This document shows, piece after piece, positions 1-37,527 of a DNA stretch of 37,527 bases (positions within the stretch are counted from its first letter, which is position 1; each line of letters opens with the position of its first letter). The notes under the pieces are model-generated. The model was given only the letters and a program-made list of their open reading frames with translations, was not told the origin of the DNA and did not search any database. Made by a program: the position numbers and the translations under genes. Source of the stretch: Dialister histaminiformans (GTDB lineage: Bacteria > Bacillota > Negativicutes > Veillonellales > Dialisteraceae). The DNA lies in assembly GCF_900103425.1 (NCBI RefSeq), contig NZ_FMXA01000017.1, positions 1 to 37,527 of the forward strand, in the 5' to 3' direction.

Positions 1-81
1 TTCCCAATGCGGCCACTTGGATGGAAATCTCCAAAAGATACACTCCATGATTTCATCAAGTACGGTGTAACATATGTTTGA
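1..81 (+). CDS. transposase, C-terminal fragment (partial at left edge)
   Basis: Frame 1 reads 26 codons from the window edge to a TGA at 79-81. The peptide begins FPMRPLGWKSPKD and ends GVTYV. The arrangement RPLGWKSPxD close to the C-terminus is what I expect at the end of integrase-core (DDE, IS481/IS3-like) transposases, where RP..L.WKSP marks the end of the catalytic domain. The right edge of the window carries the N-terminus of a transposase of the same general kind on the same strand, so these may be two copies of one element. The family assignment rests on a short motif remembered from such proteins, not on an alignment. The opposite strand is also open here, but I prefer this reading. 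Confidence 0.65.
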   Translation, partial: FPMRPLGWKSPKDTLHDFIKYGVTYV

Positions 82-182
82 CAAACCAACATAAAATCTC
101 ATTCTCTGTAATGCATTCCCGAAATTTCCTTCCGCCTGGTTCTCCGCATTACAGACCGCCTGCAGCTTCAGGAGACCGGGAA
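82..182. other. junction between insertion-sequence remnant and coaX
   Basis: About 100 bases lie between the transposase stop and the end of coaX. No convincing gene is seen. Any right inverted repeat of the element should be here or overlap the transposase stop. The string TGTAACATA at 63-71 resembles the reverse complement of TGTTACACA, found near the left end of the element at the right edge of the window, but the match is short. No clear coaX terminator is visible. Confidence 0.3.
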
Positions 183-953
183 TCACTTTCTGTTCTTTTT
201 AAAGAGAATATACAGGCCCTTTAAAGTAAGAAGAGGGTCAATCACATCAATGGTTTCAGACTGCGAAGCAATCAAATCGGCCAAACCACCGGTAGCTATC
301 ACTTTGATTTCCTTATAGCCCATTTCCTTCTTCATACGCCGTACAATGCCATCCACCTGTCCAATAGCACCATAATAGATTCCTGACTGCATGGCGGAAA
401 CCGTATTTTTGCATATCACGGAAGATGCCGGTGTCAGTTCAATGCGCGGCAGCTTGGAGGCCCGCTGAAACAGCGCTTCCATGGAAATGCCGATTCCCGG
501 TGTGACCGCTCCACCAAGATAACGCTTCTTTTCGTCAATGGCACAGAATGTAGTGGCCGTTCCCAGATCTATGATAATCAGAGGGCCGCCATAGAGAGTA
601 ATGCCTGCCACAGCATTGACAATACGATCTGCCCCCAACTCCCGCGGGTTGTCGTAAAGGATATTAAGCCCTGTTTTCATACCAGGTCCTACCATCATAG
701 GCTCTACATGGAAATACCTTCTGCAAAGATATTCCAGCGTCGGGTTTACCGGAGGAACGACACTGGAAATGATAATGTCTGTAACCATAGCAAAGGTGAC
801 TCCATCCAGCTGGAACATCATCCCCAGAGAAGCCGCATACTCATCTGCCGTTTTCAGCTCATTAGTAGCCGCCCTCCAGTGATAAATCATCTTATCCCCA
901 TCATAAAGTCCCAGTACTATATTCGTATTACCCACATCAAAAACAAGAAGCAT
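183..953 (-). CDS. coaX: type III pantothenate kinase
   Basis: This 256-residue protein matches the length and motifs of CoaX, which phosphorylates pantothenate as the first step of coenzyme A synthesis in the cytoplasm. The ASKHA-fold phosphate-1 motif DVGNT is at residues 6-10. GADR at 107-110 holds the predicted catalytic Asp109, and IDLGTATTF at 128-136 is the second phosphate motif. The start is supported by AAAGGA seven bases before the ATG and by an extended -10 promoter about 33 bases upstream. It lies downstream of birA but is separated from it by a terminator, so it probably has its own transcript. Type III enzymes are typically insensitive to CoA feedback (family knowledge). Confidence 0.95.
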
Positions 954-985
954 ATCGTTTATCCTTTCGCATAATCATATGCCCT

Positions 986-994
986 ATTATAACA
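986..994 (-). promoter_or_regulatory. coaX promoter (extended -10)
   Basis: On the minus strand TGT precedes TATAAT directly, giving an extended -10 element (TATAAT at 986-991). No good -35 is visible. It lies about 33 bases upstream of the coaX start and downstream of the birA terminator. Confidence 0.55.
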
Positions 995-1030
995 CAGGTT
1001 ATTCCCCCCTCCGGACAGTCAATGCCCCTT

Positions 1031-1045
1031 ATGCATATTATGCAT
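1031..1045. repeat. 15-bp perfect palindrome upstream of coaX promoter
   Basis: ATGCATA, one base, TATGCAT. It sits about 40 bases upstream of the coaX -10 element, between that promoter and the birA terminator. It could be an operator, but nothing shows which protein would bind it. Confidence 0.35.
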
Positions 1046-1071
1046 ACTTCACCGCTATTTTCACTCCCCAT

Positions 1072-1109
1072 AAAAAAACAGAAGAACACAGACCCCGTCT
1101 GATTCCTCT
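1072..1109 (-). terminator. birA rho-independent terminator
   Basis: On the minus strand a 13-bp stem with one bulged base (arms 1097-1109 and 1080-1093, loop GGG) is followed by a run of seven T. It separates birA from coaX. Confidence 0.8.
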
Positions 1110-1144
1110 GCTCTTTTATATCTGTCGGTACAACAGCCTCCGCA

Positions 1145-2116
1145 TTATTCTGCCGGGCGTATTGACACATCTCCGGCAATTACCCGGTTTACCTCGTTCC
1201 CGGTATCCACCAGCAGACAGCCGTCCTTATCAATATCCACAGCCTTGCCAGTATAGCTGTTTGTGCCTAAAACTACCCGTACACTCTGCCCCAGTGTACA
1301 GGAAAGATTTCTCCAGTTATCAAGCACTCTGGCAAATCCTTCGGTTTCCGCCACCGCATATTCTTTTTCCAGTTCAGAAAGCACCGCTGCCAGTAAAGTC
1401 TTTCTGGATACATGCACACCTTCCGCGCGGAACGATGTAGCCCCTTCACGGAATGCTTCTGGGAAATCCGCCCTTTCCATTCCTGTGTTTATGCCAATGC
1501 CCATGATAATATAATCTATTTTTTCCATGGACGCGGACAATTCTGTCAGTATACCTACCAGCTTGCGGCCATTAACCATAATATCATTCGGCCATTTAAT
1601 TGCCGCGTTCGGAAGTCCCAGACTGCGAACGGCGCGGCATACCCCTACAGCAGCCAGAAGGGTAGACTTGGATGCTTCCATTGGAAAGAAATCAGGACGG
1701 AGAATCAGTGAAAACCAGATTCCCTTGGCAAAAGGTGAATAGAATCCACGCTGCAGCCTTCCTCGTCCACTTCGCTGTTCTTCTGCCACCACGATGCTAC
1801 CTTCTTCGGCACCTTTCCGGGCCAATTCCTTAGCTACTTCATTAGTGGAGGCTGTGCTTTCCATATATACAATATGGCGTCCAAAGTTTTTCGTATGAAG
1901 GACACTTTCAATTTCCAGCGGTGTCAGAAGATCCGGCTCATAGATAAGGCGGTAGCCTTTCCTTGTGCTGGACTCAAAAATATAACCTCTGGACTTTAAA
2001 ATCTTAATATGTTTCCAGATTGCGGTTCTTGATACATTCAGATCCTTTGAAATTTGTTCTCCGGAAACAAACTGTCCATTCGCCTTCCGAAAATACTCCA
2101 GTATTTCATTCCTCAT
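1145..2116 (-). CDS. birA: bifunctional biotin-protein ligase / biotin operon repressor
   Basis: This 323-residue protein activates biotin to biotinyl-AMP and attaches it to carrier proteins such as acyl carboxylase subunits. An N-terminal winged helix-turn-helix (about residues 1-60, with recognition helix near SRTAIWKHI at 29-37) indicates that it is also a transcriptional repressor. The catalytic domain shows GRGR at 117-120 (biotin-binding loop) and KWPND at 174-178. I start at the ATG at 2116 because GGGGAGG lies about seven bases before it; a GTG six bases further upstream would overlap that ribosome binding site. The gene has a good promoter at 2272-2300 and a terminator after it. No biotin synthesis or uptake genes are in the window. 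Confidence 0.93.
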   Translation of the reverse strand: MRNEILEYFRKANGQFVSGEQISKDLNVSRTAIWKHIKILKSRGYIFESSTRKGYRLIYEPDLLTPLEIESVLHTKNFGRHIVYMESTASTNEVAKELARKGAEEGSIVVAEEQRSGRGRLQRGFYSPFAKGIWFSLILRPDFFPMEASKSTLLAAVGVCRAVRSLGLPNAAIKWPNDIMVNGRKLVGILTELSASMEKIDYIIMGIGINTGMERADFPEAFREGATSFRAEGVHVSRKTLLAAVLSELEKEYAVAETEGFARVLDNWRNLSCTLGQSVRVVLGTNSYTGKAVDIDKDGCLLVDTGNEVNRVIAGDVSIRPAE

Positions 2117-2230
2117 AAGCACCCTCCCCTTTTATGCTTTTACACTGCCGTGTTTTCAACCGGTTTCCCGTCTATCCGGCACTATGATGCAGTCCGGATT
2201 GAAGCGTGCTCTATCGGTAATTGCAATGTT

Positions 2231-2290
2231 GTTATACACAACATAAGTAAAACACTTTATGGATTTGTTCTTATTATACACAATATAAAG
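2231..2290. repeat. pair of direct repeats around the birA promoter, possible operators
   Basis: TTATACACAA is followed by C or T and then ATAA in two copies, at 2232-2247 and 2274-2290, 42 bp apart (about four helical turns). The distal copy overlaps the -10 element; the proximal copy lies just downstream of the start of transcription. That placement would suit repressor binding, for example BirA autoregulation. They do not match the BirA operator I remember (TTGTTAACC inverted repeat) closely, so the link to BirA is speculative. Confidence 0.4.
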
Positions 2291-2300
2291 GAATTGGCAA
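2272..2300 (-). promoter_or_regulatory. birA promoter
   Basis: TTGCCA (2295-2300), 17-base spacer, TATAAT (2272-2277) on the minus strand. The predicted leader to birA is about 150 bases. The rest of the gene-free stretch 2117-2488 shows no further gene that I can support. Confidence 0.7.
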
Positions 2301-2488
2301 TTTCTTCCGTAAAAAACCTTGTTTTCCTCATCCCTCCTTCGGTTTTATTTATTTTTATAAACCGTAAATCCACATATCACAGATATTCTCTATTCCATGA
2401 CAAAAGCCATTCCCAGTCGCAGCTATACAGATATCAAAACCGTTATCAGAGTCTGTTCCCTCCAGATGCCGCCTGTAGCATAACGCAC

Positions 2489-2529
2489 AAAAGCTGCCAT
2501 GCAGACTTTCATTCCGCATGGCAGCTTTT
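2489..2529. terminator. bidirectional hairpin downstream of tRNA-Val
   Basis: Perfect 14-bp stem (arms 2489-2502 and 2516-2529) ending in AAAA/TTTT on both sides, placed immediately after the tRNA on its strand. It can terminate the tRNA transcript. Confidence 0.75.
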
Positions 2530-2534
2530 CTTTC

Positions 2535-2611
2535 TGGTGGGACTATCTGGATTCGAACCAGAGACCTTTACGATGTCAACGTAACGCTCTGACCAGCTGA
2601 GCTATAGTCCC
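2535..2611 (-). tRNA. tRNA-Val (GAC)
   Basis: A 77-base cloverleaf including an encoded CCA. The acceptor stem GGGACTA pairs with TAGTCCC and is followed by A and CCA. The D stem is GCTC/GAGC. The anticodon arm TTACG-TTGACAT-CGTAA gives anticodon GAC (valine). The T arm is TCTGG-TTCGAAT-CCAGA. Confidence 0.96.
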
Positions 2612-2675
2612 ATAATGAATATGTTGATTATATCATAAACAATCTCCACATTCATCATACGCTGCGCTCCGCCTT

Positions 2676-3410
2676 TCAGTACATTACCTTTTCCAGCGTC
2701 AATCCTTCCGGAGGTGCGGTAAATCCGGCATCAGCGCGGATTCCGGTAATAAACACGTTCTCCACTGACTGGATGCTCCGTTTCCCTTCTCCCACTTCCA
2801 CCAGTGTACCTGTCATAATGCGTACCATATTGGTGAGAAATCCATCTCCGGTAAAGGACAGGGTCAGCAGATCATCAGATTCTTCCATTGTAATGGAATA
2901 CACTGTCCGCTCGGTTCCCGTCTTCATCTTCTTATTGGACGTGAATCCTCTGAAATCATGCGTGCCTTCCATGAGCATAGCTGCTTTCGTCATGGCCTTA
3001 ATATCCAGCTTTTCTCCATATTGCCAGATAAACCGGCGGTGAAAGACATCCTTATGGCTTCCTGTTCGAATCCGGTATACATAGAGTTTGGAGCGGGCAC
3101 CAAACCGGCTGTGAAAATTGTCCGGCACCTTCCTGGAATCCAGAATGGCTATATCCGATGGCAGCGCACGGTTGACCCTATCTTCAAACTGAAGTATATC
3201 CACTTTTTTCTTCAGCCTCACATTGGCTGTCTGCCCCCGGGAATGAACACCGGCGTCTGTCCTGCCAGCGCCCTGAATCTGCACCGTTTCACCGGTTACC
3301 TGGGCAATGGCCTGTTCCAGTTTTCCCTGAATGGTTTCTTTCGTACGAACCTGGCGCTGCCATCCTTCATAGCGTGTGCCATCATACTGAACAATAAAAC
3401 GGATATTCAT
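2676..3410 (-). CDS. truA: tRNA pseudouridine synthase A
   Basis: This 244-residue protein isomerises uridines 38-40 of tRNA anticodon arms. The catalytic motif GAGRTDAGVHS is at residues 47-57, with nucleophile Asp52. The N-terminus (MNIRFIVQYDGTRYEGWQRQ) is typical of TruA. The start codon overlaps the stop of the upstream sugar kinase gene as ATGA, so the two are translationally coupled and cotranscribed. Length is normal. No terminator with a T run is obvious before tRNA-Val. Confidence 0.96.
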   Translation of the reverse strand: MNIRFIVQYDGTRYEGWQRQVRTKETIQGKLEQAIAQVTGETVQIQGAGRTDAGVHSRGQTANVRLKKKVDILQFEDRVNRALPSDIAILDSRKVPDNFHSRFGARSKLYVYRIRTGSHKDVFHRRFIWQYGEKLDIKAMTKAAMLMEGTHDFRGFTSNKKMKTGTERTVYSITMEESDDLLTLSFTGDGFLTNMVRIMTGTLVEVGEGKRSIQSVENVFITGIRADAGFTAPPEGLTLEKVMY

Positions 3411-4294
3411 GCTTCCCCCTTATGTATAAACGAACGCAAATCCGGCATAGCTCCTTCAAAGGTACATACCCAGGCTGACACACGGCAGGCCACCTTATGG
3501 GCCTCCATGCTATTTTTCCCCTGCATCAGCGCCGCAGTAAAGGCCGCAGCGAAAGAATCCCCAGCTCCCACAGTATCTTTTATACGTACCGGTTCTGAAG
3601 GAATAACTGTTTTATTTCCTTCCCAGAAAACCATGCTGTCTTTATCTCCCCGGGTACAGATAAACCCACGGATGCCACGAGAGGCCAGCCAGGAAGCATA
3701 TGTCTCCGCTTCTGCCGGCACTCCGGCACAGGCGGCCAGCCAAGGCAGTTCTTCATTGTTGCACTTCACAATATCCGCATAGGGCAGCAGGCGGTTAATC
3801 TGCTCTTCTGAATAAAAGTCACCCCGCAGATTTACATCAAACAGCCGGATTGCCCCTTCCCGTACATGCTGAAGGAACATTTCCAGTGTTTCGCCTGACT
3901 TTGAATCCGCTCCCGCCATGGTTCCGAAGCAGACGACATCCACGGTTTCCGCAATCTGTTTTAATTCTTCACTCCATGGAATATACCGGTAAGCCGAGTC
4001 TTCGGCAAAATGATAGGATGGAATTCCCTTTTCCAGCTGCACTTCCACATAGCCGGTCGTATGAGGAACCTCTGACAGGTAAAAAGGAAGACCTCTTTCC
4101 TTTAATTCCCGCTGTATCCTTTTCCCCCGTTCATCATTTCCCACCGCGCTGATAACCATCGCGTCCATTCCCAGTTCGTGGGCAATCCACGCGAAATTGG
4201 CCGGTGCACCACCCAGCCGCTCTCCTTCAGGGAGACAATCATATAATACTTCACCAAATCCGGCAAAAACCGGCTTCTTCTTAAAGTTTCTCAT
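3407..4294 (-). CDS. PfkB-family carbohydrate kinase, probably fructokinase
   Basis: This 295-residue protein belongs to the ribokinase/PfkB family. GGAPANF at residues 28-34 is the substrate-lid region characteristic of fructokinases, and DTVGAGDS at 240-247 contains the catalytic base Asp246 and the anion hole. It likely phosphorylates fructose or a related sugar with ATP in the cytoplasm; the exact substrate cannot be read from sequence. The open frame runs 25 codons further upstream, but that part crosses the preceding terminator and promoter. AAAGGA six bases before the ATG at 4294 fixes the start. The gene overlaps truA by four bases. A palindrome at its promoter suggests control by a repressor not encoded nearby. 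Confidence 0.85.
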   Translation of the reverse strand: MRNFKKKPVFAGFGEVLYDCLPEGERLGGAPANFAWIAHELGMDAMVISAVGNDERGKRIQRELKERGLPFYLSEVPHTTGYVEVQLEKGIPSYHFAEDSAYRYIPWSEELKQIAETVDVVCFGTMAGADSKSGETLEMFLQHVREGAIRLFDVNLRGDFYSEEQINRLLPYADIVKCNNEELPWLAACAGVPAEAETYASWLASRGIRGFICTRGDKDSMVFWEGNKTVIPSEPVRIKDTVGAGDSFAAAFTAALMQGKNSMEAHKVACRVSAWVCTFEGAMPDLRSFIHKGEA

Positions 4295-4306
4295 TCCGTA
4301 TCCTTT

Positions 4307-4328
4307 CTGTACCGGATACAGTATACCA
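4307..4328 (-). promoter_or_regulatory. sugar-kinase promoter with overlapping operator-like palindrome
   Basis: Extended -10 element TGG-TATACT (TATACT at 4320-4325) lies about 26 bases upstream of the kinase start. It overlaps a 15-bp imperfect palindrome CTGTA-N5-TACAG at 4307-4321, centred at the expected transcription start. That is a typical repressor position. No good -35 is seen. Confidence 0.45.
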
Positions 4329-4352
4329 TAGAAAACCCATCTGTCCTCACAG

Positions 4353-4395
4353 CAAAAAGTCCCATACATGCTTCTTATCCTGCATGTACGGGACT
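4353..4395 (-). terminator. terminator after the T-box-controlled peptide gene
   Basis: On the minus strand a 14-bp stem (arms 4382-4395 and 4358-4371, with one G-T pair) and a 10-base loop are followed by TTTT. It lies 35 bases after the stop of the 42-residue ORF and before the sugar-kinase promoter, so the T-box transcript should end here. Confidence 0.8.
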
Positions 4396-4429
4396 GATAT
4401 CCTGCTTTGGATACACCAGACGACAGATA

Positions 4430-4558
4430 TTAACCGGCTACATCCACATCCTGTTCAAAAAACTGATGAAATGCCGGACCGGAAATACCGACAAAAAGGA
4501 GGCAGCTGCACAGGTCCCACCAGAATGCATTCATTTTCTTTTCTACTAACTGACCCAT
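4430..4558 (-). CDS. 42-residue predicted membrane peptide under T-box control
   Basis: This is a short ORF of 42 codons starting with ATG at 4558, preceded by a strong ribosome binding site (AAAGGAG, nine-base spacer). The product begins MGQLVEKK, has a hydrophobic segment from about residue 11 to 25 containing FWWDLCSCLLFVGI, and ends acidic (EQDVDVAG). This suggests one short membrane span with two cysteines and two tryptophans. I do not recognise a family. It is the only gene between the T-box terminator and a second strong terminator. Dedicated regulation, a good ribosome binding site and tight flanking signals argue that it is a real gene rather than leader sequence. Its function is unknown; a small subunit of an amino-acid transporter encoded elsewhere is one guess. 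Confidence 0.65.
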   Translation of the reverse strand: MGQLVEKKMNAFWWDLCSCLLFVGISGPAFHQFFEQDVDVAG

Positions 4559-4591
4559 AATTTTGTTCTCCTTTCATCGGTTTAACCAAAT

Positions 4592-4860
4592 AAAAAAACT
4601 TCTGTCCCTCTGTAAGGGACGGAAGTTCCGTGATTCTCACCCAAATTCATATGTATGTCACCATACATACCTCTGTAAGTTCTCTGGCTGACGCCTTGTA
4701 AACTCTGCTGCTGTAACGGGCAGTCCCGAATAAATCTACTGCTGTTTCGACTTATTCCGCTCAGAAATGCACTTCAGTTTCCTATCCATATCCCGCTCGC
4801 ACTCCCCGGGACTCGCTGTGCTGTATTCAGCCACCTACTCTTTTCTTCATTGCTTTGATA
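4592..4860 (-). promoter_or_regulatory. T-box riboswitch (tRNA-sensing leader)
   Basis: The leader shows the full T-box order. Stem I has the AGCGAG bulge and GGGGAGTG-type distal loop (about 4791-4818) and a specifier loop with AGTAG on one side and GAAGTGCA on the other (about 4770). Stem II is GAATAAGT/ATTTATTC. The IIA/B element has CGGG-ACTG-CCCG followed by TTACAG. Stem III is an 8-bp hairpin at about 4651-4670. The T-box proper is TTGGGTGAGAATCACGG (4628-4644), where the usual GTGG/CCGC helix is replaced by a compensating GTGA/TCAC. An intrinsic terminator follows (arms 4615-4626 and 4598-4609, then seven T). The specifier is ambiguous: TGC (Cys) fits the spacing to the following GAG and the trailing purine, while GTG (Val) directly follows GAA. 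Confidence 0.82.
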
Positions 4861-4866
4861 CATTTA

Positions 4867-4895
4867 ATATTATCACTACGTTTTTGCCTTGTCAA
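4867..4895 (-). promoter_or_regulatory. promoter of the T-box transcript
   Basis: Consensus TTGACA (4890-4895), 17-base spacer, TAATAT (4867-4872) on the minus strand. The start of transcription should fall near 4860, immediately before stem I of the T-box. Confidence 0.85.
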
Positions 4896-4912
4896 TATTG
4901 TCTGAAAAATCA

Positions 4913-5695
4913 TCAACCGGTATGATCCAGCTCATTTGTTTCTCTGGTACGCGTCTCCTCTGGAATCTGACGAAAGACTTTATTGGCCAGATAAATATAA
5001 TACATATCCAGAAGATATGGCATACGGAATAAATCCAGCAGGAACCAGAAGCCACAGCCTCCAATAGTCCCTATGTACAAAAACGTCATCCAGGGTCTTC
5101 CCAGATAGGCATAATGCAACCCCAGCAATAACAGCAGATACGCTTTAGTCAGGCTTTTTTCCCGGCCGCTGAGATGCTTTGCCATAAACCGCTCTTCTGC
5201 TTTGTTTAGATATTTTATCCACAGCGGATACGGCTCCTCATAATCAAAAAGATATCCAGCTGCTTCAAGATATATAGCGCTTATCTTTTCTGCCTGCTCT
5301 CTGGAATCTTTAATCTGCAGGTAATTTTTTTCATCCCGGAGTATGTCTTCCTTATTTCCGTTTCCACAGTCACTTTCCCGAACTTCCTCAAGCAATTCTT
5401 TCAAATCAAGAAATGTATTAGCGAAAAGAGGTAACCCCTGTCGGAAGCAGAAATCATTAATTTCCTTCAACTGAGAACGGCTGTCATAAATGAGGAGCAT
5501 GTCTATATCCAGAAATTTCCGCATATCCATGAGACCCGCTTCCATATCCTTGGTAAATACAAAAGATGCACTATCAACAATCTGTTCACCACGGACGCGG
5601 ACAACTGTCGCCCCTGATGCAATTTTTCCGCCAGGAAGCGGTGGCGTCCATACTATGGAACAATAATTATGCACTTTAAACCTTGCCGGTATCAT
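4913..5695 (-). CDS. TM2-domain membrane protein with degenerate DnaQ-like N-terminus
   Basis: This 260-residue protein has a C-terminal TM2 module: a charged segment GREKSLTKAY (177-186), two hydrophobic helices (about 184-198 and 203-223) joined by a short LGRPWMT turn, then a polar tail. The first 105 residues resemble the outline of a DnaQ-type 3'-5' exonuclease: a strand pair ending in RVRGEQIVD (33-41), then LLIYDSRSQLKEIN (67-80) and a GLPLFANTFLDLKELLEE helix (88-104). The usual DxE and HN..FD catalytic residues are absent, so any nuclease activity is probably lost. Function is unknown. AAAGGAGG precedes the start. The gene ends just upstream of the T-box promoter and looks monocistronic. 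Confidence 0.75.
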   Translation of the reverse strand: MIPARFKVHNYCSIVWTPPLPGGKIASGATVVRVRGEQIVDSASFVFTKDMEAGLMDMRKFLDIDMLLIYDSRSQLKEINDFCFRQGLPLFANTFLDLKELLEEVRESDCGNGNKEDILRDEKNYLQIKDSREQAEKISAIYLEAAGYLFDYEEPYPLWIKYLNKAEERFMAKHLSGREKSLTKAYLLLLLGLHYAYLGRPWMTFLYIGTIGGCGFWFLLDLFRMPYLLDMYYIYLANKVFRQIPEETRTRETNELDHTG

Positions 5696-5710
5696 AGCTC
5701 CTCCTTTCCC

Positions 5711-5739
5711 TTTGACAAATCCCTTATGCTAGAATATAC
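5711..5739 (+). promoter_or_regulatory. plus-strand promoter-like sequence with no gene behind it
   Basis: TTGACA, 17-base spacer, TATACA on the plus strand, in the 274-bp gap between two minus-strand genes. A transcript would run about 220 bases to the perfect hairpin at 5921-5963 and contains no convincing ORF. The stretch 5740-5915 is AT-rich and otherwise shows nothing recognisable; it must also hold the promoter of the TM2 gene. Confidence 0.3.
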
Positions 5740-5914
5740 ATCTTATATAGTTTATCATTTTATTTAAAATCTGTATATATCTGATTTATAATTGTGTATA
5801 AATTTATATTTTTGCAACCACTCGTTTATCAAATAAGTAAAATTAATACCCGAAATCTTCCAGTATGTGTAAATTTTATCCCATTGCACCCCATATTTCC
5901 CGCCAAGTCTGTTA

Positions 5915-5963
5915 CATAAAAACCTGCATAATATTTCATTATTGCTGAAATATTATGCAGGTT
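5915..5963 (-). terminator. terminator of the ynbB-like gene
   Basis: Perfect 18-bp stem (arms 5921-5938 and 5946-5963) with a 7-base loop, followed on the minus strand by TTTTT. It begins seven bases after the stop codon of the upstream gene. Confidence 0.85.
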
Positions 5964-5969
5964 TCAAGG

Positions 5970-7214
5970 TTATTTGCTGTTTTTTGCTTTCAAAATTTTT
6001 TCCGCAGCGCCGAGTACAGCGAGCATGCCATGTTCAAAAGTCAGCGCGCCCTGCAGGTACATCGTATAAGGAGGTCTTACCGGGCCATCAGCCGATAATT
6101 CAATAGTTGAACCCTGAACGAACGTCCCTGCCGCCATAAGGATGGGGTCCGTATATCCGGGCATAGGTCCTGGAACCGGCTGAACATAGGAATCCACAGG
6201 AGACCAGCTCTGAATAGCTTCGCCAAACAGCCTCATATTTTCCTCTGAGCCAAGTTCAATAGCCGTAATCAGATCTGTACGCAGATGTCCCGGTGCCGGG
6301 GATACCTTAAAGTGCAGCAGATCAAATACGGTTCCTGCATATTCAGCGGTCATTACTGCCTGACGGGTAACGTGCGGTGCCATGAACAGACCTTCAAAGA
6401 ATGAGCGGTATCCAGCGGCATAAGAGCCCATTTCACCGCCCAGTCCCGGAGCTGTCATTTCCTGCGCGCACAGATTAACCAGATCTTTCCGGCCTGTGAT
6501 ATATCCACCGGTAGGAGCAAATCCGCCCCCCGCATTTTTAATGAGAGAACCGGCAGTAATATCGGCGCCCAGTTCAATCGGTTCTTCCAGTCCCGTAAAT
6601 TCCCCATAGCAGTTATCTACAAAGCATATGATTTCCGGATTGATTTCCTTAACCGCTGCCACAATCCTGCGAATATCTTCCGGGAACAGAGAATCTCTAT
6701 CCATATATCCACGGGACCGCTGAATCTGTACCAGTCGTGTATCCGGTGTAACAGCCTTCCGGATATTATCCAGACTATAATGGCCATCGACCAGAGCGGC
6801 TTCCCTGTAATGAACCCCGCGACTGATGAGATTATTGGGTGCGTCTCCGGAAATTCCGATTACACTCTGCAGCGTATCATAAGGAGTCCCCACAGCAGCT
6901 ACCAGGGTATCACCCGGGCGGAGCAAAGCCAGCAGCACCGTAGCCAGTGCATGCGTACCGGAGACAAACTGTGGTCTCACCAGGGCTGCTTCCGCATGGA
7001 ATACATCAGCCCATATTTCTTCCAGCTTTTCCCGTCCTGCGTCATCATAACCATATCCATTAGATGCGGCAAAGTGGAAAAAAGACAGCTGGTGCTTTCT
7101 GAAAGCTTCCAGTACCTTCTGCGTATTTTTTAAGGAAATATCTTCCATTTCCCTGAAAACAGGCTTGAGTTTCTCCATAGCCTGTTCATGAATTTTCATT
7201 AATTCCTGATTCAT
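5970..7214 (-). CDS. ynbB: YnbB-like PLP-dependent enzyme (Met_gamma_lyase family, 'aluminum resistance protein')
   Basis: This 414-residue protein belongs to the PLP fold-type I family often annotated as methionine gamma-lyase-like or aluminum resistance protein, represented by B. subtilis YnbB. The likely PLP-binding lysine is Lys226 in GSLIKNAGGG, Asp200 (FVDN) should pair with the PLP ring nitrogen, and SGTHA at 85-89 holds the phosphate-binding turn. Its biological substrate is not established. Position next to miaA matches the Bacillus neighbourhood. A hairpin and a possible extended -10 lie between miaA and this gene, so it may be transcribed both alone and by read-through. The ribosome binding site is weak (AAGGAC). 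Confidence 0.88.
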   Translation of the reverse strand: MNQELMKIHEQAMEKLKPVFREMEDISLKNTQKVLEAFRKHQLSFFHFAASNGYGYDDAGREKLEEIWADVFHAEAALVRPQFVSGTHALATVLLALLRPGDTLVAAVGTPYDTLQSVIGISGDAPNNLISRGVHYREAALVDGHYSLDNIRKAVTPDTRLVQIQRSRGYMDRDSLFPEDIRRIVAAVKEINPEIICFVDNCYGEFTGLEEPIELGADITAGSLIKNAGGGFAPTGGYITGRKDLVNLCAQEMTAPGLGGEMGSYAAGYRSFFEGLFMAPHVTRQAVMTAEYAGTVFDLLHFKVSPAPGHLRTDLITAIELGSEENMRLFGEAIQSWSPVDSYVQPVPGPMPGYTDPILMAAGTFVQGSTIELSADGPVRPPYTMYLQGALTFEHGMLAVLGAAEKILKAKNSK

Positions 7215-7261
7215 AATATCCGTCCTTGTTCTGAATGGTAGTATTTTTACAAACTTTTTCT

Positions 7262-7309
7262 ATTTTAACACCAGAAGGGCCAGTACGCAAAACTGCGTTC
7301 CGGCCCTTC
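7262..7309 (-). terminator. miaA-distal hairpin and putative ynbB promoter
   Basis: On the minus strand a stem with outer arms 7302-7309 and 7274-7281 (8 bp), a 3x3 internal loop and an inner 5-bp stem follows the miaA stop by about ten bases. It lacks an immediate T run. Directly behind it is an extended -10, TGT-TAAAAT (7262-7270), about 48 bases before the ynbB start. The hairpin may be a weak terminator or processing site. Confidence 0.45.
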
Positions 7310-7319
7310 CTTCTGTCAT

Positions 7320-8231
7320 TTACTTTGCGGAAAATGCGCTGTGAATGATGGATTCCACTTCCCCATACCAGTCCGCTCTGTCTCTTCCCGTCCGGTCCAC
7401 CCACTGAATATATGGCATATGTCGGAACCAGGTCAGCTGACGTTTCGCAAAATGTCTGGTATTTTTCTTTATCAGTTCCCTTGCTTCATCCATGGTTATC
7501 TCCCCATGAAGCGCAAGCAGGATTTCCTTATATCCAATCCCCTTAAACGCCTGGCAGTCTTCCGGAATCCCCTGCTGAAGCAAGGTCCTCACTTCCTGTT
7601 CCAGTCCCTGTTCAAACATAAGATCCACACGCCGATTAATCCGTTCATACAGGGTCTGTCGTTCCATAGTGATACCAATCACCGGCCCGTCATAAACCCG
7701 TCCGGCCGCTTTTCCTGCGGTCTGTTTCTTTCTGTCCTCCGCCAGTTCCAGCGTACGTATCAGCCTTTGTTTATCCGCAGGAATATTTTTTATGTCGGGG
7801 TTCTTTCTGGCCGCTGCGATAAGACCGGAAAGACCTTCCTTTTCATACAGGTTCAGCCATTTCTGCCTGGTGCTTCCCCTGTCCCGGAATTCAAATCCTT
7901 CCAGCAGTCCTTCTATATACATACCGGTACCTCCTACCAGAAATGGTATCTTTTCTTTCTTGTTTTCTTCCTGTATATATTTTCCTGCCGTTTCCGCGAA
8001 TATGGCCGCGGAATAAGGTTCTCCAGGCTCCAGGCAATCCACCAGATAATGAGTGACCCCCTTCATCTCTTCCGGCATCACCTTGGCGGTTCCGATATCC
8101 ATGCCCTTATATACCTGAAACGCGTCTCCGGAAATAATGGAACTTCCCATCTTGCCTGCCAGATAGATTCCCAAATCGGATTTCCCGGATGCAGTAGGTC
8201 CCAGGATGGTTATCAGTCTTTGTTTTGACAT
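7320..8231 (-). CDS. miaA: tRNA dimethylallyltransferase
   Basis: This 303-residue protein transfers a dimethylallyl group to N6 of A37 in tRNAs reading UNN codons. The Walker A motif GPTASGKS is at residues 11-18, and DMGTAK-type (here DIGTAK) and VGGTGMY motifs follow. The open frame extends 36 codons upstream, but GGAG seven bases before the ATG at 8231 and the family N-terminus (MSKQRLITILGPTASGKS) fix the start. It overlaps the methyltransferase gene by 19 bases. MiaB, the next enzyme acting on the same base, is encoded at the head of the same gene block. No hfq follows, unlike in Bacillus. Confidence 0.95.
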   Translation of the reverse strand: MSKQRLITILGPTASGKSDLGIYLAGKMGSSIISGDAFQVYKGMDIGTAKVMPEEMKGVTHYLVDCLEPGEPYSAAIFAETAGKYIQEENKKEKIPFLVGGTGMYIEGLLEGFEFRDRGSTRQKWLNLYEKEGLSGLIAAARKNPDIKNIPADKQRLIRTLELAEDRKKQTAGKAAGRVYDGPVIGITMERQTLYERINRRVDLMFEQGLEQEVRTLLQQGIPEDCQAFKGIGYKEILLALHGEITMDEARELIKKNTRHFAKRQLTWFRHMPYIQWVDRTGRDRADWYGEVESIIHSAFSAK

Positions 8232-9001
8232 ACAATCACTCCATATGCTGTTGACTGTCCCTTTTTGCTGTCTACATAAGTAAATGCAGGGTTTTTGAAA
8301 ACCGGAGAAAAAGGGCGCTCTTTTACAATGACCCTGCACCGGGCTGCCCGGACAGCTTGGGCTAATACGTCTTCCGTCAGTACATCATAACATGCCGCAT
8401 TCCTGAACGCATTCCGGTTATTGATATCTTTTTTTACCGGATGTCTGAACATAGTATCGAAATAAACGACATCCACGCTTTTGCTTTTCGCCTGCTGCAA
8501 CCAGTGGGCAAAATCATCGTGAATGAGGTGTATCCTCCGGATAGCCTGAAGTACATCTTCATCCGCGTCCGAAAATCCGGATATGCCGGCCTGACCAATG
8601 ACCCAGAGAACCGGGCTTTTCTCCAGAGATATGATCTGCCCCTTTCCCTGAAGAGCCCAGGAAAGCACTATAGAGTCTCCGCCGGCGCCAAACGTGGCAT
8701 CCACCACGGTAAGATATTCCTTGTCCGGCAGAAGCTTTACCAGCCGGTCAGCATGTCCATGCTTCATCTGCGCAATGCGCAGTTTGGCCGTACCCAAATG
8801 AAACTTATACAGATTATCACGTGTCCGGTAAACTGGGCATTTTCGTGTAAATTCCAGAAGTCCTTCACAGTCTTCGCCTCCAGTTTCCTCCAGCGTGTCC
8901 CGCCGTTCCATCCACGGCAGATTAAGCTCCCGCGCCGCTGCCTTTGCCTTATGTATCAAATCCTCTGACGCGTCTTTTGATACGGTAACTCCAATCTTCA
9001 T
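8213..9001 (-). CDS. RsmJ-like class I SAM-dependent methyltransferase
   Basis: This 262-residue protein shows SAM motif I VVDATFGAGGDS (99-110) and motif II SLEKSP (125-130), and the catalytic region reads YFDTMFRHP (180-188). This layout matches RsmJ (16S rRNA m2G1516 methyltransferase), whose motif IV is DPMFP, so the likely role is guanine-N2 methylation of RNA. The second position of that motif differs (Thr for Pro), so the substrate could differ. It is embedded between mutL and miaA, overlapping mutL by four bases (ATGA) and miaA by 19 bases, so it belongs to the repair/tRNA-modification operon. Confidence 0.78.
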   Translation of the reverse strand: MKIGVTVSKDASEDLIHKAKAAARELNLPWMERRDTLEETGGEDCEGLLEFTRKCPVYRTRDNLYKFHLGTAKLRIAQMKHGHADRLVKLLPDKEYLTVVDATFGAGGDSIVLSWALQGKGQIISLEKSPVLWVIGQAGISGFSDADEDVLQAIRRIHLIHDDFAHWLQQAKSKSVDVVYFDTMFRHPVKKDINNRNAFRNAACYDVLTEDVLAQAVRAARCRVIVKERPFSPVFKNPAFTYVDSKKGQSTAYGVIVCQNKD

Positions 9002-10905
9002 GGTCTGTGAAATAACCTTCCCAGTTCTCCTGGCGTAAAACGCACAATCGTCGGACGCCCATGTGGACAGACAAAGGGACGTGATGTCTTAAATAAGTCA
9101 TTAATCAGTTCTTTCATCTGCCGTATGTTCAGCGGATCTCCCCGCTTAATGGCGCCGCGGCAGGCAGCAAAAGCCATTACCCGGTGTCTCAGTGTCTCCG
9201 GTGAAGGGATATCCTTCTCGTGATAAGCCACCAGTGCATCGCGAATAACCCGTTCCATATCTTCTCCCGGAAGATCTCCAGGAGCACCGATTATACGAAT
9301 TACATCCGGCCCTGCCTGCTCAAAAGCAATCCCTAAACGCAGAAGCTCATCCTTTCTTTCCTGCAGGATATCCATATCCGTTTCCTCTACATGTACAAGA
9401 ATCGGAACCAGCATTTCCTGCATGGGTATCCCTTCTGCCCTTTCCGCCAGTTTATCGTAGCGGACACGCTCATGGGCTGCATGCTGATCGATAATATACA
9501 AATCTTTCCCATGACAGCATACAATAAAGCATTCCGCTATCTGCCCCAGAGGAATTACCTGCTCCTGCCGTTCTTCCTCATCAGGAATTTCAAACAGAGC
9601 CTGGCTTTCAACTGCCGGTTCTTCTCTGCGGGCAAAATGGGTATTCATAACTTCGGATGGATCGATGACCGGTGTATACTCCGTCCGGTCATTACCGGAA
9701 GAAGAACCATGCCGGAAATTATCCGGATATACCGCATGGCCTTCTGAAGCCTGGGAATACGACGGCTGCCATGAAGATGAATATCTACTGTCACCAGCGA
9801 CAGAATCATCCGTATCTTCACTGACGGTCCCGGACCCCTTAATCTGCACCGGATTGGCATCCATAATATCATGTCCCGGATTTTTTATCATTTCCGTAGA
9901 AATATCTTCCGCGCGGGTGGCTGAAGTAAGCCCGGTAAGTACCGCATGGTAGGTAAGGCGGAACAGCGTCTGTTCATCCGCAAATTTGATTTCCCTCTTC
10001 TGGGGATGCACGTTTACGTCAATGCTTTCCGGAGGCACGGTAAATGACAGAACATATACCGGATGCCCGTTTTTCGGAAGCAGGGAATGATAGGCATTAT
10101 CCACCGCTTTGGAAATAGCCGCATTATCCACCACACGCCGGTTAACTATAATTGTCTGCCCGGAGCGATTGCTTTTAAGCAGCGACGGTTTTCCAATCAT
10201 CCCCTCCAGAATCATCTCATCGGCCTGTTCGCCTGCCGGCAGCATTTCCCCTGCCGTCTTCAGTCCATACAAGGCGGAGATGGCGTCTATCAGCCGGCCA
10301 TTTCCTGGTGTCTCAATCACGGTACGGCCATTGTTGATAAGCCGGAAAGCCACATTGGGATTGGCCAGTGCCATTTTCCCTACCATGGAATTAATCCGGC
10401 TGCTTTCTGTGCGTTCTGACTTCAGAAACTTTTTCCGGGCCGGCACATTGTAAAACAGGTCCCTCACCTCTACGGTAGTCCCTGCCGGAGCGCCGCATGG
10501 CTCTACAGATTGTACCTCTCCGCCTTCAATTTCCAGAACGGTCCCCATATCCTCGTCATGCCTCCGGGTGGTAATACGTCCTTTGGAAACAGACATGATA
10601 CTGGGGAGTGCTTCTCCTCGAAATCCCAGGGAGGCAATGTGATAGATGTTCTCTACAGAACGTATTTTACTGGTAGCATGTCTGACAATGGACAATCTGG
10701 CGTCTTCCGGCGTCATACCACATCCATTATCCGTCACCCGGATATAGGAAATTCCGCCGTCAGCAATTTCTACCTCTATTTCAGAAGCTGAGGCGTCTAC
10801 GGCATTTTCCACCAGTTCCTTCACCGCGTTTACAGGGCGTTCCACTACTTCCCCTGCCGCAATCTGATTGGCCGTTACTTCATCCAGTACATGAATCACT
10901 GACAT
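8998..10905 (-). CDS. mutL: DNA mismatch repair protein MutL
   Basis: This 635-residue GHKL ATPase links mismatch-bound MutS to strand incision. N-terminal motifs are clear: ELVENAVDA (30-38, catalytic Glu30), DNGCGM (59-64), RHATSK (75-80) and GFRGEAL (94-100). A polar linker (about 330-440) leads to the dimerisation/endonuclease domain. DQHAAHERVRYD at 473-484 matches the metal-binding endonuclease motif DQHAx2Ex4E except that the last Glu is Asp. A C-terminal ACRGAIK and CPHGRP complete the zinc site. It is therefore an endonuclease-type MutL, as expected where MutH is absent. Start and mutS stop share a base (TGATG). Confidence 0.96.
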   Translation of the reverse strand: MSVIHVLDEVTANQIAAGEVVERPVNAVKELVENAVDASASEIEVEIADGGISYIRVTDNGCGMTPEDARLSIVRHATSKIRSVENIYHIASLGFRGEALPSIMSVSKGRITTRRHDEDMGTVLEIEGGEVQSVEPCGAPAGTTVEVRDLFYNVPARKKFLKSERTESSRINSMVGKMALANPNVAFRLINNGRTVIETPGNGRLIDAISALYGLKTAGEMLPAGEQADEMILEGMIGKPSLLKSNRSGQTIIVNRRVVDNAAISKAVDNAYHSLLPKNGHPVYVLSFTVPPESIDVNVHPQKREIKFADEQTLFRLTYHAVLTGLTSATRAEDISTEMIKNPGHDIMDANPVQIKGSGTVSEDTDDSVAGDSRYSSSWQPSYSQASEGHAVYPDNFRHGSSSGNDRTEYTPVIDPSEVMNTHFARREEPAVESQALFEIPDEEERQEQVIPLGQIAECFIVCCHGKDLYIIDQHAAHERVRYDKLAERAEGIPMQEMLVPILVHVEETDMDILQERKDELLRLGIAFEQAGPDVIRIIGAPGDLPGEDMERVIRDALVAYHEKDIPSPETLRHRVMAFAACRGAIKRGDPLNIRQMKELINDLFKTSRPFVCPHGRPTIVRFTPGELGRLFHRP

Positions 10906-13475
10906 CAGCGTCCCTCCTTCGCTTCTTTACTTAATCTGAACAGCATGTTCATCGCTTCTATGGGGGTCATCCCCATAACATCCGCATGCGCCAGTTCATC
11001 GATAATGGAAGAGCTGAACAGATTGGACTGCACTTCCTCTGCCGCCGCACTGACCACCGGAGCAACCGGTTTCTTTCCGTCCTCCGCTTCCAGTCCCTTA
11101 AGAATAGTTTCTGCCCTGTCCAGCAGTTCCTGAGGCAGCCCTGCCAGACGTGCCACATGAATACCATAGCTTCTGTCCGCACTTCCGGGAATAATACGGC
11201 GCAGGAATGTAATATCCTTGCCCTTTTCCCGCACGCTGACCGTGTAATTCTTAATATGACTGCTTTCTGATGCCATCACCGACAATTCGTGATAATGGGT
11301 GGCAAACAGAGTATAGGCATGAATGTGTTTATCAATGTATTCTACCACCGCACGGGCAATACTCATCCCATCATACGTACTGGTTCCCCGTCCGATTTCA
11401 TCCAGCAGAATCAGACTGTTTCTGGTGGCTCCGCGAAGAATCTGTGAAACTTCTTTCATTTCTACCATGAACGTACTCTGGCCGGTGGCAATGTCGTCTG
11501 TCGCCCCAACCCGGGTGAATATACGGTCTACCGGGGTGAACGATGCCTGACGGGCCGGCACAAACGAACCCGCCTGCGCCATAATGACCAGAACGGCTAC
11601 CTGACGCATATACGTGGATTTGCCTGCCATATTAGGACCGGTGATGATAAGGATTTCCTGCGAACCATGGTTAAGTTCCGTATCATTAGGTACAAACATA
11701 CCATGTTTCAACGCCTTTTCCACCATAGGATGGCGCCCATCCTGTACGGAAATCCGACCGACGTCAGGGCCGGTGATTATCGGTTTGATATACCGGTCAG
11801 TGATAGCTGCACGGGCAAGACTGGCCAGACAGTCCAGTGCCGCAATGGCTCTGGCTGTTTTCTGCATAGCCGGAATTTCCGGGCGGATCTGTGCCTTAAT
11901 ATCCTGATAAATCTTAAGTTCCAGTTCCTCCGTCTTTTCCCGTGCGCTGAGGGCTTTGATTTCAAACTCCTTCAGCTGCGGTGTAATATATCGTTCCGCG
12001 TTGACCAGTGTCTGCTTTCTTATGTAATAATCCGGAACCGGCAGTTTATTGGAATGCGGAATTTCAAAATAATAGCCAAAAATATTATTAAATCCTACCT
12101 TCAGTTTGACAATGCCTGTTGACTGACGTTCCGATTCTTCCATCTGACGGATCCACTGCTGACTGTTCCGTGTAAGGGAACGCAGTTCATCCAGTTCCTT
12201 GCTGTATCCTTCTTTGATGTACCGGCCATCCTTAATCGTACCCGTTCCATTCTCGTTCATCGAACGGTCAAGAAGGTCATAAACCGGACCATGGATACCT
12301 ATGCTGCGGTTGAGCTTTTTCATCGCTACAGAAGAGGCGCCTCCCAGCAGCTGTTTTATCTGTGGAACAATCCCCAGAGAAGCCTTTAATGCCAGCAGAT
12401 CCTTAGGCGACGTGGTATTGGTCTCAATACGGGTCAGAATCCGTTCAAAATCGAATATCTGCGACAGAAGTTCTTCCAGCCTGGTCATTTCCGTGGCATG
12501 GGATACCAGTTCCTGCACACCATCCTGGCGTATGATGATCCGGTTAACATCTTTCAACGGACGTTCCAGCCAGCGCCGCAGGAGACGTGCCCCCATAGCG
12601 GTATGGGTATTATCCAGAACATCCAGCAGTGTGCCTTTTCTTCCGCCATCGCGCATGTTTCTGGTAATTTCCAGATTACGCAGGGTTTCTTCGCTCAGAG
12701 TCAGGGTATCATCCTGGCGAAGCGGCATAACCGCGTGGAAGGAAGCGGCCGATGTCTTCATGACTTCTTTCAGATAGCCAAGGAGTCCCCGGTAAGCTGT
12801 GGCTACGGCCTCGCTGCCGGTCTGCTCAATCTCTTCCGGGATAACGGCCCCGACATCACCTTCCCTGCGGCGGGACAGCAGACAACCGCCCAGACAGGCG
12901 GATACATAGTGTTCCATGGTCTCATAGAATGCATCCGATACATCCAGCACCGCTTCTGCCGGAGAATACACAGACAGCATATCAAAGAAATCCCCCTTCT
13001 CTTTCCTGCTGTCCCAAAGCCCCCACCAGCACTCGCCAGTAGACACATCGGCCATGGCCGCTGCCAGATTACGGCCTTCTTCATGGATATAAATCAGGTA
13101 ATTATTGGACTTATCCGCAATGGCATTCTCATAGAGAATCGTTCCAGGTGTGATGACCTTAATAACCCCGCGCTTAACCAGCCCTCTGGCCGTCTTAGGA
13201 TCTTCCAGCTGTTCGCATATTGCCACACGGTACCCCTTCTGTATGAGCCGGTAGATGTAATTTTCGGCCGCGTGATAAGGAACGCCGCACATGGGGGCCC
13301 TCTTTTCTTCCCCTGTGTTCTTACCGGTCAGAGTCAGTTCCAGTTCATGAGATGCCGTAATGGCATCATCATAAAACATTTCATAGAAATCTCCCAGCCG
13401 GAAAAACAGGATGGCATCCTGATATCTGGCCTTTATCTCCTTATACTGATTCATTAACGGTGTCTTTTTTGCCAT
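10905..13475 (-). CDS. mutS: DNA mismatch repair protein MutS
   Basis: This 856-residue protein recognises mismatches. The wedge motif FYE is at residues 30-32. The ATPase has Walker A GPNMAGKST at 613-621, Walker B LLDEIGRG at 690-697 and an ATHYHEL motif after it. The C-terminal tail beyond residue 800 is short and variable, as in MutS1 proteins. It lies 26 bases downstream of miaB and is immediately followed by mutL (one-base overlap), the Bacillus-type miaB-mutS-mutL order. The ribosome binding site GAGGA is eleven bases from the ATG, slightly distant. Confidence 0.97.
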   Translation of the reverse strand: MAKKTPLMNQYKEIKARYQDAILFFRLGDFYEMFYDDAITASHELELTLTGKNTGEEKRAPMCGVPYHAAENYIYRLIQKGYRVAICEQLEDPKTARGLVKRGVIKVITPGTILYENAIADKSNNYLIYIHEEGRNLAAAMADVSTGECWWGLWDSRKEKGDFFDMLSVYSPAEAVLDVSDAFYETMEHYVSACLGGCLLSRRREGDVGAVIPEEIEQTGSEAVATAYRGLLGYLKEVMKTSAASFHAVMPLRQDDTLTLSEETLRNLEITRNMRDGGRKGTLLDVLDNTHTAMGARLLRRWLERPLKDVNRIIIRQDGVQELVSHATEMTRLEELLSQIFDFERILTRIETNTTSPKDLLALKASLGIVPQIKQLLGGASSVAMKKLNRSIGIHGPVYDLLDRSMNENGTGTIKDGRYIKEGYSKELDELRSLTRNSQQWIRQMEESERQSTGIVKLKVGFNNIFGYYFEIPHSNKLPVPDYYIRKQTLVNAERYITPQLKEFEIKALSAREKTEELELKIYQDIKAQIRPEIPAMQKTARAIAALDCLASLARAAITDRYIKPIITGPDVGRISVQDGRHPMVEKALKHGMFVPNDTELNHGSQEILIITGPNMAGKSTYMRQVAVLVIMAQAGSFVPARQASFTPVDRIFTRVGATDDIATGQSTFMVEMKEVSQILRGATRNSLILLDEIGRGTSTYDGMSIARAVVEYIDKHIHAYTLFATHYHELSVMASESSHIKNYTVSVREKGKDITFLRRIIPGSADRSYGIHVARLAGLPQELLDRAETILKGLEAEDGKKPVAPVVSAAAEEVQSNLFSSSIIDELAHADVMGMTPIEAMNMLFRLSKEAKEGR

Positions 13476-13501
13476 ATTTTTTCAAGTCCTCTTCTCTGTT
13501 G

Positions 13502-14839
13502 TTATCTGACTATTTCCCCTTTAAACAGCCATGTCTGTGCCGTATCAATCTTTGCTCTGACCAGATCCCCAACAGCTACATCTTCGGATTTCGGGAAAAC
13601 AACCATCTTATTCCCGGATGTACGTCCAAACCAGTGATTTTCATCCTGACGGGTTGGTCCTTCTACCAGGATTGTCACAATTTTGCCTTCCTGTTCTCTG
13701 TTGATTTCCAGGCTGATCTGGTTCTGCACTTCCATAATTTCATTCAGCCGGCGATGCTTTACATCATCTGGTATCTGGTCTTCCATGCTGGCAGCCGGTG
13801 TTCCCTTACGGGGAGAATAAATGAACGTATACGCCGAATCAAAACGTACTTTTTTCAGTAAATCCAGTGTCTTTCTGTGCATTTCCTCGGTTTCTCCCGG
13901 GAATCCGGTAATCAGGTCTGTAGTCAGCACAATATCCGGCATCTTTTCCCGCACATAATCAACCATCTCTTCAAAGTGTTCAATCGTATATCCACGGTTC
14001 ATGCGGCGGAGCATTTCATTATCCCCGTGCTGTACCGGCAGATGCATATGACGGGCCACCTTGGGCGACGCGGCCATCACATCCACCATTTCCCGTGTCA
14101 TATCTCTCGGATGAGAGGTCATATACCGCACGCGTTCTATACCGTCCACTTCATCCAGAGCCCGGATAAGGTCGGAAAAATCGGTACCGTCCTTAAAATC
14201 AAGGCCATAGGAATTGACGTTCTGCCCCAGAAGGGTAATTTCCTTATATCCTTCCGCTGCCAGAGCTTCCACTTCTGCACGGATATCCTCTATGGTGCGG
14301 CTGGTTTCTCTGCCGCGGACATAAGGAACTATACAGTACGTGCAGAACTTGTTGCACCCCTGCATAATCGGCACCCAGGCAAAGATATCGCTCTTGCGGG
14401 AAGCCTTCAGAGTAGAATAGTCTCTTACTCTGGACGGCTTCATCTGCGTAAGGACGACATGGGACTCATGCTGCAGTTTTTCTGTGATAATATCCTTCAG
14501 ATCATGAATATTGTAAGGTCCGATAACGAAGTCAATAATCGGCATGCGCTGAATCAGCTTGCGGCGGTTTTCCTGCGCCATGCATCCGGCAATCCCTATA
14601 AGAAGATTGGGGTTCTTATCCTTCAGCGGTTTAATTTCCCCTATTTTCCCGTATACCTTTTCTTCCGCATTCTGCCGTACACTGCATGTGTTCAGAATGA
14701 CAATGTCCGCCTCATCCATCTCCCGTCCGGGAAGATAGCCCAGTTCTTCCAGCTGTCCGTTAATCTTTTCAGAATCCGCTTCATTCATCTGGCAGCCATA
14801 CGTAATGGTCCAATATCTTTTATTTCCCTGTTTATCCAT
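13502..14839 (-). CDS. miaB: tRNA-2-methylthio-N6-dimethylallyladenosine synthase
   Basis: This 445-residue radical-SAM enzyme adds the methylthio group to i6A37 of tRNA, using the product of MiaA. The N-terminal domain holds three cysteines for the auxiliary 4Fe-4S cluster (Cys16, Cys52, Cys86). The radical-SAM motif GCNKFCTYC gives Cys162, Cys166 and Cys169, and a TRAM domain occupies about the last 65 residues. A TTG eight codons upstream is in frame, but GAGGA seven bases before the ATG at 14839 makes that the better start. It heads the miaB-mutS-mutL-methyltransferase-miaA block. Confidence 0.96.
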   Translation of the reverse strand: MDKQGNKRYWTITYGCQMNEADSEKINGQLEELGYLPGREMDEADIVILNTCSVRQNAEEKVYGKIGEIKPLKDKNPNLLIGIAGCMAQENRRKLIQRMPIIDFVIGPYNIHDLKDIITEKLQHESHVVLTQMKPSRVRDYSTLKASRKSDIFAWVPIMQGCNKFCTYCIVPYVRGRETSRTIEDIRAEVEALAAEGYKEITLLGQNVNSYGLDFKDGTDFSDLIRALDEVDGIERVRYMTSHPRDMTREMVDVMAASPKVARHMHLPVQHGDNEMLRRMNRGYTIEHFEEMVDYVREKMPDIVLTTDLITGFPGETEEMHRKTLDLLKKVRFDSAYTFIYSPRKGTPAASMEDQIPDDVKHRRLNEIMEVQNQISLEINREQEGKIVTILVEGPTRQDENHWFGRTSGNKMVVFPKSEDVAVGDLVRAKIDTAQTWLFKGEIVR

Positions 14840-14900
14840 TATAGAATCCTCATATATTAACAACTAAGCTCCCCGGTAGAAAAGGGAGACACTCCTTTTA

Positions 14901-14909
14901 ATGATACCA
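14901..14909 (-). promoter_or_regulatory. putative miaB-mutS-mutL operon promoter
   Basis: Extended -10 TGG-TATCAT on the minus strand (TATCAT at 14901-14906), about 60 bases upstream of miaB and downstream of the preceding terminator. No good -35. Confidence 0.35.
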
Positions 14910-14971
14910 TGAGCCGGCGCCCCGGAAAAGAAAAAAATACCAGCCAGATACATATTGTTCTTTTTCCATGT

Positions 14972-15013
14972 AAAAATTCTCCTCGTTCCCGGAATTACCG
15001 GTAGGGAGGAGAA
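14972..15013 (-). terminator. terminator of the P-loop/Asp23-like gene
   Basis: On the minus strand a stem of about 15 bp with a small mismatch (ATTCTCCTC pairing with GAGGAGAAT, inner CCGG pairs) is followed by TTTTT. It lies about 60 bases after the stop codon. Confidence 0.8.
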
Positions 15014-15072
15014 TCTTTACACCTGCTTTCACGGGCCGCATACCACAGAAATCCCGCAGAGTGGACTATCTG

Positions 15073-15915
15073 TTACCTCGCTATGCTGGTCACTAATTTA
15101 ATCTTAATGGTTTCCACAGACATTCCGGTGGTATATTCAATTTCGTTCTGAATATAGTTCCGAATAGGCGAAACGAGCGCCTTAATCTGATCCGGTGTTC
15201 TGGAGCCTTTAATCTGCAATGTCAGCTTCAGGATAAGTCCATTCGCCTGCTTATCACTTTTTACGCCGGATACATCGCGAACTTCCACATCAGAAGACAG
15301 CCGTTTTAATGCCCAGGTTACCAGCTGGCGGAACACTTCATCGGCAAAGACGAGTTTCCCATAATAACTGAATACCGGGCGTACCACCGATTTCTCTGCC
15401 GCCGCCAGTTTTTTCCCGATTTTTCCTTTTTTGCGGTAACGGAAAAACTTCAGGGAATCCAGAAGATACCCCTTGAAGTGGGGTTTCAGTTCCATGGTAG
15501 GCACAGGAATGACATGTTTTCCTTCTTTATGCCGCGCTTCGCTGGCCTTCCGTATTTCTTCCGGACGCGCTACTTCCTCGATATGGATATAACGTTTAGG
15601 CGCAGGAAGGTCCAGCGCATGAGTAATCCGGTTGACCATGCGGTCTGATGTTCCCAGAATCAGTATTCTTTCCGGGCGAATCTGATGAATGGCGCGCTTT
15701 ACATCCGCTGCCTGTTCAGCATCCTGAAAAATAGCACGCCGCACGGCCGCGATCTTACTTTCTTCTTTTTTGGCTGAAGAACCGGCCACCCAGCGGTTAT
15801 GATAAATCAGGATTCCATCATCAATAATGCAGGCACATCGATTTTCATAAGCCACCACCAGAGCTCTGTCACTTTTACCCGTTCCCGGCGGTCCTATAAA
15901 TGCAAATACTTCCAT
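15073..15915 (-). CDS. P-loop NTPase with C-terminal Asp23/Gls24-like domain
   Basis: This 280-residue protein starts directly with a nucleotide-binding motif, GPPGTGKS at residues 8-15. A basic linker (GYLLDSLKFFRYRKKGKIGKK, about 149-169) follows. From about residue 177 the pattern of an alternating helix, a V-x-V strand and NGLILKLTLQIKG, ending in a helix and TTGMSVETIKIKL, resembles the Asp23/Gls24 (DUF322) alkaline-shock fold. Function is not known; the fusion suggests an ATP-dependent factor tied to the cell envelope or stress, by analogy with Asp23 only. GGGAGG eight bases before ATG supports the start. It is monocistronic with its own promoter and terminator. Confidence 0.7.
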   Translation of the reverse strand: MEVFAFIGPPGTGKSDRALVVAYENRCACIIDDGILIYHNRWVAGSSAKKEESKIAAVRRAIFQDAEQAADVKRAIHQIRPERILILGTSDRMVNRITHALDLPAPKRYIHIEEVARPEEIRKASEARHKEGKHVIPVPTMELKPHFKGYLLDSLKFFRYRKKGKIGKKLAAAEKSVVRPVFSYYGKLVFADEVFRQLVTWALKRLSSDVEVRDVSGVKSDKQANGLILKLTLQIKGSRTPDQIKALVSPIRNYIQNEIEYTTGMSVETIKIKLVTSIAR

Positions 15916-15951
15916 AATGCTATCCTCCCATTGCCTGTATACATTTCTTTA

Positions 15952-15960
15952 ATTATATCA
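15952..15960 (-). promoter_or_regulatory. promoter of the P-loop/Asp23-like gene
   Basis: Extended -10 TGA-TATAAT on the minus strand (TATAAT at 15952-15957), about 36 bases upstream of the start codon. The -35 region is poor. Confidence 0.55.
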
Positions 15961-16009
15961 CGGATTGCCGTTTAACGACCTGTTCACCCCATATAAGCAG
16001 CCTGATAAA

Positions 16010-16048
16010 CAAATATGGCATGATACGACTCATCTGTCGTATCATGCC
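16010..16048 (-). terminator. murB terminator
   Basis: Perfect 13-bp stem (arms 16036-16048 and 16017-16029) with a 6-base loop, 33 bases after the murB stop, followed on the minus strand by ATATTTGTTT. The U tract is weak but the hairpin is strong. Confidence 0.65.
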
Positions 16049-16080
16049 ATCAAAGGGCGTTGGTATATCCGGAAGATATC

Positions 16081-16980
16081 TTATTCTTCTCCGATAATCC
16101 TTACTTCCGGTTCAATATCCACATCAAATTCTGCCTTTACACGGGTCTGTATTTCGGAAATGAGATTAAGCATGTCGTTGCAGCTGGCATTTCCCTTATT
16201 GACCAGGAATCCCGCATGTTTTGTACTTACCTGAGCATCACCTACCGCGAATCCCTTAAGTCCGAGATTTTCGAGCATCTGCCCTACAAAATGGCCGGTT
16301 GGTCTCTTGAAGGTAGATCCGGCACTGCGGTCCTGAAGCGGCTGTTTCGCTTTCCGGCGGGAATTGTACTCATCCATCTTTTCCTTAATCACATCTTTAG
16401 GAGCCGGCGTCATGTCCAGTGTAATATCCACAATAATCTCATGATTACTCATGAACAGACTGTGCCGATAGGAATATTCCAGCTCGTGACCATAGTAATG
16501 ATGGAGATGCCCCTTCATATCACAGGAAGTGATTTCCGAGACAATCTGACTCATTTCTCCCCCATAAGCGCCCGCATTCATATAGGCTGCTCCTCCGAGT
16601 GTCCCCGGGATACCTCCGGCAAATTCCATACCGGAAAGTCCGGCCTTGCATGCCTCTCTGGCAGTCCTTACCGTACTTACCCCGGCTTCTGCGCAGATTT
16701 TGTTGCCGCTGACCGCAATATTCTGCATCCGTGATGTACATACTACCACACCGCGGATTCCCTTATCCCTCACCAGCAGATTGGCGCCTCCGCCCATGAC
16801 CGTAAGAGGCACACCTCTGGCTTCTGTTTCCCGGACCACGGCACAAAGTTCCTCCTTAGATGCAGGAAGCAGAAAATAGTCTGCCGGTCCGCCAATCCCA
16901 AAGGTGGTATGCCGACTCATCGGTTCGGATTCCTTAATCTGTCTGGCATCTAAAATATCATATAAAAAGTTGAAGTCCAT
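16081..16980 (-). CDS. murB: UDP-N-acetylenolpyruvoylglucosamine reductase
   Basis: This 299-residue FAD enzyme reduces UDP-GlcNAc-enolpyruvate to UDP-MurNAc, the second committed step of peptidoglycan synthesis. The FAD-binding region shows GGGANLLV (63-70) and GGIPGTLGGAAYMNAGAYG (122-140). The proton-donor serine is Ser222 in SAGSTFKRP, and PEVR near the C-terminus holds the conserved Glu292. The length fits type II MurB. The ribosome binding site is weak (AGAGAAGA), but the promoter upstream is excellent. A 12-bp perfect palindrome (CGGGATATCCCG, 17004-17015) lies in the leader. Confidence 0.96.
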   Translation of the reverse strand: MDFNFLYDILDARQIKESEPMSRHTTFGIGGPADYFLLPASKEELCAVVRETEARGVPLTVMGGGANLLVRDKGIRGVVVCTSRMQNIAVSGNKICAEAGVSTVRTAREACKAGLSGMEFAGGIPGTLGGAAYMNAGAYGGEMSQIVSEITSCDMKGHLHHYYGHELEYSYRHSLFMSNHEIIVDITLDMTPAPKDVIKEKMDEYNSRRKAKQPLQDRSAGSTFKRPTGHFVGQMLENLGLKGFAVGDAQVSTKHAGFLVNKGNASCNDMLNLISEIQTRVKAEFDVDIEPEVRIIGEE

Positions 16981-17056
16981 TTATTCTTCTCTTTCTTTCC
17001 ATACGGGATATCCCGCATCCCCTCTGTAATAATTCTACAGAAATACAATCTACTTT

Positions 17057-17085
17057 ATTATATGAATTGCGCCATGTATCGTCAA
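17057..17085 (-). promoter_or_regulatory. murB promoter
   Basis: TTGACG (17080-17085), 17-base spacer, TATAAT (17057-17062) on the minus strand. The leader of about 70 bases contains CTGTA-N7-TACAG (17024-17040) and the palindrome CGGGATATCCCG. Confidence 0.8.
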
Positions 17086-17113
17086 TATCATTTACAACCG
17101 GTGAATTCATCCT

Positions 17114-17162
17114 GCAGAACAGAGCCCCTGAATGTCGATGACATTCAGGGGCTCTGTTCTGC
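17114..17162 (-). terminator. rbs operon hairpin (23-bp perfect stem)
   Basis: Arms 17114-17136 and 17140-17162 are perfectly complementary with a 3-base loop (GAT). It lies 70 bases downstream of rbsB. There is no T run on the minus strand, so it may stabilise the 3' end as well as, or instead of, terminating transcription. Confidence 0.6.
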
Positions 17163-17231
17163 TTTCGCAGATTTATATCAAGTTGTCTTTGGGTTATGGG
17201 AACAAGCCGGAAATTCAGTCTGTCCTAACGA

Positions 17232-18137
17232 TTACTGCTTAGTTACGAGCTTCAGATCAATCGGAATGCTCTTTTCAACCTTTTCGCCCTTAACGAGCTT
17301 CAGAGCGGTGTCAACACCAATGACACCCATCTGATCTGGCTGCTGAGCAATTGTCGCAATCATATCACCGGAATTAACAGCCTTAACGCCATCTTCAGTT
17401 CCGTCAAATCCGACTACGAGAATGTTCTTGCCTGCGCTCTTAGCTGCGCTGATTGCACCCAAAGCCATTTCATCATTCTGTGCGAAAATGGCCTTGATGT
17501 TTGGATTTGCCTGCAGCATGTTTTCTGCTACAGTCAGGCCCTTACTTCTGTCGAAGTCAGCATTCTGCTTAGCAACAACCTTCAGCTTCTTATCCGCAAT
17601 GTTGTGGAAACCCTGTCCACGTTCACGGGTAGCAGAAGCGCCTGGGATACCTTCCAGTTCAGCAACTTCAGCACCTTCACCCAGCTTCTGTACCAGGAAG
17701 TCAGCTGCCATTTCGCCGCCCTTGATATTGTTGGAGGCGATGTGGGTTACTACTTCACCGGAATCAGAAGAACGGTCAATGGTGATTACCGGAATCTTGG
17801 CATCGTTAGCTGCGACAACAGAGTTGCCAATAGCGGCGGAGTCAACCGGGTTAACGATCAGAACGTTAACGCCCTGTTCAATCAGGTCGGAAACGTCATT
17901 AGCCTGCTTAGCCGGGTCATTCTGTGCGTCAACAATCTTAACGTCTACGCCCTGCTTAGCTGCTTCAGCCTTAACGCTGTCTGCCATCTTAACAAAGAAT
18001 GGATTGTTCTGTGTGGAAACAGAAAAACCAATGGTAATCTTCTTATCAGAAGATGCTGCATCCTGATCAGAACCACAGCCTGCAACAGACAGGAGAGCTG
18101 CACCGATCATACAAGATAATGCTAATTTTTTTAACAA
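17232..18137 (-). CDS. rbsB: ribose ABC transporter, substrate-binding lipoprotein
   Basis: This 301-residue periplasmic-binding-type protein delivers ribose to the RbsAC transporter. A lipoprotein signal peptide is evident: KK at 3-4, a hydrophobic core, and lipobox VAGC with Cys21 as the lipidation site. The mature part reads as a RbsB/LacI-type two-lobe binding protein (KKITIGFSVSTQNNPFF, NPVDSAAIG, GFDGTEDG). The start is a TTG, 14 bases after rbsC, with GGGGG upstream; no ATG fits the signal peptide. It is the last gene of rbsKDACB. Confidence 0.94.
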   Translation of the reverse strand: MLKKLALSCMIGAALLSVAGCGSDQDAASSDKKITIGFSVSTQNNPFFVKMADSVKAEAAKQGVDVKIVDAQNDPAKQANDVSDLIEQGVNVLIVNPVDSAAIGNSVVAANDAKIPVITIDRSSDSGEVVTHIASNNIKGGEMAADFLVQKLGEGAEVAELEGIPGASATRERGQGFHNIADKKLKVVAKQNADFDRSKGLTVAENMLQANPNIKAIFAQNDEMALGAISAAKSAGKNILVVGFDGTEDGVKAVNSGDMIATIAQQPDQMGVIGVDTALKLVKGEKVEKSIPIDLKLVTKQ

Positions 18138-18151
18138 CTAAATGTACCCCC

Positions 18152-19090
18152 TTAAGATTTCTTGCGATCCATAAGAACTGCAAGAAGAATAACAATCCCT
18201 TTGACAACTTGCTGATAGAAACTGGATACGTTAAGAATATTAAGACCATTATTCAGTGTAGCAATGATCAGCGCACCAACCAGAGTGCCGGAAACGCTGC
18301 CCTTACCACCGGACATACTGGTTCCACCGAGCGCTACGGCCGCGATGGCATCGAGTTCATAACCCGTACCGGCGGTCGGCTGTGCAGAATTCAGACGGGA
18401 GGTAAGAATAGCGCCAGCCACTGCGCAGAGCAGGCCGGACAGTGCATATGCAAAGATCTTAACTTTGTTGATCTTAATACCGGAAATAAAGGAAACCTTT
18501 TCATTACCACCTACGGCATAGGTATGGCGACCAAGAGGTGTCTTACCGAGCACGAGATACAGGATGGCAAAAGTAATCAGCATGACAATGGCCGGAACCG
18601 GAATTCCCAGAAGGTATCCCTGGCCGAGGGCATGGAAGAATGAATCTGTTTCAAATCCGCTGATTGGGTTACCATCGGTGAAAACAAGGGTTGTACCACG
18701 GTAAATGGTCATAGTTGCCAGTGTAGCAATAAATGGAACCAGACGGCCATAAGCAATAATAACACCGTTGACCAAGCCCAGGCCAATGCCAAGGACAGCC
18801 GCCAGAACCATGGATACTTCCGGGCTCATTCCGTTGGCAATGGCATTAGCCATTACCGCACTGGTCAGAGCCAGAATACTGCCGACTGACAGGTCAATGC
18901 CGCCGGTAAGAATGACAAAGGTCATCCCAAATGCAATCAATGCGTTAATGGAAACCTGACGAAGCAGATTTCTCAGGTTAGATGGATCAATGAAATCATT
19001 ATTCAGAACAGCCAGTACGATAAAGAGAAGGACCAGACCAATTAAAGGTCCCATTTCTCTGGCTAAACTTTTTATTCTTTCTGGACTCAT
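18152..19090 (-). CDS. rbsC: ribose ABC transporter permease
   Basis: This 312-residue polytopic membrane protein of the BPD_transp_2 family forms the ribose channel. Hydrophobic helices span most of its length, with the family region VILTGGIDLSVGSILALTS near residue 75 and ALGGTSMSGGKGSVSGTLVGA near the C-terminus. The longest frame starts 36 codons earlier inside rbsA; I use the ATG at 19090, four bases after the rbsA stop, with GGGAGG in the end of rbsA as ribosome binding site. It pairs with the RbsA ATPase. Confidence 0.94.
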   Translation of the reverse strand: MSPERIKSLAREMGPLIGLVLLFIVLAVLNNDFIDPSNLRNLLRQVSINALIAFGMTFVILTGGIDLSVGSILALTSAVMANAIANGMSPEVSMVLAAVLGIGLGLVNGVIIAYGRLVPFIATLATMTIYRGTTLVFTDGNPISGFETDSFFHALGQGYLLGIPVPAIVMLITFAILYLVLGKTPLGRHTYAVGGNEKVSFISGIKINKVKIFAYALSGLLCAVAGAILTSRLNSAQPTAGTGYELDAIAAVALGGTSMSGGKGSVSGTLVGALIIATLNNGLNILNVSSFYQQVVKGIVILLAVLMDRKKS

Positions 19091-19094
19091 ATGT

Positions 19095-20576
19095 TTACTT
19101 TCCTCCCGTAGCCAGTGTGATGACGCTTTCCTGAGTTGCGCCCTGACTTTCCAAAATGCCTGCCACTGTACCTTCGTGGATAACCATAATCCGGTCACTC
19201 ATTCCGAGTACTTCCGGTAATTCCGAAGATACCATGATAATGCTTACACCCTGTTCAGTCAGTTTATTCATCAAATCATAAATATCTTTCTTTGCCCCAA
19301 CGTCAATCCCACGTGTCGGTTCATCCAGAATAATAAGCTGTGGATCCATTCCGAGCCACTTGGCAATGACTACCTTCTGCTGATTGCCGCCGGAAAGTGT
19401 GCCTACAGGAAGATGTATATCCTGGGCCTTAACCCCTAAGGCAATGGCAAGCTTCTGGGCGAAAGTAAATTCTTCTTTTCCGTTAATCCAGAAATGGTGT
19501 GCCAGACGGCTATCACTGGGCAGCGCAATATTATTGGCAATGGAAAAATCCAGTACCAGGCCTTCCGTCTTTCTGCTTTCTGTCACAAAGCCAAAACCAT
19601 AGTCAATGGCATCTTTTGGCTTATTGATGTGAATTTCCCGGCCATGCCAGAACAATTTGCCGGATTCATGGGGATCTACGCCGAAAATGGCGCGCATAAT
19701 TTCTGTTCGACCAGCCCCCATGAGACCAGATACCCCCAGAATTTCACCTTTTCGCAGATTAAAGGAAATATCCTTAAATACTCCCGGCTGGGTGAAATGT
19801 TCTACGCGGAACACCTCTTCCCCTGGAATAGTGGTTCTGGCCGGATAATATTCATCAATGGTACGGCCAACCATATCCGTTACAATCTGTTCCATCGTCG
19901 TTTCTTCCGTAGGACGGGTGCTGATGGTCTGCCCATCTCGCATAACGGTGATGGTATCGCAGTTAGCGAAAACTTCCTCCATACGGTGGGAAATATAGAT
20001 AATGGATACGCCCTGTTTCTTCAGGCGTGCCATTACTTCAAAAAGTCTGTTGGTTTCCCTTTCAGTCAGTGCCGCTGTCGGCTCATCCATGATGACCACC
20101 TGGGCATTAGACATAAGAGCGCGGATGATTTCCACCATCTGCTGCTGACCAACAGAGCAGGTACCTGCAATGGCATCCAGTGGTAAATCTATACCTACTT
20201 CTTTGCACTTAGCCAGCGCAATTTCCTTCATCTTTTTGAAATCAATCAGTCCAAATCTGTTTTTGGGCTGCTTTAACATGAACAGATTTTCAAGAACAGT
20301 CAGATTCTGCCAGATATTTAATTCCTGGTGAATGAAGGTAATCCCATGCTGTTCAGCTTCCAGATTGTTTTTATAAACAACTTCCTGTCCATCCACTATG
20401 ATTGTCCCCGAATCAGCCTTAAGAAGCCCTGTCAGTATATTCATCATAGTTGACTTGCCAGCGCCGTTTTCCCCCATGAGAGCATGTATTTCACCCGGAC
20501 GGATATGGAGATTAACTCCGCGCAGAACCCGATTCTGTCCGAAAGATTTAGTTATCTCTTTCAGAATAATATCCAT
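19095..20576 (-). CDS. rbsA: ribose ABC transporter ATP-binding protein (tandem ABC domains)
   Basis: This 493-residue protein has two ABC modules that power ribose import. Module 1 has Walker A GENGAGKS at residues 35-42, signature-like CSVGQQQ and Walker B VVIMDEP. Module 2 has a degenerate P-loop (GLMGAGRTE) but a good LSGGNQQK signature and LIILDEPTRGID. This asymmetry is usual in monosaccharide ABC ATPases. It lies 19 bases downstream of rbsD. Confidence 0.95.
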   Translation of the reverse strand: MDIILKEITKSFGQNRVLRGVNLHIRPGEIHALMGENGAGKSTMMNILTGLLKADSGTIIVDGQEVVYKNNLEAEQHGITFIHQELNIWQNLTVLENLFMLKQPKNRFGLIDFKKMKEIALAKCKEVGIDLPLDAIAGTCSVGQQQMVEIIRALMSNAQVVIMDEPTAALTERETNRLFEVMARLKKQGVSIIYISHRMEEVFANCDTITVMRDGQTISTRPTEETTMEQIVTDMVGRTIDEYYPARTTIPGEEVFRVEHFTQPGVFKDISFNLRKGEILGVSGLMGAGRTEIMRAIFGVDPHESGKLFWHGREIHINKPKDAIDYGFGFVTESRKTEGLVLDFSIANNIALPSDSRLAHHFWINGKEEFTFAQKLAIALGVKAQDIHLPVGTLSGGNQQKVVIAKWLGMDPQLIILDEPTRGIDVGAKKDIYDLMNKLTEQGVSIIMVSSELPEVLGMSDRIMVIHEGTVAGILESQGATQESVITLATGGK

Positions 20577-20595
20577 TGTTTCCTAACCTTTCTGT

Positions 20596-21000
20596 TTAAA
20601 AGATACATGCAGACTGAAGAACGACATTGGAAAATGGAGTCGTTTCTCCGGTGCGGATTACGGCCTTGGAGTTAACCGTCAGCTTCTTAAATTCTTCATG
20701 GCTGGAAAGAACTACCCATTCCACTTCATTTTCCGGGAAAACTTCATGCATGGCTTTCCACTGCTTCGGATTTTCTTTTTCCATTTCCGGAGCTACATAG
20801 ATTTTTTCAATCTTCATGTACTTAGCCACTTCAGACACCACATCGATAAAGGACGGCTGTCCAAAACGAAGTGCCAGATCGATTTTCTTCACTCCGGATG
20901 GCACCGGAAGACCGCAATCTCCGATGGTCATCTGATCGGTGTGTCCCATATCAGCCAGTACTTTGGCAATTTCACTATTTAAAATTCCTGTTTTTTGCAT
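20596..21000 (-). CDS. rbsD: D-ribose pyranase
   Basis: This 134-residue protein interconverts the pyranose and furanose forms of ribose so that RbsK can use it. The N-terminus MQKTGILNSEIAKVLADMGH places the catalytic His20 correctly, and GDCGLPVP follows. It overlaps the end of rbsK by 22 bases, with GAGGA nine bases before its ATG, indicating coupled translation. Confidence 0.95.
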   Translation of the reverse strand: MQKTGILNSEIAKVLADMGHTDQMTIGDCGLPVPSGVKKIDLALRFGQPSFIDVVSEVAKYMKIEKIYVAPEMEKENPKQWKAMHEVFPENEVEWVVLSSHEEFKKLTVNSKAVIRTGETTPFSNVVLQSACIF

Positions 21001-21878
21001 GACAGCATTTCCTCCACTTCACTGCGCCAGGGCATACCTCCCTGTGCACCAATTTTCTGTACGGAAAGTGCAGCGGCCGCATTGGCAAAACGAACCGCGT
21101 CTTTCATTGGCTGTTTTTCCGCTCTGGCTACAGCAAAGGCTCCATTAAATGTATCCCCTGCACCTGTCGTGTCCTTTACCGGCACCTTGAATCCGGGAAC
21201 AACGACTTCGCCTTCTCCCTCATGAGCAAAAGCCACACCATCTCCACCGATGGTCATGATGAGTTTATCCGGATGCGCAGACAGTATTTCACTTCTGGAC
21301 ATTCCAGGGAACATCAGCTTGGCTTCATGTTCATTCGGGGTAATATAAGAAGCTTTTTCCATCCATTCTTCCGGTGTATCCGCAAAAGGTGCAGGATTCA
21401 GAAGTACCTTGACTCCTGCCTCTGCACACTTCTTCACCACATAATCAATGGTTTCCATAGGAATTTCATACTGCAGTAATACGATTTCAGCTGTGGAAAT
21501 CATATCCCAGGCTCTGTCCACTTCTTCCGGTCCAACTTCCGCATTTGCCCCTTTAATGACAATAATGCTATTGTCTCCTTCTGCAAGTGTAATATGTGCT
21601 GTTCCTGTCGTAGTTCCTTTACGGGTGAATACATAGTCGGTATGTACATGACTTTCCTTCAGGCTATCTGTAATGATTCTACCGTAATCATCATCGCCAA
21701 TACAACCAACCATATATACTTCCGCGCCAAGACGGGCAGCTGCTACTGCCTGATTGGCTCCCTTTCCACCAGGAGAAACAATCAGACGGTCTCCCATAAC
21801 GGTTTCTCCTGCATGAGGTCTCCGCTGTGCTTCTACAGTAATATCCACATTACAACTGCCTATAACTGCAATATGCAT
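20979..21878 (-). CDS. rbsK: ribokinase
   Basis: This 299-residue PfkB-family kinase makes ribose 5-phosphate. GGKGANQA at residues 37-44 is the ribokinase-type substrate motif, and DTTGAGDTF (236-244) carries the catalytic Asp242. The frame is open eight codons further upstream, but GGAGGG five bases before the ATG at 21878 and the family start MHIAVIGS decide the start. It is the first gene of the rbsKDACB operon; the repressor gene rbsR, present in Bacillus, is not here. Confidence 0.95.
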   Translation of the reverse strand: MHIAVIGSCNVDITVEAQRRPHAGETVMGDRLIVSPGGKGANQAVAAARLGAEVYMVGCIGDDDYGRIITDSLKESHVHTDYVFTRKGTTTGTAHITLAEGDNSIIVIKGANAEVGPEEVDRAWDMISTAEIVLLQYEIPMETIDYVVKKCAEAGVKVLLNPAPFADTPEEWMEKASYITPNEHEAKLMFPGMSRSEILSAHPDKLIMTIGGDGVAFAHEGEGEVVVPGFKVPVKDTTGAGDTFNGAFAVARAEKQPMKDAVRFANAAAALSVQKIGAQGGMPWRSEVEEMLSCKKQEF

Positions 21879-21889
21879 AAATCCCTCCA

Positions 21890-21899
21890 TATACGTATA
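21890..21899. repeat. 10-bp palindrome in rbs leader
   Basis: TATACGTATA lies between the rbs promoter and the rbsK ribosome binding site. It could be part of an operator; no regulator gene is nearby. Confidence 0.3.
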
Positions 21900-21915
21900 C
21901 ACTTTTCAACGTCTT

Positions 21916-21945
21916 ATCATAAATCATTTTCGCCCCATTTGTCTA
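21916..21945 (-). promoter_or_regulatory. rbs operon promoter
   Basis: TAGACA (21940-21945), 18-base spacer, TATGAT (21916-21921) on the minus strand, about 40 bases upstream of rbsK. Confidence 0.65.
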
Positions 21946-22081
21946 TACTTTTCCGATAATTATATGTGAGAATCCTATTATAGCTGTTTATAAAGTGGAT
22001 AAATATCTGTACAAAAATCCTCTTTCCCGAACATTCCGACCATCTGGTCTCCTTCCTGTTTCTGCCGCCTTTCATTCCACA

Positions 22082-22121
22082 GAAAAAGCATCCCTGAATT
22101 TCATATGAATACCGGGATGCT
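22082..22121 (-). terminator. fumC terminator
   Basis: On the minus strand AGCATCCC (22114-22121) pairs with GGGATGCT (22087-22094), followed by five T. It lies about 40 bases after the fumC stop. Confidence 0.8.
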
Positions 22122-22162
22122 ATTTCTATCTGTCAATTTACCTGATACGGGAATGACACGGA

Positions 22163-23554
22163 TTAATCATCATCTTCCACCATGGTCATAGCCTTTGGAT
22201 CGACATGCTGATCATATTCTTCCGCAGTCATGAAGCCAAGTTCAACAGCCGCTTCCTTAAGGGTGATATTATCTTCAAATGCCTTATTGGCAATCTTAGC
22301 CGCATTGTCATGACCGATTACCGGAGATAATGCGGTAACCAACATAAGGGAACGTTTTACCAGTTCATTCATCTTTTCTTCAATAGGCTTGATACCGCGT
22401 GCACAGTGCTTATTGAAGGAAGCAATAACCTGTCCCAGCAGTTTTACGGATTCAATGAATGTAGCCGCAATAACCGGTGCGAACACATTCAGTTCAAAAT
22501 TGCCCTGAGAAGCCGCCATAGAAATGACTGACTGGTTACCATGAACACGACATGCCACCATGGTTACCGCTTCACACTGTGTCGGATTAACCTTGCCTGG
22601 CATAATGGAGGAACCTGGTTCATTGGCCGGAATGGAGATTTCTCCCAATCCTGCCTTAGGTCCGCTGGCGAGCATCCGGACATCGTTTGCAATCTTCATC
22701 ATGTCCATAGCCAGGGCTTCCAGTGCACCGTGAGCAAATACCAGGCTATCACGTCCGGTAAGTGCATAAAATTTATTTTCTTCGGAGTAGAATGGCAGAC
22801 CTACCTGATCACATACCGCACTGGCTGCTGCGTCACCAAATCCCTTAGGTGCATTCAATCCGGTACCAACGGCGGTTCCCCCAATAGCCAGTCCCAGCAG
22901 ATGCTGTTCTGCATCCTTAATCATGCTCTTGCTGCGACGCAGAAGGGTCATCCATCCGGACATTTCCTGACCAAAAGTCAGCGGTACGGCATCCTGCAGA
23001 TGGGTGCGGCCAATCTTAACGATATGCATATATTTTTCACTGCGGAACTGGAATGTTGTGATCAGTTCATCCAGTGGATTATAAAGGTAATCATGAAGTG
23101 CCTTAACAGCGGCAATATGCATAGCTGTCGGGAAGGTGTCATTGGAAGACTGCGAGCAGTTTACATCATCATTCGGATGAACAATTTTATCGCTGCCTGC
23201 ATCATGCAGCTTCTGTGTAGCAATGTGGGCAATTACTTCATTGACATTCATATTGGTCTGTGTGCCGGACCCGGTCTGATATACAACCAGCGGGAATTCG
23301 TCATCCCATTTGCCCTTTATGATTTCATCGCAGGTTTCCTGAATAGCATCTTTCTTGAAACGATCAATCTTCCCCATGTCAAAATTAACTTTTGCACAGG
23401 CCTTCTTAAGAACAGCTAATGCATAGATAATTTCCATCGGCATTCTTTCTCCGATTTTAAAGTTCTTGTGGGATCTTTCAGTCTGGGCTCCCCATTTGTG
23501 ATCTGCCGGGACCAGTACTTCACCTAACGCATCATGTTCTTTTCTAAATTCCAT
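22163..23554 (-). CDS. fumC: fumarate hydratase, class II
   Basis: This 463-residue enzyme interconverts fumarate and malate. Signature GSSIMPGKVNP at 314-324 carries the flexible SS loop, GSGTQTNMNVNEV (95-107) is the substrate region, and GRTHLQDA (182-189) holds the catalytic His185. The open frame starts 20 codons earlier; AAAGGAG eight bases before the ATG at 23554 defines the start. It is monocistronic, with a terminator downstream and an extended -10 promoter upstream bearing two palindromes. In an anaerobic Negativicute it would serve the reductive branch to succinate (inference). Confidence 0.95.
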   Translation of the reverse strand: MEFRKEHDALGEVLVPADHKWGAQTERSHKNFKIGERMPMEIIYALAVLKKACAKVNFDMGKIDRFKKDAIQETCDEIIKGKWDDEFPLVVYQTGSGTQTNMNVNEVIAHIATQKLHDAGSDKIVHPNDDVNCSQSSNDTFPTAMHIAAVKALHDYLYNPLDELITTFQFRSEKYMHIVKIGRTHLQDAVPLTFGQEMSGWMTLLRRSKSMIKDAEQHLLGLAIGGTAVGTGLNAPKGFGDAAASAVCDQVGLPFYSEENKFYALTGRDSLVFAHGALEALAMDMMKIANDVRMLASGPKAGLGEISIPANEPGSSIMPGKVNPTQCEAVTMVACRVHGNQSVISMAASQGNFELNVFAPVIAATFIESVKLLGQVIASFNKHCARGIKPIEEKMNELVKRSLMLVTALSPVIGHDNAAKIANKAFEDNITLKEAAVELGFMTAEEYDQHVDPKAMTMVEDDD

Positions 23555-23600
23555 GAAAATCGCTCCTTTATGATAATGATTACAGAATAAATCTAACATC

Positions 23601-23647
23601 GTGCAATTATGCACTTTTATTGTAACACGTTACGCCTTTCCCGTGAA
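23601..23647 (-). promoter_or_regulatory. fumC promoter with two operator-like palindromes
   Basis: TTCACG (23642-23647), 17-base spacer, TGT-extended TACAAT (23619-23624) on the minus strand. GTAAC-AC-GTTAC (23622-23633) overlaps the -10 and GTGCA-ATTA-TGCAC (23601-23614) covers the expected start of transcription. Confidence 0.55.
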
Positions 23648-23764
23648 TACCTGCTTTATGCATACACTTAAAGCGTGGTACAATATAAATAAGTGTAGAA
23701 ATTCATCTTTTATCTTAATCTCTGACCAATGTGCGGCTCTCCCCTACCTATTTTTCCCGACATA

Positions 23765-23773
23765 TGCTATAAT
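23765..23773 (+). promoter_or_regulatory. SRP RNA promoter
   Basis: Extended -10 TGC-TATAAT on the plus strand (TATAAT at 23768-23773). No good -35. Transcription would begin near 23780, just before the SRP RNA stem. Confidence 0.6.
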
Positions 23774-23802
23774 ACTCTTACGTTATATTGCAATTCTGAT
23801 TT

Positions 23803-23915
23803 ATGGCAGTCTTTGGGACCTATGCAATGGAGCCCCATGAATCCTGTCAGGCCTGAGAAGGAGCAGCAGTAAGTGGTATGTTTCATGTGCCATAGTGAAT
23901 CCTGAAGGCTGTCAT
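23803..23915 (+). ncRNA. ffs: signal recognition particle RNA, small bacterial type
   Basis: About 113 bases form one long hairpin. The 5' arm ATGGCAG..CTT..GGA pairs with TCC..AAG..CTGTCAT at the 3' end. The conserved SRP54-binding apex reads CAGG-CCT-GAGA-AGG-AGCAG (within about 23850-23871). In the usual form the closing stem is TCC/GGA and the loop GGAA; here the stem covaries to CCT/AGG and the loop is GAGA, still a GNRA tetraloop. The symmetric internal loop strands GTCAGG and AGCAGC are intact. It pairs with Ffh (not in the window) to target membrane proteins. Its place directly before dnaX matches Bacillus scr-dnaX. The exact ends are estimates. Confidence 0.85.
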
Positions 23916-23950
23916 AAATGAGAGTTGCAATTTTTTTATTGGAGGAATGT

Positions 23951-25828
23951 ATGGCTTACCTGGCATTATATAGAAAATGGCGCCCAACCGTATTTACTGA
24001 AGTCATTGGGCAGAAACATATTGCCATTCCACTGGAACGGGCGCTTTCCGAGGGACGGCTGGCTCATGCCTATCTGTTTTCCGGCCCCCGTGGCACCGGG
24101 AAGACCAGTATGGCCCGTATTCTGGCTAAAGCAGTCAACTGCCTGTCACCGGATGGGGTAAATCCATGCAATCATTGTCAGAACTGCCAGGATATCAACA
24201 ACGGGGCAAGCCTCGATGTATATGAAATCGATGCGGCATCCAATCGCGGTATCGATGATATCCGCGCTCTCCGCGATTCGGTACGCACATTGCCGGCCAG
24301 CTCAAAAAAGAAAGTGTATATCATCGATGAAGTACATATGCTTTCCAAGGAAGCGTTCAATGCTCTGCTGAAAACTCTGGAAGAACCACCGGCCCATGTT
24401 CTCTTTATACTGGCCACCACCGACCCGCAGAAAATTCCGGTAACCATCCTGTCCCGATGCCAGAGTTATGAATTCCATCGTATTTCCACGGCGGATATCA
24501 GTGAACATCTGATGCATGTAGCCAGCGAGACCGGCTTTTCCCTGGATAAGGAAGCAGCGGATCTGATTGCCATAAAGGCGGAAGGCGGACTGCGTGATGC
24601 CTTATCCATGCTGGATAAATGTTTCAGCTCCATCAGCAGCCGGGAAGTCACAGCTTCCCTGGTCTATGATATTCTCGGACTTACAGAAAAAAAGGATTTA
24701 ATTCAGCTGGCCGACTACATATTTTCTCATGAGAAAGGGAAAACCCTAACTGTTTTTTATGACCTGCTGAGTCAGGGAAAGGATGCCCTCTCCATTCTCG
24801 CCGAACTGCAATCCTATTTCCGGGATATTATGATTTACAAAATCAACCCACAGGCCGATGAACTGATTTCCTACGGTAATGAACTTCCCCTGCTGAAAAA
24901 GGCAGCGGAATCTGTAGACAGCGATTATCTGGATATGCTTTTCAGTGAACTGGCACATATCTATCAGGAAGCAAAAACTTCCTCCTCTGTCCGTATGTCT
25001 GCAGAAATGGGGCTCCTGCGATTAAGCCGGTATGATTCATCCATGACAATTCCCATGCTGGCCCGGCGCATAAAAGAACTGGAATCCAGACTGGAATCCA
25101 GACTGGAAGGGACTCCGGTAGTCAGGGCCGCACCGGCCTCCAAACCGGCACCGGCCGCTCCTTCGGCTCCGGTCGCCCCGGTTTCACACCGGGAACCCGA
25201 ACCGGTAACCACACCAGCTTCTCCTGTTCCTCCGCCTGTACACAGCCCAAAGACACTCGAGGTGTCCCCGGTAAGCAGTTCTCCGCAGCAGGTCACCGCT
25301 TCCGCCCATGCCGTGGCAGCGGCTGAATCCCCATCGGCTTCCGATGAGGCGGCAAATTCTGATTTACTGGCACCATCCTCTTACCCCGGCATCTGGCAGG
25401 GCATTCTGGACTATGTGATGAAAAAGCCCCGTATCGATGTATACAGCTGTTTCCAGAAGGGCAAACTGATTTATGCCGGCAAAAACCGGGCCATAATTTC
25501 TGTACCTCAGCAGTTCCTTGTACTTGCCGGGAATAATAAATCATATCAGAAAGTCATTTCTGACGCATTTAAAGCCCTCACAGGAACAGCATATATTCCT
25601 AAAACCGTACTGGCGGGAACCGGAGAAGAAGCAGAAGCCCTGGCTATGGCGGCATCGAATCCTTCTGAACCTGCTAAAGCAGCTTCCCAGGAAGTTTCCA
25701 CTAAAAAAGAGGAATACCGGAAAATTTCAAAATCTGAAATTCCAGAAAAAGACAAAGAAGAACATGCACTGTCAGAAGCCTTGAAATTCATACCTGACTG
25801 TGATATATATGAAAAGATTGATGATTAA
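23951..25828 (+). CDS. dnaX: DNA polymerase III subunit gamma/tau
   Basis: This 625-residue clamp-loader ATPase has Walker A GPRGTGKT (45-52), a zinc module with Cys64, Cys73, Cys76 and Cys79, Walker B DEVH (126-129) and sensor 1 LATTDPQKIP. The middle (about 380-480) is a Pro/Ala-rich linker preceded by a 12-bp tandem repeat encoding ESRLESRLE. The C-terminal tau-like domain resumes at PGIWQGILDYVMKK. The frame is open 11 codons further upstream, but GGAGG before the ATG at 23951 and the family N-terminus MAYLALYRKWRP set the start. It begins the dnaX-ybaB-recR-bofA operon. Confidence 0.96.
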   Translation: MAYLALYRKWRPTVFTEVIGQKHIAIPLERALSEGRLAHAYLFSGPRGTGKTSMARILAKAVNCLSPDGVNPCNHCQNCQDINNGASLDVYEIDAASNRGIDDIRALRDSVRTLPASSKKKVYIIDEVHMLSKEAFNALLKTLEEPPAHVLFILATTDPQKIPVTILSRCQSYEFHRISTADISEHLMHVASETGFSLDKEAADLIAIKAEGGLRDALSMLDKCFSSISSREVTASLVYDILGLTEKKDLIQLADYIFSHEKGKTLTVFYDLLSQGKDALSILAELQSYFRDIMIYKINPQADELISYGNELPLLKKAAESVDSDYLDMLFSELAHIYQEAKTSSSVRMSAEMGLLRLSRYDSSMTIPMLARRIKELESRLESRLEGTPVVRAAPASKPAPAAPSAPVAPVSHREPEPVTTPASPVPPPVHSPKTLEVSPVSSSPQQVTASAHAVAAAESPSASDEAANSDLLAPSSYPGIWQGILDYVMKKPRIDVYSCFQKGKLIYAGKNRAIISVPQQFLVLAGNNKSYQKVISDAFKALTGTAYIPKTVLAGTGEEAEALAMAASNPSEPAKAASQEVSTKKEEYRKISKSEIPEKDKEEHALSEALKFIPDCDIYEKIDD

Positions 25829-25868
25829 TTACAACCAGTATATGGTTTTTCCCTATAAGGAGGATATT

Positions 25869-26195
25869 ATGTTTGGTAACAGAGCACAAATGCAGAGCAT
25901 GATGAAGAAAGCACGCAAGATGCAGGAAGAAATGAAAAAACTGCAGGATGAAATCAAAAAGAAAACTGTAGATGTTACTGTAGGCGGCGGCGCTGTTTCT
26001 GTGGTAATGAACGGAGATAAGCAGATTACTTCCCTGAAGATTGCAAAAGATGCTATTGATCCCAACGATTCTGATATGCTGGAAGATCTCCTCATCACCG
26101 CCATTAATGAAGCATCCCGCAAGGTCGATGATATGGTATCCAACGACATGGGTAAAATTACCGGAGGCCTCGGTCTCCCAGGCGGCCTGTTCTGA
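25869..26195 (+). CDS. ybaB: YbaB/EbfC family nucleoid-associated protein
   Basis: This 108-residue DNA-binding protein has the family pattern: an N-terminal charged helix (MFGNRAQMQSMMKKARKMQ, then EEMKKLQDEIKKKT), a GGGAVSVVMNGDKQ beta hairpin, and a glycine-rich end GGLGLPGGLF. It usually sits between dnaX and recR, as here. AAGGAGG precedes the ATG at 25869; upstream in-frame ATGs overlap the end of dnaX and lack ribosome binding sites. Stop and recR start share a base (TGATG). Confidence 0.95.
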   Translation: MFGNRAQMQSMMKKARKMQEEMKKLQDEIKKKTVDVTVGGGAVSVVMNGDKQITSLKIAKDAIDPNDSDMLEDLLITAINEASRKVDDMVSNDMGKITGGLGLPGGLF

Positions 26196-26785
26196 TGAAA
26201 GACGCTGTTGAAATTATTGCAGAACAATTCCGTCGGCTTCCCGGAATCGGCATTAAAAGCGCACGCCGTCTCGCTTATTTTATGCTGGAAAGACCACAGG
26301 AAGATGTGGATACCTTTCTCAATACGATAAAAGAGGCGCGGGCTCACAGCTGCTATTGTTCCATCTGCGGTAATCTTTCTACCAGTGATCCCTGCCCCAT
26401 CTGCAGTGATGACAGCAGAGATCAGCATACTCTCTGTGTAGTAGAGCAGCCTCCGGATGTACAGGCTATGGAAAAGAGCCAGGAATATCATGGTCTTTAT
26501 CATGTACTCCACGGTGCCCTTTCTCCCCTGGATGGTATCGGACCGGAACAGCTTCGAATCAAGGAACTGCTTCATCGCCTGGAATCATCTCAGGTAAAGG
26601 AAGTAATCATCGCCACTGATCCGGATACAGAAGGCGAAGCCACTGCATATTACTTATCCCGGTTAATCAAACCTTCCGGCATCAAGGTTACCCGCATAGC
26701 CCGCGGGCTTCCTGCAGGAGGCGACATTGGTTACGCTGACAGCATCACACTGGCTGGTGCCGTACAGAACCGTAAAGAAATTTAA
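26195..26785 (+). CDS. recR: recombination mediator protein RecR
   Basis: This 196-residue protein works with RecO/RecF to load RecA at gaps. An N-terminal helix-hairpin-helix (RLPGIGIKSARRLA, 14-27) is followed by a four-cysteine zinc finger (Cys55, Cys58, Cys67, Cys70) and a Toprim domain with ATDPDTEGEATAYYL. It is translationally coupled to ybaB by a one-base overlap. The length is normal. Confidence 0.96.
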   Translation: MKDAVEIIAEQFRRLPGIGIKSARRLAYFMLERPQEDVDTFLNTIKEARAHSCYCSICGNLSTSDPCPICSDDSRDQHTLCVVEQPPDVQAMEKSQEYHGLYHVLHGALSPLDGIGPEQLRIKELLHRLESSQVKEVIIATDPDTEGEATAYYLSRLIKPSGIKVTRIARGLPAGGDIGYADSITLAGAVQNRKEI

Positions 26786-26794
26786 GGAGGCATT

Positions 26795-27037
26795 ATGCTT
26801 CATACCATTACATCCAGCCTGCTCAGTTTTGGAGCCACCGGAATTCTGGTGGCTCTCTTCGCTGCCCTGATGGTTAAACGTTTTGTAAAAGGAATCATTA
26901 CCAACATCATCATGGGTGGTGCATTGTATATTTTCCTGGATATGTTCCATATTGCCCACATGAGCTGGAGCGTCACGAATGGCATTGTAGTAGCACTCCT
27001 TGGTGTACCAGGCACCATTCTGCTGGCATTGTTCTGA
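26795..27037 (+). CDS. bofA: BofA-family integral membrane protein
   Basis: This 80-residue protein has two hydrophobic segments (about 10-30 and 35-50) and a hydrophobic C-terminus NGIVVALLGVPGTILLALF, which is the BofA (pro-sigmaK processing regulator) pattern. AAGGAGG six bases before the ATG supports the start. In Bacillus BofA inhibits the SpoIVFB protease during sporulation, and bofA lies downstream of dnaX-yaaK-recR, so synteny agrees. No sporulation gene is seen here, so its role in this organism is open. Confidence 0.85.
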   Translation: MLHTITSSLLSFGATGILVALFAALMVKRFVKGIITNIIMGGALYIFLDMFHIAHMSWSVTNGIVVALLGVPGTILLALF

Positions 27038-27068
27038 AAAAGACAGTTCATACAGATATCAGTAAAAA

Positions 27069-27112
27069 CCCTGAAACGAAAGCTATGGATAATCTTTCGT
27101 TTCAGGGTTTTT
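27069..27112 (+). terminator. terminator of the dnaX-ybaB-recR-bofA operon
   Basis: Perfect 14-bp stem (arms 27069-27082 and 27094-27107), followed by TTTTTATATTTTT on the plus strand. Confidence 0.92.
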
Positions 27113-27123
27113 ATATTTTTGCA

Positions 27124-27159
27124 GCATAAAAGCCGGGGCTGATTCCCTGGCTTTTATGC
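27124..27159. terminator. second hairpin between convergent operons
   Basis: An 11-bp perfect outer stem (arms 27124-27134 and 27149-27159) with an inner GGG/CCC pairing. TTTT lies inside the stem rather than after it. It sits 79 bases downstream of the minus-strand AAA+ cluster and could end that transcript. Confidence 0.55.
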
Positions 27160-27237
27160 TGTCACAGATTCATTGCTGTTTACGCTGAAGACCTGCATCC
27201 TCCACGCGTAATCAACAAGCTGCATCCTGCCTTATCA

Positions 27238-27726
27238 TTATCGGATAACCGATACAGTACCATCTTCGTAAATCCCCCGGCAGCAGTCCTGATAAACTTC
27301 TACACAGGTATATCCGCCAAAGAGAGCGAGATTCCTTGCCTTTTCCAGACTATCCGGCATGGCTTCACCGGTGCGGTAATGATAAATAATATTCTGATTC
27401 AGATCCAGAGTATGTACCTCATAATCTCCGCCCAGATGACACACCGCAACAATTCCCAGCAGGATATCAAACAGATGACGGTCTCCCATTTCTTCCTGCA
27501 AGATGTCTTTGATTTCTTCATAAAGATGGGAGTTCATGTTCGTTCCGCCGGCATCAAGCCTGGAAATAGCCTGCATATAGGCCTCACTTCTTGGTTTTCT
27601 CAGCCTTAGGCTGATTTCCTCTGATGAAAGCTGTCTCTGGTTTTCCGCCTGCATGGTCTGGCTTTCCAGTACTGACTCCTGCTTCAGGGCAGCCCCTTTC
27701 TTTATAATCATTCTTGGCTTAAACAT
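27238..27726 (-). CDS. unrecognised 162-residue protein of the AAA+ cluster
   Basis: I do not recognise a family. The N-terminal third is basic and polar (MFKPRMIIKKGAALKQ). The middle is helical (YEEIKDILQEEMGDRHLFDI), and the C-terminal half looks like a compact alpha/beta domain (LGGDYEVHTLDLNQN, GGYTCVEVYQDCCRG, TVSVIR) with three cysteines, at residues 140, 147 and 148. No signal peptide or membrane span is present. AAGGAGG lies in the last codons of the AAA+ gene, eight bases before the ATG, and the stop-to-start gap is three bases, so it is coupled to the ATPase and is the last gene of the cluster. Confidence 0.75.
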   Translation of the reverse strand: MFKPRMIIKKGAALKQESVLESQTMQAENQRQLSSEEISLRLRKPRSEAYMQAISRLDAGGTNMNSHLYEEIKDILQEEMGDRHLFDILLGIVAVCHLGGDYEVHTLDLNQNIIYHYRTGEAMPDSLEKARNLALFGGYTCVEVYQDCCRGIYEDGTVSVIR

Positions 27727-27729
27727 AAA

Positions 27730-29352
27730 CTATACCTCCTTATGCCTGATAAGGACACGGCGTACAGACGGTGCCGCCCTGGATGGAAGAGCCTCTTCCC
27801 CGATAGGTCTTCCTGACGCCGGAACTGCCCTTTCCTTCCCCCAGTTCCTTATATTATTGATTTTCTCCGGACTGGTTTTCGACAGAGGCACCACATTGGA
27901 GAATGTAGATGATATTTCCTCTTCATCCAGTACCAGATCCGGCTGCGCCACCGTATGATATGCCAGTTCGCGCACTGCAGATTCCAGATCGGCGCCTGTA
28001 AAGCCTTCTGTGATTTTAACTATATGTTCAGCAAACGCTTCATTGGATGCAAAGTCCAGATGGAGATATTTCTTAAAATACAGTGACAGGATGTCCTTTC
28101 GCTCATCCGCTGTCGGAAGATCTACAAAGAACAGTTCATCAAAACGTCCCCGGCGGAGAAGTTCTGATGGAAGCATGGATACATCATTCGCTGTAGCTAC
28201 CACAAATACGGATTTTTTGCATTCCTGGAGCCAGAAGAGGAACTGTCCCACCATACGGGTAGATACCCCTCCATCGTTGGATGAACCGGCACCGGAAAGC
28301 CCCTTTTCAATTTCATCAATCCAGAGAATGCACGGAGCCACATTTTCTGCCGTGGTCAGTGCGTCTTTCAGCTGCTGCTCTGACTGGCCTACATAACTTC
28401 CCTGCACAGTGGCAAAATCCAGCCGGTACAGCGGAAGTTTCCAGCTGGCCGAAATCGCCTTGGCCGACATGGATTTACCGCATCCCGGCACCCCAACCAG
28501 GAGAATCCCTCTCGGCGGTTGCAGATGCAGTTTTTTCATTACTTCCTTTTTCTCCGGTTTTAACAGTTCCTTCTTCTCGTCCAGCCAGTCGCGCAGGCCC
28601 TTAAGCCCCCCTACATCCTTCATCGCCGGATCCACATCAATACGTTCCAGACCGGAAATATTGGAAAACAGACGGTTTTTGGCGGAACGCACTTCAGCCA
28701 TATCCTCTTTTTTCACAATGCCTTTGGCCAGAAGCGCCGACATAACATTTGTCGCCTCTATCTGGGTAACCCCGGCCAGTGTGGCTGCCGCTTCCTTCAC
28801 ATCAGAATCATCCCACTCAATAGTAACCTGACTCCGGTTTCCATCCAGCTGTCCCTTGATAAGGGCATACATCTCTTCTTCATCCGGCATATCCAGCGTA
28901 ACGATAAGACCATGCCGCTGCAGGGTATTCCATACGGAATTGTTATAAAAGACAATGACGGTACCATACATTTCCGACGCCAGGGATATAAGGTCCAGTA
29001 TACGCTGTGAATCCCCGTTTTCTCCGCTGATATCCGGCACTTCCGTAAGGACCATGGTCTGATTCAGCTTTTGATCCTGGCGAAGCAGTTTAACCGTAAA
29101 ATCCATAGCCGAAAGGACAGATGAACCGGTATTCCCTACCGCCTGATTGGTAAAGAGATTATATACGCCCTTGGACATAGTATGGGCATAAAAGCTCTTT
29201 TCATCCAACCAGCCTTCCTGTACCAGTTCGAGAGATACATCGCGTATCATATCCAGTGCTCTTGCCGTTTCAATAGTTTTCAGGACAATAAGCGGAATTC
29301 TTGCTATCAGATATCGTTTCAGCAGACTTGCCGCGTCTTTCTTATTACTCAT
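27730..29352 (-). CDS. Ycf46-like AAA+ ATPase
   Basis: This 540-residue protein has an N-terminal domain of about 240 residues (LLKRYLIARIPLIVLKTIE start, typical of Ycf46-type proteins) and a classical AAA+ module. Walker A GVPGCGKS is at 287-294, Walker B ILWIDE at 342-347, a sensor-1 region VVATAND and paired arginines LLRRGRFDE follow. The C-terminus adds a short basic tail (LPSRAAPSVRRVLIRHKEV). Such ATPases form hexamers that remodel partner proteins; the substrate is unknown. Its start overlaps the preceding gene by four bases (ATGA) and the next gene follows after three bases, so partners are probably the cluster proteins. Confidence 0.85.
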   Translation of the reverse strand: MSNKKDAASLLKRYLIARIPLIVLKTIETARALDMIRDVSLELVQEGWLDEKSFYAHTMSKGVYNLFTNQAVGNTGSSVLSAMDFTVKLLRQDQKLNQTMVLTEVPDISGENGDSQRILDLISLASEMYGTVIVFYNNSVWNTLQRHGLIVTLDMPDEEEMYALIKGQLDGNRSQVTIEWDDSDVKEAAATLAGVTQIEATNVMSALLAKGIVKKEDMAEVRSAKNRLFSNISGLERIDVDPAMKDVGGLKGLRDWLDEKKELLKPEKKEVMKKLHLQPPRGILLVGVPGCGKSMSAKAISASWKLPLYRLDFATVQGSYVGQSEQQLKDALTTAENVAPCILWIDEIEKGLSGAGSSNDGGVSTRMVGQFLFWLQECKKSVFVVATANDVSMLPSELLRRGRFDELFFVDLPTADERKDILSLYFKKYLHLDFASNEAFAEHIVKITEGFTGADLESAVRELAYHTVAQPDLVLDEEEISSTFSNVVPLSKTSPEKINNIRNWGKERAVPASGRPIGEEALPSRAAPSVRRVLIRHKEV

Positions 29353-29804
29353 TTAGCCTCCTGTAAATCATTAATCCGATGATTCTGCAGCAGATGGGAC
29401 ATTATGCCCGAATGATCTCTTCTCGCACTTTCCTCCAGCGCATGTTGCGCCGCATCGGCCGCCTGATCCACTGCCTCCGGAAATTTTAACCGGATACTTT
29501 CCGGCAATGCCGGAATATATACTGCATCCTTAAGTTTCTCTAAATCGTCTTTCAATCTGGTCAGCGCTGTTTCTATCCCCGCTTCATTATGTGCCTCAGC
29601 CTGATTCCTTTCAAAATCTTCCATAATAGCCTTATACCGCATTTTTATTGCTTCTTCCAGGCGATAACTCAATCGGGTTAGAGGCGTCTGTGAACAGGGG
29701 ATACAGCCGTTTTTCATCGCTGTGATAACTTCGTCATCATCTTTCCTCACTGCGAAATCCCGAAGAATGGGAATCCATTCTGCATAAAATTCAGGCGCTT
29801 TCAT
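29349..29804 (-). CDS. unrecognised 151-residue helical protein of the AAA+ cluster
   Basis: This protein is mostly helical and charged: KAPEFYAEWIPILRDFAV at the start, then EEAIKMRYKAIMEDFERN and TALTRLKDDLEKLKDAVY, consistent with coiled coils. I recognise no family. The frame is open 15 codons further upstream, but AGGAGG eight bases before the ATG at 29804 gives the start. It overlaps the upstream 56-residue gene and the downstream ATPase gene by four bases each (both ATGA), so the three are translationally coupled. A structural or adaptor role for the ATPase is plausible but unproven. Confidence 0.75.
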   Translation of the reverse strand: MKAPEFYAEWIPILRDFAVRKDDDEVITAMKNGCIPCSQTPLTRLSYRLEEAIKMRYKAIMEDFERNQAEAHNEAGIETALTRLKDDLEKLKDAVYIPALPESIRLKFPEAVDQAADAAQHALEESARRDHSGIMSHLLQNHRINDLQEAK

Positions 29805-29971
29805 TTTGATGTCCTCCTGACTACCTGGCGGGGAGGCACCAGATCCCACGATGGAAGCGCTGTTATCCCATTGGCCTTTTTTGTTTGGATACTCTCTTCT
29901 TTATTTATTTTTCCTGGATTTTCTGTTTCCACCGGTTTCAATGTGCTAAATGCACTGTGTTTCATTTCCAT
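29801..29971 (-). CDS. 56-residue small protein with WDLVPP motif in the AAA+ cluster
   Basis: This short gene starts at the ATG at 29971, nine bases after the stop of the membrane-protein gene. It ends in a TGA that overlaps the ATG of the next gene (ATGA). The product is polar with a lysine-rich middle and a C-terminal motif LPSWDLVPPRQVVRR. The end resembles the C-terminal tail of the cluster's ATPase (LPSRAAPSVRRVLIR) in having LPS followed by prolines and basic residues, as if both were docking tails. The ribosome binding site is modest (AGGTG). The exact fit between its neighbours is the main evidence that it is real. Confidence 0.68.
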   Translation of the reverse strand: MEMKHSAFSTLKPVETENPGKINKEESIQTKKANGITALPSWDLVPPRQVVRRTSK

Positions 29972-29980
29972 AGCATTCAC

Positions 29981-31546
29981 CTAATTTCTGCGAATTCTTT
30001 TTCCCAGATTAAGATAGTTATCAGGATTCATTTCAGCGATAAACTGACGGGTTTTCCGACCCACTGCTGTATATCTGGCATAATAATCACGAAAATCTGC
30101 AGTTTCCGCCATAGCTTCCCGGATAATGTCTTCTACACTGTCACTCGTATGCTGCGCTTCCCTGTCGATAATCCTTCGGTTTCCCATAGCTTTTAAATAG
30201 TAAACAACCGGAAATATAATAAGCCCTGCCCCCAGGGAGGCTGCAAACATCTCCATATTTTCATGCAGGAACCGAGTCAGATAATATGCCGCTGCCAGCA
30301 GAATCGCACCTCCAAGTATTCCGCCAATCAATCCCAATATGGCAATGGCAATAATCAGAATAAGCACGCTGACCCCTAGAAAGTGATTTGCAAAAATCCA
30401 GGCACCTCCGAAATACACAAGGCCGGCCACTCCAGCCAGAAGACCGTCAGCCACTACCGATTGCCGTATCCAGGTATAGGCCTCTCTTGCCTCCTTATGA
30501 ACCGGAGCAAAAGTTTCCCGGAACTGCGCAATAACTGCCGGTTCATCCAGCCCATTTCGGATCGTGTATTCAAACCTATAGTTCTGTCGCAGAAACTGGT
30601 ATCGGACCTGGAAGGAAATAAGGGCTGGAACCTTCCTGATTCCTTCTCCTGCCACATCTTCATAAGCATTACGGATCCATCGTGCTGATGAAGCTACGAT
30701 AAAACGTCCCGCATTAGCATTTAATGCAAAGGTATCCGTATCTCCCCAGTCCTGTGCAGCACAGGTCAGCAGAGAACTGTAATCTGAATGTATATCGACC
30801 CATTCAGCACCAGACACTTGGGAAGTCACAAAAATTTCCAGCCACTGTTCCAGCTTATCTTCCTGCTTTACCCCCGCATCCGGAGCTTCCATAAGATGTT
30901 GCAACCGTTCAAGCAGTAACTCATGAATTCTTGCCCCTTTCAACAGTTCTTCTGCGTTCGTCTGATTTGGAAGCACATTAAGCTGCTTAAAATGCAGAAT
31001 CTCGGGTAACGCTGCCTGCTTGCTAAGGCCTTTCATGAAATTTTTCCATGCATCTTCCTGGGCTTCTTCCACTGCCGGATTTTCGGCCAGTTCGCTCCCC
31101 CAGCGTGTCAAAGTATCTGAAATCTCATTAACCATCTCAGTAGATAAGAAACCTGCTGCCATCATATTGAGAATCAATATAAATCCTGCATAGACCTGCT
31201 GTGCATTCTGTTCCTGCATAAACTGTGCAATCCAGAGTTCTGCCGCTTCCATGCGCTCGTTTTTTACACAGAACAATGAGAAAAACAAAGCGGTCTTCTC
31301 CCGATTAAGTGTCAGTGCCTTCTGAAGAGTGGTCTCTGCATTATTTCGTTCATCTGCATACCAGTACATCATGGCCGCCATAGCATAGGCCAGCCAGAAA
31401 TCAGAATAATGAATCAGCAGATTCTTAGCCTGATTTTCTGTATCCTGCCGTGTAAAAATTCCTGAAGAAATGTTTCTGAGAATTCCCAGAAACATTTCAT
31501 TCAACTCATTCCTGTCAGTTAAAACATTCGACGTATCAGATGCCAT
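29981..31546 (-). CDS. membrane protein with TPR-like N-terminal region, head of the AAA+ cluster
   Basis: This 521-residue protein has an N-terminal half made of amphipathic helices (NQAKNLLIHYSDFWLAYAM, NNAETTLQKALTL; about 35-130) that resemble tetratricopeptide-type repeats. A mixed region (240-350) follows, then three or four membrane segments (about 366-386, 390-422 and 433-451) and a cytoplasmic-looking basic tail ending RIRRN. I do not recognise a named family. The start at 31546 is set by AAGGA five bases upstream; the longer frame has no ribosome binding site. It leads a five-gene operon and may anchor the complex to the membrane. Confidence 0.75.
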   Translation of the reverse strand: MASDTSNVLTDRNELNEMFLGILRNISSGIFTRQDTENQAKNLLIHYSDFWLAYAMAAMMYWYADERNNAETTLQKALTLNREKTALFFSLFCVKNERMEAAELWIAQFMQEQNAQQVYAGFILILNMMAAGFLSTEMVNEISDTLTRWGSELAENPAVEEAQEDAWKNFMKGLSKQAALPEILHFKQLNVLPNQTNAEELLKGARIHELLLERLQHLMEAPDAGVKQEDKLEQWLEIFVTSQVSGAEWVDIHSDYSSLLTCAAQDWGDTDTFALNANAGRFIVASSARWIRNAYEDVAGEGIRKVPALISFQVRYQFLRQNYRFEYTIRNGLDEPAVIAQFRETFAPVHKEAREAYTWIRQSVVADGLLAGVAGLVYFGGAWIFANHFLGVSVLILIIAIAILGLIGGILGGAILLAAAYYLTRFLHENMEMFAASLGAGLIIFPVVYYLKAMGNRRIIDREAQHTSDSVEDIIREAMAETADFRDYYARYTAVGRKTRQFIAEMNPDNYLNLGKRIRRN

Positions 31547-31589
31547 AGTAATCCTTCCGGAATAAAATATATACAATAATCTTATATTC

Positions 31590-31619
31590 AGTATAAGACA
31601 ACAGAGAGAAATTTTACAA
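31590..31619 (-). promoter_or_regulatory. promoter of the AAA+ cluster
   Basis: TTGTAA (31614-31619), 18-base spacer, TATACT (31590-31595) on the minus strand. It lies after the dnaJ terminator and about 45 bases upstream of the first gene. Confidence 0.55.
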
Positions 31620-31662
31620 TAACCTGAATCGCCTGTATGCATAATGCCAGGGATATACAGAT

Positions 31663-31704
31663 GCTAAAAAGTGGTTACCGATAATTATATCGATAACCAC
31701 TTTT
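31663..31704 (-). terminator. dnaJ terminator
   Basis: A 16-position stem with one mismatch (arms 31667-31682 and 31689-31704), followed on the minus strand by a T run, ten bases after the dnaJ stop. Confidence 0.85.
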
Positions 31705-31713
31705 CCAATGGGA

Positions 31714-32889
31714 TTAGTTCCCCTTCATCTTATCAATCAGTTTATCCAGGAAAGATTCCTTCCCTTTGTACTGCTTAATATTTTCTCCGGATATATCGGC
31801 AAACCGAACCAAAGCCTCTTTTTCTTCCTTATTGAGTTTCTTTGGTACTGCCACCCGAACCACAACATACAGGTCGCCTTTACGGCTGGACTGCAGATGT
31901 GGCATACCCGCGCCGCGGATTCTGAACCGGGTTTCGCTCTGAGTGCCTGCCGGAATCTTCAATTCCACCTGGCCGTCCAGAGTATTGACTTTGATAGTGC
32001 TTCCCAATGCTGCCGTAACGAAAGAAATATCCTTTCGGCAATACAGGTCATCACCATCGCGTTCGAAATCAGGATCGTTCTTTACAAAGATGTATACATA
32101 GAGGTCACCTTTGGGACCACCATTCGTTCCTGGTTCCCCTTCCCCGGCAACACGCATCCGCACTCCGGAATCTGCACCGGCCGGTATATTGATTTCGATG
32201 GTCTTGTTTCTTCTGACCACCCCGCTGCCATGACAATCATGGCACGGTTCCTTAATAATCTTTCCTTTACCTCCGCAACGGCGGCAGGAAACGATATTTA
32301 CCATCTGACCAAACGGCCCGTTACGTACTATACGCTGCTGCCCTGTGCCATGACAATCCGGGCAGGTATCCACGGAGGATCCTGGTTCCGCGCCATTCCC
32401 GTGGCAACGGGTGCAGGTGTCATTCTTGGTTACGCTGAATTTCTTTTTAACGCCTTTAGCTGCTTCCCGAAGGGTGATATCCATATTATAACGGAGATCA
32501 GCCCCCTGCTGCGGACCGTTCCGACGCTGACGTCCACCGGTGAACATGTCGAAAATATCTTCAAATCCACCGCCGCCAAAGCCGCCGAAACCACCCTGGC
32601 CGAATCCGCCAAAACCACCAAATCCACCGGCTCCCGGACCGCCGCCTCCCTGGGAGGCCTGTTGATAAGCATCATGTCCAAGCTGGTCATACTGTGCGCG
32701 TTTATCTGCATCAGACAATGTCTGATAAGCTTCATTGACTTCCTTGAACTTCTCTTCAGCAGTTTTCGGATCATCCTTATTGAGATCTGGATGATATTTC
32801 CGGGCAAGTCTTCGATAAGCTTTCTTGATATCCTGTTCTGAAGCGTTTCTGTCTACGCCCAGAATTTCATAATAGTCCTTGTTGCTCAT
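31714..32889 (-). CDS. dnaJ: chaperone protein DnaJ
   Basis: This 391-residue Hsp40 stimulates DnaK ATPase and delivers substrates. The J domain has HPD at residues 33-35. A long Gly/Phe-rich segment follows (about 78-110). Four zinc-binding CxxCxGxG repeats are intact ([32 protein letters not shown]), and a C-terminal substrate-binding domain completes a class I DnaJ. It is the last gene of hrcA-grpE-dnaK-dnaJ. Confidence 0.97.
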
Positions 32890-32918
32890 AAGGAATAAGT
32901 CCTGATTTCACTTCCTGT

Positions 32919-34781
32919 TTACTTCTTGTCGTCGTCAACAACCTTGTAGTCTGCATCTACGACATCATCTTTACCATTCTTAGCGTTCTGCTGGCTCTGT
33001 GCCTGTCCCTGCTGCTGTGCCTGAGCCTGCTGAGCCTGCTGTGCCTGCTGGTACAGCTTTTCAGTCAGTTCATGAAGCGGCTTGGTCAGTGCATCTGCAT
33101 CGGCCTTAATCTTTTCTGTATCATCGCTCTTCATGGTTTCCTTAAGCTTAGCTACTGCATCATTAACTTCCTTAACCTTTGCCGGATCGGCCTTATCGCC
33201 AAGGTCCTTAATGGTCTTTTCAGCCTGATAAATCAGTGCTTCTGCATTATTCTTAGCCATAATGGCTTCCTTGCGCTTCTTATCTTCCTCTTCATGAGCC
33301 TTAGCATCATCCTGCATTCTCTTGATTTCTTCATCAGAAAGTCCGGAAGAAGACTTGATATCAATCTTCTGTTCCTTGCCTGTGCCCAGATCCTTAGCAG
33401 ATACATGTACAATGCCGTTAGCATCAATATCGAAAGTTACCTGAATCTGCGGAACTCCTCTTGGTGCCGGCGGAATATCAGAAAGTTCGAAACGGCCAAG
33501 GGTTTTGTTATCTGCAGCCATTGGACGTTCACCCTGCAGTACATGGATATCAACAGATGGCTGATTATCTGCTGCAGTGGAGAAGATCTGAGACTTGGAT
33601 GTCGGAATGGTTGTGTTTCTCTTAATCATGGTTGTGAATACACCGCCCAGGGTTTCAATCCCCAGAGACAGCGGAGTTACATCCAGCAGAAGGACATCCT
33701 TAACTTCACCCTTAAGTACACCTGCCTGAATAGCTGCACCTACGGCAACGGATTCATCCGGGTTAATTCCCTTATTTGGTTCCTTGCCAAATTTATTCTT
33801 AATCAGATTCTGAACTGCCGGGATACGGGAAGAACCGCCAACCAGCAGAATCTTTTCAATATCATTATTGGTTACGCCTGCATCGCGCATAGCAATGTCG
33901 ATTGGATCAATGGTTGCCTGTACCAGATCTGCAGTAATGCGGTCAAATTCTGCACGGGACAATGTAGCATCAAAATGAACCGGTGCACCATTAGAATCCA
34001 TAGTAATGAATGGCAGGTTGATTTCGGTGTTCAAAACGCCGGAAAGTTCAATCTTAGCTTTTTCTGCAGCTTCCTTCAGACGCTGATTGGTCATTGGATC
34101 TCTCTTAAGTTCAAAACCATTCTGCTTCTTGAAAGTATCCGCAATCCAGTCCATAACGCGGGCATCGAAATCATCGCCACCCAGATGACCGTTACCGTTG
34201 GATGCTTCTACTTCGAATACACCATCTGCAAGATTCAGGATAGATACATCGAATGTACCACCGCCCAGGTCATATACCAGTACACGGTGTTCACCTTCAC
34301 CCAGCTTGTCCAGACCATAAGCCAGCGCGGATGCGGTTGGTTCATTGATGATACGCAGTACATTCAAACCAGCGATACGGCCGGCATCCTTAGTTGCCTG
34401 ACGCTGACTGTCGGTAAAATAAGCCGGGCAGGTAATAACCGCTTCTGTTACCTTTTCTCCCAGATATGCTTCTGCATCTGTTTTCAGCTTCTGAAGAATC
34501 ATAGCGGAAATTTCCTGCGGGGTATAGCTCTTTCCATCAATATTTACCTTATAGTCGCTACCCATATGACGCTTAATGGATACAACGGTACGGTTCGGGT
34601 TGGAAACTGCCTGACGCTTTGCCAACTGGCCAACCAGAATTTCACCAGTCTTTGAGAAACCTACTACAGAAGGAGTAAGTCTGGAACCTTCCGCATTCGG
34701 AATAACTACAGGTTCCCCGCCTTCCATAACCGCAACTACAGAGTTTGTAGTACCAAGGTCAATACCAATAACTTTAGACAT
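32919..34781 (-). CDS. dnaK: chaperone protein DnaK (Hsp70)
   Basis: This 620-residue protein carries the Hsp70 nucleotide-binding signatures [10 protein letters not shown] (5-14), [14 protein letters not shown] and [14 protein letters not shown], then a substrate-binding domain and helical lid. The tail has a Gln/Ala-rich low-complexity stretch (about 580-600) before the [15 protein letters not shown] end. AAGGAGG lies nine bases before the ATG. It acts with DnaJ and GrpE in protein folding. Confidence 0.98.
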
Positions 34782-34851
34782 ATCTGAATTCCTCCTTGAA
34801 TTTCATTGTATATCAGCCCGGTGGATAACCATCTGGACACTGATCATGTAA

Positions 34852-35454
34852 TTAGTTGTGTGCGACCTGAACCTTAGCTGGTCTCAGAACCGCATCACCC
34901 ATCATATACCCTTTCTGCAGTACAGCAGAAACTGTATCCTTATCCACATCATCTGACTGGATTTCCATTAATGCTTCATGGAAATGCGGATCAAACGCCT
35001 TGCCCTGTGCATCCATTTCCTTTACACCGAAATCGGCAAGAACCTTTTCCAGTCCCTTCTTGAGAAGATTAAATCCTTCCAGATAAGGACCTGCATTCTT
35101 ATCCTTTTCCATATGGGCAAGTGCACGGTCAATATTATCGAGAACCGGCAGGAACTTCTTCAGCACATCACCGGTAACCGTAGTGGATAATCTGGCCTGT
35201 TCCTCTCTGGTACGGCGTCTGTAATTATCAAAATCCGCCTGCAGTCGTGTATACTGCTTGGTTGCCGCATCCAGTTTAGCTGTCAGCTGTTCTACCGCTT
35301 CTGCGGTTTCTGCCAGCTTTTTGATAAATTCTGCCGCATCCCTGGCTTCTGCTTCGTCCGCCGTCTTTCCGGCATCCGATGCTTTAGCGCTGTCAGCCTT
35401 GGCTTCCGCCTTTACCTCTTCGCTGGCTGCCTGTTTTTTCTTCTCATCTTTCAT
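34852..35454 (-). CDS. grpE: nucleotide exchange factor GrpE
   Basis: This 200-residue protein has a low-complexity Ala/Lys/Glu-rich N-terminus (about 1-50), a long coiled-coil (LAETAEAVEQLTAKLDAATK then RLQADFDNYRRRTREEQ) and a C-terminal beta domain ending VLRPAKVQVAHN. It releases ADP from DnaK. It starts 19 bases after hrcA, with GGGAG nine bases upstream. A 70-base gap separates it from dnaK. Confidence 0.96.
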   Translation of the reverse strand: MKDEKKKQAASEEVKAEAKADSAKASDAGKTADEAEARDAAEFIKKLAETAEAVEQLTAKLDAATKQYTRLQADFDNYRRRTREEQARLSTTVTGDVLKKFLPVLDNIDRALAHMEKDKNAGPYLEGFNLLKKGLEKVLADFGVKEMDAQGKAFDPHFHEALMEIQSDDVDKDTVSAVLQKGYMMGDAVLRPAKVQVAHN

Positions 35455-35473
35455 GCATGTACTCTCCCATCTT

Positions 35474-36532
35474 TTATGATTTCTTCAACAGCTGGTTCAG
35501 TTCCTGCTGCAGATAATACAGAACGCCTATAATCTTACCATATTGCATTCTGGTCGGTCCCATTACCGCAATGGATCCCAAGACCCTCCCATCGGAAGTG
35601 AACTGTGCCCGTACAATAGATAAGTCAGATAATGCCTTGGAAACATTTTCTGTACCTATATGTACGGCGATTGGCTTTTCCATTGTTTCGGAAAGCATTC
35701 CCTGCAGTGTATCCTGCTGTTCCAGCAGATTCAGGATATCCTGCATACGTTCCACATTCTGGAATTCCGGCTGCTCCATAAGCTCCGCTGCACCACCTGT
35801 GTATACCTTCTGATGCGGCAGAAGCATCCGGCTCAGTTCTCCGAAAATCCGACTGAATCCTGACAAATCCCTTTCCACATCCTTCTGGAAAGAAAGAATC
35901 AGGTTTTCATTCAATGTATTGACATTACGTCCATGGAGGAAATGATTCAGTTTATCGGCAATAAGCTGAAGTTCATCCATAGTGGTATCTGCCGGCATGG
36001 GCACAACCACATTGGTTACATCCCCGCGATCAGATACCGCCAGCAGAATGACTCTCCGTCCATCCAGAGGCAGGAACCTTATATAGTTAAAGCGCACCTG
36101 CCTTGCGGTAGAAGAAGCCGCCAGAGACAATGTATGTGTCAATGAGGCCACAATCTTTGCCATGTCCCGGAAAATATCATCCAGTCTGGCTCTGTGTGCC
36201 CCCATCATCTTGGTTATAAGGTTTTGCTCTTCGCCGCTCACTGGAGCCGGTTCCATAAGCCGGTCTACATAGAAGCGATATCCCTTGACCGATGGAATCC
36301 GTCCTGCCGAAGTATGTGGCTGTTCCAGGTATCCTGCATCTTCCAGATCCTGCATTTCATTTCGGATGGTAGCGCTGCTGACCCCCAGATTATACTTGCG
36401 GGCAATAGTGCGGGAACCAACCGGTTCTGCTGTTTCCGCATAATCCTGAACAACCGCCCACAGAACCTGCTGCTTACGCTCATTCAGTTCTGCCTGGTTT
36501 TCTTTCTTAAGATTACGTTTCCTATTTGTCAT
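35474..36532 (-). CDS. hrcA: heat-inducible transcription repressor HrcA
   Basis: This 352-residue protein represses its own operon by binding CIRCE, and is kept active by GroEL in known systems. An N-terminal winged helix (RTIARKYNLGVSSATIRNEMQDLEDAGYLEQPHTSAGRIPS) is diagnostic. The frame is open eight codons further upstream, but AAGGTG six bases before the ATG at 36532 and the position of CIRCE just upstream support this start. It heads hrcA-grpE-dnaK-dnaJ. Confidence 0.97.
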   Translation of the reverse strand: MTNRKRNLKKENQAELNERKQQVLWAVVQDYAETAEPVGSRTIARKYNLGVSSATIRNEMQDLEDAGYLEQPHTSAGRIPSVKGYRFYVDRLMEPAPVSGEEQNLITKMMGAHRARLDDIFRDMAKIVASLTHTLSLAASSTARQVRFNYIRFLPLDGRRVILLAVSDRGDVTNVVVPMPADTTMDELQLIADKLNHFLHGRNVNTLNENLILSFQKDVERDLSGFSRIFGELSRMLLPHQKVYTGGAAELMEQPEFQNVERMQDILNLLEQQDTLQGMLSETMEKPIAVHIGTENVSKALSDLSIVRAQFTSDGRVLGSIAVMGPTRMQYGKIIGVLYYLQQELNQLLKKS

Positions 36533-36549
36533 AATAATCACCTTGTTTA

Positions 36550-36576
36550 TTAGCACTCACACCTTTTGAGTGCTAA
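36550..36576. promoter_or_regulatory. CIRCE operator
   Basis: TTAGCACTC, nine bases, GAGTGCTAA: a perfect match to the CIRCE inverted repeat. It lies between the hrcA promoter and the hrcA start, so HrcA should repress the whole chaperone operon. Confidence 0.98.
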
Positions 36577-36587
36577 CTTACAATACA

Positions 36588-36616
36588 AGAATAGCATTCA
36601 CCGTTCAGAATGTCAA
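36588..36616 (-). promoter_or_regulatory. hrcA-grpE-dnaK-dnaJ promoter
   Basis: TTGACA (36611-36616), 17-base spacer, TATTCT (36588-36593) on the minus strand; the start of transcription should fall at the edge of CIRCE. Confidence 0.85.
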
Positions 36617-36712
36617 ATAAAAAGCCGGAATTTTCATTGTTTTCTCTATGATTTCAGACTGCTTCCCGGCTCGCCCTATCCACTTCACCAAATGTCATCA
36701 CCGGGAAACAAT

Positions 36713-36749
36713 AAAAAAGCTGCCAGCCTTATCCGCCCGCAGCTTTTTC
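36713..36749 (-). terminator. terminator of the small HTH gene
   Basis: A 10-bp stem (arms 36714-36723 and 36739-36748) with AAAAA/TTTTT ends, seven bases after the stop codon of the HTH gene, with a further T run on the minus strand. Confidence 0.82.
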
Positions 36750-36756
36750 TCAGAAA

Positions 36757-36966
36757 TCATATATCATTTTTCTCAGGGCCATACAGGCGCTCCATGCCCT
36801 GCCGTGTTACCAGCCAGATGCGGCCGGACTTTCGGGCCTCTTCCTTTGTAAACCGGGGCGCACCACCTTTATAGCCAGTACATGCCTGCTGAATCGTCCT
36901 TGCGGCCATTCCCCATCTGTCCCCGGCTTCCGCCGCCGTCATAACATTTTCCAGATCGCTTTTCAC
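36757..36966 (-). CDS. small helix-turn-helix DNA-binding protein
   Basis: This 69-residue protein contains a helix-turn-helix (MTAAEAGDRWGMAARTIQQA, residues 9-28), then a basic segment ending ARKSGRIWLVTRQGMERLYG. It resembles the small excisionase- or MerR-like HTH proteins common in Firmicutes genomes, whose targets are mostly unknown. I start at the GTG at 36966, with AGGAG eight bases upstream; an ATG 13 codons earlier has no ribosome binding site. It lies between tRNA-Arg and hrcA with its own terminator, possibly expressed by read-through from the tRNA or from a promoter overlapping the tRNA terminator. Confidence 0.75.
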   Translation of the reverse strand: MKSDLENVMTAAEAGDRWGMAARTIQQACTGYKGGAPRFTKEEARKSGRIWLVTRQGMERLYGPEKNDI

Positions 36967-37011
36967 TGTACTATCTCCTCTTTTGCGTACAATCACTGAG
37001 CTCACTATAAT

Positions 37012-37050
37012 AAAAAGAACTGCCAGTCCAACAAAGACTGGCAGTTCTTT
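37012..37050 (-). terminator. tRNA-Arg terminator
   Basis: Perfect 15-bp stem (arms 37014-37028 and 37036-37050) with a 7-base loop, T run on the minus strand. TTGGAC and TATAGT 16 bases apart overlap it and could be a promoter for the HTH gene. Confidence 0.85.
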
Positions 37051-37061
37051 TCATGTCGCTA

Positions 37062-37138
37062 TGGTGACCCAAGAGAGATTCGAACTCCCGACACCTTGAT
37101 TCGTAGTCAAGTGCTCTATCCAGCTGAGCTATTGGGCC
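37062..37138 (-). tRNA. tRNA-Arg (ACG)
   Basis: A 77-base cloverleaf with encoded CCA. Acceptor GGCCCAA pairs with TTGGGTC (one G-T pair). The anticodon arm CTTGA-CTACGAA-TCAAG gives anticodon ACG (arginine; the A is expected to be edited to inosine). The T arm is GGGAG-TTCGAAT-CTCTC. Confidence 0.97.
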
Positions 37139-37182
37139 AAATGTCAACATGACTATATTACCACAGGGAATTTATAAAAGCA

Positions 37183-37212
37183 AGGGATAAAGGGGAACTT
37201 CCCTTTATCCCT
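37183..37212. terminator. hairpin between tRNA-Arg and the insertion sequence
   Basis: Perfect 12-bp stem (arms 37183-37194 and 37201-37212) with a 6-base loop. T residues follow weakly on the plus strand. It may end a gene that preceded the insertion, or lie at the edge of the element. Confidence 0.5.
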
Positions 37213-37220
37213 TTGTAGGA

Positions 37221-37527
37221 TTACAATACATGTGTTACACATTGAAAACATAAAAAGCGAGACCCCCTTGTGATATAGTTAATTCGTCAAAACAAACTTT
37301 TACCAAAGGAGTATCTCGCATGAACAGTATAACACAAGTTATGAAATTTCGTAGATCTATGGTCGAATATGCATTGAAGCATGGCGTCACTAAAACCGCC
37401 ATCAAATACAATACATACCGCCAATACGTGTATCGCTGGCTTCGACGTTATGATGGTTCACTGGAGTCCTTACGTAATAAATCCCGCAGGCCCAAACACC
37501 ATCCCAAAGCACATACAGCTGCGGAAT
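37221..37527 (+). mobile_element. insertion sequence, left end (continues past window)
   Basis: The region from about 37221 to the edge holds a candidate terminal sequence (TGTGTTACACATTG starting at 37231), a weak extended -10 promoter TGA-TATAGT (about 37271-37279), a stem that can cover the ribosome binding site, and the start of a transposase gene. The exact left end and target duplication cannot be set without the right end. Confidence 0.6.
37321..37527 (+). CDS. integrase-core transposase, N-terminal part (partial at right edge)
   Basis: 69 codons are visible. AAAGGAG precedes the ATG by ten bases. The peptide begins MNSITQVMKFRRSMVEYALK, then has a helix-turn-helix KHGVTKTAIKYNTYRQYVYR (20-39) and an RNKSRRPKHHPKAHTA linker, the pattern at the front of IS481/IS3-like transposases that precede a DDE (rve) catalytic domain. 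The catalytic domain lies beyond the window. A C-terminal fragment of a similar protein is at 1-81, same strand. Confidence 0.85.

Follow-up and report, generated by a model that had tools for sequence, protein, structure and literature searches.

A T-box leader with a cysteine-type specifier in front of a conserved small protein in Dialister histaminiformans

The window, by which we mean the whole stretch of 37,527 nucleotides of Dialister histaminiformans DNA that was analyzed, contains a compact transcription unit between positions 4,895 and 4,353. All elements that an earlier note on this DNA had named were found on the minus strand where it had placed them, and among them the promoter, the 42-codon open reading frame with its good ribosome-binding site and the strong second terminator are present as claimed:

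4867..4895, minus strand: sigma-70-type promoter TTGACA-17-TAATAT with an extended TG before the -10 element, 10/12 consensus matches
4612..4859, minus strand: T-box leader with stem I, stem II, stem III and antiterminator (RF00230, 93.6 bits, E 2e-19)
4775-4768, minus strand: specifier loop GAAG-UGC-A (AGUA/GAA motif plus triplet)
4769..4771, minus strand: specifier triplet UGC (Cys), from the column alignment with other T-boxes
4632..4639, minus strand: T-box bulge UGAGAAUC, 8 nt, from the covariance match and folding
4616..4642, minus strand: antiterminator with GGG/CCC and a 5-bp helix around the bulge, from the fold
4595..4629, minus strand: T-box terminator hairpin followed by a U-tract, from the fold (antiterminator/terminator z -4 to -5)
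4568..4574, minus strand: ribosome-binding site AAAGGAG, 9 nt upstream of the ATG at 4558, read from the sequence
4430..4558, minus strand: 42-codon ORF, MGQLVEKKMNAFWWDLCSCLLFVGISGPAFHQFFEQDVDVAG, based on relatives and purifying selection
4358..4395, minus strand: second intrinsic terminator (-23.4 kcal/mol, z -6.4) with a U-tract at 4357-4353
4347-4320, minus strand: weak promoter-like site of the next gene (pfkB-type kinase)

The T-box leader itself, which had been recognized by eye, is matched over its full length by the Rfam covariance model RF00230, although the score of 93.6 bits (4859-4612) barely exceeds the gathering score of 93 bits, and the genome of Dialister histaminiformans contains 18 T-boxes in all, this one included. 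The proposed T-box/terminator switch also withstands scrutiny, as the antiterminator (4642-4616) and the terminator (4629-4595) have the CGUCCC strand in common and are hence mutually exclusive. An equivalent antiterminator fold is found in most relatives. Among the leaders compared, the one in the window is most similar to those that precede the peptide genes of Dialister (0.67-0.70 identity), which is what joint inheritance of leader and ORF would produce, although the position of the window leader in the tree is weakly supported.

The earlier note had named no amino acid for this leader, and by eye a choice between GUG and UGC cannot be made, because the loop reads GAAGUGCA. The window specifier loop carries AGUA ... 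GAAG-UGC-A. In the covariance alignments of T-boxes from the same genome, valS has GUC in the specifier column, thrS has ACC, pheS has UUC, and cysS and cysE-cysK both have UGC; the T-box of the window has UGC in this column. In relatives with GAAUUGC, the UGC is kept and the GUG is lost, the variable base being the one before the triplet. In Veillonellales, T-boxes of this type lie in front of genes for an O-acetylhomoserine/O-acetylserine (OAH/OAS) sulfhydrylase (TIGR01326, 648 bits), cysteine synthase, binding proteins of ABC transporters and DAACS symporters, and the SBP_bac_3 binding proteins are nearest to a cystine model, yet far below its cut-off. Taken together, the specifier column, the GAAUUGC relatives, the downstream cysteine genes and the UCCA end of tRNA-Cys make cysteine most likely the amino acid sensed, and the two features of a cysteine-specific T-box, a UGC specifier and cysteine genes downstream within the same leader group, are both found here. 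Sensing of valine via GUG would be in line with the possible reading GAA-GUG-CA and with a tRNA-Val located in the window, but the anticodon of this tRNA is GAC, and as the alignment columns, the relatives and the downstream genes all speak for UGC, we rejected the valine reading, whose probability we consider close to negligible. The T-boxes of cysS, cysE-cysK, cysK and the OAH/OAS sulfhydrylase share the UGC specifier, the leader type and the regulon with the window, whereas they differ in their target, which in the window is a small protein, and in their bulge, which reads UGGNACC instead of UGAGAAUC.

Some arrangements of T-boxes at other loci are recorded here as separate observations. 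A tandem pair of cysteine T-boxes (L070, G002:C1:25000-28600, minus strand) lies in front of a gene which we take to be of the glutathione-S-transferase type (YqjG-like). The T-box at L001 1501-1774 (G000:C36:28157-28430) contains a duplicated GGGUGGUACCGCG segment and has no clear gene directly behind it. Two divergent T-boxes about 250 bases apart (L005 and L012, G000:C15:128101-128746) are each followed by a gene for a branched-chain-type binding protein, and at L014 830-1710 the RNase P RNA, the raiA RNA and the cysS T-box follow each other on the same strand.

The bulge of the antiterminator deserves separate consideration. With UG(A)GAAUC it is one base longer than the usual 7-nt UGGNACC, in which UGGN complements the NCCA of the tRNA. 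The T-boxes of the other peptide copies contain the exact UGGA, which is the complement of the UCCA end of the tRNA-Cys from the genome of the window. The bulge variant of the window also precedes the DAACS gene of its own genome and occurs in G001, G009 and G010, and its departure from UGGN could weaken the response of this T-box. Bulges with an extra base (UGAGAAUC, UGUGAAUC, UGGUAAUC) were observed in cysteine T-boxes at window positions 4632-4639 and at L008, L039, L044, L045, L070, L073, L077 and L087, and in these the UG.GA-UCCA pairing is still possible with one base bulged out. Both genomes of the genus additionally contain, after the normal tRNA-Cys, a second and divergent tRNA-Cys (GCA), whose position 33 is a C and whose anticodon stem shows a compensatory change; G004 contains a similar tRNA. 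The loci are:

L115 1582-1656 (G000:C16:13835-13909): second tRNA-Cys
L117 1501-1575: second tRNA-Cys
L129: second tRNA-Cys

A link between the odd bulge and this second tRNA-Cys is not supported, because in G009 and G010 the bulge occurs but the second tRNA does not.

The unit of T-box and ORF is present in seven copies in 5 of the 12 Dialisteraceae genomes, with the T-box directly in front of the ORF each time, and the relatives carrying the peptide belong to Dialister. The ORF is therefore kept behind the same leader and is not substituted by a larger gene in relatives, a point on which, as on the covariance match of the T-box, the earlier note had made its reading depend; neither check spoke against that reading. 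The core motif, scanned against 84,980 species, detected the peptide nowhere outside Dialisteraceae, an HMM search of 380 Negativicutes genomes detected it in Dialisteraceae only, and it was absent from the viral contigs searched. Three further matches of the HMM search (E 0.003-0.006) were treated as chance because no T-box at gathering score is nearby. Across the copies the protein has a length of about 36-44 residues, and 12 positions are invariant (M1, G2, W14, C19, L20, L21, F22, G24, P28, A29, F30 and F33). Two of the copies (L020 and L021) differ by 10 synonymous and 0 amino-acid changes and the pairwise dN/dS values are mostly 0.04-0.3, with the comparisons that include the window being near saturation at synonymous sites. 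The lack of nonsynonymous changes and the low dN/dS argue for selection on the product and not on the RNA alone, and judged from this substitution pattern the ORF is under purifying selection as a protein.

For the peptide of the window, AlphaFold predicts a single helix covering residues 2-39 with a mean pLDDT of 72. The best 19-residue Kyte-Doolittle mean is 1.44 in the window and 1.39-1.54 in the relatives, which is just below the usual threshold, and the hydrophobic central segment is retained in every copy. Of the parts of the earlier description, membrane insertion is the one that is weakly supported: one helix is predicted, the hydropathy is borderline for a membrane segment, and the peptide is probably inserted into the membrane as this single helix. 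In agreement with the statement that no family could be recognized, searches of Pfam, NCBIfam and PHROGs returned no family match, and a match to ANKH (E 0.048) was attributed to chance. We conclude that the ORF represents a new small-protein family of Dialister-type gut bacteria, which is real and conserved and stands under a known type of switch.

The genomic context differs between the copies. In the window and at L022 the unit stands alone with no neighboring transporter; in both cases the next gene is unrelated, and at L022 a terminator-like hairpin was found by inspection after the ORF. In G002, G005 and G007 a further cysteine T-box comes next and leads an operon of a UroD-like gene and an amino-acid ABC transporter; from the sequence, no promoter is evident between the unit and this operon. 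In G006, one copy of the unit has a second T-box and a gene for a binding protein behind it. The idea of a T-box dedicated to a single peptide consequently applies to the window and to some relatives, but not to the three genomes in which the UroD-like/ABC operon follows. The genome of the window lacks both the UroD-like gene and the orthologous ABC permease, which therefore cannot be obligatory partners of the peptide. All five genomes with the peptide also have a DAACS symporter under the kind of T-box found in the window, and DAACS with this T-box also occurs where the peptide is absent (G001, G009 and G010).

Between cysteine T-boxes and genes for enzymes or transporters we also observed short ORFs, 8-23 codons long, which have a ribosome-binding site and contain an Arg-Cys-Arg-like core (MMERRCRS, MAGIRCRMCSAG, MMDFRCRMMEKK, MKRCRHCRKAGDS, MNGNRRCQREIP, MYHKRKKQARRNCKAACPLLWEY and MKIKNIMVFKDTRCRSCRLNG):

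L008, from position 1781 of the reverse complement, minus strand: short ORF before DAACS in the genome of the window
L006 2503, minus strand: short ORF in the cysE-cysK gap
L071 1914, L072 620, L075, L079, L083, L084, L085 2081: further short ORFs

By analogy with the anti-TRAP operon and the mycobacterial poly-Cys leaders, they look as if they added a translational level of cysteine sensing to that of the T-box.

What the sequence shows is the leader, its specificity, the ORF with its selection as a protein and the terminator behind it. By analogy with the T-box family, we assume that the leader in the window terminates transcription as long as tRNA-Cys is charged. Under cysteine shortage, uncharged tRNA-Cys with its UCCA end would pair with the UGC specifier as well as with the bulge of the antiterminator, RNA polymerase would read through, and the protein of about 36-44 residues would be made, in the window from a short transcript of its own. 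The product may be a single-helix membrane protein that aids or tunes the uptake of cysteine, cystine or a precursor. The candidate partner would be the DAACS symporter with the same T-box, and in some Dialister, instead or in addition, the cystine-like ABC transporter whose operon includes the peptide gene. In size, in the single helix and in the proposed mode of action the peptide resembles accessory membrane proteins of the MetS, KdpF and AcrZ type, but it is without sequence match in NCBIfam or Pfam. Membrane insertion and an accessory or regulatory role in uptake are less supported than the switching. On balance we lean slightly toward a cysteine T-box that controls one small protein, likely a single-helix membrane helper or tuner of cysteine/cystine uptake. 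The stricter version, a family of membrane microproteins that is switched on only by uncharged tRNA-Cys and that binds and adjusts a cysteine/cystine transporter, is considerably more tentative.

A small target that is neither a synthetase nor a biosynthetic enzyme nor a transporter is likewise found behind the Trp T-box of Bacillus subtilis, where the product is anti-TRAP (AT, rtpA), a protein of 53 aa. Anti-TRAP is soluble, binds zinc and has TRAP as its target, and its T-box responds to tRNA-Trp, whereas the peptide described here is unrelated in sequence, is linked to tRNA-Cys, is predicted to be a hydrophobic single helix and has a CSC only instead of two CxxC zinc motifs. The anti-TRAP gene BSU02530 is a T-box-controlled hypothetical gene that was re-annotated (PMC2494555), and this precedent together with the borderline hydropathy would allow for a regulator whose target is a transcription or sensor protein of sulfur metabolism and not a transporter. 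As zinc-binding CxxC pairs and similarity to any of the families searched are lacking and the central hydrophobic segment is kept in all copies, we regard such a regulator as quite unlikely. Small hydrophobic peptides often serve in the envelope, in thiol/redox protection or in the slowing of growth, and a membrane peptide with such a role during cysteine shortage, unrelated to uptake, would agree with the invariant Cys19 and with the stand-alone units in the window and at L022; the three genomes in which the peptide gene shares an operon with an amino-acid ABC transporter speak against this explanation, which we consider unlikely.

A further explanation is that the ORF is a leader peptide whose Cys codons are sensed during translation to control the downstream gene, so that its product would have no function. 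The ORF holds one to two Cys codons, short Cys-Arg leader ORFs exist in this regulon, and G002, G005, G006 and G007 have a second T-box and a gene downstream in the same orientation. Only a single Cys codon is conserved, however, and the conservation of amino acids spans the whole ORF including residues distant from the Cys codons. In the window and at L022 a terminator-like hairpin and then an unrelated gene follow, and the ORFs that are likely leaders are separate from the unit, with 8-23 codons and Arg-Cys-Arg. One conserved Cys codon, selection at the protein level and a terminator behind the ORF are not the features of an attenuator leader peptide, and we hold this explanation to be very improbable.

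Anti-TRAP was the only precedent that came out of our literature searches on cysteine T-boxes of Dialister and on T-boxes controlling small membrane proteins. Catalogues of T-boxes consist almost wholly of genes for synthetases, biosynthesis and transporters, and in one survey 8% of T-boxes stood upstream of genes whose function was unknown or unrelated (PMC2494555). In the present case a conserved and selected small-protein family is the output, of a length below what routine annotation captures. Its physiological signal, cysteine shortage, can be read from the riboswitch, which in this way gives the microprotein a testable role. This suggests that more cases are to be expected from scans for T-boxes followed by very short ORFs. 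If the stricter version, with binding to a transporter, holds true, the unit would be a T-box with a post-translational regulator of uptake as its sole output.

Follow-up and report, generated by a model that had tools for sequence, protein, structure and literature searches.

Several described systems share features with the five-gene locus that we analyse here, which lies in a 37,527-nucleotide stretch of the Dialister histaminiformans genome (the whole of which we call the window). Ycf46-type ATPases have the same overall layout as the AAA+ ATPase of this locus and are 32–40% identical to it over most of its length, but they form a separate branch of the ATPase tree (the clade that includes the window ATPase has a support value of 1.0), they lack the terminal tail of that clade (below), and their gene clusters have other partners, for example DUF2997, beside ATP synthase in locus L112; Pfam finds no DUF2997 match among the five window proteins. 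An earlier reading of the window, made from its sequence only, called the ATPase "Ycf46-like", which is apt only in part: the Ycf46/DUF2997-type ATPases have the degree of identity just given, but lie outside the clade and in other gene contexts. The best PDB sequence matches of the window ATPase are archaeal and eukaryotic Cdc48/p97 (VCP-like) proteins, with which it has the Walker, pore-loop and arginine-finger motifs in common; it differs from them in having a single AAA module and another N-terminal half, and it scores 124 bits against the NCBIfam CDC48 cut-off of 803 bits. The IetA protein of the IetAS anti-phage system also has a related AAA module (80 bits with the NCBIfam model, 106 bits with that of PADLOC). 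We rejected an assignment to IetAS, as 80 bits compares with a cut-off of 510 bits, no gene for the subtilisin-like protease IetS is present in the cluster, and the other four genes are different ones.

Two further comparisons concern the membrane protein of the locus and a related type of cluster. The tripartite alpha-pore proteins SmhB, AhlB and MakA, like our membrane protein, have long helices around one hydrophobic hairpin, but the latter has a TPR-like head, an ATPase partner and no sign of export, and its fold does not match theirs significantly. The "type 2" cluster (loci L035/L036) encodes an ATPase 35–38% related to that of the window, a glycine-zipper protein of about 500 amino acids with a hydrophobic glycine-rich region, and a protein of 241–337 amino acids; none of these matches the membrane, helical or 162 amino acid families of the window, and the ATPase lies outside the clade. 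A contractile injection system, suggested by tail-like gene sizes at loci L103–L117, was also discarded, the Pfam matches there being ATP synthase, a radical SAM protein and DUF2997. The locus resembles none of the catalogued sets of defence genes, PADLOC and NCBIfam giving only cross-matches of the AAA module, and no component reaches the cut-off of a known defence protein. Our literature search did not find a paper on this five-gene set, and it appears to be undescribed within the literature and libraries searched.

The five genes, of 521, 56, 151, 540 and 162 codons, run along the minus strand from position 31546 to 27238 as one unit between dnaJ and bofA (Table 1). The spacings from the membrane gene to the 162 amino acid gene are 9, -4, -4 and 3 bases, and both these and the genes themselves agree to the base with the sequence-only reading. 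The same tight five-gene arrangement is found again in other genera and phyla, so the cluster is more than a chance assembly; a fixed stoichiometry of its products, on the other hand, cannot be inferred from gene spacing. A single promoter had also been proposed. A promoter-like site is indeed present directly 5' of the membrane gene, which has GGAAGG ahead of its ATG, but comparable sites are no more frequent here than in shuffled sequence, and the promoter is thus weak when taken alone. Strong hairpins lie on both sides of the unit. The hairpin that follows the dnaJ stop codon is probably the dnaJ terminator, and the cluster is therefore probably a separate transcript; the two hairpins between the last gene and bofA are probably two-way terminators.

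Table 1. Features of the five-gene locus in the window
Feature	Positions	Strand	Basis or remarks
Membrane protein, 521 aa	29981-31546	-	model and family alignment
Small protein, 56 aa	29801-29971	-	low-complexity N-terminus; conserved C-terminal motif ITALPSWDLVPPRQVVRR
Helical protein, 151 aa	29349-29804	-	begins YxEW
Cdc48-type AAA+ ATPase, 540 aa	27730-29352	-	motifs and profile/PDB matches
Alpha/beta protein, 162 aa	27238-27726	-	N-terminus MFKPRMII; core GIVxxCxLGxxYEVHTLDL
Promoter-like site TTGTAA-18-TATACT	31619-31590	-	consensus match only
Two strong hairpins with A/T tracts, interval between bofA and last gene	27063-27114 and 27121-27161		read and folded
Hairpin between dnaJ stop and cluster	31666-31704		read and folded

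The set is an insertion between bofA and dnaJ. These two genes lie 85–93 bp apart, with nothing between them, in another genome of the same genus and in one of a different genus of the same family (G001 and G003), where the flanks are the same neighbours, recR-bofA and dnaJ-dnaK. The membrane, helical and 162 amino acid genes are absent from all 11 other genomes of the family. Only one of the 59 other genomes in our first sample of relatives has the set, that of Veillonellaceae bacterium Marseille-P2974 (G022; loci L034/L038), which carries all five genes in an order identical to that of the window. No direct repeat of nine or more bases (a target-site repeat) was found between the insertion flanks. 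A recent foreign origin argued from base composition was rejected, the GC content of the cluster resembling that of its flanks, and the insertion claim rests on the empty site.

When 84,980 species genomes were scanned for the ATPase, relatives with identities as high as 69% came from Firmicutes, Betaproteobacteria, Moraxella, Bacteroidota, Actinobacteria, Fusobacterium and one Eremiobacterota bin. The common layout across these loci is membrane, small, helical and ATPase gene; the 162 amino acid gene follows the ATPase gene in most Firmicutes of the window's branch, precedes the membrane gene in Proteobacteria, Bacteroidota and Paenibacillus-type bacilli, and is absent from, or went undetected in, some of the Mollicutes-like and actinobacterial copies. 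In a tree of 140 ATPases the window's clade has 65 members, from Firmicutes, Proteobacteria, Bacteroidota and Actinobacteria. The membrane gene adjoins 57 of these 65 and none of the ATPases outside the clade; the other eight lie on cut contigs or beside genes that our simple ORF caller placed in the wrong frame or strand. The small and helical genes, too, adjoin the clade ATPases nearly wherever the contig permits, and never adjoin those outside the clade; of 43 loci, 29 have a small/helical junction of -4 or -1. ATPase relatives without partner genes, which the sequence-only reading had named as evidence against itself, are thus not what this clade contains, and its idea that the genes form a fixed set, in which the small proteins are dedicated partners, is borne out by the recurrence of the set. 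Among 380 Negativicutes genomes the 162 amino acid family occurs in 19, the membrane family in 17 and the helical family in 18, with all three together in 15; of 398 genomes sampled evenly from the phylum, two contain the set, one of them the window's own. G060, G064 and G189 have fragments or copies with stop codons, which suggests that in some genomes the set decays. The set is one co-inherited unit, mobile between bacteria, and because co-inheritance across phyla is joined by tight spacing and private peptides (below), it is almost certainly a single functional unit.

The whole set forms the last genes of the Streptococcus satellite phage Javan368, and further copies are carried by a Komagataeibacter plasmid of 26 kb and a Comamonas replicon of 643 kb. 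Other S. oralis genomes have the set after rpsD, next to an integrase remnant (rpsD and the integrase were named by eye), and an Enterococcus copy has a phage integrase nearby. A scan of IMG/VR with a wider alignment gave two contigs that bear the cassette, and on the predicted virus contig L157 the set adjoins apparent serine recombinases. Carriage by a satellite is compatible with any cargo.

By its Pfam match (AAA, 3.9e-29) the ATPase is an AAA module of the classic kind, and it is the only one of the five proteins with a recognisable family, as had been said before; Pfam, NCBIfam 2026, PADLOC and PHROGs have no family for the other four. It has the features of a classic Cdc48-type unfoldase, namely Walker A (GVPGCGKS, 287–294), Walker B (LWIDEIE, 343–349), sensor 1 (N389), arginine fingers (R400/R403) and an aromatic-hydrophobic-glycine pore loop (GSYVGQSE, 318–325, in which YVG is Y320-V-G322). 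In the clade alignment Y320 is near-invariant and G322 invariant, and the Walker, sensor 1 and arginine-finger residues are invariant or nearly so. A protease domain is absent from the ATPase.

The membrane protein model (pLDDT 86.7, from an alignment of 45 sequences) begins with a TPR-like helical solenoid (about residues 10–135), continues through a helical middle to a beta-hairpin (310–329) and a long helix (335–385), and ends with a hydrophobic hairpin within residues 379–455 or so and a further long helix (431–505). An N-terminal heptad region found in most relatives is gone from the window protein. The previous description of the protein as "TPR-like" therefore fits its N-terminal third and not the remainder, which is made of the beta-hairpin, the hydrophobic hairpin and the two very long helices. 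The Pfam match of the protein to TPR_8 (E = 0.054) does not reach the cut-off, and the head aligns to TPR solenoids at a VIA Z of only 7–8, with PEX5, P58IPK and CHIP among the top matches. Foldseek ranks SmhB, AhlB and MakA highest among PDB chains, but at E values of 0.016 to 0.3, probabilities of 0.85 or less and TM-scores below 0.3, so that no fold match in the PDB is significant; XaxA aligns with a VIA Z of 6.9 (rmsd 10.6 over 257 aligned residues). The family is detected at loci L038–L100, with three paralogues in L092–L100, and every full-length member checked has one hydrophobic stretch of about 40–50 residues near its C-terminus, in agreement with the membrane association proposed for the set.

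The small protein has a C-terminus of the form LPxWD(L/I)xPPxxxxRR, or near it, in almost every locus across the phyla, and because of this conservation we take the 56 amino acid protein to be real and not a chance ORF; some small proteins also have a zinc-ribbon-like CxxC pair at the N-terminus. The model of the 162 amino acid protein (pLDDT 81) has no fold match at E < 0.05, and its best VIA match, a chemoreceptor sensing domain (Z 4.2, rmsd 4.3, 102 aligned residues), was treated as noise. Pfam searches over all members of the membrane, 162 amino acid and helical families gave scattered coiled-coil-type matches or nothing, and PDB sequence-profile searches gave only generic coiled coils or helices, or nothing.

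One terminal motif is shared between proteins of the set. The window ATPase ends in VRRVLIRH, with VRRVL at 530–534, and a strict tail pattern [KR][KR]x[VIL][VILF] (as in KTRKVLV and GKRSIII) is present in 42 of 61 clade ATPases, where shuffling of the same residues leads one to expect 4.7. None of the 92 ATPases from outside the clade has it, and among 677 other ORFs in the vicinity it occurs in 4. The helical protein, which is unrelated to the ATPase, has this pattern in 18 of 49 cases (2.2 expected), its relatives often terminating in GRKIIF or RRILL; the window's own helical protein has no such tail. A looser form (MARIIL, MPKPML) stands at the start of 25 of 43 of the 162 amino acid proteins and of 50 of the 677 other ORFs. 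For the membrane proteins, at 3 of 64 and near chance, no tail is claimed. What these counts show is that two or three unrelated families conserve the motif; they carry no p-value, because related sequences are not independent. We infer from these sequences that the basic-aliphatic tails may be docking peptides.

The hydrophobic hairpin, together with a Cdc48-type ATPase without a protease, makes a membrane-docked remodeller likely. We infer complex formation, topology and remodelling as follows. The ATPase would act as a Cdc48-type hexameric remodeller, with the substrate threaded or pulled by way of the YVG pore loop; the 521 amino acid protein would anchor the machine to the inner membrane face by its hydrophobic hairpin, while the TPR-like head and the long helix at the C-terminus would be cytosolic; and the 56, 151 and 162 amino acid proteins would be dedicated adaptors that link ATPase, membrane protein and substrate, acting in part through the LPxWDxxPP peptide of the small protein and the basic-aliphatic tails of the ATPase and helical protein. 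The reading that we tentatively prefer, while granting it somewhat less than an even chance, is a membrane-anchored AAA+ remodeller carried as a mobile accessory unit and probably used in conflict with phages or other mobile elements, in which the membrane protein would be an effector or anchor whose state is set by the ATPase. An accessory role in such conflict fits better than a housekeeping one because of the patchy spread, the decay, and the carriage by a satellite and plasmids, and defence is, speculatively, the leading candidate for the use of the set. Weighing against the preferred reading are the lack of any cut-off match to a known defence protein, the unremarkable GC content, the mostly housekeeping neighbours and the tailless helical protein of the window. 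A narrower version, in which the peptide-docked unfoldase arms or restrains the hairpin protein against phages in the infected cell, seems to us unlikely.

Much of the same evidence could be read otherwise. The intact pore loop and lack of a protease would equally suit a stress accessory for membrane-protein quality control or extraction, in which the ATPase removes misfolded or misplaced proteins and the TPR-like head is the client receptor, and the head's best matches are peptide- or client-binding TPR proteins, if only at the scores given above; the rarity, patchiness, decay and satellite carriage of the set argue the other way, and we hold this reading to be rather unlikely. That the membrane protein is an alpha-pore-type pore-forming effector, held or armed by the ATPase and acting in the producer cell or on rivals, has in its favour the Foldseek ranking, the single hydrophobic hairpin between long helices and the three paralogues; but none of those matches is significant (E > 0.01), the VIA Z values are middling, the combination of long helices and a hairpin is commonplace, and the hydrophobicity suits a plain anchor equally well, so this is distinctly improbable. 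Least probable by our estimate, and very doubtful, is that the mobile element itself, and not the host, is what the set serves (for example in satellite packaging, helper-phage interference or maintenance), as its position as terminal cargo of Javan368 and its plasmid copies might suggest, for most copies are chromosomal, many without a recognisable element, and occur across phyla. Four of the families are nameless in the libraries searched, yet their layout is kept over four phyla or more, and a phage satellite carries them too. If the set is defensive, bacterial immunity gains a design that pairs an unfoldase with a membrane hairpin; otherwise the set is a counterpart, in bacteria, to membrane-docked Cdc48 machines. 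In either case it is small and self-contained and can be tested in laboratory strains, with exact residues for mutation given by the LPxWDxxPP peptide and the terminal tails.

Most neighbours of the cassette copies are housekeeping genes. When PADLOC was run on 147 neighbours, some matched Wadjet, PD-Lambda-1 and pAgo; these matches have no control set or background rate and we do not count them as proof. At L158 an E1/E2 ubiquitin-like operon lies near the set.

In a deeper branch of the five-gene cassette (loci L092, L093, L095, L096 and L100) the membrane protein occurs as three paralogues of about 530–600 aa, encoded on either side of the small, helical and ATPase genes; these three flanking paralogues suggest that the cassette there encodes a mixed membrane complex. 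The small ORF 5' of the helical gene carries an added N-terminal CxxC...CxxC part, which is zinc-ribbon-like, in several Firmicutes (L041, L048, L050, L051 and L054); the small protein of the window is without it. Next to the L158 cassette are genes for a J-domain-like protein, for an E2 of prokaryotic type (Prok-E2_E) and for a ThiF E1 protein, the N-terminal part of which looks like a JAB peptidase; a ubiquitin-like pathway here adjoins the cassette's Cdc48-type ATPase.

Features in the window and at related ATPase loci
Feature	Location	Strand	Remark
Second-type ATPase cluster	L035:8318-12045; L036:6641-10725
Ubiquitin-like gene group	L158:11713-17328		Adjoins cassette copy; predicted viral contig
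Ycf46-like ATPase gene group	L112:7316-14588
527-codon ORF	window 33072-34655	+	Antisense to dnaK

Veillonellaceae bacterium Marseille-P2974 has both the cassette ATPase and a second type, whose L035 and L036 copies (35–38% identical to the cassette ATPase) lie among housekeeping genes, in tight order with a gene for a 497–514 aa protein. This protein has a C-terminal glycine-zipper region and a possible PD-(D/E)xK-like stretch (NSVDVVI...YQLKFG). The cluster also encodes a protein of 241–337 aa, whose L036 version contains tandem repeats. Genes for a radical SAM protein, for DUF2997 and for a protein of 179 aa accompany that for the Ycf46-like ATPase in L112, and the group stands immediately upstream of ATP synthase genes. 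The long ORF through dnaK is taken as a codon-bias by-product.
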